A stretch of DNA of 64,000 nucleotides from Alligator mississippiensis (Eukaryota > Chordata > Crocodylia > Alligatoridae), in the NCBI RefSeq assembly GCF_030867095.1, contig NC_081828.1, forward strand, positions 217,465,978 through 217,529,977, written 5' to 3'. The translations under genes were made by a program, and so were the position numbers. Below are positions 1 to 64,000 of the stretch, piece after piece. Below the pieces are notes generated by a model. It was not told the origin of the DNA, made no database searches, and worked only from the letters and a program-made list of their open reading frames with translations. Numbering within the stretch: the stretch's first letter is position 1; every line of letters begins with the position of its first letter.

Positions 1-1374
1 AACTGACCTGGGAAGTTAGTGACATGATTGGCCCTAAACCATGTCTCATGTATTTAAAACTTGCTGACACCCTTGCCTCGCTTTTGTGGCTGCCTCCCTG
101 TTTCTGCAGGGTGGACAAGGTCCCTCAGCAGGGGGTGTCAAATTACTCTCCCAGACCTCTGTGTGGGCATCCCTAAAATGATCCGCTTCGCCCGCATGCA
201 CGTCAAACAGGCATTCTCCTCCCTGCTGAGGTTTTCCTAGAAGGCAGTCTTGCAAGCTAGGTGAGGTGGCAGACTGGATGTGGAGCAGGGTTGCCAACTG
301 TCCATAAATATACAGACAACCCATAAGCAGTAGGGGGAAAAACAAACCCTTGATGCACAAAAATAATGGGAACTGTCTCTAAAAAACAGAGAATCAGTGA
401 GCTTGATGGACAGACAGAGCAGAGCAGTGCCACCTAGCATCGGAGTGGGAGCATGGCACCCTGCAGAGAGCACTTTCCAGGGCTTTGTGGTTCCCCCCTT
501 CTCTACTCCCCATCCATGTGCTGCCACTGCATTCCCCCACCCCTTATGCCTGCCTCTAATAGCTGCTTAGCCAGCATGGAGCTGTAGGGTTGGGAGAAGG
601 GAAAGGCGGCAGATAGAGGTCTGTGCTAGGACAGGTGGTGCAGGGCCGGTCGGGGTAAGGCTGTGGGGTGAGATGGGAGTGTGGTCAAGGGTGTCAGTGT
701 GTGAGAGGTGAATAGGGGACCTTGGGATGGGTGTAAAAACATTGCTGCAGTCAAGCAGGGTCACCAACCCAAGACATTTTTTTTTACTAATGATCTGCAA
801 ACAATTTTTATTATGGTGGGTGTTAACCCCTAAATATGAGCCCGGCCCTTGTCCCGGGCCTGGCAGAAGGATTATGCAAGACATCTGTCAGTAAAAACAC
901 GTCAGTAAAAAAAGTTCTGTCATCAGTAAAAAGTTTGCAGGTTGTCAGTAAACAAAAAAAAAATCTGGAATTGGCAACCCTGACGTGGAGACGCAACAGA
1001 AGGCTCCTGGAGGTTGCTTTGTGGCTACAATCCAGCCAGGCCTGTTTTAGATGACTTAGATGAAACCAGGTTGGTTGCAAGAACGTGATTGCACTTTGCC
1101 ATGGAGATTGGGGGAGCCTGGACGTTCCTCCTGTCAATACACGGAGCATAGAAAAGCAAGCTGCACAGTGGTGGAGGCTCTTCTGCAAAACTACTAGCAT
1201 GCTAGAAACACTGTTGCTTCCCCACTGGATGCTGCTTCTGGCCAAGCCCGTGTTGTCACTTCTTGCCCCAGGCTCCAGGCCATTTTCACCTGTCCTTTTG
1301 AAGAGGAGCTGCCAGTGCTCACTGCCTCTCAGATTTGGCTGCAGAGAGGATCTCCCATTTCTATCCAGGCATCA

Positions 1375-2043
1375 GGACTTGGGGGTTACAGCGGACAATA
1401 AGATAGTTATGAGCCAGCAGCGTGCCCTTGTTGCCAAAGGGGCTAACAGCATCCTGGGCTGCATTAGTAGGAGCGTTACTAGCAGATTGGGGGAAATGAT
1501 TCTTCCCCTCTATTCTGCACTGATGAGGCCACATCTGGAGTCTTGTGTCCTGTTCTGGGCCCCCCACTACAGAACGGATGTGGACAAGTTGGAGAGAGTC
1601 CAGTGGAGGGCAATGAAAATGGTTCAAGGGCTGGGGGACAGGACTGGTGAGGAGAGGCTGAGGGAACTGGGCTGATTTAATCTGCAGAGGAGAAGACCGA
1701 GGGGGATTGAATAGCAGCCTTCACCTCCCTGCAGGGGGGTGCAAAGAGGATGGAGCTGGGCTGGTCTCAGTGGGGGCAGATGACAGGACAAGGAGCAATG
1801 GGCTCAAGCTGCAGCAAGGGAAGTTGAGGTTGGATATTAGGAAAAACTCTCTCTCTAGGAGGGTGGTGAAGCACTGGAATGGGTTAAACAGAGAGGTGGT
1901 GGGATCTCTGTCCTTGGGGGTGTTTAAGACCTGGATAGACATCCTTAGCTGGGATGATGTAGCTGGGGCTGGTCCTGCTTGGAGCAGGGGGTTGGACTGG
2001 ATGTGACCTCCTGAGGTCCCTTCCAGCCCTCATTTTCTATGAT
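1375..2043 (+). mobile_element. CR1 LINE 3' fragment
   Basis: Translates into the CR1 reverse-transcriptase C-terminus (LGVTADNKIVMSQQ, then LPLYSALMRPHLESC and [10 protein letters not shown]) followed by the 3' untranslated tail, ending near TTTTCTATGAT. It is truncated at its 5' end like most CR1 copies. Confidence 0.85.
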
Positions 2044-5000
2044 CAGCTCATTGGCATAGTGCCCTGGATGCCCCCTTCTCGTTGCAATGATCACCCTCAA
2101 ACACTGCGTGCCTCCCTGCAGCTCACAGGTAAGAAGCAAGATGGGCCTCAAAACCCTCCATCAAGTCCTGAACTTTCCAAGAATCCCAGCCCAGGGCCAG
2201 TTTCCCCCAACCGGCATTGCAGGGAGCAGCCTTGTGTTCCAGGAGGCCCTTGGACATCAGGAACTGTCTGCAAAACTGTCATTTCTAGAGGGGAAGCAAT
2301 GGGGACCTGCTCCTGCGCCTGCCCCCTAGATGCTCTTCCTGCCCTGCAGGAGATATGTGGGCCTCACTGGAGCACTGATCACTGGAGGCCTCACCACAAA
2401 CCTGACCGATGCATGAACTCCGCACAGAAACAAAACTTGGAGGACTCACATGCCAAGAGCTGGGAAGCAGAGCTGAGGGTACAAGGTGGGATAGTCCAGT
2501 GGCAGGATGATGAGGCTGGAACAGGAACACCCAGGTCAGGATGTGAAACAAGCCCCGGTAAAGGACGGTTCGAGATCTTCAAGATGCAGATGGAATAATT
2601 TTGTTTGGAGCGCTGTATAAAAGGAGAACTGGAAAGCAATGGCAGCTTGCGTGGTGGTGTGCCGACTACCTGGTCACACGAACAGATGTCTCGGCTCCTG
2701 GTCTGATGCGCTTGTTAAGTCAAAAACGTGTTAGGGCTGTGCTTGTAGACAATAAACGTGAACGAATCTTTGCCACTGAAGCGAGCCTGTGGTCATCCTT
2801 TAAGACAAGGTTCATGTTGGGATCTTCTGGCTGCCACTTTGCTGGCACTGCAGTTCCTGAGACTTCAACACTGGGAGCACATCAGTAGCACCTGACGAGG
2901 GCAGCAGCAATGACACAATGATAACGTCAGAGGACAGGATAGTGCTGCACCTGGGTGCCACACATAGCAATGGGCAGCTGGAGAGCACGAAGAAGCATCA
3001 TGTACCAGCTCTCAGCAGCCACGACAACCTAGAAGACCGATGCTCCCATGTAAAAAGGTGGAGACAAGCCCCCAAGGGGGAATTGTCTGGGTAGAGACAC
3101 ACTGGGGAGGGGAAGGGCAGAGGAAGATGCACCCAGCCACACATCACCTATCATTTTATCACTGGTAAAATGCAGAGGTTTTCCAAGGGAGCTAAGCGCT
3201 AGACCACACTTCGGTGGTGGGTTCACCTGGTGTCCAGCCATAAAGGAACATGGCAACGACTGCACAGCTCACAGCGAGGCCTCGTTTGGGACAGGAAGTG
3301 AAGATGACATCGTCCAATCACATTGCAGGGGGGACGTACAAAGGCAGAACAGGATGACCAGGCTTGAGATTTGGTTAGCCTGATGAGTTAACCAATTGTA
3401 ATGCTGCAGAGACCGGCATGCAACCTTCACTGCCACACGGGCAAGACCTCCTCTGGACACCCCACTGGAAAGACAGTGCCCCTAGTTGTGCCAGCAGCAC
3501 AACGCCAACTCAGAGGGACAAATATCCCCTGCTGATCAGCACCGTCTCCTGCAGAGCCTGGGTCTTCAGGGAAATGTCTCCTCCAATTGCTCACCACACC
3601 CTTCCAAGTCAGGGCTAGCAAAGGCAACAGGGCTGCACGTGTTCACCGAGCCCTTTCCCACCCAAAGGCATTCCAAGATGTTGTTCCTTCAAGGACCTGA
3701 GAGGCCGACTGCTCCGCCTAGGTGCTTGTATTGGAAATAGGCATCATCACCAGTATGTACCAGTATCTGCCTGGCCCCCTATGCTTTCTGTGCTGAGAGC
3801 AGTGCTTCCAGTGCTCGTTGCATACACAAATTCTAACCCTACAAGCCAAGCAGCTGTCCTGGTCCTGCTGGCCTCAATACAAGTTTTCCCCTTGGATTTC
3901 AGCTGGACTCAAACTGGGCCTTCAGTGCAAGAGACAGTCCACAGAGCCACTGACCAGGTACCGGAAGGCAAGGAGATGGTGGGCAAAGACAGCTACAGTA
4001 GGTAGAAGCAGAACTAACAGAGGGATCCTGACACACAGAAGGGAGAGACTTCTTCTGTGAGAGTGGCATGAAAGAGCCTGGGAGCACAATGGAGAGAGCA
4101 ATTAGGAGAAAGACTGGGGGCAGAGCCGAGGTCAGATGGCAATTCCACAGGTAATTCAGGCCTGCCAAGTTACATGCAGTGGTGTGTGCAAGTCTGGCTG
4201 TGGATCCTTGGCCTATGCAAAGCTGAGGAATATGAGAGTTAGAACCAGCGGCAGAGAAAGCAGCAGGCACTCCACGCTGAGAGGAAGAAACCAGGGCAGA
4301 GTTAGACGCCCCAATAGACTCAGAAACCCAAAGCTGCTCTTGGAAATGCAGGCGGGAGCACTTATGGGAGACTCACCGGCAGGATTTGAATCAGAGCCCG
4401 CCTGTCTGCTGGGAACGTGCTGAGATCACAGTTCCAAGATTACCTGTGAGATGCACAAGTGGCATCAGCTGTACTGTGTGTCCATCTCAGACACCACTCA
4501 GCCCCCTCTCCCCTGCATCCGACTTCTGTGTTTTCCTCCAACATTTAGCCTTCCTTTCTCATCATTTCCTCCTAATGAGCTCCTGTGTGCTGTACCCCAT
4601 GCCACTTGCACCCAAACCCAGCATTGGCTAAGATCCCTGTAAAATGGCTTTGGCGGTTTTCAGAACGTGCAAATGGGCAAAGAGGAGTATTTAGCCAGAG
4701 GATCTTCCAGGGTAACAACAAAGCTGAAACCAAGCCCTTTGAAAGCTCTGCTTTGTTCCTCAGCCCAGGGGTTAGAAGACAGAAATGGAAGAGGATTTCA
4801 AAAGTAGGCAGTGGCTGTCCTAGCATGCCAGAGGTGGCAGCTATCAGGAACCAAGGGTGGAGACTGCAGGACAGGTATTACACCACCAGCACTGGGAGTC
4901 ACACACCCTGCAGCTTCCCCCAACCAGGCTCCTTTCTCCATTTCCCTGCAGGCTACCTTCCATCCCTCTCTGCAAAGATGCCCTATAAAAGTCTTCCCAT

Positions 5001-5272
5001 CATGCCAGGTACACCATGCATCTCCTATTCTCCTCCCCCCCTGCCCATGCCAAGGGGCTCCAAGTTGCTTCTTTGTCCCCATAGCAAGATCCAGGATCCC
5101 CCTATACCCCTATTCTTTCTTTCCTTATTTTGCTCAGCAGGTAAGTCACTCAGAGCATCCCCACAGGGTGATGGGGGACTGCACTATGCCGGAAGCTGTT
5201 AGTGGGCATCTTTGCCCTCTGGATGATTCCAGCCCTGGCTGAAGTTGCTGGTCTGTTAACCAGGGTCTAGGA
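2044..5272. other. Gene-free flank downstream of ELP6
   Basis: Only short open frames without recognisable domains. No exon, RNA gene or clear repeat was identified here. Confidence 0.4.
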
Positions 5273-5638
5273 GAGGGGTGCTCAATCCCTGGCCCACAGG
5301 CCAGATCCAGCACCCAGAGCCATGTCATCCAGCCTGTGGACCCTCCCCATGGACCTGTGGGGTACCTGCAGGCTGCAGACTGGGTGCACAAGGTGGTTCA
5401 TGGCCTTATTCCGGTGTGCAGGGTTTGGCAGGGGCAACATAGGGCCTAACACTGGCTGGGAGGAAGCAGCGTGGGTCCTCAAGGCCCAACCCCAGCACAC
5501 AGTGGCTGGGCAGAGGCAGTGTGGTGCCTCTGGAGCCCAATCCTGGTTGGGCAGGGGCTAGGGGGAGATGGCACAGGGCCTGATCCAGTCCATGAACTGG
5601 CCCTGCACCATTCATTTGGTCAAAACTGAGCACCACTG
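5273..5638. mobile_element. Non-autonomous hAT-like element
   Basis: Begins GAGGGGTGCTCAATC and its other end, read inverted, is CAGTGGTGCTCAGTT. The interior has the 'GGCCNNNNGGCCAGATCCAGC' style typical of vertebrate hAT-derived elements. No convincing 8-bp target duplication was found. Confidence 0.5.
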
Positions 5639-6956
5639 CTGTAGGCGGTCCTGGCAGCTCCTTTCCCCCCATCCCCCTGGGGTTTTCCAGTTTTTACCAC
5701 AATAAAGTCCCAGGCATCAAGCCCAAGAACATCCCGTGAGACGCCAGGACACGAGGAGCGGCATCCCAAAGCAACAAGGAGCCAGGGGCCATCGAGGCAA
5801 GGGCAAGAGAGGCAGCTCCCAGGACAGGCTGGAAAAAATGCTTAGAAGGGAACAGTGAAGCCTCCTAGCTGAGTGTCCAGCGGAGAACATTCCCAGTGGT
5901 GCAATGGGCCCGGTCCAGCAGGTACCACAGCATTTTTATCTGCCCTAGAAAAAATATTCACTTCTGGAATATATCACATGCATCAGGCCTGCAGGAATTC
6001 TTGTCAGGCACTGAACACAGCTTGGCTTTGTTACATGCCTGCTCGAGGTTTAACTGCTGAGCCCAGCCCTATAATTTACTAATGAAGAGTGTTAAGATAA
6101 TTGATGGGGACCAAGGCCTGTGCTACCATGTGGGAGGAACAGAGATAAACCTCTCCCATGTGCTGCACCAACACGCCAGTGTGTGCAAGCTCCCAGCTTG
6201 TATTTGTATTTAAAATCATAATCCCAGCCCCTCCTGCCCTGGAGACCACCTGACTGTGAGCAGAAAGAACGTGCTGCCTGAGTCTGCAGAGATGCTCGAG
6301 GCGCATCTGTGTTGGAGGACAAGGGGGCTTGCTCTTATCATGTGTGGCTGCTTAATAGAAGCAATCTGGTTATTTCCATGGCTTAGCCATTTGCTATAAA
6401 CTTGGACTTGAGCTGGTGACCGGCGCAATGACTCAGGAAGGTGACCTTGCCTTCCCTCGTGTTTGCACCCAATTCTGACGAGCTGCCCCCACTTCAGGGC
6501 TCACAGAACAGCCCTTTTGGCAGCAGAGATGCAGCTGCTGACACTGGAAGTCTGCAGCTGGACCAGAAAGCAACCTGCCCTCCAGTCTCTGCTCCTTTCA
6601 TCTCACCAGGATGTGCGCTCTGAAGCCCACCAAGGAGGATTGAAGATGGCAAGCTTAGCAGAAACATCCAGGTGACTCAAGGGACTGTGGCTGGAACTTG
6701 CCAAGAACGCCAGCAGTGTCTTCTATTCACAGCTGGCCTTTCTGCTCAAGCAAGCCCTCGCCACCCCCCAGCTGTCACATCATGGTATCGGTTAACTTAC
6801 TGCTTGTAACTTTTTAAATTAAAGCCAAGTGAGTGATGAGCTCCCAGCAGGGTTATCTCAGACAGATGCTGGTGGTGCCTAGGATTAATTACTTGCATTC
6901 CAAAAATGGCTGGAGACTCCAGCAGAGAAAGTGGGCCAAGAACAGTAGGATCTGTA
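5639..6956. other. Gene-free flank beyond ELP6
   Basis: No exon or repeat family recognised. Further CSPG5-SCAP block genes expected in this direction were not seen. Confidence 0.35.
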
Positions 6957-6962
6957 TTTAAT
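6957..6962 (-). promoter_or_regulatory. Candidate ELP6 polyadenylation signal (ATTAAA)
   Basis: The first ATTAAA/AATAAA-type hexamer I found on the minus strand downstream of the ELP6 stop, about 800 bases away. The choice rests on motif alone; the true 3' end could lie elsewhere. Confidence 0.2.
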
Positions 6963-7760
6963 ACAAAATGAGAAATGTAACGTGAGGAGCCCACACTTGA
7001 ATTAGACATAACCAGATGGGGGAGAGAGGGGTTGATGCAGCCAACCATGAGCGTGTCCGCGTCGCAGCAGCCCAGGTCCTTTCTTCTGCCAGTGGGGAAG
7101 GACCAGCTGTATGGACTCAGCTGGGCTTTCTGCCAGCTATTGCAGCCCCTTTGCCAGCTGGTGCTTCCCAGGGTGCACCCCACACCCTGCCAAGGTGCCT
7201 CCCATGCCCTACCAGCATAGCTGCTTAAGCCAAGCTGCCCAGGTCTAACAGGAGCTATGCAGAGCCTTCAAGAAGACGTGCTGGGGGCTTCCTCCCAGCA
7301 GCTGCTCTCTGCCACCAGAACTAGCAGTCACATGAAAGGAAGGCCTTGGATTGCAAGTGCAGCAGGGCACCAACTAGCCCCCATGTGCCCAACGCTTGGC
7401 ACCACAGATGCCCGGTCCTCTCTGCAATACAAACAGTCAGTGTCGGCCTGGAGATGGCAGCTGCCCGCCAGACGTATCTGCATTTGGAATTCATTGATCA
7501 CTGCAGTACATTTTGCTCTTCCCAGTTCCCTGAGGCTGGAACGCGGCCCGAGGGCAGGGCAGAGGGAATGGGCTTAGGCTCCGATCCCACAACAAGCACC
7601 AGCCAAGTGAATCACTGCACCCAGACAGATCTCAGCAGGGCTGAGGCTGCATCAGGATGTTTGGGGGCAGTGATGGGAGAGGGACTGGGCTGAGCTGCTG
7701 CCACATTCTGTTTTCCCAGGTATTAAGCACCACCGTCCTCTCTGCCCCAGGCCTCCAAGA

Positions 7761-7889
7761 TCACAGCACGGCCGCGGACATCCCTCTGGCGAAGAACGTG
7801 ACATTCCTGTCCTGAATTTTGTACTGGTAGGTTCGGGGGAGATCCCTCTCTGTGGACAGCACTGCTGGCCCCCTTGGAATGATCTTCAG
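7761..7889 (-). CDS. ELP6: ELP6 coding exon 7 (residues 225-266 and stop)
   Basis: The acceptor is TTTGCAG. The exon reads [17 protein letters not shown], then [19 protein letters not shown], and ends AAVL with TGA at 7763-7761. The C-terminal block closely matches the mammalian family end. Confidence 0.95.
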   Translation of the reverse strand: MKIIPRGPAVLSTERDLPRTYQYKIQDRNVTFFARGMSAAVL

Positions 7890-10800
7890 CTGCAAACAAG
7901 AAACGAGATTGGGAGCAGCTTTCCTGTGGCTGCCGTCACAGCCCCATCGTCCCGAGAGAAAGGCCTGACATGTCAACGATTCAGCTTAGGCTAAAAAGCC
8001 TTTCAAGTCCCTCACTGGCCTGGCTGGAAGGGTTGTGACTGCCAACCGAGGGATCACCCTACAGTCACCAAAGCAGGCACCTTTGCTGGCAGTGGCCTGA
8101 GCAGAGGCCAAGCAGCTAACTGAGTCCTCAATAGTGCTCTGCCCTTCCTGGCCTCCAAACCAGGCCTGGGGTCATCTGAAGAGGTTGCTGAGAGAAGTTC
8201 CTCCATGTTATACCACAGCCATCATCACCTCTGTGCTAGAGGAGCAGCCCAGGCTGTGCTGCAGGTGGTCTCTGCAGAGCCTCAGTCCCCGTTGTCCTAC
8301 CTTCCCCTCCCAGCAGCACGGACTTCATGGCACGTACCTCCCGCAGCAAGTTTGCAGGGTCAGAGCCTTGCTTTGCTCTGGCTGCACCATACCAGGGGAT
8401 CTGAGCCAGCAGGGTGAAGCCTGGAGATCAGCAGAGAGCTGCTATAATGGCTCTTTCCTCTCCCAAAAGGTCACGGCAGGAGGAGGGGATGTCATTACCA
8501 TGCCAGCACACCATTACTGTCAAGGGTACTGAGTAGGACAGCCCAAGGGCTGCTCTACAGGACAGAGCAGTCCTTGCAGGAACCTCTCCAGAGTCTATTG
8601 CAATACAAACCACCCCAGGGCTCTAGCCCTGTGCTGCATGGGAACTTCCTGACTGCCACGTGTCATCCATCAGCAAGAGAAGGGAGCAAACTCTCCCAGG
8701 AGTTACCTGTCCATGGATGTCTTTGCAGTAGCCGGTGGCCAGCCCCTCTGCCCACAGGATGAGGTTGCTCTGGTGACACAGGGCGTTCACGACCAACTCA
8801 TTCTCCGTATCATCCGAGTCCTCCCTGCTGTGCACCAGCACTACGACGTTCCCCTGGAGCAGAGAGTGCCAGAGAGCAGTTAACTCCTGTGCTGACAGCC
8901 ACCTCCAGGTCATGGGAGGAGATAAAGGACCTGCACTCGCACAAACACAGCGTGTCCTAAGTTACCAAGCCCCCTAGCTCCACTGCATCCGCACCAGTCT
9001 GGGTCCTGAATCAGAGAGGTGGGAGAAGAACCAGGTTACATAACACCTCTCCAGCCTAAAAATACATGAAGGTTGTGTTACAAAGCAGCTGCTACCAGCT
9101 GCACTGATCTGTAAGCAGATTCAAAAGCCTCGGAAACACTAAGCAGAGAGCTAGCCCTGTTTGGGGTCAGGAAGGAACTGTACCCCATGGTCAAACTGGC
9201 ACAGACTGGAGGGGATTTCACCTTCCTCTGTAGTGCAGTGTGGCTTCTTCCTGGGATCTCTGGAGCATGTATTAACAACCTTTTATAGAAGCAGGTCACT
9301 GGCTGCTGTGGCCTCCCTGCTTTACCTGTGGCAAGTTCAGGGGCGAAGCCTGGTGTTGTGTCAGGGCTGACTGTGTTGTTTTGCTAAGAGGGTGACAATG
9401 GATTTGTGTGGGATGGTTTGGACAGGGTGATCCTGCCTCTGGAGGTCCCTTCCAGCCAACTTTTCTCTGATTCTGTGAAGAGAGGCACTGCCAGGGGGAT
9501 AGTTCCCATCAGTCATGCTGTGGGAGATGGGGTGGGGAAGGGGGAGTTTTGAACAACCCAATGCTACTTCCAGATCGTGTAAGTCTGCCTCAGCCCACAT
9601 GGACCTGTTCATTAACATATTTTTTGCTGGCTTTTTTCTTTTTTTAATGAAAAGGCCTGATCCAGCTGTAACAGACTCTCCCCCGTTTCCCCAGGGCAGC
9701 CAAGATTGATTATAAAAGCAGTGGGTGCTGATTTTTGCCCACCAGCCTACAGAGCTCCTCTTGTGCTGTTTCACATCCTGCTCTCCCCTCAGTGTCTTGC
9801 CTAGTGAATCCACTTCTTACCCTTAAAGAAACCCCATTCAGGTGCTTGAAGGTCACCCTGTCCCCCACAAGTTTTCCAGTGCCCAAGATCTAGTCTCTTG
9901 CTCTATCCAAGACACTATGGAGAACAGTTCAGTTCAGGCTCCTGTCTGAAGAGCCGGAGACACATAACCGGTATGGCTGAGGTACAGCCAATCCCATGTC
10001 TGACCCTCAAGACCCCACCAACTCTTTGCTTGGGAAAAGAAGAGATGAAAAATATTTCTTTCTTCCATCTGCATAGAGGACATCACTTTACCCCAATAAC
10101 CAGTTATCCCTCAGTGTCCTGGAGCAGGGATGGGGAGACCTCACTTCCCTGGCCACCAAAAAACACCCTGGTGTCATGGAGCACAGGGGATGTTAAACAG
10201 CACAGAGCCACATCTAACAGCCGGAGGCCAACCCCACTCTCGCACCATGGTGATGCTCTGAAATACCTCTAATTCAAATGGGAACTGCAGAAGGAGTTTG
10301 GGCCCATGCCTGAGCTGGAACTGGATCACTATCCCAAAGGGCAAAGCCCGCTCAGCTCATTAGTACCCAACAGCAGGCAGCAGCTCTGCCCCGTGGAGGA
10401 AAAGCAGTGGTTGCTAATCCCAGGCAAAGCAGCGCTGATTGAAGGGAAGAATGCCGCTGAGAAGCAGCCTGGATATTCAACTTCTGTCTGGGCTGGTTTG
10501 GACAGGGCTGACCCTGCCTTAGACAGGGGTTGGACTCAATGACTTCTAGAGGTCCCTTCCAGCCCATCTCTCCGATTCTAATTGTGGGCAGGGGGAGCAG
10601 AGAAGCCCGGCCATACCTTTAGCTGAGAGCACACAGTGGCCCTGCAGTAATGGATGAAATCCAACACATCCACAGGCCTCATGCCCAGGCTGAGCAGGAC
10701 GCTGACATCATCCACGAGCAGCACAGGACACTTCCAGGAATCACTCTCCGAGGGCGTCAGGGATGTGCGGACAAACTCGTACAGGGCTTTCAGGTTAGAG

Positions 10801-13800
10801 CCACCCTCTCTGGAAGAGAAGACAAGTGTCCCTGGGCCTGGTGCGCCTGCTGCACTGGCCCTGCTCTCATTAGAAGCTGGTGCAACTAAAGCAGCATGAC
10901 CTCCTCTGTGACAAAAAGCAGCTGTATCTGATGCAAAGGTGCTTTGCACTGGGACAAGCACTGCTAGTGCAATGCAGCCATGACACAGTGCTTCTGTCAC
11001 GCTCATTTCTCCGTGGGTGCAGACAAGAGCACTGCAGAGTGCAGAGAGAGAGAGGAATAGCTTATTACTGCTGAAAAGCTCTGTCCCATGTCTTGTAGGG
11101 GCCCCTGCAGCTGTACAACTGCCCTGTGCATCTGAGAAAGTTTCCCTCTAAGGATCCCCTTCCAGTAGCTCACCCAGCCTGTCTCCAGGCCAGAAGTACA
11201 GGGAAAGAGGCCCACTCCATCCCTCAGCCCCCAGCAGAGAGCAGGATGGAGCCACTTCCTTCCTCAGCAGCCAGGAGAGCCCCAGGTAGGCACAGTCACA
11301 GCAACACAGCGAGTATTTCAGGGTTTCTGAGTCATTTCCATTTGTGAGTGTGAACTGAATGCTGGACCTACAGCCTTGCAGATATCTAACCCTGTTTATC
11401 CAGGCAGCAGTGAGATAGGCACAGCACCAGCCTGACACGCACTGCCCAGAGCTAACATGCCAGGGAGGGCCAAGTGCCAGCCGACAGCAAGCCCAAGCAG
11501 ATAGCCAGCGGTGTAACTGCTTACACCACCTGTCCAGCTGCAGCCCAGAATCACATCATGGCAAGGTTGTAGCATGCCCACGTACTGCAGCAGCCAGAGG
11601 TGGAAGTCAGTTGCCTGTCGGAGCCCAGAAGCCTCCCAGGCACATGCAGACACAGCGAACGTGCAAGTGAACCTTGCACCTTTGACTAGGAAGCGTGTGG
11701 GAGAAGGGAAGGGCTAAGGACTGGCTGGTCAGTGCCAGGCATGGTGCAAAAGGAGGTAAGAAAAACTTCTTTGCTGTTAGAGCAGGGAAGCAGTGGGATA
11801 GCTGCCAGGGAAGCTGTGGACTTCCCATTGCTGGAGGTGTTCAAGGAGAGGTTGGACGGCCGCTGGTGGAGGACAGTCTAGGTGTAGCTCTGCTGTCTTC
11901 TACCATGGGGACTTCCCAGGCTTCTGGGCTGTAGTGTTTGCCCCCTTCCCTCCTTTCTGCTATTATGTCACAGTATTTTTAAACCTCCCTCAGAGGCATT
12001 AGGTGCTGGCTGCAGCCCAGGTTGGGAATGGAGACTGGGCTGTGCCAGTACTCCTGCTGGGACTCAACCCAGGAGGGTCCTAGCTAGAGGGTCTTGCCCC
12101 TCCACTTAAGCTCAGGCCAATGCTGCATTTGAGGTCAGGAAGGGGCTTTACCCTGGGGTCAGATTGGTACAGACTGGACAGAGGTTTGCCTTCCTCTGTA
12201 GCAAGGGGTGTAGCCTCTACCTGGGATCTCTTGAGCCTATATTAACAACCTTTTGTAGAAGCAGGACACTGGGTGCCGTGGTTCCCCCGCTTTCTCTGCG
12301 GCCAGTGCATATGTGATGCCTTGTGTTGTGTCAGGGCTGATGGAAATTTTACAGATTCGATTATGGATTTGTATAGGATGGTATGGACAGGGCTGACCCT
12401 GCCTCAGGCAGGGGGTTGGACTAGATGTGACCTCGGCAGCAACCTTCCAGCCCAACTTCTCTATGATTCTTTGAAATCCTCCCAGACAGGAGCTGCTTCT
12501 CACAAAGGCATGAGTCTTGGCTGAAGCCAATTCCTCAGAGTCTCAAAGAACAGAGAAAGCAAAGCTAGCAGCTGAGGGGGAAGACCCAAAGCCTGGTCTG
12601 CTCAGACGGGGGACCTGGACTGTACAGGTCCCAGCAGGGGGAGAGCGGAGGTGCTGGTGACTAAGGACAGGACAGATGACCTGTGGTGTTGGGCACTATC
12701 TCAAGCTTGGACTGACTCATGTGTCTGCACTTAGAAGGGTCAGTGCACGTGTTGCTACTACCAATAAAAGACTTGAAGAGTGATTGCCGTCACATGCAGC
12801 ACCTGGAAGGAGGGGTCAGAAGGGAGCTCTGTTGCAACTGCTGCCACGTGGCACCAGCTACATTGGTCCCTGGGCCGGGTGCTGAGCCCACACACTGTTG
12901 CTTGTACTCTTCCTAAAGGCTCAGACCTGATAAACTGCAGAGGGTTTGGCTGTCCCGTGGGTGGCTCCTCCTTGAACAGGACCTCGAAGCAGGACTTCAG
13001 GCCTTCCAGGAACACGAGCTGTCCCCGTTCCTTGGCTGCAGGCAGGCTGACTCCCTGGGGACAGAAGGACATTACAACACCAGTGGCCTCACACAAATAA
13101 CCATGTGCACCCCAGCCCTAATCTCATGTACTCTGAAGCCAGACCCCAGCTGAATCCCATGCAATAGTGGAGACAGACAGCTCAGCTTTCCACACTGCTG
13201 GATGCACCCACTTCCTGCATTTTGCCAAACCCTCTGAAGCAACTGCACTGAACATTTTCCATGTCCTTTGGAGCTCAACCCCTCTAAATGACACTATTTG
13301 AAGGAGTCCTCAGTAATTAAAGGTGTCCTCGCAACACCTGTGGGATGCAGGTAGCATGATTATTACTTACAGCTGGAGGAAAAAAAGAACACATTAAATA
13401 CAGAGAAGGGCAACCAAGATGATCAGGGGTATGGAGCAGCAGCTGTGCCTGGAGCAAGGGAAAAGGCTGGGCAACTTCGTTTGGAAAGGAGGTTGAGGAG
13501 TCTTTAATGTCAGAAAGAACGTGGACAAGGTGAACACTCACCAAGTCCCAGGAAACAAGAAGTGGGGGGGACCCCTAAAACGAGCAGGAAATAGGATTAA
13601 AACCAACAAAAGAAAGGACTTCTGCAGGCAGCACGTAGCTGACTTGAGGAACTCCGTGCCACAACAGGCTGTAGAGGCAGATTGTATAGCTAGGTTAAAA
13701 AAAGGACCAGACAAATTCATGGAGAACAGGCCCACTGGGAGCAACGGGATTAGAAGGGTCAGGGGTGTATCCTCTGAGAGCCCCAAACCAATGATGCTGG

Positions 13801-16800
13801 ATGCTCGGGAGGGTCTGACGGGATGGCTTACATGCCCTGCACGTATACCCACCCTGTAAAGCATCTTCTGCTGGGTACTGTGCTAAATGGACTGCTGCTC
13901 TGAACTAGGGTAGCAACACTTGTGTTTTTCTGTGCTGAAGTGGTGCCCTCAGAAATCAAAACGCACACCAGCCTCAGAGCCTGGATCTAGAACAGGGCTC
14001 ATGGCAACCAGTCCTGGCCCAAGACTTTCCCCCCATCTGAGCTCGTCATTTTTCTCTACCAGTGCTCCTGGACACGTTTCCATCCTCTGAGGCATCCGTG
14101 TGGGGGAGCTTTACAAGTACTATCTGCTCAGGATGTGGCTTCAGACACTACTTGCAGCTGTTTGACAACAGTGTCTCCCCCAGCACAGCCAGGATCCTCC
14201 AGGCTCGGTGTGCCTCACATGTATGGAAAGTGGGAAGGATGATCCAGGAGGCTGCCCCCTGCTCTTGCAGTGTTTCTCTGGGAAGCGAGTCAACATTGCC
14301 TCCACGTCAGAGATGGGAAACCCGATGCAGTGGGAACTCCCAGCTCATGCAACGTGTCAGAAACAGAACTGGAACAAGATGAAGATCTTCCTCAATCAAC
14401 CCCATCTCCACCCAACCCCTGCACAAGTCTTCACTGGTATGGATTCCCAGGCAGGTGTTTTTTGTTGCAACACCCCTCTAGCCCCTCTGGGAAAGTCAGC
14501 GTGCCTAGCACACACAGCTTGGGATCAAAACAAGCCGGAGTCAGAATTCACCTCTGCTCCTCTGTTAGGGCAGCTTTAGTTGCACCTACTTGAGTGGTGA
14601 CTTATAGGATTATTTGAACTTTTCTGTTATATTCAGCCTTATTTAACCATTGCTTCTCTATAGCCTCATTATTATTTGAACTCTTCTGTTTCATTTTGTA
14701 TCTGTGCTATCAGCGAATAGCCTTGAGCTCACTTTCATAGGAAGCTTACGTGCCAGCGTTATCAATATAGGCATGTACAAGGTCTGTTCAAAAAGTATCG
14801 AGACTAATGCTGTAGGAAACTAAATATTTTATTTACAGGAGTTTCAGCTTAATCTCCTTCAAAGTATGCTCCTTGTGCAGCCACGCACTTCTCCCAACAT
14901 TTCTGCCATTGTTGGAAGCACCTCTGATCAGCGATTTGTGGAATTGCAAAAGCTGCTCAGTAGCATTTTGTTTTATGGTTTCCACATCACAAAATCTTCT
15001 TCCTTTCAAGGTTTTCTTTAGTTGAAGGAAGAGAAAAAAAGTCACATGGGGCTATATCACATGAATATGGAGGCTATGGCACTTTTGGGATATGGTGTTT
15101 GGCTAAAATTTCGCCAAAAACTGCTTCGTAAGCTGTGCTGAGTGGGTAGGCGCATTGTCATGGTGAAGCATCCAAGAGTCGGACGCTCACTTTTCTGGTC
15201 GTTTTTCTGATTGTTTCATTCCCAAATCGCTGGTTAAAATTGAATGACATGAACCAAGAGAAATTCCAACTTCTTCTGCTATCTCTCAGACAGTCAATCG
15301 CCTATCATTTCAAACCAGACTGCAAAGCACTGCCACATTTTCATCATTTTGTGATATTGAAGGGCATCCGGAATGCTCAACACTTTCAACCAATGATCGT
15401 CCTCCTTTAAACCGACGATACTGCTCACAAACTCTTGCATGGCTCATAGTGTCATCACCAAATGCTATTTTAAGTAAGTCACATGTTTCACTTGCCATTT
15501 TCCCGATTTTCATGAAAAATTGAACGCACAAGCATTGTTCTGGACACTCTGACAACAAAAGGGGACGTGAGAGACAAACGATCTTACTTCAACCGCTGGC
15601 CACAGAAAACCAGGGAAACACCATGAGCTGCAAACTTGTCCAGAGGAGTCCCAACATGCCCAGACATTTTCAGCAAAACCATGCCCCCTCACCCAATAGT
15701 TTGTACCACAAATACACATTCAGTCTCGATACTTTTTGAACAGACCTTTACAGTGTGGTCCTTGTTACTAGCTCAAATTAACTGAACTTGGCACTAACCA
15801 ACTAAATCAGAGGGATGACATGATTGGATATGTTAATGAAAGGTGATAAGAGGGGACCAACTGGACAGTGCCCAACTGCAGAGACCTTTGAATTTCTGGC
15901 TTTTATGGACAGACCAAATTAGGAGTCCAGGGCATGCCCAAATTAAGACACTGGGAAAAGATCAAAGTAAAATGTGTGCATATGATGGGTTTGTTGGAAC
16001 AAAGGAATAGGGTGACAGAATAAAAACATGACTAGTATGATGATGCTCACAGAGAAATCAATCAATGGTACCTGGAAATGAAGACTCATCGGAGGAGTAA
16101 AGTTAAAGAAAAAGCATAAAAGGGGGGGGTAACAAGAAATTTGGGTATGTGTTGTCATCCAAAAACAGCCATTACTCACAGACGACCACCCTCTACTTTC
16201 AGGAACTGATTGGCCATCTTTTCTATGATGCGGAATGACATTTGGGATTGGGTAAGACCATTGAACTAAAGGTTTTTCTTTCTCTCTATGTAGAAAATAT
16301 TAATACAGTTCATGTGTTAAAACAATTAGATTTTAGTTAAGTTGAATGGTGTGAGCCGTATTCCATGTTCCCTCTGGGTTGATTATGCTTTAGTGATCCT
16401 TTAGTGCCATGGGTGCGTAACATCCCCAGTGTGGAAAGTGAGGTAGAAGGGACTAAACTGATGTTAGGTTTAACCGCATTAACTTCCTTGGACTGGCATC
16501 AGGCTTGGATTAGGTTCAGTGAGATTTAGGACTTGTCTTCAATTAACAGATCGGGGCTTGGCACGTCCCCAGAACAGCAGTCAAGCTACGAACGGCGACA
16601 GGGTTAGCTTCTGAGCAGCAGCTGTGACCAGAGATACTCGATCCCTCTACATGACCAGCTCCAGCATCAGGAATGCTTGGACTCCAACCTGCCCCCTCTC
16701 CTTTAGCAGTCCTGCTATCTGGAGCTTAAAGCACTGCTAACTCCAAACCAGACAGGTATGCACACATGTAACAGGTGTCCAATCAGGGGCAAACCTGAGT

Positions 16801-19800
16801 TAACATCACAGCCAAGCCAGGCCCGAGAGCCCAGTTATGGGACGGGCCCAGCACCTGTGGCTCCTGCTGACATCTGCCTGCCACTTTGGAAGGCTGGGTC
16901 CCCAACTCGCCCAAGAAGTCCAAGTCAATGACAGAGCAAGGGAAAGAACCCCAGCCTCCCAGGACCTGGCTCAATCTTCTTGTCTCCATCAGCATGACTT
17001 TTTCTTGCTGAGTATCTTGTAGCACATCCAGCCTGTTCATAACTGGATCATTCTAGATGCTTGAGAAAAGCCAGATTCGTTACAGACAGGCTCAAGCAAA
17101 CACATTCCACATCTAAACATACCTCTCCACTGTCTTGTTTTCTGAGCCAGATTTTTAAAGCACTAATTTAACTTTGAAATGTAGGCTGCTCCACAAGGGT
17201 GAAAGTTTGCAAATGGACCATCCAGTCACACTGAACATTAGTCCCCTCTTCAGTGCAAGTGGCTAGAAGACAGAAACAACAGAAAGTCTACCACGAGGTG
17301 CCACAAAACTCGTTTTAATGTGATACCTTATTGCTCAGTACTCCAAACTGGGGAGTCAGGCTAAGCTTGGTGCATTCTTGAATGCTACGAAAAAGGGTCT
17401 GGCACGTACAGGCCACAATCTTTTGAGATCTTGTATAACAATGATTGGTTCCATCCCTAAGCAAGCTGTAGGGTGAGCCAGGTGCTCAACTGACCACCCA
17501 CACAATAGAATAATAGAAAATGAGGGCTGAAGGGACCTTAGGAGGTCGCGTCTAGTCCAACCTCCTGCTCCAAGCAGGACCAGCCCCAACTACATCATCC
17601 CAGCTAGGGTTTCCTTGAGCCAGGTCTTAAAAACCTCCAAGGATGGAGAATCCACCACCGCTCTGGGTAACCTGTTCCAGTGCTTCACCACCCTCCTAGT
17701 GAGAAAGATTTTTTTAATATCTAACCCCAACTTCCCTTGCTGCAACTTGAGCCCATTGCTCCTTGTCCTGTCACCTGTCACCAGTGAGAAGTCCAGCTCC
17801 ATCCTCTTTGAAACCCCTCCTTCAGGTAGTTTAAGGCTGCTATTCATTCCCAAGTCCTGTCCCCCAGCCCCAAAATTATTTTTGTTGCCCTCCACCGACT
17901 CTCTCCAACTTGTCCGCATCCTTTCTGTCATGGGGGGCCCACAACTGGATACAAGACTCCAGATGTGGCCTCCCCAGTGCTGAATAGAGGGGAAGAATCA
18001 CTGCCCTCCATCTGCTGGCAACGCTCCTGCCAATGCAGCCCAGGATGCTGTTAGCTATGTCGACTGATTGCCCATTACTTGACTGCAGTCAAAAACTCCA
18101 CAAAGCCAAAAATGCCCTTGTGTAGGTAGCAGCCTCCCTTGCATCCCAGTATCATCCATTAGCAGGTCCTCGGCCCACAAGAGTGAAGATCCTCCCTCCC
18201 CCTCTCTCTCAGGAGCTACTCTGTGCTGAGGGAGGAACCCAAACCAGAACAGCCAACTTCTGTCCTCTACAGCTGCTGTGCCTTTCATTTCTGTTTAATT
18301 TCATTTGCAGCATTTCATAGCTGGTTGGACTGACCCGAGATTCTGGGATAAAAGGCAGGGAAAACTACCATTCAGTGCTGAATATCGCTCCCACAGATAC
18401 TAACCTACCATCTGTTTGTTATATGCATTCATTACAATGTTGTACGGTTCCATTTCCTTGTTTCACAATAACAGTTAACGACATCGGGGGGATTTACAAT
18501 TTATAAGCATCCAACCTGCTAAAGATGAAAGTCTCTGTCTGTATTGATCTAATAAATCAGTGTTTAAAATACTTGACTGTTATTTGGCAGTATTTGATGG
18601 GCAACTGACCAAGTCTTTTTGGACTGGTCACATACCCAACCCTAGCAGGCTATGAAGCAACTTTGGCTTCCTGATGGAACGGCAGCAATCCTCCAAGGTG
18701 GAGACGCAGGAGAAAGAAGACTCACAAGCAGACATTTGGTTTGTGAAGCTTCTTGCTTGCCCACTACGGCACCTAGAAGGCAGCTATTTTGCTAGCATCC
18801 ACGTTACTACTTAATCAAAGTCTTACACCTTGAATTTTTCAACACCGTTCTCTGTAGAGAGTTTGGACTTCTCCCAAACATCACTTGGCCATCACAGTGC
18901 CCCTAGAAGACACGCACTGCTATCCTCAGTTGACTGATGAGAGACAGACACACGCACCTAAATGTGAAACGATCTGCCCAGAACTGCTGAGCAAGATCAA
19001 CAGCAGAGCCAAGAATAGCCCCTACCTCTCCCAATTTCTAATCCCACCATTCATGCACCTCATCGTCCCATCCCCGATTATGAAACTCAAAGTTCAGGAA
19101 GCAACACGGTGCATTTTATTCTTTTTCCTCCTCTTATTAGAAAAAAAAGCAAGCGTTAAATGTCCGGTCTTTCAGACCTGTTCCTTCCAGCTGTCACGTT
19201 TCACCTGGTTTGGAAGCTTCCATAAGAGCCTGGCCTAGGGACCAGCAGGAGGGAAGAGCCTGGGTTTCACCAGATAAAGCAAAGTCATTTCCAAGACATT
19301 AGCTTTGTGCTTTCTGCTTTGTGGATCAATATGCTCCTTCAGTGCTTATCAGGCCACCCGTGCTCTGCTAATGATATCAGAGAGAGATCTGCCCGGTCGG
19401 TGTCCCTTCCCAGCTGAAATGCTGAGGACAGAACTCCATTCATCACGGCCGATGCCAGAGAAGAATTGTTCAAGGCGATTTAGAAAAGGAGATTTTGGTA
19501 CAATGCTTTCTATCTGTGTCAGCTGATAGGGCTGAAACCATCGACTGGTATCTTTGTCTCGTGAAGGCCTTTGGGAGGAAGACGTGGGGATCTGATTCAG
19601 AGTCATTATTTTCTCTGTGCTAAATCTGCCCTGGCTTTACCCTTCATCAAGGCGCACTGATCACTGTCATGCCGGGCTGTGGGTGGCCAAGTCTGGGGGT
19701 CCCCCAAGGTCAGAAGAAGCAACCAAGATCTGAAGGGAGCGAGCAGTCTGAGTGATGGGGAGCCAGGAAGCCAGAAGGACCATCTGGGGGACTGAATCAG

Positions 19801-22800
19801 AGATCCAGGGGGTCACGCAGGGCGCAGGGTCAGGTATATGAGAGATCAAACCAGAGGTGGGTTAGAAAACCAAAGGGTCAGGCCAAACTCAGGGTCTGCA
19901 GGCAACCCAGGCCGGGTTGCCAGAGAATCCGGCAGAGGCACAAGCCAAGGGTGAGGCAGCCTGGGTACAAGATGTTGTCCAGAAACTTCCTCTTCTGGGT
20001 CAGGGATTCATAGATCCATAGATGTTGGGGTCGGAAGGGACCTCAATAGATCATCGAGTCCAACCCTAACCCTAAACCCCGAGTCAGGGGTTTTTATAGG
20101 GAGGGGTAAAGGGTCAGCTGCCCCTCGCTCGTCACTCCAGTGGCAGGGAGCGGGTGGATGGCTAGGCCCACATAACGGGTTCTGACCACCCACGTCCACT
20201 CTGGTGCTCAGCAGAGGAGGGGGAGACTCAACGAGCGGCTGCACCAGGAAGGCCAAGGCTCCAGGTTCAAGGCCACGGCCTGATAACCACCTTGCACCCA
20301 TTTCTGGGAGGAAACCATTCCTACCCGTGTTTGGGACCTTGGCTACGGCTCTTCTTGGTGAGACTGAACGCAGGAGTTCTTTGAAAGAACTGGCCTGTTC
20401 TTTCTGGCACGGCCCTTTACTTCCACAGCATCATCGAGCAGCATTGACAAACCCAACCCTCCTGTTGGCAACACACAGGGGCTTCATCCCACTGCACTGT
20501 CCTCTTGCCTCTCACAGCTCCCCAGGGGGGGCAACGAGGGCAAGGCTCAGTGAACAGACACATGCGCACAGTACCTGGCATGCAGCTGCCGGTTTCCCCA
20601 CCGGTTTGCTCCCTATCACACCTGCCCCAGCTTCCTGCAGAGGCCGACCTTGGACTTGAAAGGTGGCAATGGAGCTCTGCAGGCAGCACTACCACCCAGC
20701 TGGCAAAGCAAATGTATGCTACAGCCCGCTCTGTGAAGGCAAATGCTGCACCAAGGAAAACCCATTCCCAGGCCAGGGGAAAAAATACATTCTGTTACAT
20801 GGGCTGGGGGCTGGACCTGCTGACCTGATGAGGTCCCTTCCAGCCCTAATGTCTATGAAATATATTAAATCTATGGAACTTGTGGGCCACCACCAACCCA
20901 CGGGAAATGTGTTTGCCTGCTGCTTGCATCTGCAAGTCCCCAGTGATCAGTCCATCTGAAACAAGGCTGAGGAGCAAGATGGCCCCCTGGCCTGGTGCTT
21001 CCATTCGTGCCCTCCCAGGTTCAGTGGGGAATGGGAACACACCTCGTTATCCACACATTAATGCTAGGCCCATCACAGTCCCAGATCCCGGCCCTGGCTG
21101 CCCATCCTGCTGCTGGATGCCACTCCCCACGTGCCCATGGCCCCATCTCACCTGCCTGGCCGCATGCCCTGCCCATGGGGGTCCCGGGCCGGTCTCCATC
21201 CAGCACCCCCTGACCAGTCTAGGAATCTACCACTTAGGGAGTTTTGCTGAGCTGTTGCAGGCTGGAGGGTGAAGTCCTGACCCAGCCTGCAACCGCCCAC
21301 CAAAACTTTCTAAGTGGCCCCCTGGTCCAAATAATTGCCCACCCCTGGGTTAATGCAGGGTCATGAAGAATGGACTGCCCAGTGAGGACAGAGGAGCCAG
21401 GAACCGGCTTGGCTCCATCAGCACAAAAACACTAAACTAAACACCTTGTAACCTGCAAATGAAGCACACGCTGTGCTCTAGAGAAACGGCAACCCACCTG
21501 GCAGCTGTCGTAGGGCCAGCTGGCAAGCTCTTCTGAGCACTGGACCATCCGGTGACTAGGACTGCAGGGGAGACACTACGCACAAGTGCTGTGGGAGCCT
21601 CTGGCATGCAGCCTTGTTCCTAAGCGTACGACACCGTTAGCATCAAGCTCTGGGCCTCTGAAGGCTGCTGGGAGTGGGAGGTTTTATCTGTAAAACAGGA
21701 TTGTCCTTCCAGATCTGTGAGTGATCAGGTGAGATTTGAAACACACCTTTTAAGCTAGAAAGACAGCCTGTTGGTCAGAGTGATCATGCCAACCCCTGAA
21801 TTTGCACAAAGATCTGTGAATGTTAAATAGTTGAAGGGCCCAGACCTCTGGCCCCAACGCACCTGGCCATCCGTGGGCTGCTACTGACACAGTATGGGCT
21901 ACACCAGTGATTTGCCAACATTTGTGGCCATATGCCCCTGCAAAATATTGCTGCTCATGCCCGACACCTGACATGCCTCTGCATGTTCAACACTGTCGAC
22001 ACGTGGCCATGCTGTTACTTGCTGCACACGGACCATTCAAAAACTCCCCTGGCAAAGCATCACGTACCCCAGGGGGTATGTATATCCCAGTTTGAAAACC
22101 CCTGAGCTAGGACTGGGGGGGTCAAAAATACTGCCCATGGGCCGGCAGGCTGCTGGAAGTTGCTGGGTGTGGCTGGGGGCAGATGGCCTCATACAACCCA
22201 GGTCACCCTCTGGCTACTTTGCTTTTCACTACTGCTGCAACTCTACCTACCCCCCACCGTCCCCCATATCTGCCCCGTGCTAGAGCCAGAGCCAGGGTTG
22301 TTGCTACCGCTGCTCTCTGATGCCCCAGGCTGGATCCAGCCCACAAGAAGTCCCATGATCCAGACACAGCCACAGAGAGAATCTGAGTTCCAACACAAGG
22401 ACAACAGCAGGCACCAAAACCGAAGCCCTAGAGCCAGTTCACAGCCATACGTGCAGGTAACCATCCCTCGGCACTCCCCGGGAGGAACACGATTGCTTCT
22501 CTTACCATACCCATGTGTGACGCTAGCATGACTCAGGATGGTGAGCAACAAAATGTTGCAGTTGGCACCGCAAGCGTACCCCAGCTAATCCGCACTGTTC
22601 TCTCACTTCTCACGTTCCCCCAGGGGGGCGAGATGACAGTAACACCTATTAGCAGGCACAGCAGCCTCCTCTGCACCGAGACGTTGCATCGTGGCAGGGA
22701 GCCTATTAACTGACATAGCACGCATGGCTTTGCCCTTCGTGTGCACAAGGACACTTATCCCTAGAAGCATCCCTGCGAACTGCTGCTGTCCGCACACATT

Positions 22801-25800
22801 GCAAAGTCCCATTTAGCATATGAAGGAAGACAGTGGGGTGGGCAATTATTTCGGCCGGAAAGCCACTTAATGAGTTTTGGTGAGCTGTCAAGGGCTGCGC
22901 ACATAAAATCTTTTAGAGGCTAGCATGTTAACAAATAACAGATTGAAAAACAACATCAAATCCTACACTAAAAATCAAACCTCTACTATAACATATTTTA
23001 ATTTTATTTAAAAAAAAAAAGTTTGTCCTGATTTACATGTGTTTGAGTAGTGGATAGAGAGGCAATTGCATAGACCCCTACTCTTGTATATTGTGCGTGT
23101 GGGGTGGAAGTGTGTGTGTAGAGGGGGCGTGGGGGAGTGTGTGGGGGGTATGCATGTTGGGGAGGTTGTGGGGGGAGTGTGGATGTGCATATGTGTTGGG
23201 GGGGTTGCTTGCACACTAGGTGCCTGGAGTCGGCAGGGGTGGAGGTGGGTTGGGGGGCGGGCAGAATGGGGGTAGAAGGCAGCGGGAGCTGAGGCCCCAC
23301 ATGCTGGGGAGGATCTGCCTGGCTGCAGCTCCCCCCCACCCGAAGTGGAGCAGCAGAAGGAGGAGAAGAAGCCACTGGAGGCTGGGGGAGCTGAGCAGTA
23401 TCCGGGCAGCTACAGCTTGGCCCCATGCAGAGCGCCATGGGGGCAGCCATGGGCTGGATCCAATCAATTGGTGGGTTGGATTTGGCCATTGGCCAGATTC
23501 TGCCTACCCCTGGTCTAACAGGATGCCTTTGCCTCAAGGTGCACACAGCCATGAGTTTACCAGCAAGGCTGTAAAGTGCCAAGAACTCTTCCCAGTCCCA
23601 CCAACCACACGGCCAAGCAGACTCCAGAGGCTGGTGAGGAAAACCTAGCTCGCAGGTGGTATTTCCCTGCTGCCATCCTGCTGGGAATGCAAAGGTAAAA
23701 CCTTTATGTGAAACCCTGCCATCTTACCAAGGAAATGCCATTTCCCTCGCACCAGGTCTGAGCTTGCAGTCCATATATCCTGGACTAAAATGCAGAAAGG
23801 GGGTGCTAAAGAAGCAAAGTGTGGTCACCTGATAAAGCACCAAAACCCAATCCATCAGCACCTGCTTCTTCCAGACACCTGAAATCTTGAAAGACAGTGT
23901 CTGGGACCTTCTGTTTAAGCAAAACTAGAGGAGGGTGGAACAGCACAATGGTTTCCTCTTTTTTCTTGGAAAAACCAGCTGAACAGGAAGACCGAGCGCT
24001 ACAGAATCTGGTCTCTGTTACTTGTGTGTGGAGCGCGGGGACATCCCTTACCCGCCATGTGCCTCAGGTTCCCCATCTATAAAACTTGCATACTTCTTGC
24101 CCACTTCCCCAGGGCATTGTGAGACAATTCACTGGTGTTAGCAAAGTGCTCGATTATCCTCACATAAAAGTTGATGAAAGTCTGGCTACGTTACTCCGAG
24201 TTGATAAAGTTTTCTACCTCGCTGTTAACACAAGTTCCCCAGAACGACTGTGTTGCATCATCACAATCTCACCCGGCCACCAGGGACTTGGATATGGACT
24301 TTCATTGCAATTAAATAATCTGGAGAAATCTAGAAAACTGGCAAAGCAGTACTCACTACAGCTGTGATGCAAGTCGGGGCTTGTTGTGGGCATACAAGCA
24401 CACCAGGAGCCGGAGGGACCATGATTGAAGAGGGAAAATTAAGAGAGCTCTAAATTAGCATAGTGTAGCTAAGAATCAGCTAACGAGGAAAGAAAAATGG
24501 CCTGTAAACACCCATGAACACCAATAGAGCCAGAGGGGGTGTTGAGAACCTGCACAGGCCAATTCGCATTGCACCATTCTCACTTTTCTTCTCTTGAGAA
24601 AGAGTCCTCCTGGTGTGACCCCACCACACAGACAGTTGTCAGACACCTGTGCAGCAAGTGTGTCATTGCTTACACAGCAGCAGCTAACATCTGTTTTGCT
24701 GCCTTCCAAACCATGGAAAGCGGATCATCTAAACCAGTGGTTTTCCACCTTGTTAGACTCAAGGACCCTTTAGTATTTCAGCTTTAGTATTTTTCTGGAG
24801 TAAAAAACCTAAGCTTTTTTTCTGGAGTCAAAACAACTCTTCTTTTGCAAAGAACGTAGAACAAGCACAGCAGGCAGAATGGTTTAACACACTGGATTCT
24901 TATTTGAAATCTCGGGGTTTATCTTCTGAATCACAGAATCACAGACAACGAAGGTTGAAGGGAGCTCAGGAGGTCACATTTAGTCTGACCCCCTGCTCCA
25001 AGCAGGACCAGCCCCACTGCATCATCTCAGCCAAGGCTTTGTCAAGCCGGGTCTTACACACCTCCAAGGATGGAGATTCAACAACTTCTCTGGGTAACCT
25101 GTTCCAGTGCTTTACTACCCTCCTTGTGAGAAAATTTTTCCTAATATCCAGCCTCAACTTCCCTTGCTGCAATTTGAGCCCATTGCTCCTTGTCCTGTCA
25201 CCTGCCCCCTCTGAGGACAGTCCAGCTCCAGCCTCTTTGCAACCCCCCTGCAGGGTGGTGAAGGCTGCTATTCAATCCCCCTCAGTTGCCTCTTCTGCAG
25301 GTTAAATCAGCCCAGTTCCCTCAGCCTCTCCTCACCAGTCATGTGCCCCAGTCCCTGAACCATTTTTGTTGCCCTCCACTGGACTCTGGAAAGGATCTCA
25401 AGACACTGAGAATCACTGATATAAGCAGTCCTGAAAAACCCATCAGGCTCCAACATATAGGGTCAAACTGAACCTCGGAGTTGATGGATGCAACCCCACT
25501 GAGGATCAGGGAGCTGCACCCATTGACACCAGAGCTCAGCGTGGTCCTTAGAGCTGAACTCCAGGAAAAGAGATATAGTTAGCAGACACGATCGGGTTTT
25601 GAGTCTGTCCCGGTTGAATCACAAATCTTCCCTCGAAGAAATATCCAATAAGGAGATGCTAGCTCTTTGTGCCATTCAAACATGCTCCTCCAAAGACAAC
25701 AGGGCTTAGACACCTCAACACACATCAAAGAGCAAAGCCTGGAATAGAAGAGGGCCAAGTGGCAAGTCTACTCTGATGGAAAGGAGCAGGTCAAGAATAG

Positions 25801-28800
25801 TAGGCTCAATCCAGTGCCGTGCCAAGTCTTCCACTCCCTCCCAAACAAGCTTAACAAACCCAACTCTCCCCAGAATCAGATCCATGCAAAGCAAAGGGCT
25901 ACGATCGATGGCTTTTGGGAGGCCTCGAGGAATATCACATGCATAGTTTCAGGAGAAGGCAGTGAGAGACAAGTTCAGATATCCATGAAAAAGAGGTGAT
26001 GTTGCCCTCTAGCGGTTGTAGCCTCCTCAGGTCTTAAACCCTAATACTGCTGCTCAGGCGTGGAGCGTCACGCTTCATCCAGAACCACCCCACCGTTATC
26101 ATCATTAGACTCCAAGAGACTTACCAGCTTTTGTGCTACGACGTTATAGTGACTGAATGACTGGATCAGGGCCACAAAACAGACTTTACAGCCAGCTGGG
26201 AAATAATAAGAGACAAGTTATCACTGTGATCATGCACACACATATCATCATTAAAGTGTTTCCAATGCAGCAAAGGCAGAGGAAAAAATTAGATACCTAA
26301 AGCCTATCAAAAGAGGCCCGAGGGAGGGTGAAGAGGCTGCAAAGAGCCTTGTACCATCTGCTGGAGTGTGGCTACAGAGTTCAGATGGGTTTAAAACATT
26401 TAAGATTTTTGCCCAGTAAAGAATTTTAAAAATGGTTTAAAGAGGAGAGAGACACTTCCCTTTCTCCCCTCCACCTCTGCTGCTGGGAGAACCCTTGGCA
26501 TTTCTGCTAGCAGCTTCGAAATAAAGACAGTGGCGCACACTGTCTTTTCCGATGAAGTGCTAACAGCTCTTGGCCTCTCTGGTTTGGCTCTTCTGGGGCA
26601 CAGACACATGGGCCTCATTTAAAGCTCGTCATGACAGATTTGATAATAAATGAGAAACTGTAATAAAAGTAAAAGTCTCATGAAGGTGACAGACAAATGC
26701 AGGTTTGGGATGACAAGGGAATCCAAAAGCATTGCAGCAGCAGCCATCAGAAATGCCATCTTCAAGTTTGGGAGCACATGGAGTTAGTTCTTCCCACCAG
26801 AGATGGTGAGGAGCTACCAAAAAGGAGTTCACTATCATCCCACAAAGTGTGTGTCCTGCTATGCCAGATGCATATGGCAAGATATTTAGTTTCTGGGAAT
26901 AGAAATAAAATTCCTCAGATCCAAAACAAGTCATGGTTCAAGTCAAACCATGTCCCAGCGCTGCCATGGCCAATCCCAACAATCAGCTTATTGTCAGCAT
27001 TGGCCCTGGGAAGGACCAGGGTCTGCATACGCATGCCACACTTGTCATTAAAGGAAGCATATAATCCAGCCACAAAGATGTTCCACATCATATGCAACTC
27101 TCCACTATATGTGGAACATCTCTGTGGCTTGTTTGCCATTTGATGGCCCTATAACTGGTCTGAATGTGTGGCATGCTGCAATTTATTTCTGGTTTCTGGT
27201 CAGGACTGAAGGGTACTGATACATAATTCCTACCAATGCAAGTGTTCATAGAGCACCCAGCACAGTTAAAGGTTGAGTAACTTCTTTATCTGCATCACTG
27301 CTGCAGTTAAACAAGAGAACAAGATGTGGTGCAACGACTGCCTATCACAGGGGAACCTCCAATAGCCAAGGTGAGGCTGCAGTGCTGGGCAGGAGCTCAG
27401 TCAGAAGGAAGGGGCAAGAAAGCCAGAGTGGAAAGTCTGCACAACCCCAAGGTCAAGATGCACTTCTGTGGCCCTCATTTTCGAAACACTCAGCAAGTGC
27501 AACAAGAGTTTGGTGAGATCTGCCCCTCAGCAACACCCCTGCAATCGTACGGTCTCAGAGCAAGCTACACAGCCACTTAGGCTGAAAAAGCTAGATCCCA
27601 TTATTCACCCTGCACATAACCACATGGCCAATATACTGAGCCAGACAGCAGCCTGCTCCAATACCCTGCCTTGCTCACCCCAAGCTCCCTCCTGAATGGA
27701 AGTATATAGTGACGTTGGCCCTGCACCACAGATCAGCTCTCCAGCCTTGCCTCTAGATCAGATCACCTGTGAGGATCAGTGGGCGCGTCTACACGAGACA
27801 CTTTAAGGCACATTAGCCCAAATTTAAGGCGTGTTAGGGAGTGCATCTACACATGCACGCCCATAATGTGCTTTAAAAATTGTGATTTTGGGCTAATCAC
27901 ACCTAAATTTGATACCTCCAAATGCAGGTATCAAATTTAAGTGCGAATAGTTAAAGTGCATTAGCGCACATGCAGACGTGGTAACGTGCATTAACACTGT
28001 GCAGGGACTGACTTGGGACTAACTTTAGTGTTAATGCATTAATGCACTTTAACACCTGCATGTATAGATAATTGCCTAAACCCGCTTAATGCGCATCAAG
28101 CTAATGCGCATTAAATTTATGCACTTACATGCATGTGTAGACATGCCCAGTGTGGTGCATTTGAATATGCTGCTGTCTGAAGTCCCAGAGGTGTGCCCAT
28201 GAAAGCAATGCAGAGATTTACTGGAGCTTTGTCACAAGAGGTCTGGAAGAATCCAGGGTTCTCCACAGTATTTAAAACAATTCAATTAGACCAACCTTAT
28301 CAGACAAAATATTAACAGGAGGAACCACCAGAGGAGAGAAAACTTACAAGGCATCTTGTTTCTGTATAAAAAGGGAATTTGGGTACCCCAAGCTATTATA
28401 ACATAAAAGGGAGTATGGTGGATGATGGCACTGATATCTACACACCTTCCAGCCCCAAGGAGTCAGAGGGTTTTACAGCATTCACTTACCTGTGCAACAC
28501 TCCTGCTGGCAAAGCAGTACCTGACTTAGCAGAGTGAAAAACCAAACCCCAGAGAGATAACGTGCCTTGGGAGTAGACAAGAGCCAATGAATGCCAACCC
28601 CCACTCTCTCACTAATCACAAGCTGCCACTGCTGCTTTACCCCACTGGCAGACCTCACTTGTGAGGGAACCTCCATCCAAAGAGAGAAAAATTGCAAGTC
28701 CTTTGTTGTATTCCACCTCCTCACCTACCTTTGAGGTAGAAAGAGAGGAAGTGGTGCACCAGGAAGCTGCCATCTGTCCTGGTGTCCCGCAGCAGGGTGA

Positions 28801-31800
28801 ATGTCCCCTGAAAGACATGGAGCAAAAGAGCTTAAAGAGGAGACCCCCCAACCATTGCAGCAGATCTGATGGTGATCAAAGATATCAGAAAGAAAGACAC
28901 ACACACATGTAGGTCCCACATATTCCATAAATTCTCATGCAATAGGGAAGTCACAATTAATTCGCAATGGTGATTCTTTGTGCAGGATGATCAGGACCAG
29001 AAGGTGCTAAGAGGTCTCAGATTGTACTAGAGTTCTGCCAAGTGCAAGAAACACAGCTCAACCCTGCCTAGCACAACTTTAAGGTTTCCTACCATTGGCC
29101 AATAACACAAAGGAGAGCCCAAGACTGCTGCTACAGGCTGATTTCAGCTGGAAAACTGAAGGCCTTGTCCATTCAGCTGTCACTAGCAATTTTCCCATCA
29201 GGGCTTGCCGCTGAGCGGTGGAAGGCAGTGTAAGGGAAGGGGCAGGGCTTGACTTCAGTGGAAACCTGGTTGCATGGACGTCCATGTGACACCTTACACT
29301 GGTATCCCAAGTTAAGTCTTGGCAGAAATCAGGAGCAATTTCACACTGGAGTCTGTCACGTCACATTCACATGGTCATACCTGTGCTCCAAAGCAGACTG
29401 GTGGTCCTCCAGCCGCCTTCCCATGCTGCTTTGTGCCCTTCTCCAGTGGGCCAGCCTTTATCTGTGCAGTCTACCGCCCTGAGGTCATGGTGACCAACTA
29501 TCACCTCCTGTTTTGCACGTTGTATGCAGCCAGGTCCTATCTCTGTGCACCCATATAATCCAGGAGTCGCCCATCTAGCAAGCACATCTACCAGCTCTTC
29601 CTACCTAGACCACATAAACCCTCCGCCCTGCTTCCAACTGGATTTAGGCAGAGGTGTGGAACCTCCTCATCCCCTGGAGGAGATGGAGTTCAGGAAGCCT
29701 TGGGGTCCAGACACAGGAACGAAAGCAGACTGTAGGGAAGTGCCATGACGAAAGCCAATGGGTGACAACTGGGATGCTGGGCAGCACCATACCAAAGCCA
29801 AGGATAAGAGGATGGCTTGAGAGAGCAAAAAGGCTAAAAAGAAACCCCCCAGGCCTCCAGCAGCACTCCCACCACCTGCCCACAGTACAAGGAGTTGGAT
29901 GGGATCCTAGAGAGGATTCCTGCACAGACCTGGACTTCAGCCAAGGGCCAAGACCCAGGCACTCCACCCACAAAACATGCCTCACAAGCAGAAGCCTGAA
30001 TGAGGCCCACACAAGCCAACTTAGACACGCATGTCCTCAACTTCCCTGCTCGGCAGGTTCTCAGGCTGCCAGCAGCACTGCAAAGGACACTAGTAAGCAC
30101 TTGTCTTTATCACAGGTGACTGGTACCACGCACCGAGACGTACCAGCAACGCGCGTGTCTGCTCCCACGGCTGGACAGCTTTGTCACGGGTGGCTGTGAG
30201 CGAGCACCTTTTCCAAGATCTGCTCCCCGTGCCCCAAGTTACAGCATCCCTCCACAAATGGGGTACAAATGGCCACTGCAAACTGTGCATGCTAGCTACA
30301 GCATGCTCATGACCTTCTGGACATTGCCACTTCCTTCCCTGGGACTCTCGACGCTCTCCCACCCTTCTGATGAAACCAATTGGCTTCTTGTACCACATAC
30401 TCAAAAAAACAGCCACGCTGCCACTGTCAGCTTCTTATGGATCAGCCTACTGCTCCAACTCTGCCCCCACGACCATGCCTATCCCCCAGGCCACCTGCTC
30501 ACCTTGCAATTGTGCTGGCTACCAACAAGAAAGTGCAGATCAGCTGTTACGTTTATGGGGAGCCGCACATCCTACAGCTCTGTTACAAAGCAGGCGCTGC
30601 ATTTCAGTCGTGCTGGAAATGAATCCAGTTCATCAGTACAGGCTTGTTATCCACATAAATCTCATCACAGCGCTTGTTTTTCAGTAACTGCTTAGCAAGC
30701 CCTTTTTAAATCAACACGAATCTTCAAAAGGGCTTTTTGCTGATTGAAGAAATGTGCTGGCAGGCTTCATTTTTTTTTTTAATCTACTCAAGGAAACACA
30801 GCAGCATTAAGCTACTAGAAGCAGGCAGCATCTCACAATGAACAAAGCAAGCTCCCCCGAGGCCTAAAACGCATTGCAGAGCAACGTTAATGACACGGCT
30901 AACGTTGGTCATGTCTGCAAAGGATGCAAAATGGGACCCTGATGCCACAAGGCTGAGCTGCCTCGATCCGGGCTCTCAAACAGGCAGCAATACCCTGCAG
31001 CCAGGCAGAACGGTAGAAGGGACCATTCTGGTGAGTGACAGTGGGCGTATCTACACGTGCACATTTAATGGGCATTAGCACATTAAGGTGTATTAAGGGC
31101 GTGTCTACACGTGTGTGCCCTTAATGCACCTTAAAAATGGTGATTTAAGCCTATTCAAGCCTAAATTTGATGCCTGCATAAACCAGCTATCAAATTTATG
31201 CGAGAATAGCTAAATCACATTAGCAAACATGTAGATGTGCTAACGTGCATTAACGCGATGTGTGTTCATTGACTTGGGACTAACTTTAGTCCCAAATCAT
31301 TCTGCACACCTGCATTAATGCGCATTAGCATGTGCACATGTAGATGAGCACCTAAATTGCCTTAATGCGCGCTAGGTTAATGCGCATTAAGTTTAGGCAC
31401 GCGTAAAAACACATGTAGACACGCCCAGTAGCACGTATCTGGCTGGGCTCTCCCTTGCCTCTGGAAATAGCTTCTGTCTGTACAGAAGACACATGTGGCA
31501 ATCAAAAAACTGCCCGATAGTTGGGGCGGGCAATTAATCCCTGTAGCCCATCTCAACCACAGCCGGCAGGGTGCTATTAGCAGCCTGGAAACTGAGGCGT
31601 TCCCATCAATTTCATGGCTGCTGATAGAGTCGAGGTGCTCCGAGCAATACTGCAGAAAGCGGGAGGCTGAAGCTCTGGCAGGAATTAGCTGCTTAAGCTT
31701 ACAGGGTGACTTTAATACCAAAATTGACAGGATTTGCCCAAGGGCTAGTGCCACTTGCACTATTAATTGGCTGCCCACCCCACCCGCGGACATCTTTGCT

Positions 31801-34800
31801 GGCTGGTGCTGTATTTCCTTGCGGTTTTGTCTCAAGGATCAGGAAGGAGGAGGATCTAGGGAACTACAGACCAGTCAGCTTCAACACAGCCCCCGGAAAA
31901 ATTATGGAGCAGATCCTCAAGGAATCCATTTCTAAGCACTTGGAGGAGAAGGTGATTAGAAACAGTCAGCATGGATTCACCACGGGCAAGTCATGCCTGT
32001 CCAAACCGACTGCTTTCTATGATGACATGACTCCTTCTGTGGATGAAGGGAGACCAGTGGATGTGGTGTACCTTGATTTCAGCAAGGGTTTTGATACAGT
32101 CTCCCACCTTTTTGCAGGCAAGCTAAGGAAGTATGGGCTGGATGAATGGACTGTAAGGTGGATAGCAAACTGGCTGGAGCATCGGGCTCAGAGAGTAGGA
32201 ATCAATGGCTCGATGTCTACTTGGCAGCCGGTATCAAGTGGAGTGCCCCAGGGGTCGATCCAGGGGCTGGTTTTGTTCCATATCTTCATCAACAACTTGG
32301 AAGATGGCACAGAGTGCACCCTCAGCAAGTCCATGGATGATATCAAACCGGGGAGTGTAGCAGATATGCTGGAGAGTCGGGCTAGGATGCAGAGCGACCT
32401 AGACGAATTGGAGGATTGGGCCAAAAGGAGTCTCATGAGGTTCAACAAGGACAAGTGCAAAGTTCTGCACGTAGGACAGAATCCCATGCACCAGTACAGG
32501 CTGGGGACCAATTGGCTAAGCAGCAGCTCTGCAGAAAAGGACCTGGGGGTGTCCGTGGACAATAAGATGGATATGAACCAGCAGTGTGCCCTTGTTGTGA
32601 GGAAGGCTACCGGCATCGTGGGCTGCATTGGTAGGAGCGTCGCCAGCAGATCGAGGGACGTGATCCTTCCCTTCTACTCAGCACTGGGCAGGCCACATCT
32701 GGAGTCCTGTGTCCAGTTGTGAGCCCTGCACTATAGAAAAGATGGGGACAAGTTGGAGGGCAACGAAAATATTTTGGGGGCTGTGGGACAGGACTGGTGA
32801 GGAGAGGCTGAGGGAACTGGGCTGATTTAGCCTGGAGAAGAGAAGACTGAAGGAGGAATTAGCAACCTTTAACTACTTGAAGGGGAGTTGCAAAGAGGAT
32901 GGAGCTAGACCAGGGGTGGGTAAAATACAGCCCCTGGGCCAGATCCAGCCTGCGGAGGGACTTTGTCTGGCCCGCATCAGATCCCTCTGTCCTGCCTGGC
33001 CCAGGTGCCATCCGGCCCATGGCACATCCTGCCGCCCCTGGGTGCGCAGCAGGGCTGGGATGGCTCTGCAGCTGGACTGCATTTCTGGGCAGCCCGAAGC
33101 AGTGGCAACTCTTTCTGGCTGCTGCCACTGCTAGCCCCAGCCCCATGCTACTGGTGGGGACCCGCACACAGCTCTACCCCCAGCCCACCCCGGACCACCC
33201 ACTGCTGCTGGGCCCTTAGTGCTGCAGCCACCCTTAGTTGAAGCCTGACCTCTGCTTCCAGAGCCTCTGACCCCAAACACCTCCTTCATGTGGGGTCAAG
33301 TGGAGCCCAGCAGGTCCCACACCTGCCTTATGCAACCACTGCCACCCACTAGGAATAACCTCCATGAGCCAGAGGCTCCCTACATCTCTGTTATTATGCA
33401 GCTGAGAGGAAAGGCGGAGGGACCATGCTCAGAGTCTCCGAGGATGGTGGCTCTGAGGAGGCATCCCACAGTGGCAGGGTAGGATGGGAATGAACAACGA
33501 TGGCTTGTTATTCTCCTTCCCTTCCAGGGGCAGCGCCTCAGATGTCCAGGCCCCCACAAACACCCGTGTTAGTCCAGCCCAACGGCTGGTCATCTCGGGA
33601 ACCAAAGAGGAACCCTTCAGTGCACTAGTGGAGGCTTCTGAGAGGAGGGCACAGGAGCAGGGGGTATTTCTCAGGGAAGAGAAGGCAAAGGGCCCCAAGG
33701 CTGAGAACGGAGAGCTCAGGGTCACCAGGGAACTGGCCGAGAAGGGGCTTGCAGGGACACAGCAGAGCCTCGCTGCGACTAAGTAGATACAGAGACGTAG
33801 AAACAGAGGTTTCTTGGGCAACACCTTTTATTTGACCTGCTGCATAGCTGGGGGAGATGCCAGACGAGCCTTCAGGCACAAAAAAAAGCTCACGTGACAC
33901 CTCTCCCAGCTAGACAGTTGGTCCAATAAAAGATGTCACCAAACAAGCCTTACTTGTTGCATATTCCCTGGGCCACCGTGATGCACTGCTCCAGTCTTAC
34001 TACAATATAGAGGCAAAGGCAGCCAACAAGCAATAAACAAGCAAAGCTTCCACTTAGCACACTCTTGCACACCTGACAGCCACAGGCTCCTCGTTCAGGT
34101 GGCAAAACAGAGAGGAAAGATGACAGCAGAAATCCAGCACGCCGTGACCCTGCTGGTGATTCGGGTCTCGTGGAGCACAGAAAATGTAGATGGAGGGCTC
34201 AAGGTCTTGATTAGCTTTAGGACCTGGGAGCCATAGCACAGCGGTGCTCAATCTTCTAGCTGTGCAGGCAGGATCAGTGGTGCGGGCCCAGTGCACAAGT
34301 CAGATCCAGCATGGGCTCAGCGTGCGGGATCAGTCTGCGGGTGTGAGCGGCACACAGCCTGATCCCACACACCAGATACAGCCATGGAGTAACCCCACAC
34401 ACCAGGTCCACTGTGTGCCAACACAATTTAGCATGCAGGGCTATGTCGCCCGGCCTGCAGAACTCCCCAGGGGCCCAGTTATTTGACAACAGAGGAGCAG
34501 CAGTTAATACTGCCACAGCTCCCCTAATGCCAAATTTTCAGAGCCATGGACAGATACACAAGCCAAATGACACAGCTAGATCTGGCCCATGGGCCGGAGA
34601 CTGAGCACCCTTGCTCCAGCACCTGAGATTTGCCAGGAAGAAGCACTCCCTTCCAGCACTGCCCTGCAGAGTGAGAGCACGGTTGCAATAAGTTAAGGAA
34701 AGCTGGACCAGGCAGACTACCGAGGACAAAACCAATGCTCTAGACAGTTATGTTAGAAACTCAGTAGGTGACACTTAATCCCTCCGAGCCTCCATCTAGC

Positions 34801-37300
34801 ACCTGAGTCTATTTAAGATCATCCAAAACTCCAGGAGGAGGATTAGGGTCAAGAGCAAAGGAACGGTTGGGCCTGTGTATGACCCCAGGCTCATCCTGTC
34901 TCCAAGGGTGGCCAGCACCTGCTGTTCCTGAGGCAGGTCTAAGACCCCAGCAGTTCTCTAACTCTTTGTATGCTCTCTCATCCAGTCTAAAACAGGGAAC
35001 CATTCAATATTATGCACCTAAATATTTTGTAGGTTTAGTGACTGCAGCTGCCCAAGGATGAGGCCTTCATTACACAGGCTACAGCCAGCCCCGGAGTGAA
35101 ACTACCCCTGCCTGAGTCTTTGCCGGGATCAGAAGCTACGATAGCAAATGACAGAAAGTAAAGGGGAAAGAGGAACAGCCATTTTCCCATTGTTCTGTAG
35201 AGCTGTTTTGTATCTTGCTATGGTAATAACAACGAAGCCAGCAGTCAGCTGTCTGCACTGCTGCCCAAACCCAGCCACCGTCATTGGCCACTTTCTTAGG
35301 AGCGTCTCAGCAACAGCAGGTCTGGAGGGACCTGGAGGAGAAAAGCAGCGGCAGCAGACACTAGGAGCTTTGTGTGTGAAGCTGGCAAATCGGCTTATTA
35401 AATGAGGACGGAAATGCATGGATAGATGAGAAGAGAGCAGGCAGGTCATGAAGAGCCTTGAAAGAAAGGACAGGAATTTTAATTTCTCTCACCCCCTCCT
35501 CCAACCGAGGAAGAACGTCTTACATTTGAAAGCTTCTCTAACTCTGTGCCAACTATAATGAAAGCTACCGCCCTGAGAAACCCTTGCTTCTCGCATAACT
35601 CCTGGGCCATCGTGGCTACATCACCCTTCTGCTACCACCACAAGTTACCAAATTAAAGTGCATCGCGTCTACATCAAAGGTCTGAAGCAGTGCAACTACA
35701 GCAGGATCCGCACGCTAACGAACACATCCGCAGGGCCTGAATCGGGAGCAATTTAGCAAGTGGTCAGCACACCTGGCAAGAGAGGACAGCATTGCAGCAG
35801 CAGTTCCCAATCTTTGCCCCACAGCAACTCGCTCCCAGCCCAAGCCTGCCCCGCTGTAACTGCATTTTTGCAAACAAGCGTCACAATCCCCCGCTGAGCT
35901 CCGACCCCGAGTTTTGTAGCTGATGTGTTACAGCAGGGGTGTCAAATGTATGGTCTCCACAGAGCCCCATCTTCCATCCCTTGGTGCCAGCCCTGGGTCT
36001 GAACTGACCCGGACCAGCCCTGTGGGCAGGGTTCAGGACGAATGCAGCGCACGGCACTTGCTCCAGGACACACGCTGCGCACGGGGCCAGCTCCGAGCGG
36101 TCTGAGACCAGCTCTTGCACTGGCTCCGGCAGGCACTGTGTGGATGCCACAGAAGGTGCCCACGGACCCGCCGGAGCCAGCCCCTGCCACCGCCCGCGCC
36201 AGCGGGACAACGACTTCGGCACCTGGCTCCAGAGCCGGCAGGGCCCCTCCAGCCAGCGCGGCACAGACAAGACAGCTCGTCACGTGTCGCCGGCAAGAAA
36301 CACAAAGGCTGGACACGGATGCTGGACACGTGGATGACGGGGAACACCAGCGACACGCAGGGAGGGAGACAGGAGCGCACGGCTCCTGCGACCGCCGACG
36401 CGGGTGACGGAGAGAAAAATCCACTTCTCTACGGACCGCGAGAGAAATATCTGTGTGTCTATCGATTTTGAGACAAATATCTGTGAGAAATACCAATTTC
36501 TCTACGGATTTTGAGAGAAATATCTGTGAAACAATATCCATTTCTCTGTGGATTTGGAGATCTGTGGATTTTGCATGAAATATCCGTGAGAAATATCCAT
36601 TTCTCGATGGATTTCGAGAGAAATAGCTGTACGTCTATAGATTTTGGGAGACATAGTCGTTCCTCTGTGGATTTCGAAAGAAATATTTGAGAGAAATAGC
36701 TGTTTCTGTCCAGGTTTGTGAGAAATATTCATTTCTCTGTGGATTTTAAGAGCACTATCCGTATGTCTGTAGGTGCGGGGAGAAGCGTCCGTGTCTCGGT
36801 GGATTCTGGAAGCATTCTTGTTTCTCTGCGGATGATGGATGCTGACAGGTGTGCGCTCCTCCGTCTCTCCGGGGATCGGTGCACCACAGTAGTGGCACAG
36901 CCGTCCTGGGGTCACTACAGTTCATTCATAAATCAAGGGCTGCCGGGGTGTCTCATCAAGCAGCAGGGGGACGGCGGGGTGCTAGCTACTACAGCTCCCG
37001 GCATGCACCGCGCACTGCCCTTCCCAAGCGGGACGGGGACTACAGCTCCCGGCATGCACCGCGCACTGCCCGTCCCAAACGGGGCAGGGACTACAGCTCC
37101 TGGCATGCACCGCGCACGGCCCGTCTCAACCGGGGTCTACAACTCCCAGCATGCACCGCGCGGGCGGCATGCTGGGAGTCGTAGTTCGGGTTAGGCCGCG
37201 CCTCACGGGGCGCGGGGAGGCCGAACTTGTGCGGCGCACTCCTCACCTGCTCCGGCCGCTCCGGGGAGGCGTGTAACAGCTCGTTCAGCTCCACAAACAT
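7761..37300 (-). CDS. ELP6: Elongator complex protein 6, seven coding exons
   Basis: ELP6 belongs to the Elp4-Elp5-Elp6 RecA-like subcomplex of Elongator, which works with the Elp1-2-3 core in modifying wobble uridines of tRNAs. Coding exons in transcript order are 37300-37247, 28807-28729, 26195-26125, 13054-12927, 10809-10617, 8853-8707 and 7889-7761. They sum to 801 bp, or 266 aa, which equals the human length as I remember it. Every junction is AG/GT and phases agree. Recognisable blocks are [18 protein letters not shown] (1-18), [16 protein letters not shown] (exon 2), [15 protein letters not shown] (exon 3), [12 protein letters not shown] (exon 4), [15 protein letters not shown] and [13 protein letters not shown] (exon 5), [15 protein letters not shown] (exon 6) and TYQYKIQD (exon 7). 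There is no P-loop, as usual for this subunit. The start has A at -3. No disruption was seen, so it looks intact. CSPG5 lies upstream on the same strand. Confidence 0.95.
8707..8853 (-). CDS. ELP6: ELP6 coding exon 6 (residues 176-224)
   Basis: Exactly 49 codons in phase 0 on both sides, beginning GNVVVLVHS and ending [15 protein letters not shown]. The acceptor is CTCCAG and the donor GTAACT. A symmetric exon like this could be skipped without a frameshift. Confidence 0.95.
9160..9478 (+). mobile_element. Dispersed retroposon copy A, CR1-type 3' tail
   Basis: Shares extended similarity with 12130-12475, from GGTCAGGAAGG through TATTAACAACCTTTT and GTGTTGTGTCAGGGCTGA to the CR1-like tail GGTCCCTTCCAGCC. 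It lies in an ELP6 intron. The 5' part is not recognised. Confidence 0.6.
10485..10580 (+). mobile_element. Short CR1-type tail fragment
   Basis: Matches the last part of the 9160 and 12130 copies (GGTTTGGACAGGGCTGACCC to AGGTCCCTTCCAGCCCATCT). It lies directly 3' (in transcript terms) of ELP6 exon 5. Confidence 0.5.
10617..10809 (-). CDS. ELP6: ELP6 coding exon 5 (residues 111-175)
   Basis: The longest coding exon, 193 bp. It carries the most conserved family blocks, [28 protein letters not shown] and [13 protein letters not shown], which belong to the RecA-like core. The acceptor is TTCCAG and the donor AAAG before GTATGG. Confidence 0.95.
11660..11935 (+). mobile_element. Old CR1 3' fragment
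   Basis: Translates to a CR1 tail pattern ([20 protein letters not shown], then [15 protein letters not shown]), which matches the diverged 3' region of the family. Confidence 0.45.
12130..12475 (+). mobile_element. Dispersed retroposon copy B, CR1-type 3' tail
   Basis: Second copy of the family at 9160-9478, ending GGGTTGGACTAGATGTGACC and CTATGATTCT, the usual CR1 3' terminus. Confidence 0.6.
12927..13054 (-). CDS. ELP6: ELP6 coding exon 4 (residues 69-110 plus two bases)
   Basis: Begins [20 protein letters not shown] and ends in FI plus two bases of Arg. The acceptor is CCCAG. The donor, CAG before GTCTGAG, is weaker than the other six junctions (T instead of A or G at intron position +3), but it is the one that keeps the frame into exon 5. 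Confidence 0.93.
13385..13860 (+). mobile_element. CR1-like LINE 3' fragment, different subfamily
   Basis: Contains the GAGAAGGGCAACCAAGATGA block and further downstream AAGGACTTCTGCAGGCAGC and AGGACCAGACAAATTCATGG. These recall older CR1/L3-type tails. It sits just upstream of ELP6 exon 4. Confidence 0.5.
14778..15748 (-). mobile_element. Internally deleted mariner transposon
   Basis: Flanked by TA on both sides (14776-14777 and 15749-15750). The terminal inverted repeats agree at 27 of 28 positions (AGGTCTGTTCAAAAAGTATC and onward). The minus strand encodes mariner transposase pieces: an N-terminal part ([20 protein letters not shown]) in 15310-15558, then a second-Asp block [10 protein letters not shown] near 15130-15170, then a third-Asp block DIAPCDFF near 15040-15055. 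At 971 bp against about 1.3 kb for a full element, the middle with the first catalytic Asp is missing, so it cannot encode a working enzyme. Confidence 0.88.
15751..16600. other. Unrecognised lower-GC block
   Basis: AT-richer than its surroundings, with no coding match. It has a weak TATA-like run near 16117 and could be an old solo LTR, but no flanking duplication or family match was found. Confidence 0.2.
17508..18060 (-). mobile_element. CR1 LINE 3' fragment
   Basis: Minus-strand CR1 tail translating as [20 protein letters not shown], then [15 protein letters not shown] and [10 protein letters not shown]. It begins at the plus-strand side with GAAAATGAGGGCTGAAGGGA. Confidence 0.8.
18061..19990. 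other. ELP6 intron sequence without recognised content
   Basis: No exon, repeat family or RNA gene could be supported here. Confidence 0.35.
19998..20080 (-). mobile_element. Short CR1 3' end
   Basis: The antisense CR1 terminus GATCCATAGATGTTGGGGTC, then GGAAGGGACCTCAATAG. It runs into a CCCTAA-like stretch at about 20063-20080. Confidence 0.55.
20790..20875 (+). mobile_element. Short CR1-type tail
   Basis: The sequence GATGAGGTCCCTTCCAGCCC followed by TAATGTCTATGA is the usual CR1 3' terminus. Confidence 0.45.
21905..22104. mobile_element. Small hAT-like element
   Basis: Left end CAGTGATTTGCCAAC and inverted right end CAGGGGTTTTCAAAC, in the style of hAT termini. It is about 200 bp. Target duplication is weak (4 of 8). 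Confidence 0.4.
22831..23512. mobile_element. hAT-like element with GT-rich interior
   Basis: Left end CAGTGGGGTGGGCAATTAT and inverted right end CAGGGGTAGGCAGAATC. The interior at about 23090-23220 is rich in GTGTGTGGGG. No clear target duplication was found. Confidence 0.45.
24735..25418. mobile_element. hAT-like element interrupted by a CR1 copy
   Basis: Left end CAGTGGTTTTCCACC and inverted right end CAGTGATTCTCAGTG. Flanking 8-mers ATCTAAAC (24727-24734) and ATATAAGC (25419-25426) match at 6 of 8 positions, as expected for an old hAT target duplication. The CR1 at 24925-25390 lies inside. Confidence 0.55.
24925..25390 (-). mobile_element. CR1 LINE 3' fragment nested in a hAT element
   Basis: Minus-strand tail reading [20 protein letters not shown] and [18 protein letters not shown], bounded by hAT-like termini. 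The CR1 insertion is therefore younger than the hAT. Confidence 0.75.
26125..26195 (-). CDS. ELP6: ELP6 coding exon 3 (residues 45-68)
   Basis: A 71-bp exon completing an Ala codon from exon 2, then [20 protein letters not shown] and QKL. The acceptor is CCCAG and the donor GTAAGT. It is too short to stand out as an open frame and was found by scanning for the conserved ELP6 block. Confidence 0.92.
27781..28148. mobile_element. MITE with nested GTCTACAC inverted repeats, copy 1
   Basis: Starts GGGCGCGTCTACAC and its inverted end starts GGGCATGTCTACAC. AGT flanks both sides (27778-27780 and 28149-28151), a 3-bp duplication. A second inner inverted-repeat copy lies near 27840. The interior is rich in TTAATGCGCATTA-like words. 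It resembles the Harbinger-type crocodilian MITE Chompy, by memory only. Confidence 0.65.
28729..28807 (-). CDS. ELP6: ELP6 coding exon 2 (residues 19-44 plus one base)
   Basis: The acceptor is TTTCAG and the exon reads [20 protein letters not shown], then LSFYLK. The donor is AAAG before GTAGGT. The intron upstream of it is about 8.4 kb and contains a CR1 copy, a MITE and a hAT-like element. Confidence 0.93.
31043..31426. mobile_element. MITE with nested GTCTACAC inverted repeats, copy 2
   Basis: Starts GGGCGTATCTACACG and its inverted end starts GGGCGTGTCTACATG. AGT flanks both ends (31040-31042 and 31427-31429). The inner copy of the end at 31097 reads GGGCGTGTCTACACG. It shares CATTAA-rich words with copy 1. 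Confidence 0.65.
31838..32905 (+). mobile_element. CR1 LINE fragment with a long reverse-transcriptase frame
   Basis: An open frame to 32722 covers much of the CR1 reverse transcriptase: LGNYRPVS, then [14 protein letters not shown] with the first catalytic Asp, [20 protein letters not shown], and a box reading SKSMDDIK where CR1 usually has SKFADDTK. The two Asp are kept but the preceding residues are changed. The C-terminal [17 protein letters not shown] and 3' tail follow. There is no N-terminus or endonuclease, so it is 5'-truncated. Confidence 0.88.
32911..33250. mobile_element. Possible hAT-derived fragment after the CR1
   Basis: The left end CAGGGGTGGGTAAAATAC and the phrase GGGCCAGATCCAGCC fit a hAT-like terminus. 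The right end was not located, so the end coordinate is approximate. Confidence 0.3.
34239..34613. mobile_element. Non-autonomous hAT-like element
   Basis: Left end CAGCGGTGCTCAATC and inverted right end CAAGGGTGCTCAGTC. The flanking 8-mers CCATAGCA and CTCCAGCA share 5 positions. It is the same type as 5273-5638. Confidence 0.5.
36409..36840. repeat. Degenerate tandem repeat, about 30-bp units
   Basis: Many diverged copies of a unit like CTGTGGATTTTGAGAGAAAT followed by ATCTGTG. Neighbouring units contain dyads such as 36588-36605, where GAGAAAT and ATTTCTC flank ATCC. It lies in ELP6 intron 1 next to the ZNF143-like array. Origin unrecognised. Confidence 0.6.
36988..37185. promoter_or_regulatory. 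Array of five ZNF143/THAP11-like motifs
   Basis: Four direct copies of ACTACAgCTCCCgGCATGC-like sequence lie at 36988-37006, 37039-37057, 37090-37108 and 37136-37154. An inverted copy at 37167-37185 reads ACTACGACTCCCAGCATGC on the minus strand. The first three are spaced exactly 51 bp apart and the units between them also match, so this is a tandem duplication. The motif resembles the long SBS-type site known for ZNF143/THAP11. The array starts about 60 bases inside ELP6 intron 1. Confidence 0.7.
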
Positions 37301-37560
37301 CGTGCGGCCTGGGCCGAGCGTCGACGGCGTCCGCGTGGGGTCAAAAGCCGCGCTCCCGGGTGGGCGCTCGGAGGCGCATGGAACGCTCGGAAGGGCGCGG
37401 TGCTGGGTATTGTGCGCATGCGCCCCCCACTGGCGATGCGGGCGGGCGCGCTAAAGCCAGCAGGTCGGGCGGGCGGGGAAAGCTGCAGTGCCTGGACCAC
37501 CCCATGCCTGAGCTGAGTGCATTGCTTGCACCTGCCCCTGGGGCGGGGGGGCAGTAAGTC
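37190..37560 (-). promoter_or_regulatory. ELP6 CpG-rich promoter and first exon region
   Basis: A CpG-dense block around ELP6 exon 1 without a TATA box, typical of a housekeeping promoter. No divergent coding exon was recognised on the plus strand. Confidence 0.5.
37247..37300 (-). CDS. ELP6: ELP6 coding exon 1 (residues 1-18)
   Basis: Encodes [18 protein letters not shown] and ends CAG before a GTGAGG donor, in phase 0. The ATG is at 37300-37298, inside a CpG-rich block. The 5' UTR extent cannot be seen from sequence alone. Confidence 0.93.
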
Positions 37561-37939
37561 CCTTCACAGTCCTTGCAACTGCCCCACAAGGGGCAATAAT
37601 GCTCAACTCCACCCCCTTGAATTCTTCTTCCTATCTGCATCCAGATGCAAGGGCAGCTGGAGACAACTTGGAGACCGGGTCCTACATCCTCATCTTCCCC
37701 CTCCGCCTCGTCCTGGGCTGCACCGCTGCACCTGGCCCCGGTAGAGGGTCTGGCCCCTATACTCAGGGTCAGACCGCTGCTGCATTTGGGGTCGGTCAGG
37801 GAGGAGGTGACCCTGCGGGCTTGGCCGTCCTCATTAGGACAGAGGCAGGCAAGGTTCTTCGAGCAGATGTGCTACCTCTTATTAAACCAGCTGAGCAAAC
37901 TACTCAGGTGGTCTAATAAAAGAGCACAACTGCTCAAAG

Positions 37940-38335
37940 AAATTTGCCTGCCTATATCTTAAATATCCCCATGTGCAGCTTGAAGCCATTGCTCGAAGTC
38001 CCTTGCAGCCACAGAGAAAAGCCCATCTCCATCCTCTGTAATCTGTCTTCGGGTATTTGAAGATCGTAATCAAATCCCTCATCCATCTTTTCTTCTCTGG
38101 GCTAAATCACCCCACTCTTCCTGCCTTTCCTCACGAGTCTTGCTTCCCAGGCCTCTATGCATTTTTGTCACTTTGCGCTGGACTCTTTCCAAACTGCCCG
38201 TGCCCTTTTTGAGGTGTGAGGCCCGAACCTGGACCCGGATGATTTAGACAGGGATTATTTTGGTGGGAGCGGGGTGCTAGATTAGATGCAACCTCCTGAG
38301 GTCCCTTCCGGCCCTACTTCCCTATGACTCCATGA
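37940..38335 (-). mobile_element. Diverged CR1 fragments
   Basis: An antisense CR1 tail pattern (CCCATCTCCATCCTCTGTAA, then TCTTCTCTGGGCTAAATCAC) is followed at about 38240-38335 by a short sense-strand CR1 end, GAGGTCCCTTCCGGCCCTAC. Probably two separate insertions. Confidence 0.5.
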
Positions 38336-39282
38336 TATCTTAGTCCCTGCTGTACCCCATCTTCAATACCCATTCTGACTAGGGTAAAGCTTTCTGGGCG
38401 GCTTTCTGGTACCACGTCAGACAAGGAGTGTAGTAAATTGGAAGGGGACCAAAAAACCATGTAAACTACAGCCAGATTTCTCACAACACCTATTGCCTTT
38501 CTCACTATATTCCCTTCTCACATTTCACAGCTTGTTACTGTGATAACCCAGTGAAAATTCAGCTGGTAAAGCTGTTACACTACTTTCTACTTTTAGCTTA
38601 TTTGCAATACTCGGCAACTCCTCCACTGCCTTGCAAGCATCACGGAAACCATCCGGCATGCATGCTTTCATGATGTTGTACATATTCAAGTCCCTACACT
38701 GATATCAAAGCAGCAAATAAAGGGAAAGCCTAGGAAACAGCATAAAATACCAAGCAACCAATCTTAAGATTTTCAAGGTTATTCCCAAGAATATAAAGGG
38801 AGGGGGGATAGTAAACTAAAAACATGAGTCTCTTTGATGTTGTGAATGGGTTGAAAGGGATCCCCAGTGACCGGGGATGTTCTAGTCTCCTAGAATGATA
38901 ACAAACAGGTTTTTTAAAAAGAAACTCACATCACTGCAAAAATAGCAGCACCCTCCTACTCTCCCAATGGAGGGATTTTCTCATCTCCAGATATAACTCA
39001 GTTGTTGCTAATCAGTCCTCTAGACTGCTACGGGAAGTAATGCCAAAGTCAAGTGACGTTCTGGGTCCTCTGCAGCTGGGAAATATTAGTAAGGGGGCGG
39101 TTAGGTACAAGTCGGATGAAAGGGGCTGGGGGAAAAAAAAGCAAAAAGCAAATGATAACGTCAACTCTGCTCACGTTCCCAGGAATAAATGTCAGTCTAT
39201 TTAACACTTAATGAGAATATAAGGATTGCCGTTTACTGGGTCGGACCATAGGTCTGTCTTGCCCAGTCTCTTGCGTCTCACA
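38336..39282. other. Intergenic sequence without recognised content
   Basis: Nothing beyond short chance open frames was seen. Confidence 0.35.
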
Positions 39283-40119
39283 GGGTGTGTCTATGCATGC
39301 GTTAGATCTGGGTGCAGTTTATTCAGCAGTAACCTACTCAGGAGCAAACACTCCCAGGCAGGCGTCTACACGTGTAGGGAAGTGGGAGCAGATTTGCTGC
39401 TAATGGCAGCAAACTGCACTCCTTTCCTGGGCCCCTGCAATGGGCCCCTGCTGCCACCAGGGGGAGCTCTAGGCTCAGCTGTCTCCTGGGGTGGGGGGGC
39501 TGGGACAATGCTGCCTGCCCCAGGGGGCTGCTTGCTACTGGGGCAGAGCCCATGTCCCCCTGCCCTGGCAGCAGGGAGCTCCTGGCCCAGCTCCCCGATC
39601 AGGGGCAGGGGGCTTGAAAAGAGCCGGAGGGGAGGGGAGGGGAGGGGCAGGTCCCAGCCCCCTGCCCTGATCTGCGGTGGGACAGCTAGCAGCAAGCCAC
39701 TGGCTGGGCAGCGATTCCCAGCACCAGCCCCACGACCAGGGAGTTGGTGCTGGGGGAGGAGGATCTCCCAGTCCCCCATCATGATGGCAAAGTGGAGGCT
39801 GGGGGATAAGTATTTCCCAGCCCCCACTCCCCTATGGAGATCTCGGAGCAGGGGCTTGGAGTTCCCCGCTGCCGGGGTAGTGGGACACCGTCCCTGCCCG
39901 GGCTCCTGTGGCGGAGCCTGGAGCAGATTTGCTCCCAGTCAGGTGTCTACACGAGCGCTACTGCGCACTTACTCATTGCAAGTAAATTTGCTACGTGCAT
40001 TGGCAGGTAGCAAATTTACTCGTGATTAGTGAGGTTTACTGCTCGGTAAGCCTGGGCACTTGCTTACTGTGCAGTAAACTATGCTACTTCGAAGTAAAGC
40101 AGCTCATGCAGATGCACCC
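39283..40119. mobile_element. Longer MITE-like element with nested inverted repeats, copy 3
   Basis: Starts GGGTGTGTCTATGCATG and its inverted end starts GGGTGCATCTGCATG, flanked by ACA on both sides (39280-39282 and 40120-40122). Inner ends GGCGTCTACACG near 39361 and GGTGTCTACACG near 39940 repeat the nested design of copies 1 and 2. The GC-rich interior, about 39450-39930, includes a GGGGA run at 39629-39650 and gives a chance open frame of 267 codons. Confidence 0.55.
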
Positions 40120-41261
40120 ACAGTGGCAGGGAGCGGATGCTGGACGGGAGAGTGAACTGTGTCTGAGCAGGGTTTCTCCGCTATTCCTCTCTCCCTTGCA
40201 GCCTCCAGCATTTCCGGTCTGGGATGTTCTGGTTCAGAGCCTGTGCCCCTCGCTCCCCCGCTCTGTAGCTAACTCCAAAGCTCGATAGCACTCGAGCTCT
40301 GTGACATAGCAAAGAAGCAGCTGGAGGCACTAAGGGAAGGATGGGTCCAGCCCCCTAGGTGCCGAATTTCACTCGAGTAATATGGGAGTGAGATTCGGAC
40401 TGAATTTCCAAGGAAGCGGGTCTCTTTCTGTGCCAGCAGCTGGGGAAGGAGCTGTACCACTCAGGGAGAAAGGGTACGGGCAGTGCTGCTGTCAGGGACA
40501 TGGGTGCCGCCGTGCTATAAATGCCCTCTGACACTGCCCCTCTGCTAGCAGAGCCAGCAGCTCTCGTCTCTGCGTAAAGCGAGCGATTGCATAGGGCAGC
40601 AGACAGCTGGTTTGTTGCCAGACTGATAGTCCAGGGTGAGGGGCGGACGTCGTATCTGCCACCAGCCTGCCTAGGGCAAGCGCACAGAAGCACCAATGCT
40701 GGTTACAGTCAGTGGCTGCTTATAGCTACAAGGGCTACGCTCCCTGATACTGTCGGAGCCCATTGATGCTGCTTCTCGGTGCAGTGGTCCCCAGCGGGAC
40801 CGCCGCAGTCACAATCGCTGCCCTTTCTTTCTCTCTCTTCTGCGCTGATGCCCTCACCCCCTTCAGGGGTCACAAGTCCTGCATGTCCTTCTCAGACACG
40901 GTCTCAGAGGCTCAGGCTGGAGCAGGGCAAGCCACTTCCAAAAGGCTCAGGGAGGAGTGAGCTTTGCTTCCTGGCTCCTCTGTCTTGGCAAGGCTTGGGA
41001 AAACCATCAGTGAAGGAGCTGAGCCCGGCCAGCACCTATAACCCCACAGTGGTCTCAGGGCTGAGCTGTGAGGCCATCCATCTACAAGGCTTCAAGGAGA
41101 AAGCACCAGGCGAGAGGAAAGGAAATGTGAAAATGCCTGAAAACCCACCAAAGTGATAGGCAGTGTCCAGAGCTCCCAAACCACCGAATCCTGCACCAGT
41201 GCTGCCTCTTTAATGGGACAGGTAGCTAATGCCCGGCTGGTGATGAGGGCCTGAAAGCTGT

Positions 41262-41684
41262 CCTGCAACTCCAACCTGCAGAGGGAAAAATGGAGGGTGT
41301 CCTCCTATACTCTTCTTTATGATGGCTATGGAAGGCCGGAAAACTTTTTTTAACGTTTCTTCTGTGTGTGTGTGTGTGTTTCCTGTATGTATAATGTATA
41401 TGTATGTGTGTATATGTGTGTATGTATATGTGTGTATGTATATATGTATGTGTGTTTACAGTACATATAAATGTACATATACAACCACACAGACACATAT
41501 ACATAGTATAGGTATATATATGCAAACACACATACATATATATTATACTATATCTATATATTATAGTATATATCTATATAGATGAATTTTTTAAATTAGC
41601 TTTCAGGCCTTTCTTAGTCATCATAAAGAAGAGTATAAGAGGATGCCCTTCTTTTTTCCCTGTGCAGGTCATTTTTGAAGGACA
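41262..41684. repeat. Long inverted repeat around a TG/AT microsatellite
   Basis: Left arm about 41262-41352, right arm about 41592-41684. The core CTATACTCTTCTTTATGATG at the left is matched by CATCATAAAGAAGAGTATAA at the right. Similarity continues outward to CCTGCA and inward to AAGGCC. The loop is TG/TATG and TA-rich, about 41360-41582. Confidence 0.75.
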
Positions 41685-41693
41685 CATATATTT

Positions 41694-41698
41694 CTAAT

Positions 41699-41734
<36 letters not shown>

Positions 41735-41995
41735 GTATACATATACACACACACATATATACACACACATATACATACATACATATACACACACACATAT
41801 ATACACACACATATACATACATACATACATATACACACACATATATACATACATATATACACACAAATACAATATATACACACACATATACACACATATA
41901 TATATATATATATACACACACACATACATATATATGCAAATATATATACACACACATACGTATATATGTGTGTGTGTGTGTGTGTGCGTGTATAA
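41694..41995. repeat. Composite CA / ATAC / TG microsatellite
   Basis: An (AC)n run at 41700-41730, then ATACACAC and TATA mixtures, closing with (TG)n at about 41966-41988. The ends are complementary. Confidence 0.85.
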
Positions 41996-42749
41996 AATAA
42001 AGGAATTCAGGCTTTGTTTGTGCTGCTTTCCTTGGAAGAGCGGGTGGAGAGCCCCTAGGCTGGGTCACCAGAGAGGCAAAGTAAACTCAGCCGATGAATT
42101 GTGAGGAATATTGATTTTGGCTCCATCTGCTTTAAACTCTTTGCTTTTCATTTGCTTGTGCTAAGCCCCCAGTTGACTCCAACACCTGATGGGCATGTCC
42201 AAGAAGATCCCTTGGCTCCTGCCTAATCATCCCACTGGCCCCAGTGAAAGGGGGCAGACACTCTTCCAGGAGAAACAAAGCTGTTGCCTACCAAAGCTCA
42301 TGCTTCTCTGAGCCAATTAGTCTCAAAGGTGCCGCCTGCCCTGCCTTGTGCAGGAAGAGCAGGGGGACATGTCTTTGCATTCCTGCAAGCAAACACGCAC
42401 CAAACACCGCGCTTCCACTGCCAAGCATGAAAACGGGCGGGGGGAGCAATCCAGGATTTCCATTTCCTTCAGATCGACTTGTGCATCCCTGTCTGAGCTT
42501 GGAAGCTGAGACTTCTGCCAGTATCCCACCAGCGGGGACCCTGCCGTCTTCCAGGGCAGCGGGCCAAATTCTGGGTGTGCGAAAGTGTGATCAGTGGAAC
42601 AGGAGTCAGGAGAAAGCCATCAGAAATGGAGATCTACCCATGTGCTTTGATCTCTTCCATTAAAGCAAAAAAATTAATCCTTGCCTCTTCAGCTATCATC
42701 TCATCTCCTTTCCATCTCCTTTGCCAAGAACTAGGGGGTCACAAACCGA

Positions 42750-42920
42750 AACGAGTAAGTAATACACTGAAAACTACCAAAAGGAAGTTCTTTTTGCCCC
42801 GGCGTGTCATGCAAGCGTAGCGTTTGTCGCCACCAGATGTGGGGGAAGCGGAGAGCTGGGCCAGGTTCAACAAGGGGTTGGACACGTTGCTGGAGGAAAG
42901 GGGAATCAGGAGCTATTGAG
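42750..42920 (+). mobile_element. Old CR1 3' fragment
   Basis: Contains CCAGGTTCAACAAGGGGTTG and GACACGTTGCTGGAGGAAAG, the pattern of the CR1 C-terminal and 3' region. Confidence 0.4.
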
Positions 42921-43776
42921 CCCGGGAGCGAGGGGCACGGCCTCTGCATCGCAGTCTCCTACCCCTTAAACGCTGGCGGCTGCAAGTGAGAGAAGAAAGC
43001 AGAAACCCCCTGGTCAGCCCTAGGTCGCTCTCCCTTGCAGCATCCGCTCTCTGCCGTGTGTGACACAGGAGACGGGTCACGACGGACCTGCCGTCTGGCC
43101 CAGGGAACAGCCGTTTTTATACGCCCCCAGTGCATTGCACACATGGGGCACAATCGCTGTCTGGATTCTCGCCACAGCCTTCCCCAAACACGACCTGCAC
43201 CAAAGTCCTTCATCATCTGCCCTCAAACCACACAACCAGAGTCCACCGCCGTTCTCCTGGACCCATCGGCTACGGTCCTTTCAGCCAGCCCCGCTCTTGC
43301 ACTGAAACTCCCTCGGACAGCACACGTCCTTCGTCCTGAACCTCGGCTTCCGTGTTTCTCTTCCTCCCTGTTTCTCCTCCTTCCTCTCCACTGGCTCGCT
43401 TTGCAGGTTGCGCTAAAGATCCTCGTTGGCGCTCGCTGGGTGGTCGCACACGGCTTTCCCTTTGGTTCCCGTCCCGCCACTGCCCAGGCCTTGCTCCTGC
43501 CACAGAAATAAAGGTAGCTGCCACGTCTCCCAGATCCGGCTCGGCTCCCGACCGGTCTCCAAATGAAAGAGGCAGCTTGTGTCTGCCCCGCATTGCATGT
43601 GTCCAACCATTTATCCCTAAATGTACTATCACGGGTGATCGTCAATACCCATTTTGAACGCTCTCTCTGCGTAAGCAAGTACAAAGCGACTTCTCTACCC
43701 TTATTGCAATCCTCCATTAAAACTCTCCTTTTCTGTGAGCTCTACCAAAAACTTGTGAATGGGTGTGCCACCGTAG

Positions 43777-44020
43777 AAAAAGAGGGCCAGAAAGGACCTC
43801 CGGAGACCTCTTGGAGTCCAGCCCCATGCTCAAGGCAGCATCGGTCTCATCCAAGGGGTAACGTGGCCCACTCTGCAAAACTTCTTCGGGGATGAAGCCT
43901 CCACCTCCGCGAGGTTATCTGCTCCATCATAGCTTGTGATGAGACCGCTACTTATTACACTGACCACGGTTGTCTCATAGATTCATAGATGTTAGGGTCG
44001 GAAGGGACCTCAGTAGTGGG
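43777..44020 (-). mobile_element. Two short antisense CR1 ends
   Basis: About 43777-43970 reads as an old CR1 tail (CCAGAAAGGACCTCCGGAGA, then TCTTGGAGTCCAGCCCC). At 43976-44020 lies a second, better-kept end: TCATAGATTCATAGATGTTA. Confidence 0.5.
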
Positions 44021-44749
44021 GAGACAGAGGAGTACAGGTGCACTGAGACTCCTTACCCCTCACACAAGTTCTCCTCCCTCTCTCCGGACGAGAGGCAAGG
44101 GCTTCCCTTAGTCCCACGCGGCTGAAGGGCAACGTAGCAAGGCTGACAATTTGTCCTCTCTGGCCTGCATGCTCACCAAAGCAAGGCGCTCAGAGCCGAC
44201 CCCACCAGGAAAGGTCTCGTTGTCCATCCCCGCGTCGCCCGTGTGCCCAAATGCCTGGGCAACGTCTTGTCCTCGTCCCACTCAGCCAGTCCTGCGGTAG
44301 AGTCACAGCAGCCCCCACAGCACAGCAGTATGGGTCCAAAGTAATCCCATAGAGCAGGGGATCTGTCTGATCCAGCCCATCTGTTGCTGGACTGACCCCG
44401 CGTGCCAGATCCCAGGGCGCAGGAACGCTGAAGGAGGTGGGGGCAGATGAGACAGCAGAGGCGCTTGTACACGTGACGGTCAAGCACCTGATTGTGCACG
44501 GGGGCCGAGCCCAGCAGCTGAAAGCACCTGCCCCTCGGGGCTGGAAGACAACGCGCCTTCCCCGCGCAGCACGTGGTGCACCCCCAACCCCTAGCGCCTG
44601 CACAGGTGCCCGAGAGCAAGACAGACCCCTTGGGTGAGCGTGCTACGAGGGCAGGAAGGGGGACAGAAAGGGAGGGGAGCACCCCCCCGCCACCGCGTCT
44701 TCCCTCAGCGCCGAGTGTGCAAAATTGCACAGGTCTCCTGTTGTGCTTG

Positions 44750-45112
44750 TGAAACATGCACGCACATGCACATGTGCATATACACACATACCCATATGCA
44801 TGCGCACCCACACGCACCCCCCCATGCGCACACACATCCATGCAGGCACACCCATGTGCACATACACATTCACACATACACCCACATGCATGCACACACA
44901 CACACACCCATGTGTGCATGCACACCCACCCACACAGGCACACATGCACACACCCCCACATGCATGCATGCACCCACATGCACGCTTGCACACCCACCCA
45001 TGTATTCATATGCACGCACCCACACGGATGCATGCACACGCACACCCACCCACATGTGCACACACATATACACACATCCACATGTGCGTGCACACACATA
45101 TCCATATACCAC
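44750..45112. repeat. CA-rich minisatellite
   Basis: Variants of ACACCCACATGCATGCAC. Open frames through it on both strands are His/Thr or Cys/Val repeats and not proteins. Confidence 0.8.
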
Positions 45113-46345
45113 TGCAGGGGGGGACCCCTGTGGGCGCGGGCGCTGGGGGTCTGGACACAGGAGAGCTCGGGGGCGGCCGGAGCCCAGGGCAGGGCTAGAG
45201 AAGGTCCCCAAATGTCCAGGCCTCAGAGAAACACCTGGACTCACCTGAAGGCAGACCGGGAATCTTGTCGAGGGCAGGGAAGGGGTCAGGCCCATCCTGA
45301 CAGTCCCCGAGTGGGCCTGCACGTGTGCATGGTGCACGTGCGTGTGCACGTCCCAGCCGCAGCAGCCGGCCTTCGTCCTTTGGCAGGCCCCAGAGGAGCG
45401 GCCGAGGAGCCAGGTGGGAAGACCGCAGAGCAGTTCGGTTGGCAGATTTCCACTTCGCCACCCTCGCAGCGCAGCTTTAGAGCATCTGCCCTCTGAGGTG
45501 CTGGGAACAAAACCCCCCGGCAGCTCAGGGAGGGGAAGAAGCCAAGGAGTTGGGGTCGGAGATGGGCCGGGGAAGGCGCAGGCACTGGCGGGGAGGAAGA
45601 CAGCATCAGACACGTCGGCAGTGCCTGCCGAGGGGAGAGGGGAAGCCGCTACCATGACCCCTTTTCCTCTCCCTGGCTATTGCCCCCTCCGCTCCCTCGC
45701 TCTCACCGCAGCTTCAGCTGGTGAATCACAGCTCGGAGCGATCTGGTTTCAAGCAAGACAGGGAGAAGAAAGGCTCCTTGTCTGGAGGGTCACGGCTCTA
45801 ATCCTGTTCTGCGTCGCGGAGAGAAAGGAGACGGACGGAGTGAGAAGCACAGACCTGGTTTCTATGCCAGCTCCCTCTTTCAGCCCCCCTCGCCTGTGCC
45901 AGCCGCTGCCCTGCCACAAAAGGCGGGCTCCCCTCCCAGCAAACTAACCAAGCATCTAAATTTAATAGCTGCCCACAGCCCGTCCGTCGGAAAGTGATTA
46001 AACAGCCGGTGAAAGCCCAGGGGTCGCTCCCCTGAACGGGAGGCAAATTCCTCGGTGGCCTCGAGGCTGTCGTCCCAGCTCCCCTCCGGTGGGAATGGGG
46101 CCCTGCCCATCTCCAGCACGCGGGGCATCCGCCTCGCGCCTTCCAGACCCGCCGAACCTCCCGGCTCCCCAGGACCTGCTTCTGGCTCGTGTGGTCTTAC
46201 CGCGGGAGCCCTATCAGGATGGTTCAATCGAAGGCAGAAAGCGCGGCGATGTGTTTTAAAAGCAGGAGGCCTGATGTCCTTAGGGCAGCATCTTTGCAAT
46301 ACAGATGGGGAAACTGAGGCACAAAGAGGCAATGAGACCTGCTCG
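45113..46345. other. GC-rich intergenic sequence
   Basis: Several open frames, but none with a recognisable domain, conserved motif or splice structure. Confidence 0.35.
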
Positions 46346-46347
46346 TG

Positions 46348-47050
46348 GTCCCGAAGGGAATCATAGGATCACAGAGAATCAGGGCTGGAAGGGAGCTCTG
46401 GAGGTGACATCTAGTCCGACTCCCGCTCGAGCAGGACCAGCCCCAGCTGCGTCATCCCAGCCAAGGGCTTTGTCTACCCGGGTCTTAAACACCTCAAAGG
46501 ACAGAGAGTCCACCACCTCTCCGGGGAGCCTGTCCCAGTGCTTTACTAGTTTCCCCATGAGAAAGTTTTTCCTAATATCCAACCCCAACGTCCCTTGCTG
46601 CAGCTTGAGCCCATTGCTCCTTGTCCTGCCATCTGCCCCCATTGAGACCAGTCCCACTCCATCCTCTCTGCAACCCCCCTGCAGGGAGGTGAAGGCTGCT
46701 ATTCAATCCCCCTCGGTCTTCTCTTCTGCAGAATAAATCAGCCCAGTTCCCTCAGCCTCTCCTCACCAGTCCTGTCCCCCAGCCCCACAACCATTTTCAT
46801 TGCCCTCCACTGGACTCCCTCCAATGTGTCCACATCCTTTCTGTTGTCCACAGCTGGACACAGGACTCCAGATGTGGCCTCCCCAGTGCTGAATAGAGGG
46901 GAAGAATCACTGCCCTCCATCTGCGGGCAGCGCTCCTACCCATGCAGCCCAGGGTGCCGGTAGCCTTCCTGGCACCAAGGGCACACTGCTGGCTCCGGTT
47001 CAGGTCCTCGTCCCCTGTCCCCACAGGTCCTTTCCTGCAGTCGGCCTGTA
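46348..47050 (-). mobile_element. CR1 LINE 3' fragment
   Basis: A minus-strand CR1 3' region, starting at the plus side with ATCATAGGATCACAGAGAAT and reaching the reverse-transcriptase C-terminus ([20 protein letters not shown]). It is one of the better-preserved CR1 copies here. Confidence 0.82.
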
Positions 47051-48684
47051 GCGGTGCATGGGAAGCTCTGGAGGTCCCAGCTCCGAATCACTTTGTGTCT
47101 CACTTTGGCCTTTTGCACGGTCTTTTGGGAGAAGCGGTTTTCCTCCCCGCCTGAGAAAGCAGGAGCGACTCCATGAATACGGAGAAGCAGAGGGCGTCTT
47201 GCAGGGATCTCCGTCGGCCAGACAAGACGAGTGATCCCAGGGGAAGCCAGCACGGATGCACCACACGCCTACCCCCTGCAGCTGGTTTCTGCCCTCACCT
47301 CGGGGCAGATCAAAAATGCCACTGAAATGGCAGAGACCTCCACTATACAATGGCTCTGTTTTAGCCAGGGGCCCCAAACTGAACCCTGCCATCCATCCAT
47401 GCCACTGAAAGTCCTGGCATATATTGTCTAGGATGCACCCAGACAAGGGTGGTCCCCAGGCACGAGGTTGCTCCCTGTGGCCCTCACACGGGTGGGCAGG
47501 AGCTATTTTGCAGCACTTTCTGGCTAGCTCCGGGCTGAGCGGCTCCCTGGGCAGCAAACCAGCAGCGAGACCGAGGCACAGCAAATGGGTCACGCGGGCT
47601 CGGGTGCGAGGGTCAATCGCAGTTGCAAGCGCTTCCCACCAGAAGCCGGGCAGAGCTCCCGAAGGGGCTGGCGGCCGGCTCCGGGGCCGTCTGCCTGGGG
47701 CAGCGCGTGATGAACGAGGGCCTGGCCGCGCCGTTCCTGGAAGGCTGGCCTGCCGCCGAGCCAACAACCCAGCAAGCAGAAGCCAGGCAAAGATGCTCGT
47801 CTCCTTTGTCGGAGCGGGAAACCTCCCTGCCGCCGGCTGGGGAACAAAGCTGTGCAATTTAGGGCTCGCTCGCTGCGTGGACTGGTTTTCCTCTGCAAAA
47901 GCAGGTCTCTCCGCAGCCCGGCTCGGCCCACAGCACCGTTCGCTGGTCACCCTGCCACGGGTGCAGGAGCAGAAGGATTCGACTGTGCTTTGGAAATCTT
48001 TCATTTTGCTGCCTTTGATTCCTCTCCAAACCCTCCTGCTGCTCCTCTCTCTGCAGGGGCCCTTCCCCATGCCCAGCACAGGGGGTGGGAAGCCAGGAGA
48101 CCCTTGAGGTCTCATCCTGGGTCTTCCACTGACTTGGTGCCCAGGGCTTAAAAATACACAGTCACCGTCAAGCAATACAAGGGCGAAGGGGAGAAATGCA
48201 CCCCTGAGAACAAGATCCTCTCCCCAACGTTGCTTGCTTGACTGCTGCAAGCTCCCTGCATTGTGTGCTGGCCAAACTGCAAAATGGGTGATGGGATTTG
48301 CCTTCCCCGCCAGTGCAGAAGTGCCGGTAACAAGATGCCAGACACCGCAAAGCTCCCATCCTTTGGACAACAGCCTTTAAGGTGGTGGGCTGACCTGGGC
48401 TTTGGAGCTGTACGGACAGGCTCCTCGGGCCGTTGGGCTTGAGACAGCTCCCCGATCACGCGTGCGACAGAGTAAAGGCTGACCGCATCCTGGACAACCC
48501 TGCCCTGCGAGGAGCGGGGTCAAACACGGCTGCATCTCGGGTCCCCCGTTTGCTCTGCTCTACCCGGCGAAGAAGCAGTGACCGGCTCAGTGCAAACACC
48601 GGGCTTCACGTCTGAATTGCAGGATGGTTGTTTAATTTCTCCAGGCCGCGTGCTGGGCGTAAGGCTGCCAAGCAAGCTTTATAG
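47051..48684. other. Intergenic sequence without recognised genes
   Basis: A 456-codon minus frame spans this stretch but has no domain or family likeness and looks like a GC-rich chance frame. Confidence 0.35.
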
Positions 48685-48965
48685 CAGCGGCTCTCAATCT
48701 TTTTTAGACACCAGACCCCGCTTCTAGGCAACGCTAGCTCCGCTACTGCTCTTTTTTTTTGACTACAGAGAGGTACTAGAGCAATTCTCCCATTGCAAAG
48801 CACTCAGGAAGCCCCCAGCGGGGCAGAAAGCTCGTGATGCTCTGCAGCCGGTGAAGCACGTGTAGGTGCGGGCACCCCGCGCAACAGTAGACTTGCAGGG
48901 CACCCTTCAAAGGAGCGTACGGTGCCCTGGAGCAAAACGGCACCCCGGTGGAGAATCGTTTGCTG
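48685..48965. mobile_element. hAT-like element
   Basis: Left end CAGCGGCTCTCAATC and inverted right end CAGCAAACGATTCTCCACC, hAT-style termini. No target duplication was found. Confidence 0.4.
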
Positions 48966-49569
48966 AGGCCTGCATTGGTGGCCTGCATCGGGGAAGATCG
49001 TCAACAGCTGCTGGACCATTTCATGGCAGGGAACACAGGGCTGGGAGCAGAAAGCAGAGCAGGAGATCGGGTGGAGGGTCACTCTTTGCGGGTGCTATCA
49101 AACCTATTTGCAGTGGATCATTGTATCGTGTCGTAGGGCTTGGAGGACTTCGCACACCCACCCTGCTAGTGAGTGGCGAATAACGCGCGGGTGAATAACT
49201 CGCATCCTAACAAGGTTTCACGCGGGGTGAAACGACTCCTTTGAGGACTTCGGTACTGTCGAGACTTTACACGGGGACGGTTTATCACCCGTCAACCAGC
49301 CTGTGGATACCTATGGATAAGCAGCTAGGCTCAATGCACCCATGGGAAGAAAGGCTAAATTGGCAGGGATGATGATTTGACGAGTAATTATTTAATGAAC
49401 CGGTCAATTAACCAAACTCTTGAGCCTGAAAAGAGGAAGGGGCCTTTCTGCGAGGCCCGGCGAACTCGCGCTGCAGCGGGGAGGCAGCCGGCTGCTTGAC
49501 TTTTTGGGGTTTAAAAGCAAAAAAAAACCCAAAAACCACTTCATTTCAAGTTCTTTCCTTTTTTTTGTT

Positions 49570-49575
49570 TTTAAT
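49570..49575 (-). promoter_or_regulatory. Candidate CSPG5 polyadenylation signal (ATTAAA)
   Basis: ATTAAA on the minus strand about 330 bases after the CSPG5 stop, in an A-rich stretch of the sense strand. A second ATTAAA is at 49391-49396. The choice between them is a guess. Confidence 0.25.
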
Positions 49576-49907
49576 CGTATTTCAAAAAAAGTCGGGTAAA
49601 AGTACAAAAAAAGTCAGTCGCGTCACAGCAAAGATTTAGAAATCACAGCGGTGGAGCTAACCCGAGCGAGACACAGACAGAGCACAGACCCAACGACCCA
49701 ACGGACACGACGCGCCGGACGAGCGTCTGGATTCTTCTTCGTTTTTGTACGATCATTGTTACGTGGTTGGTTTCCTCTGTACAACATACACCAAAGCATG
49801 CCATGGACCCGGGGGGCTGGGGGGGGGCGGGACGCACGGTTATGAGACACAAGATGGGTACGTGAGGACACGGGATGCGTGTGAGCTCTCCTCCCTCTCC
49901 GTTGCCT

Positions 49908-50069
49908 TCATGTCAAGTTGTTCTGCAGACAGTTCACCTCGGCCTCGTCCGGCTCCCCCTTGCCGCTGTCGTGCTTGGGCGACGTGGAGTTCTGGATGTT
50001 GAAGGACTCCTCTTCCTTCGTGCAGGGCTTCAGCGACTCCTGCAGCTTGTGGGGAGCCGCCGGGTCGTC
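49908..50069 (-). CDS. CSPG5: CSPG5 coding exon 5 (C terminus and stop)
   Basis: Begins DDPAAPHKLQESLKPCTKEE and ends DEAEVNCLQNNLT with TGA at 49910-49908. The acceptor is CCTCCAG. It carries the conserved KEEESFNIQNS block. Confidence 0.95.
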   Translation of the reverse strand, partial: DDPAAPHKLQESLKPCTKEEESFNIQNSTSPKHDSGKGEPDEAEVNCLQNNLT

Positions 50070-53000
50070 CTGGAGGGGAAAATGGGGGGGCCCAGAGGAG
50101 AAAAGGGGCGAGGGAAGGTCAGGAGCAGGCTGTGCTGCAGATGCCCTTCCCCTCCTTGAGAAAGCAGAGGGCGGCGGTACGGGGTAGCAGCAACGCAAGC
50201 GGGCACGGGCGCGGGCGCCGCCTGCCCGGGGGTGACAGCAATGGGTCCAGGGGCGAGGCTGCGGGGTCCCATAACCCACAAAAAGCAGGGGCCTCTCCCC
50301 CCACGTGCTGCGGAGGTCCCCGCCGGTTCACGGGGCGCTCCCCAGCCTTTGCTCCTGCCGTGGGTCTAATGACCACGCATCCCGCCGGCCACCGAGGCCG
50401 TGCAGAGAAGGGCTGGAGCCAGCGACCGTGGATGCAGGGGGCTCGCGGGCAAAGCCCGGGAGACGGCGTCGCTCACCTCCTGGGGGCAGGTAGCCGCAGC
50501 CTCCGATCTGTGCACACCAGAGGAGGCAACTGCAGCGGAGGGAGCTGAGCCCCTTGCCCAAAGCTCGTGCCAGGAGTTTGTGGCAGCCGGGGAGAGAGCC
50601 CAGGAGTCCCGATCCGTTGCCCTGCACCACCCCGGGCAGCGTTTCTGCCTCTGCCCCATGACCGAGCACCCTAGATCTGCTGGGCTGCCCCCTTAAACCA
50701 AAGGGAGATGGTTTAAGCAATGCCCACATCTGCCTTTCAGACCTCCGGCGGCTGGGGAGCAACACCAGCTCGGCTCCGGGAAGTTGGCATTGCAAACCTC
50801 AAGCGGCGCCACCCTCTCGCGGACACAATCGGCTCTGCTCTACTGTGTGTCAGGGGGGCTATACTGCTGGCAGCAGAGGGAGATTCACCTGTAACTCCAA
50901 TAGGGGCCCAGGGCTGGTCATATCAGCTCCTGGGTGACTTCTTTCCTCCTCGTTAAATATAAGAGCTCTTTTTGCCGTTCTGGGGATGCACGGCGCATGG
51001 GAAGGCCAGAACAGGCTGCCGCCATTGTGTCTGACCTCCTGCACGGCACACGCCGGAGACTTGCACCGTGCTCTGCCCGGCGTGGCCATCCCGGGACCGA
51101 CGGCCGCAAGGACGGAGGGGCCTGGGGTCTCCAGGGGCTGCTCAGCCTTGCGCTGGGGTACTGCGTGCCCTGCCCCTGCTCACGGGATGGATATTCCCTG
51201 CGCTGGCCAGGCAGGGGTCCTATCCAGCTGGAGATGCCACCACTCCCCTGGGCAGGCCGTGCCGCCACCTCGCTGGCAACCGAGAGCACAGCCAAATTGG
51301 CAATTCACCCTCCTGCATCGGCCGCACGGTGCTGCTCGGGGCTGCCTGGTCTTCTCCAGACACAGCTGCATCGCGCTGGTCGGGGGTGAAGTGTTCCCTG
51401 TAGACTCCTTCCCTTCTCCTGCGGCAGTGTGCACATGCGCACGCATGTGTATGTGCATATGCACACGCATGCACACACAGGCCTCGAGCACAGCAAGATG
51501 CTGCTGGTGCAGAGAGCTGCCCGCGAGCTGACGGTCACCCCGTCCCCTAGCTGAACCCCTGGATCCGTGCGAGCTCGGCCCCTTGCACCCATAGCTCGCT
51601 CCTGGCCTCCCCTATTGTCACCTACTCAGTCCACCTGTTTGCACTGGACCAGGCTTTTTAGCTGCCTTGCTGTGAAGCCCCGCCATGGTAGCAGCCCTCG
51701 TGCTTCGGGGCTCTCTCTCCTTAGAGCCCCACCCCGGGACTGCACTCAGGTGTAGAGTGGGGTGCACACTGCAAGGGGGAGACCGGTGCCCCTGCTCCTC
51801 TCTCCTCTCCCCGGTGCCCCCAGTCGCCAGCCAGGCGGCGAGCGGCTGACGCTGGACACAGACACACGCAGACAGACACGTGTGCAGGTCCGTGGCCGCC
51901 GGGGCGGGCGGGAGGGCGGGAAGGGGGCGATGCAGAGATGAGCGCAGAGCAGGCGGGCGCCAAGCGGCTGCAGCGCGGATGGGGGCGGCTTTCGACGGCC
52001 CTCGGGGTGACGGGGTCTGCTGGGAGCCCCGCTCCAGAGCTGGGTGCTGCACCCGGGGGCTCGTGCTCACGGCGATCGCATCCGGCGTGACAGCACGGGA
52101 CGACACAGCCATGTACCCTGTCCATCAGAGGGGCCTGATCCCTCCCGGCCCCAGGGGAGCCAGGGGTCCTGCCAGCGCCCCGGGCGATGTCGGAAGCAGC
52201 CCCCGGGGCGGGCGGGGGGGAAGGAAGGGGGCAGCAGGCAGAAGGGGGAGACGTGAAGAAGACGATTACCTGACAGATAATGTTATCATAGTAAGCCAAT
52301 GCACGGGCATGAGGGGAGAGGTTACGGGGGGTGTCGCAAAGTGTCCTTACATTTGGGTGGGAGCCCTCGGCAATGGTGGACAGCGAGAAGTTGTCGTTGT
52401 GCAGCTCCGACGGCGTCCGGTACCTGGCAGACAAAGCGAGGGGGGTCAGTGTCCGCGGCGGTGGCTCCCTGCACCCCCCCGCCGCCCTGCCCGTGCCCAG
52501 GGGGGCTCTGGTCCATGCCCGCTGAGGGACGCTCCTCACACCGGGGATGCCAACCCAGCAACTGGGGACTCCGCCAGCGCAGGGCAAGCCGAGCCGGGGG
52601 TCCTGGTCTTCACAGGGAGCCCCCAGGTCATGGGGAGGGGGATCGCCCGCGCGCTGTGGCTGCTGTCCATGTGAACACAGTGCATGCACACGCCTGCCTT
52701 GCACACACACACACACACACACACACAGAGCAATGCTACCTGCTCTTCCCCTTGCTCTGTATCATGCACACACCCCCCCGACAGCCTGCACGCCTGCGTG
52801 CTCGCTCTCCCTCTCCCTCTCACACATGCACGCACACTTTATGCTGCACACATCTGTGCTTTCTGGCACGCACCGGCCAGCACGCACGGCAGCACCTGCA
52901 CACACGCTATCGTCCCATCAGACTCCCGGGTGTGTGTGCAAATGCGAGTAGAGAGAGGTGCAGGTTGGCTGCTCTAGGTGAGCATGTGTGCACTAGTGTG

Positions 53001-56000
53001 TGTGTGCGAGACACGTGGCCTGTACACGGCAGGGGTCCCGACTACCTCTGGGGGACGAGAGCCCTGGGGTCCTGCTAGTGACTGAGATATCGCCCCCCAC
53101 AAAACCCTCCTCCTCCATCACAACCATGGGGCACAGGCCTGGGAGCCAGGACAGCCTGAGGGCTGAACCCTGCTCCCGAAACGACTCTCTTCCACGACTC
53201 TGCACACGGCACTTCCCTGTGCCTCAGTTTCCCCCATCTGAGAATCTGAGCTGATCCTTAGACCCTGGAGGATGGGAGAAAATCTGGGGCATGTGTGCAC
53301 TGTGTGTACACCATGTGCGTGGACCCCGGGTATATGGGGCATGTGTGTGCCATGTGTGTGAAGCATGTGTGTGTGTGGGGGGGTGTACTATGTGCATGGA
53401 CCTCATGCGCATGGGGCATGTGCCATGTCTGTGAAGCACGTCTGTGTGGGGCATGTGTGCACTGTGTGTCTGAGACACTTGTGCTCTGTATGAGGCATGT
53501 GTGTACCAATTGCACGGACCCCATGTGCTTGGGGCACATGTGCACCATGTGTGTGAAGCATGTGCGCATGGGGCATGTGTGTGCTGTGTGCGTATGAGGC
53601 ATATGCATGCCGTGCACATGGACCCCATGTGCATGGGGCAAGTGTGCCATCTGTGGGAAGTGTGTGCAAGCGGCACGTGTGCACTGTGTGTACGAGACGT
53701 GTGTGCACCGTGTGCATGGGGCACGTGTGTGTGAAGCAGGTGTGTGTGGGACATGTGGGGAAGAATCTGCCGGGCTGCAGGAGGGAAGAGCTAGATGAGC
53801 TGGGCTCTGGGGACCCGGACAGGGGCCTGCTATCCCTGGGGTGTGGGGGCTCCATGGGCAGGCAGGCTGGCAGCGGGGGCCAGATGAGCAGGAAGGCGGT
53901 GGCAGTGCCTCCCTGGGGGCAGGGGGGCGTCATTCACGGCTTGGGAGGCCACCAACGCTCCTGGCTAATAATTGCACTTGGCACTTTGCAAAGAGTCATT
54001 AACGCTCGTTAGGGAGCCGGCCAGCCCGGCCCTGGGGGAGCAGGGATGGAGTTGTGCAGGCCGTTCCAGTGCCGGGGTGCTGCACCCCGTTGCACCGCAG
54101 GCGGGGGCAGCCCCCAGCAGGATGCCCCATCTGCTCCGCTCCCGCAAGGGTGCCCGAGGCAGAGCCCAGCCCTCGGGGTCAGGTGGGCCTAGCGGGGACC
54201 CCGGAGCTGACAGCAATACAGACACGCTAGCGCAGGGGGCTGCCTGGGTTTCTCAGCTCTGCTGGGGCACGGGGGGTAGGAGCTGCCTTGCTGTCGTGAC
54301 TTGGAGCCGGCAGGATTTGGGGTCCTCAATCCTTGGGGCTGTAAGGCTGCCTTTGCCTCTTGGGGACGTGGCGAGGGGCTCCTGGCAGCACGGGTCTCTG
54401 CCCAGGCTATTTGCTGCCGGACATGGGGCGTGCAAAGGGTCCGAGTCCGCTCACGACACCACCGCCCACCTCCCCTCATGGGTTTCCGAAGCCAGAAGAG
54501 ACCGCGGCGAGCCCTGCGTGTGACGGCTCACGTCGCCCAGGCTGGGGACCTGCAGACATCCCGTGATAACCCCCAGCCCCACGCGAGCCGCGGGGACCAA
54601 CAAGCTTGTGTTCACAGAGCTCTTCGAGGTCCCCTCTACACGCTACAGGTATCATGCAATTAACTGGTTAATGGTACAACGACCTTGAGGCCAGGAAAGT
54701 ACCTATCCCACCACAGAAAGCTCCAACCAGCTATAAAGTTAGACCTTAAAAATATGTGCTAACTTTATAGCTGGTTGCTATCAAGCTTCAGTTTGCAAAT
54801 GTAGCGGGGTCTCCCCTGCAGCTGGGAGCCCTGTCAGCTGCCCCTGGGCCCTGGCAGCACATGGATGTGGGTGTTGAGACCCAGGTGGGTCCTGGAGCCG
54901 GGGGTGCAGCTGCCTCCGGGGTGCGTGAAACCCCCAGGCCTGGAGGATCACAGCTGCCGTGCACCGGGGCACCTCCACGGTTGGATGCCCCTCAGCCAAG
55001 GGGGTCTCCCAGGCACGGGAGCTTGTTTCTTGCCGGTGCAAGGGGAGCTGGGGATCAGGTGTGATGGGCTCTAACATGATCCCACAATCGCATCTCCTGC
55101 CAGGCAAGAGCGGATCACACACCAGATCCCATCGTGACTTGACCTGCCCATGTAGAGGGGGCCTAAATCACTAGAAGGACTTCAGGGGAACAATTGCAGG
55201 CTGTCTTTCTAGGAAGCAGAGTCATCCAAAGGCTGAAGATCCCCCTCACTGAAATGCAGCCACCTCTGGGGTGGGACGCAGCAGCGGAAGAACAGACTGC
55301 AACGATCTAGGAAGAAACCCTTGTCCGATGATGCCTGCGGGAGGTGCAGGGGGGCTAAGAGCCCGAGCCGGGATGACGGGGATGCTGGGGCGGACACCCC
55401 CGTGCTCACAAAACGTCTCCCCGAGGCTCGCGAACTGCAGAACCAGCGCCCGCCGCGGAGGATTCCCCTCCAGACAGCGCCGAGCCGCAGGGATCCGAGC
55501 CGACGTCAGGCTGCGAATGCAGCTGCCGCGATGGCAGTGGGCCCAGCCTGGAGTGTCCCCCGCTCGGGGAGCTCCTCCTGCCCGTGACGGCGGAGCCAGG
55601 CCCCGCCGCCCGGGGAAATTTACTGCCTGCTGGAAGCAGAGCGGAGGGACGAGCCCGTTCCGGCTCACGGGTGACGCTGCCCTCTGCTCCGCGCCACGGA
55701 TGCTGTCGTGAATCACGCACCGCCGCTGCCTGGTCCACGGACAACCCTGCGCTGTCTCAGCAGGGCCTGGAGACCCTCTGTGCTGCCTGTCCCAAGGGCC
55801 GCGTGCTGTCCAGCTGCCGCAGCCCACCCCAGAGGTGGACGCATTTCACGAGCAGGGTTTGGCCAAAGCCTGACAAGCCTCTCCGCCGTGCCAGTGCCTG
55901 TTTCCCCCCTATGTCCGCCCTCCAGGACAAGGCAGCCACCGGCTGGGAGCAGAGGGGGCCTGAAACCAACAGGCACGGCCACCCCATCCCTTCTGCTCCT

Positions 56001-59000
56001 TGGGGCAAGCAGGAGGCTTCCCTCCCTCCCTCCCTCCCCGCCGGCCCCGGCTCACTTGGTCTTGCGCAGTTTGTTGTTCTCAGTCTTGAGCAGATAGAGC
56101 TTCTTGGCGAAGAAGACGGTCATCATGAAGAGCAGCAGCACGACGAGGGCGGCCGAGCCCACGGCCACGCACATCACCTGGAAGTCGGTGATGATGGACT
56201 CGCAGCGCATGCCCTTGTGCCAGATGTAGTCCTGGGTGTTGCACCTGCAACGGGACCCCGGCGGGCGGTCAGGGCAAGCCACGGCCCGGCAATGCTCCCC
56301 CATCCCAGCCACTGCCCCGGCCCCGGCCCCGGCCCCGGCCCCGGCCCCGGCCCCGGCCCAGCCCCACGGACCTGCCTGGCCCCAGGTCCTGCCCTGCGGG
56401 ACTGTGCCCGGCTCAGAGCAGGACCCCGGCTGGGCAAGCTGGAGGGTTCCCCCTGGACGGACCGCCCCAGGTACACGGGGGCCATGCCTGCAGCACACAC
56501 GTGTTCTCCTTGTGCACATGGCACGCATCTGCTCCTCTGCATGTGGGGTCCCTGCAACCAGCACGCACATGCCCCATGTATGCAGGGTTTGTGCACACAG
56601 CACATAGCATATATGCTCCCCTTGTGCACAGTCTGCGCCATGCAGCACACGCATGAGCTCTGTGCACATGGGGCCATGTACCGAGCATGTGCATGCCCCG
56701 TACACATAGGGCCCATGTATGCAGTGCACACGTATCTATGTACACATGGTCCACACATACAGCACACACGTGTCCTATGCACACGGAGTCCACGTACATG
56801 GCACACTTGCCCCCCCACAGGCCTCACACACATAGCACACACATGCCCCATGCACGTGGGTCCATGCACATGGTACACACATGCCCCATGCACACATGCT
56901 TCACACACAGCACACAAATGCCCAGTGCACACATGCTTCACACCAATGGCACATGCGTGCCCCATGCACACGGGGTCTATGCATACAGCACACACATGCC
57001 TCATTACATATGCTTTACACACATAGCACTCATGTGCCCCATGCACACAGCACACACATGCCCTCCATGCACACATGCCTCACAAACACAACCTTCACAT
57101 TCCCATGCACACAGGGTCCATGCACATGGCACACATATGCCCATGCACACGGGGTCCATGCACACAGCACATACATGCTTCGCACCCACGTGCCTCATAC
57201 ACATAGCGCGCACATTCCCTATGCACACGGGGTCTGTGCACGTGGCACACACATGCCTCACACTCATGGGCCCACACACACAGCACACGCATGCCCCCAG
57301 CATGCAAAGCTCCCATGGCTGACAGGCCCGCTGCTGTCCTGTGGCACAGGCTGCCAGCGCTGATCCGCGGCATGGGCACATCCCAGCGTGCCATCTCGGT
57401 GGAGCGGCGCTGACCTACTTCCCGCCCCGCTGAGCAGAGCAGAGCAGAGCAGCGCTCTGGGCAGGGCGGGATGGGGAAATCCCTCACCCTGCACCAGCCA
57501 GGGCTCAGGGCACCCGGGATGCAGGGAGCCGGGGCTGGGCATCAGGAAGTCCCCGAGCACCCTGAGAGGAGGAGATGGGTGCACCGAGGCCGGGAGCCTC
57601 TGGAGTCGCTGGGAGGGGGGGGATGGAAAGACAGACGCCCGAGACAGATGCCAGGGTCTGCTCCAGGCCTGAGCTCCTCTCTGGGCATGGGTGTGTGTGT
57701 GTGGGGGGGGGTCCAGCACCCGCTGTCCTGAGCACCCCACCCTGTCCCTGCCCACTCAGGCCTGGAGGAGCACCCCACAGGGGCAGCCAGAGACCGAGGG
57801 GCTGATCCCAGAGCAGAGCCGGCTCCCGCGGCCCCAGCGCGACAGGTGGCTCTGTGGGGTATGCCAATCCCAATGCCAGGTATCCCAATGCCAGGGGGAG
57901 CATGGAGAAGCAAAGGCCCCGTGGGCCAGCGTGGGGCTGGAGGGTGCCTGGCTCTGCTGGGCCAGGGCTCCAGACTGTTGCATCCCCTCCATGGACGCCA
58001 CGGGAGCCCCGTCTGCCCTGGGCGCCAGCCCCGTCCGTCCGTCGGGGTCCATCGCACCGTGATCTGTCTCCCCCCAGGGGCCAACTGGCCTCATTCACTG
58101 GGGAGCACCAGGCTCACTGCTCGAGGGGGTGCGGGCCGGGAGCAGGAGCCCAACACACAGGCGTGCGCACGGACACACATGCATGTATTTGCACAGGCAT
58201 GTGTGTAGGCACATGTGCACACAATCACACCTATGCACGCACAGACAGACACGCACACGTGCACACAGACAGGCATGCAGATGCACTGCACGCACACACA
58301 TACGCACCACAAACATGCAAGCACACACGGGCACACACATGTGCATGTCACACCCATGCACACACATGTACACACACAGGTCTGCAGATGCACCACGCAC
58401 ACACGTGCATGTGCACACACACAGGCACATGCACACACACAGGCAAACACACACACGTGCATACAGCGATAGCTGTGCACATACATGTACACACACATGC
58501 AGGCATGCTCATGCACTACTCCCAAGCTCTCTACACATGCATGCACACATGCACAGCCACGCACACATGTACGTACGTACACACACACACGCATACAGAT
58601 ACGTGCACACAATATGCATGTATATGCACACACATCAAACGTGCTCCCAGGTCATCTCCAGAGCAGCCAGGCCCCCCTGCAGCACCCAGCCTGCAGCCAG
58701 CCCCCGAGCCGCACCTCAGCCCGTCCCACCTGTGCCCTGGGCCTCACCTATGGCCCAGCCCTTCTCTGCCCCTCCTGCAGCCCCAGGGCCCCACGTTCAT
58801 GCAGCATGCAACCAGCACACCCTGCGGGACCCAGGTTCCCCCGTGGGGCTGCACCGTGGTGGCTGGAAGAAACAGCCTGGGGGCACTGGTGCCACCTGGC
58901 CCTGGGGACCCCGCCTCACCCCGAGCTGTTCATCACAAGCAGGGCCCAGGGCCCAGCCACAGACCCACCTGGGTCAGCGCTGCACCTTGGAAAGCCCTGG

Positions 59001-61493
59001 CTGGCTCCCTGCCCCCTTGGGTTTAGCTGGAAAAGCCCCTTCCCCTCCACTGCCCTTCTGATCCTGGGGAGCCCTTAGGGATGGGACTGGCAGGGCAGAG
59101 GTGCGACATGGGGGTGGCCAATCCCCACAGCCCACCTCAGCCCCTGGCCGGTGGGACTTGGGCATTTTGAGGCTGCTAGGAGAGGCAAGACCCTCAGAGG
59201 GACCAGGGGCCAAGCCTTAACGAAGCCTTAATGAGGTGCGAACAGCTGAGAGCGGCCTGCAGCGACTTAGCCGGCTCCCGTCCATGTGGCTGGAGGATGC
59301 TTTGACGGTTGAAGTCAATGGGATCTGGCCATTAGCTGCCCCCTTGACCCACCCGAGGTGTCTTACATCACCCCCGCCACCAGCTCCATCCCTCCAGCCC
59401 TGCTCCCCGACCCTGCTGGGCCCACGTGCCCCCTACCTGCAGAAGGCTCCCAGGCTTTCCACCAGGTAGCATTGGCCCCCGTTGTGGCAGTAGCTGGGGA
59501 AGATGTCGCACACGGACTTGCAGGAGTTGTTGTGCCGCACGTAGCCGCTGCGGCACTCGGTGCCGTTCTCTCCTGCCACGGACGCCGGGCTCAGGTCCTT
59601 GCTGGGGTGCGGCCGGGCGGTGGCACCAGGCCCGGCCACGACGAAGGTCTGCAGCGGGGGCACGACGAAGCGACGGCTGGTGGGTTCGGCCGCCAGGGTC
59701 TTGGGCACGGCCGGGGTGGGTGCCGCACGGCCATTCTCGTCCTCCAAGTCCCTGGCCAGCCCGGCGCCCCCGTCCTCCTCCTCGTCTTCCTCCTCGTCCT
59801 CCTCCGGCTCGTCCAGCTCGTCGTCCTCGCCCTCCTCGTCGCCGTCGGTGTAGAAGGAGGTGGTGGGGTAGAAGTCGGACTCGTCGAAGGGCGTGAAGTC
59901 GTCGTAGAGCTCGTGGAGGGACCAGGACGAGGCCTTGTCGCCCGGCTTCTTGGCCGCACCGGGGCCCCCGGCCGCGAAGTCGTCCAGCCCCTCGGCCCCG
60001 CCGTGGCTGTCCCCGTCGAAGAGGTCGTAGTAGTCGATGTCGATGATCTCGGAGGCCGTCTGCTCCGAGGGCGGTTCGGGGGTCTTGAGGCCAGCGGGGG
60101 CATCGGTGGCTGATGGCAGTGCCTCCGTGGGCAGCCAGGTCACATCGGTGTGGCCCAGCGCGCCCTGAGCCGGAGAGCTGCTGGCCAGCTCCAGCCACAG
60201 CTCCAGCGACTCCTCCTTCTGGGCCGAGCCGGGCGCCAGGCCCGGGGTGCGGGCCCCGGGGGGGGGAGACCCCGGCCCGGCGTCCCCGGCGGCCTCCAGG
60301 AGGAGGTCGGTCTCTGCCGAGTCGGAGCTGAGGCCCGGCGTGGTGGACGGGCGCGTGGTCCCCGTGGTGGGGCGCTGGGTGGGCGCTGAGGCCCTGCCCG
60401 CCGGGTCTCCGCTCCCGGGCTCCTCGGGGCTCTCGGGGGCAGGGGCGGTGCTCTCCAGGGCTCCCTTGGTGGCGTTTAGGTCCAAAACAATAGCCTCCCC
60501 ATCCGCCGGCCACGCCACGCTGGTCACGGCGGCTGAGGCCTCCAAAGCCTCCTCATTGTCCCGAGCTGACAAAGGCTGCGGGGGCCGGGCACCGGGGTCT
60601 CCCGTCCCCTCTGCGCAGCCCGGACACGGCCGGGACGAGTTGCCCGCTCCGCTAATCTCCGCGGGGCCGCGTGGGACCGGGTGGGCTGCTTCGGGGAGGC
60701 CGAGATCAGCAGGTGCCTGTTGCCGAGATGCCTTCGCTTCGGGGGCTGCAGCTGGCACGGGATTCCCCTCCACCCCCGGGGCATCTCCTGGCGGGTGCTG
60801 CCAGCTTCCCCCTGTCCCTGGGGCTTGGTGGGGACCCTGCCGGCCCCCCACCCAGGCCTCGGCGGCGCTGCGGGGCCGTTCGGACGCTGGAGGGGACACA
60901 GGGAAAGAGGCAGCATCAGGCAGCGCGGCAAGGGGGGCGGGGGTAGAGCCCCCACCAGGCCCCGTCTGGGCTGGGCATCCCACTGCCCCCCTCCCATCCC
61001 CAAAGCACCTCCCTGGGCTCGAAGACCCCCCGCCCTGCCCTCCAGGGCTCCCCCAGCCTGGCAAACCGCTGCAACGGAGATGCCTGCCTGCCACGCCTGA
61101 CACGGGGGGTGCCGGCAGCTCCCCGTAGACCCCCCCTTCCTCCCCAGGTGCAGGCTGAGCGCCCCCGCCCCACTCCGGTGGGGGCAGGATGCGCCCCCCC
61201 TGCACGCTGCTGGCTTGCAGAAGCCAAAGGCTGGCGGTGGGGGGCAGCATGCGTACACCCACCCCCCCAGCACCCCTTAAAACCCGGGGGTGCGGGTACT
61301 GTGCACCCCCCGCACCTGGGCATGCACCCCGTGCATGCACCCCTTGCACCCCCCGCACCCGGGCACGCACCCCGCACGCGGGCATGCACCCCTTGCACCC
61401 CGGGCACGTACCGGGCGCGGCCCCCGGGAGCGCGGCGAGCGCCAGCAGCAGCAGCAGGCGGGGCAGGGCTCCCCCGCGGGCCCCGCTCCCCAT
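49908..61493 (-). CDS. CSPG5: Chondroitin sulfate proteoglycan 5 (neuroglycan C/CALEB), five coding exons
   Basis: CSPG5 is a neural type I transmembrane proteoglycan with an EGF-like module, linked to neurite and synapse development. Coding exons in transcript order are 61493-61412, 60886-59437, 56244-56056, 52423-52270 and 50069-49908. They sum to 2037 bp, or 678 aa, with all junctions AG/GT and in phase. Residues 1-28 form a leucine-rich signal peptide. A long low-complexity acidic ectodomain follows, with a GSG site in the context EEPGSGD that suits chondroitin sulfate attachment, the family block DDFTPFDESDFYPTTSFY and a Glu/Asp run. The EGF-like module spans C487-C525 with six Cys. The membrane helix is about 533-557. 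The cytoplasmic tail includes YRTPSELHNDNFSLSTIAEG and ends NCLQNNLT. The start has G at -3 and +4 and an in-frame TGA three codons upstream. It is longer than human (about 565 aa from memory), mostly in the ectodomain. Confidence 0.95.
52270..52423 (-). CDS. CSPG5: CSPG5 coding exon 4 (cytoplasmic tail)
   Basis: Reads YRTPSELHNDNFSLSTIAEG, SHPNVRTLCDTPRNLSPHAR and ALAYYDNIICQ, closely matching the mammalian tail. The acceptor is TGCCAG and the donor CAG before GTAATC. Confidence 0.95.
52697..52727. repeat. (CA)n microsatellite
   Basis: About 15 uninterrupted AC units upstream of CSPG5 exon 4 in transcript terms, in intron 3. Confidence 0.9.
53285..53760. repeat. Minisatellite in CSPG5 intron 3, GT-rich on the plus strand
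   Basis: Imperfect units such as GACCCCATGTGCATGGGGCA followed by GTGTGTGAAGCATGTGTG. The same unit occurs inverted in intron 2 at 56495-57300. Confidence 0.85.
54725..54776. repeat. Perfect 18-bp inverted repeat
   Basis: AACCAGCTATAAAGTTAG at 54725-54742 and its exact reverse complement at 54759-54776, separated by 16 AT-rich bases, in CSPG5 intron 3. Confidence 0.9.
56056..56244 (-). CDS. CSPG5: CSPG5 coding exon 3 (end of EGF module and membrane helix)
   Basis: Completes Arg-511, then CNTQDYIWHKGMRCES with EGF cysteines five and six. The membrane segment MCVAVGSAALVVLLLFMMTV and the basic juxtamembrane stretch FFAKKLYLLKTENNK follow. The acceptor is GTTGCAG and the donor AA before GTGAGC. 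Length is 189 bp with matching end phases, so skipping would preserve the frame and remove the membrane anchor. Confidence 0.95.
56315..56356 (-). repeat. (GGGGCC)7 hexanucleotide repeat in CSPG5 intron 2
   Basis: Seven perfect CCCCGG units on the plus strand, which read as GGGGCC on the CSPG5 sense strand. They end about 70 bases upstream of the exon 3 acceptor. Confidence 0.95.
56495..57310. repeat. Minisatellite in CSPG5 intron 2, CA-rich on the plus strand
   Basis: Many units like CACACATGCCCCATGCACAC followed by GGGGTCCATG. This is the reverse complement of the intron 3 array at 53285-53760. Confidence 0.85.
58155..58640. repeat. CA-rich minisatellite in CSPG5 intron 2
   Basis: Variants of GCACACACATGTGCACACA. 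Looser than the array at 56495-57310 and without its GCCCCATG core. Confidence 0.8.
59437..60886 (-). CDS. CSPG5: CSPG5 coding exon 2 (ectodomain and most of the EGF module)
   Basis: A 1450-bp GC-rich exon. The acceptor is CCTCCAG after a C/T-rich tract, and the donor is TGCAG before GTAGGG. It encodes the Pro/Ala/Gly-rich acidic ectodomain, the block DDFTPFDESDFYPTTSFY, an Asp/Glu run and the first four EGF cysteines, ending GAFC plus two bases of Arg. The 5' boundary is less certain than the 3' one because this part is poorly conserved. Confidence 0.88.
61412..61493 (-). CDS. CSPG5: CSPG5 coding exon 1 (signal peptide)
   Basis: Encodes MGSGARGGALPRLLLLLALA and ALPGAAP plus one base, then a GTACGT donor. 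The open frame runs on into intron 1 as a Cys/Gly-rich stretch, but that part has no CSPG5 character. An in-frame TGA three codons upstream of the ATG fixes the start. Confidence 0.85.
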
Positions 61494-61800
61494 CGCGGCT
61501 CAGGGCGGCAGCTGCTGCATGGGGCCGGCTCGGCGCAGCCCCAGCCCCATCCCCGCGCCCGCCCGCCCGCCCGCACCGCCCGGCCGGCCGGCCCGCCCCG
61601 CCCGCAGCCCGCCCGCACGTCGGGCTGACGCGCCCGGCCGGCCGCGGGAGGAGGAGGAGGAGGAGACGGAGGCGGGGGCCGGCGCGCTCCAGCTGTTCCA
61701 GCTGTTCCAGCTGCGGCCGCAGCCAGCCCGCGCTGCGCTGGCACCGCAGGAGGGAGCGGGGTCTGGCCCAGGGGTGCCACGGGGGACGGAGCTGGCTTGA
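61494..61800 (-). promoter_or_regulatory. CSPG5 CpG-island promoter region
   Basis: Very GC- and CpG-rich sequence directly upstream of the CSPG5 start, with no TATA box seen. Three CAGCTG E-boxes sit at 61690, 61699 and 61708 with 9-bp spacing. The transcription start itself cannot be placed from sequence. Confidence 0.55.
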
Positions 61801-63840
61801 GCAAGGGCGCTGGGGCCATGCCAGGGCTGACCGCCCCCCGCCCCAGGGGCATGGAGATACCCACACCCTCAAAGGCGCTTCCAGCATTGCCCGACAGCAA
61901 ATTCGGAGTCGAGGAGATGACCCCCAGCTGCAGCAAAGGGGGTTGAGGCCGGCGACGAAGCGAGGACCCTGGGGCGCTGGCAGCCGTGGTCTGCAGTGGC
62001 GAGCGGTCGTCCCTCCAGCTCCACGGCGCGGCCATGCCACTCCTGGAGATGGTTTTGGGGAGCTTGGAAGTCCGCGTGGAGCCTATTTTTATGCTCCTCC
62101 ACCCACCCGTAGTCACCACCAGTCTGGCCGCACCGGGCCCAGAAAGGGGGGGCAGGGGGATCAAAATTAACACATCTTGACAAGAGACTTCACATCGTTC
62201 AGCAGCACGTGATGGAGAAGCTGGTGTCGTCTGATCTCACAGGGCTCAGCCCCAGGGGCACCTCTGTCATTGGGGGGGTTCAGAGCAGGGTCGACCCTCC
62301 TCCGCCAGGGACAACTTGGGGGTCCTGGGCTGGTGGATCTCTCCCAGGATCCTGGTTGTAAGGTGGGGACCCTTTGGAAACGGGGAAATGGTGGCAGCGT
62401 GGAGCGGGCCAAGCTGTAGCAAAGGCCCGTGAGCAGGGCTCAATGCATGGGGAAGCAGGGCTGGAAGGGACTTCCCAGGCAACAGCAGTGTGGTGCTCCC
62501 AGAGCGACTACACACAGCGTCGCTAGAAAAACCTTTCTTTGTTTAACCCACGTAGTTGAGGAGAGCGGCGTGGAAATGCCAGCCAAGGGTAACCCAGCCC
62601 TCGCCAGTAACCAGGAGCATCTCAAAGAGGTGTTAACTCCCCGGCACGCTGCTCTGACGGCACCTCGCCTGCAGAGCAGGAGCAGAGAGGAGCGATGAGC
62701 GACCCCAACCACTGCCCCTTTGCAAGAGGGGGGCCTGCCGCCCCTAAACCCCACAGCGCGTGGGGCCGTAGGGCCCAGGTCAGGCTTCGATGCGAGGTGC
62801 TGGGTGGCTGGCACATGGCAGAGCACGCGGGAAGCCCACAGCACTGCCTGCATGAGACGGGGGCGCAGACGTAGGAGGTGTTATGGCAACACCGCTGGCT
62901 GTGCTGCCCCAATTTTGTACCAGCTGAGGAGCTTCCCCACAGGAAAAGGGGACGGATGGGCAGACGGGAGGCTCAGCCCGGGGACAGACAGGTGGAGGGA
63001 GATCCGCAGCACAGAGGGACGTAGCAGAGCCTGTCGTGGGCACGGACTGGGTGTCTCCGGGAGCCACTGGTGCCTCTGCAAGCAGGCAGGTGGCTGGCGA
63101 GGTCCCGGGGTCCTGCCTGCGGGTACAGCCTGTGATGGGTGGGTAGGATTTGCACACAGAGCTTGGGGCTCCTGCAGCCGGAGCATGCTGCAGAAACCCG
63201 GTCCCCACCCTGCGGAGCACACTGCAGAAACGTGCAGCAGAGCCAGGCCTGCAGCAGGACCCAGCCCCCTTCCCTCCCCTCCCCTCCCCAGAGAGAGGCA
63301 CCAGGGGCTGGCACATCTGCACCTGCAGCTGGCTGGAGGCGCCGGGGCCAGCTGTTTAGGTGGTGCAAGACAGAGCAGCCCCATGGACTCTCCCTGTGGC
63401 TGGGAAAGCAAGCAGGAGAGGGGCTGGGATGGGCCAGGGACCTTGGGGTCTCACTGCAGGGCAGCCCCCAGGCCCCCAACTAAAGCAGCTCCCAGGCCTG
63501 ATGGCAGAGGCCAAGGGACCCCAAGGTGGCGGGGAGGGCCCCAGGCCTGCGCCGGGCTGGGGGAGGGGTGGGCGTCCAGGCTGCAGCCGACAGGCATTGA
63601 AGACGCCGGAGCCAAAGAAGAAAAGGGATGGAGAAGAAAAGGGACAGAGAGTTTGGGGGAAGGGGCCGGGGCTGCAGCACAGAGGCTGGATTGAGCGGGA
63701 GGGCAGAGGGGGGCGAGGAAAGGCAGACGTGACCCGCCTGCCAAGCGCCGAGCGCTGCGGGGTCCGGCAGCAGGGAGAGGGCAGTGCCCAGGCACCCCCG
63801 GGGGCAAATGGGAGCAGGCCTGGCCCTGGAGGGTGGATCT
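61801..63840. other. GC-rich sequence upstream of CSPG5
   Basis: No coding exon, RNA gene or repeat family recognised. Long open frames on both strands look like GC-driven chance frames. Confidence 0.35.
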
Positions 63841-63844
63841 ACCA

Positions 63845-64000
63845 GTGTGCTACGATGAGATGTGCGTGTGTACATGTGTGCATGCATGCATGCAAGAGCA
63901 GAGCGTGTCTGTGCATCTGTATGAGAATAAATGAGTGAACGTGTGTGAATGTGTGCATGTGTGTACACGCATGAGCAGAGCATGTCTATAAGAATGTGCG
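63845..64000. repeat. GT-rich simple repeat at the window edge
   Basis: GTGTGTACATGTGTGCATGC and related words, continuing to the end of the window. Confidence 0.7.

What the first reader, a model, noticed from the sequence alone, without database searches (positions are those of the whole stretch)
52270..57310. Oppositely oriented copies of one minisatellite flank the CSPG5 transmembrane exon
The arrays at 53285-53760 (intron 3) and 56495-57310 (intron 2) share a unit around GACCCCATGTGCATGGGGCA, but in opposite orientation. In the pre-mRNA they are complementary and bracket exon 3 (56056-56244), which encodes the end of the EGF module and the membrane helix and can be skipped in frame. Complementary flanking introns are known to promote exon circularisation or looping out in animals. 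A circular RNA, or a soluble CSPG5 lacking its anchor, is inferred. I know of no report for this gene.
Basis: partly seen in the sequence, partly recalled or inferred. Interest (0 to 1): 0.7.

Follow-up and report, generated by a model that had tools for sequence, protein, structure and literature searches.

The report
Inverted minisatellite pair around CSPG5 exon
Two mirror-image copies of one short DNA repeat really do sit on either side of the CSPG5 exon that anchors the protein in the membrane, and their RNA could pair strongly, but nothing shows that this changes how the gene is spliced, and features of the gene argue against it.

Summary
CSPG5 lies on the minus strand, exon 3 is 56056-56244 (189 nt, phase 2-2), and array A (intron 3, 53285-53760) and array B (intron 2, ~56480-57310) are diverged inverted copies of one minisatellite (unit roughly 39 nt). 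Inverted alignment scores 200 against 42 +/- 5.7 for 60 shuffles. In the held 2.35-Gb genome each array's only detected relative is the other. At equilibrium the RNA pairs A with B: 378 bp in the 7.2-kb fold, none when A is flipped.

The functional inference is not supported. Arm A lies 2.3 kb from the exon donor; B is transcribed first and folds well on itself; intron GC is ~63%, whereas mammalian circRNA genes are mostly GC-poor (PMC8516420); 1 of 24 other 10-kb stretches of this contig holds a stronger inverted pair. Skipping exon 3 would be in frame but would remove two of six EGF cysteines, unlike the known shed ectodomain. Searches found no CSPG5 circle.

Most likely: a locus-private inverted minisatellite pair, able to form intronic dsRNA in unspliced transcripts, with little effect on splicing. 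A low-level exon 3 circle is not excluded.

The parts
53285..53760 (-). Array A: diverged minisatellite in CSPG5 intron 3, TG-rich on the + strand
   Evidence: genome search with 53270-53770 finds only itself and, inverted, array B
56480..57310 (-). Array B: the same minisatellite in CSPG5 intron 2, opposite orientation, CA-rich on the + strand
   Evidence: genome search with 56827-57057 finds only B and, inverted, A
56056..56244 (-). CSPG5 exon 3, 189 nt: last two cysteines of the EGF module, membrane helix, start of the cytoplasmic tail
   Evidence: cysteine assignment and helix read from the sequence
59437..60470 (-). CSPG5 exon 2, 3' part only (5' limit not determined): chondroitin sulphate attachment region, acidic stretch, first four cysteines of the EGF module
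52270..52423 (-). CSPG5 exon 4 with two donors: short form ends at 52351, long form at 52270 (27 more residues)
   Evidence: an alternate-donor event of human CSPG5 exon 4 is listed in PMC8393481 (passage)
58150..58650 (-). Array D: CA-rich array in intron 2, same strand sense as B, complementary to A by composition only
   Evidence: shuffled A pairs with D in the long fold
52640..52990 (-). Stretch E: CA-rich sequence in intron 3, a possible nearer competitor for A
   Evidence: co-fold gain with A -45 kcal/mol
56314..56359 (-). (GGGGCC)~7.7 on the sense strand, ~70 nt upstream of the exon 3 acceptor

Best explanation
A and B are locus-private, inverted copies of one diverged minisatellite in the introns on either side of CSPG5 exon 3 (shown, within the limits of the genome search). 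In an unspliced transcript the two arms can form a long imperfect duplex that loops out exon 3 (shown in silico, at equilibrium only). Most likely (inferred) the duplex forms in only a minor, late fraction of transcripts: B is made ~2.7 kb before A and can fold on itself, and intron 2 can be spliced meanwhile, so exon 3 is normally included. The pair is then a by-product of minisatellite spread in a GC-rich region 3.4 Mb from a contig end, at most an intronic dsRNA substrate for editing.
For: Homology A-B z ~28 by shuffles. Co-fold gain -230.5 kcal/mol against -9.5 and -13.7 when one arm is flipped, and -87 to -101 for 5 shuffled pairs. In the 7169-nt fold 378 A:B pairs form; MFE -3725.5, against -3522.7 when all spans over 2000 nt are forbidden. 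With A flipped, or with 3 shuffles of A, no A:B pairs form. Partition function of the 4.06-kb core: 379 of 476 A nucleotides pair with B. Flanks of A and B unrelated in 3 of 4 comparisons; the fourth is marginal (26, 95% shuffle value 24). Against an effect on splicing: B alone folds at -420.5 kcal/mol; A is 2295 nt from the donor; GC is 63-64% in the two 4-kb bins 52001-60000.
Against: The equilibrium pairing is strong, well beyond shuffled arms. A:B is the best inverted pair of the six 10-kb window pieces tested, and only 1 of 24 other stretches (L025) scored above it, with L023 close (150 against 156). Arm B is close to the acceptor (235 nt). Neural genes often make circles (general knowledge). 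No RNA data were available to show that exon 3 is constitutively included, and co-transcriptional folding was not modelled.
Confidence: 0.62

Rival explanations
1. Back-splicing: A:B pairing brings the exon 3 donor near its acceptor and yields a 189-nt exon 3 circle at detectable level in neural tissue.
For: Right topology; strong predicted pairing; B 235 nt from the acceptor. Inverted arms flanking a circularised exon have a precedent in mouse Sry (PMC4479058, passages).
Against: Arm A is 2.3 kb away, while matches at known circles are enriched within 500 nt (PMC8938519). The region is GC-rich and the gene short, with about five coding exons as located here, against the low-GC, long, exon-rich profile of circRNA genes (PMC8516420). 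The longest uninterrupted A:B helix is 20 bp including G-U pairs. B can self-fold first. No CSPG5 circle in the listings.
Confidence: 0.2
2. Exon skipping: looping-out of exon 3 yields an in-frame, anchorless CSPG5.
For: Phase 2-2 exon; the skipped frame stays open. Inverted Alu pairs can shift a neighbouring exon from constitutive to alternative (PMC2533698, passages).
Against: The product loses two of six EGF cysteines with the membrane helix, so it is probably misfolded (inference). A soluble ectodomain is already made by cleavage (PMC2592529). In the Alu minigene the pair lay in one intron with one arm 24 nt from the exon; for 61 edited Alus whose nearer partner was in another intron the mean distance was 1993 bp, against 2.7 kb here. 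The CSPG5 event listed in a glioblastoma splicing survey is an alternate donor of exon 4, not skipping of exon 3 (PMC8393481, passage; only prognostic events are shown there).
Confidence: 0.08
3. The effect is on DNA, not RNA: alternating purine-pyrimidine arrays (Z-DNA prone) or inverted repeats that can recombine and flip the segment carrying exon 3.
For: Alternating steps 0.74 in A and 0.73 in B against 0.46 for the window; inverted arms 2.7 kb apart.
Against: Identity is only ~69-72% and the longest exact match is 21 nt, poor for homologous recombination. Arrays C and D are more alternating (0.84, 0.83). Exon 3 is in the normal orientation.
Confidence: 0.07

Closest known systems
Reverse complementary matches (RCMs) flanking circularised exons, e.g. 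inverted Alu pairs
   Same: Complementary arms in the two introns beside one exon, with pairing predicted
   Different: Arms are a locus-private minisatellite, not a dispersed transposon; one arm is 2.3 kb from the exon; no circle has been seen
Mouse Sry inverted repeats and circular transcript (PMC4479058, introduction passage)
   Same: Long inverted arms flank an exon
   Different: Sry's inverted sequence is given as ~15 kb; here 0.5-0.8 kb at ~70% identity, and no circle is shown
Intronic inverted Alus shifting an exon to alternative splicing (PMC2533698, passages)
   Same: Intronic inverted repeats near an exon that could be skipped
   Different: There the pair is within one intron with one arm 24 nt from the exon, tested by minigene
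CSPG5 ectodomain cleavage (PMC2592529, passages)
   Same: Gives a soluble CSPG5
   Different: Proteolytic; the cleaved ectodomain is said to contain the EGF-like domain; needs no splicing change

Membership tests
Exon-flanking RCM pair | Reverse-complementary sequences in both introns beside the exon | tested here: met
Exon-flanking RCM pair | Arms pair with each other rather than locally | tested here: met
   At equilibrium only; B still keeps 234 of 831 nucleotides paired within itself; co-transcriptional folding not tested
Exon-flanking RCM pair | Arms lie close (about 500 nt) to the splice sites that would be joined | tested here: not met
   B 235 nt upstream (met), A 2295 nt downstream (not met); yardstick from PMC8938519, an enrichment rather than a strict rule
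Exon-flanking RCM pair | Back-spliced product exists | not testable with these tools
   No RNA-seq available
Minisatellite | Head-to-tail units of 10-100 nt, array B | tested here: met
   TRF: period 38, 5.9 copies, 66% matches, and longer periods 73-115; spacings of 37-39 recur
Minisatellite | Head-to-tail units of 10-100 nt, array A | tested here: inconclusive
   TRF calls only 53661-53729 (period 24, 2.9 copies); spacings of 39 recur among irregular ones; membership rests on homology to B
Dispersed transposable element | Multiple copies in the genome | tested here: not met
   Only A and B found in 2.35 Gb; that search skips very common words and scores only best candidates, so its negatives are limited

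The most novel reading that the evidence does not exclude
A private inverted minisatellite pair, not a transposon pair, drives back-splicing or regulated skipping of the CSPG5 membrane-anchor exon at biologically relevant levels in this lineage's brain, with the pairing limited by the self-folding of arm B.
Probability: 0.13. Interest if true: 0.6.

Novelty: new member of a known kind. Interest (0 to 1): 0.3.

Why it matters
If the pair were functional, it would show that a tandem repeat that spread in inverted orientation can create a lineage-specific circular RNA or splice switch without transposons, in a synaptic proteoglycan. As it stands it is a clean natural test case: one exon, two arms, no other detected relatives of the arms in the genome.

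Tried and rejected
Chance complementarity of CA/TG-rich sequence: rejected by shuffles and by comparison with three other CA-rich stretches. A dispersed repeat family: rejected within the limits of the genome search. Segmental inverted duplication including flanks: no flank homology beyond one marginal comparison of four. A known RNA family in the gene: none at gathering threshold in 49800-61600. Are A and B one family, or an ancestor and a copy: 100-nt windows of A match B better than the rest of A in 12 of 19, and windows of B match A better than the rest of B in 12 of 37, so one mixed family with no clear direction. Literature on tandem repeats beside circles, minisatellites and splicing, and circles in alligator brain (the last on an untested guess at the animal group) gave listings only, none used as evidence beyond the papers cited.

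Not done: comparison with related species (no relatives are held for this genome), any RNA evidence, co-transcriptional folding, splice-site scoring, and genome-wide counts of the GGGGCC tract, the intron 3 hairpin and array D (the search machine did not answer).

Full report
Setting. The window is C5:217465978-217529977 of an unnamed 2.35-Gb genome in 195 contigs; contig C5 is 220.9 Mb long, so the locus is ~3.4 Mb from its end. CSPG5 lies on the minus strand. Exons were located from splice sites and translation: exon 2 ends at 59437 (its 5' limit was not determined), exon 3 is 56244-56056, exon 4 runs from 52423 to 52351 (short) or 52270 (long), and exon 5 starts at 50069. Pfam confirms the family; it did not report an EGF domain, which is read from the cysteine pattern and from literature on the protein. 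Intron 2 is 3192 nt and intron 3 is 3632 nt.

The arrays. A (53285-53760) and B (~56480-57310) share a diverged unit of roughly 39 nt; the period is clearer in B than in A. Inverted Smith-Waterman alignment scores 200, against a mean of 42 (sd 5.7, max 57) in 60 dinucleotide shuffles; the direct orientation scores 32 against 28. Three other CA-rich stretches match A inverted at z -0.4 (C), 0.3 (D) and 2.9 (E); B matches D in direct orientation at z 3.4, within the shuffle maximum. BLAST gives 69% identity over 437 columns. Genome searches with 231 nt of B and with all of A returned only A and B, inverted to each other; that tool skips very common words and scores only the best candidates, so rarity is likely but not proven. 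Flanks show no homology except one marginal score (26 against a 95% shuffle value of 24, one of four comparisons).

RNA pairing. Co-folding B with A gains 230.5 kcal/mol over separate folds; flipping one arm cuts this to 9.5 or 13.7, and five shuffled A and B pairs gain 87-101. D with A gains 88, about what shuffled arms gain, so generic CA/TG complementarity may explain that pair but not A:B. In the fold of 7169 nt from the end of exon 2 to exon 4, 378 pairs join A and B, and forbidding all spans above 2000 nt costs 203 kcal/mol. With A flipped no A:B pair remains and the MFE is -3632.0, only 93.5 weaker than the real -3725.5, because flipped A folds better on itself (-221.0 against -144.2). 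In three shuffles of A no A:B pair remains either, A goes partly to D, and the MFE is -3580 to -3594. In the partition function of the 4.06-kb core, 379 of 476 A nucleotides pair with B, and the innermost confident pair is 56566:53757. The duplex is imperfect: 48 helices, longest 20 bp with G-U pairs counted, longest exact match 21 nt.

Base rate. Among 24 other 10-kb stretches of the same contig (20 nearby, 4 spread), one BLAST procedure looking for inverted arms 150-4000 nt apart found a score above that of A:B (156) in one, L025 (359), and 150 in L023; 17 of the 24 had no hit. Of the window's own first 60 kb in six pieces, A:B was the best, the next 108. L025's pair gains 342 or 304 kcal/mol depending on strand, more than A:B; L023's gains 131 or 129. 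TRF found no tandem repeats in L025 or L023; the L025 arms look like an inverted LINE pair (recalled, not tested). So inverted arms of this strength are uncommon but not exceptional here; what is unusual is that they are a private minisatellite. The sample is small and comes from one contig.

Why a splicing effect is doubtful. (1) Geometry: B is 235 nt from the acceptor but A is 2295 nt from the donor; at ADAR-regulated circles, matches are enriched within 500 nt of the back-splice junction (PMC8938519, passages seen). (2) Order of synthesis: B is transcribed ~2.7 kb before A and alone folds at -420.5 kcal/mol, so intron 2 may be removed first (inference; not modelled). (3) Composition: 63-64% GC over 52001-60000, while PMC8516420 (passages seen) places 82-94% of circRNA parental genes of five mammals in its GC-low groups and finds low GC the consistent predictor of circle hotspots. 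(4) Protein: skipping exon 3 is in frame but by my reading leaves four of the six EGF cysteines. PMC2592529 (passages seen) describes cleavage that already gives an ectodomain containing the EGF-like domain, and its mouse isoforms differ at exon 1 and by an extra exon 5, not by loss of the membrane exon.

Literature. Searches of the held open-access library for CSPG5 with 'circular RNA' (6 papers) and with 'circRNA' (4 papers; 7 different papers in all) gave no title or listed abstract start about a CSPG5 circle. Two of the seven were checked by their CSPG5 passages: one names it as a gene regulated by miR-150 (PMC9803679), one as a protein of extracellular vesicles (PMC10340215); the other five were seen as listings. 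CSPG5 with 'exon skipping' gave 4 papers, all checked by CSPG5 passages (one of them is PMC10340215 again): none describes skipping of the membrane exon. One lists an alternate-donor event of human CSPG5 exon 4 (PMC8393481), which fits the two exon 4 donors found here; one reports changed major transcript usage of CSPG5 without saying in the passage seen which transcript (PMC9089920). 'Circular RNA' with 'minisatellite' gave 16 papers, 15 listed, none with a title about this mechanism. This is absence from those searches, not proof of absence from print.

Verdict. The anatomical observation is right and non-random. The mechanism is possible but unproven and, on the features that could be tested, less likely than a neutral outcome.

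Noticed in passing
56314-56359: Sense-strand (GGGGCC)~7.7, the same hexamer as the human C9orf72 repeat (recalled), ~70 nt upstream of the exon 3 acceptor; the only exact tract of 4 or more units in the 304 kb examined.
   Followed up: partly
54724-54777: Perfect 19-bp stem hairpin in an AT-rich island of intron 3, folding well on both strands (z -6.2 and -4.7); a small transposon remnant or microRNA-like hairpin. No Rfam match at gathering threshold.
   Followed up: partly
52270-52350: Alternative donor of exon 4 adds 27 residues (VRTLCDTP...NIICQ) before exon 5. Best Pfam stretches of the two scanned short forms cover profile positions 1-40 and 67-120, leaving 26 uncovered, which fits such an insert; the long form was not scanned. 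A human exon 4 alternate-donor event is listed in PMC8393481.
   Followed up: partly
1-36000 versus 36001-64000: CpG observed/expected is 0.18-0.31 in 4-kb bins of the first 36 kb and 0.49-0.65 after it.
   Followed up: no
58150-58650: Large CA-rich array in intron 2, about 83% alternating purine-pyrimidine steps, not clearly related to A or B beyond composition.
   Followed up: partly
55250-55294 and 55804-55848: 45-nt inverted repeat, 80% complementary, in intron 3 between exon 3 and array A.
   Followed up: no
L025:6755-7443 and 9319-9999: Inverted pair stronger than A:B in a nearby stretch; not tandem, probably a LINE pair (recalled).
   Followed up: partly
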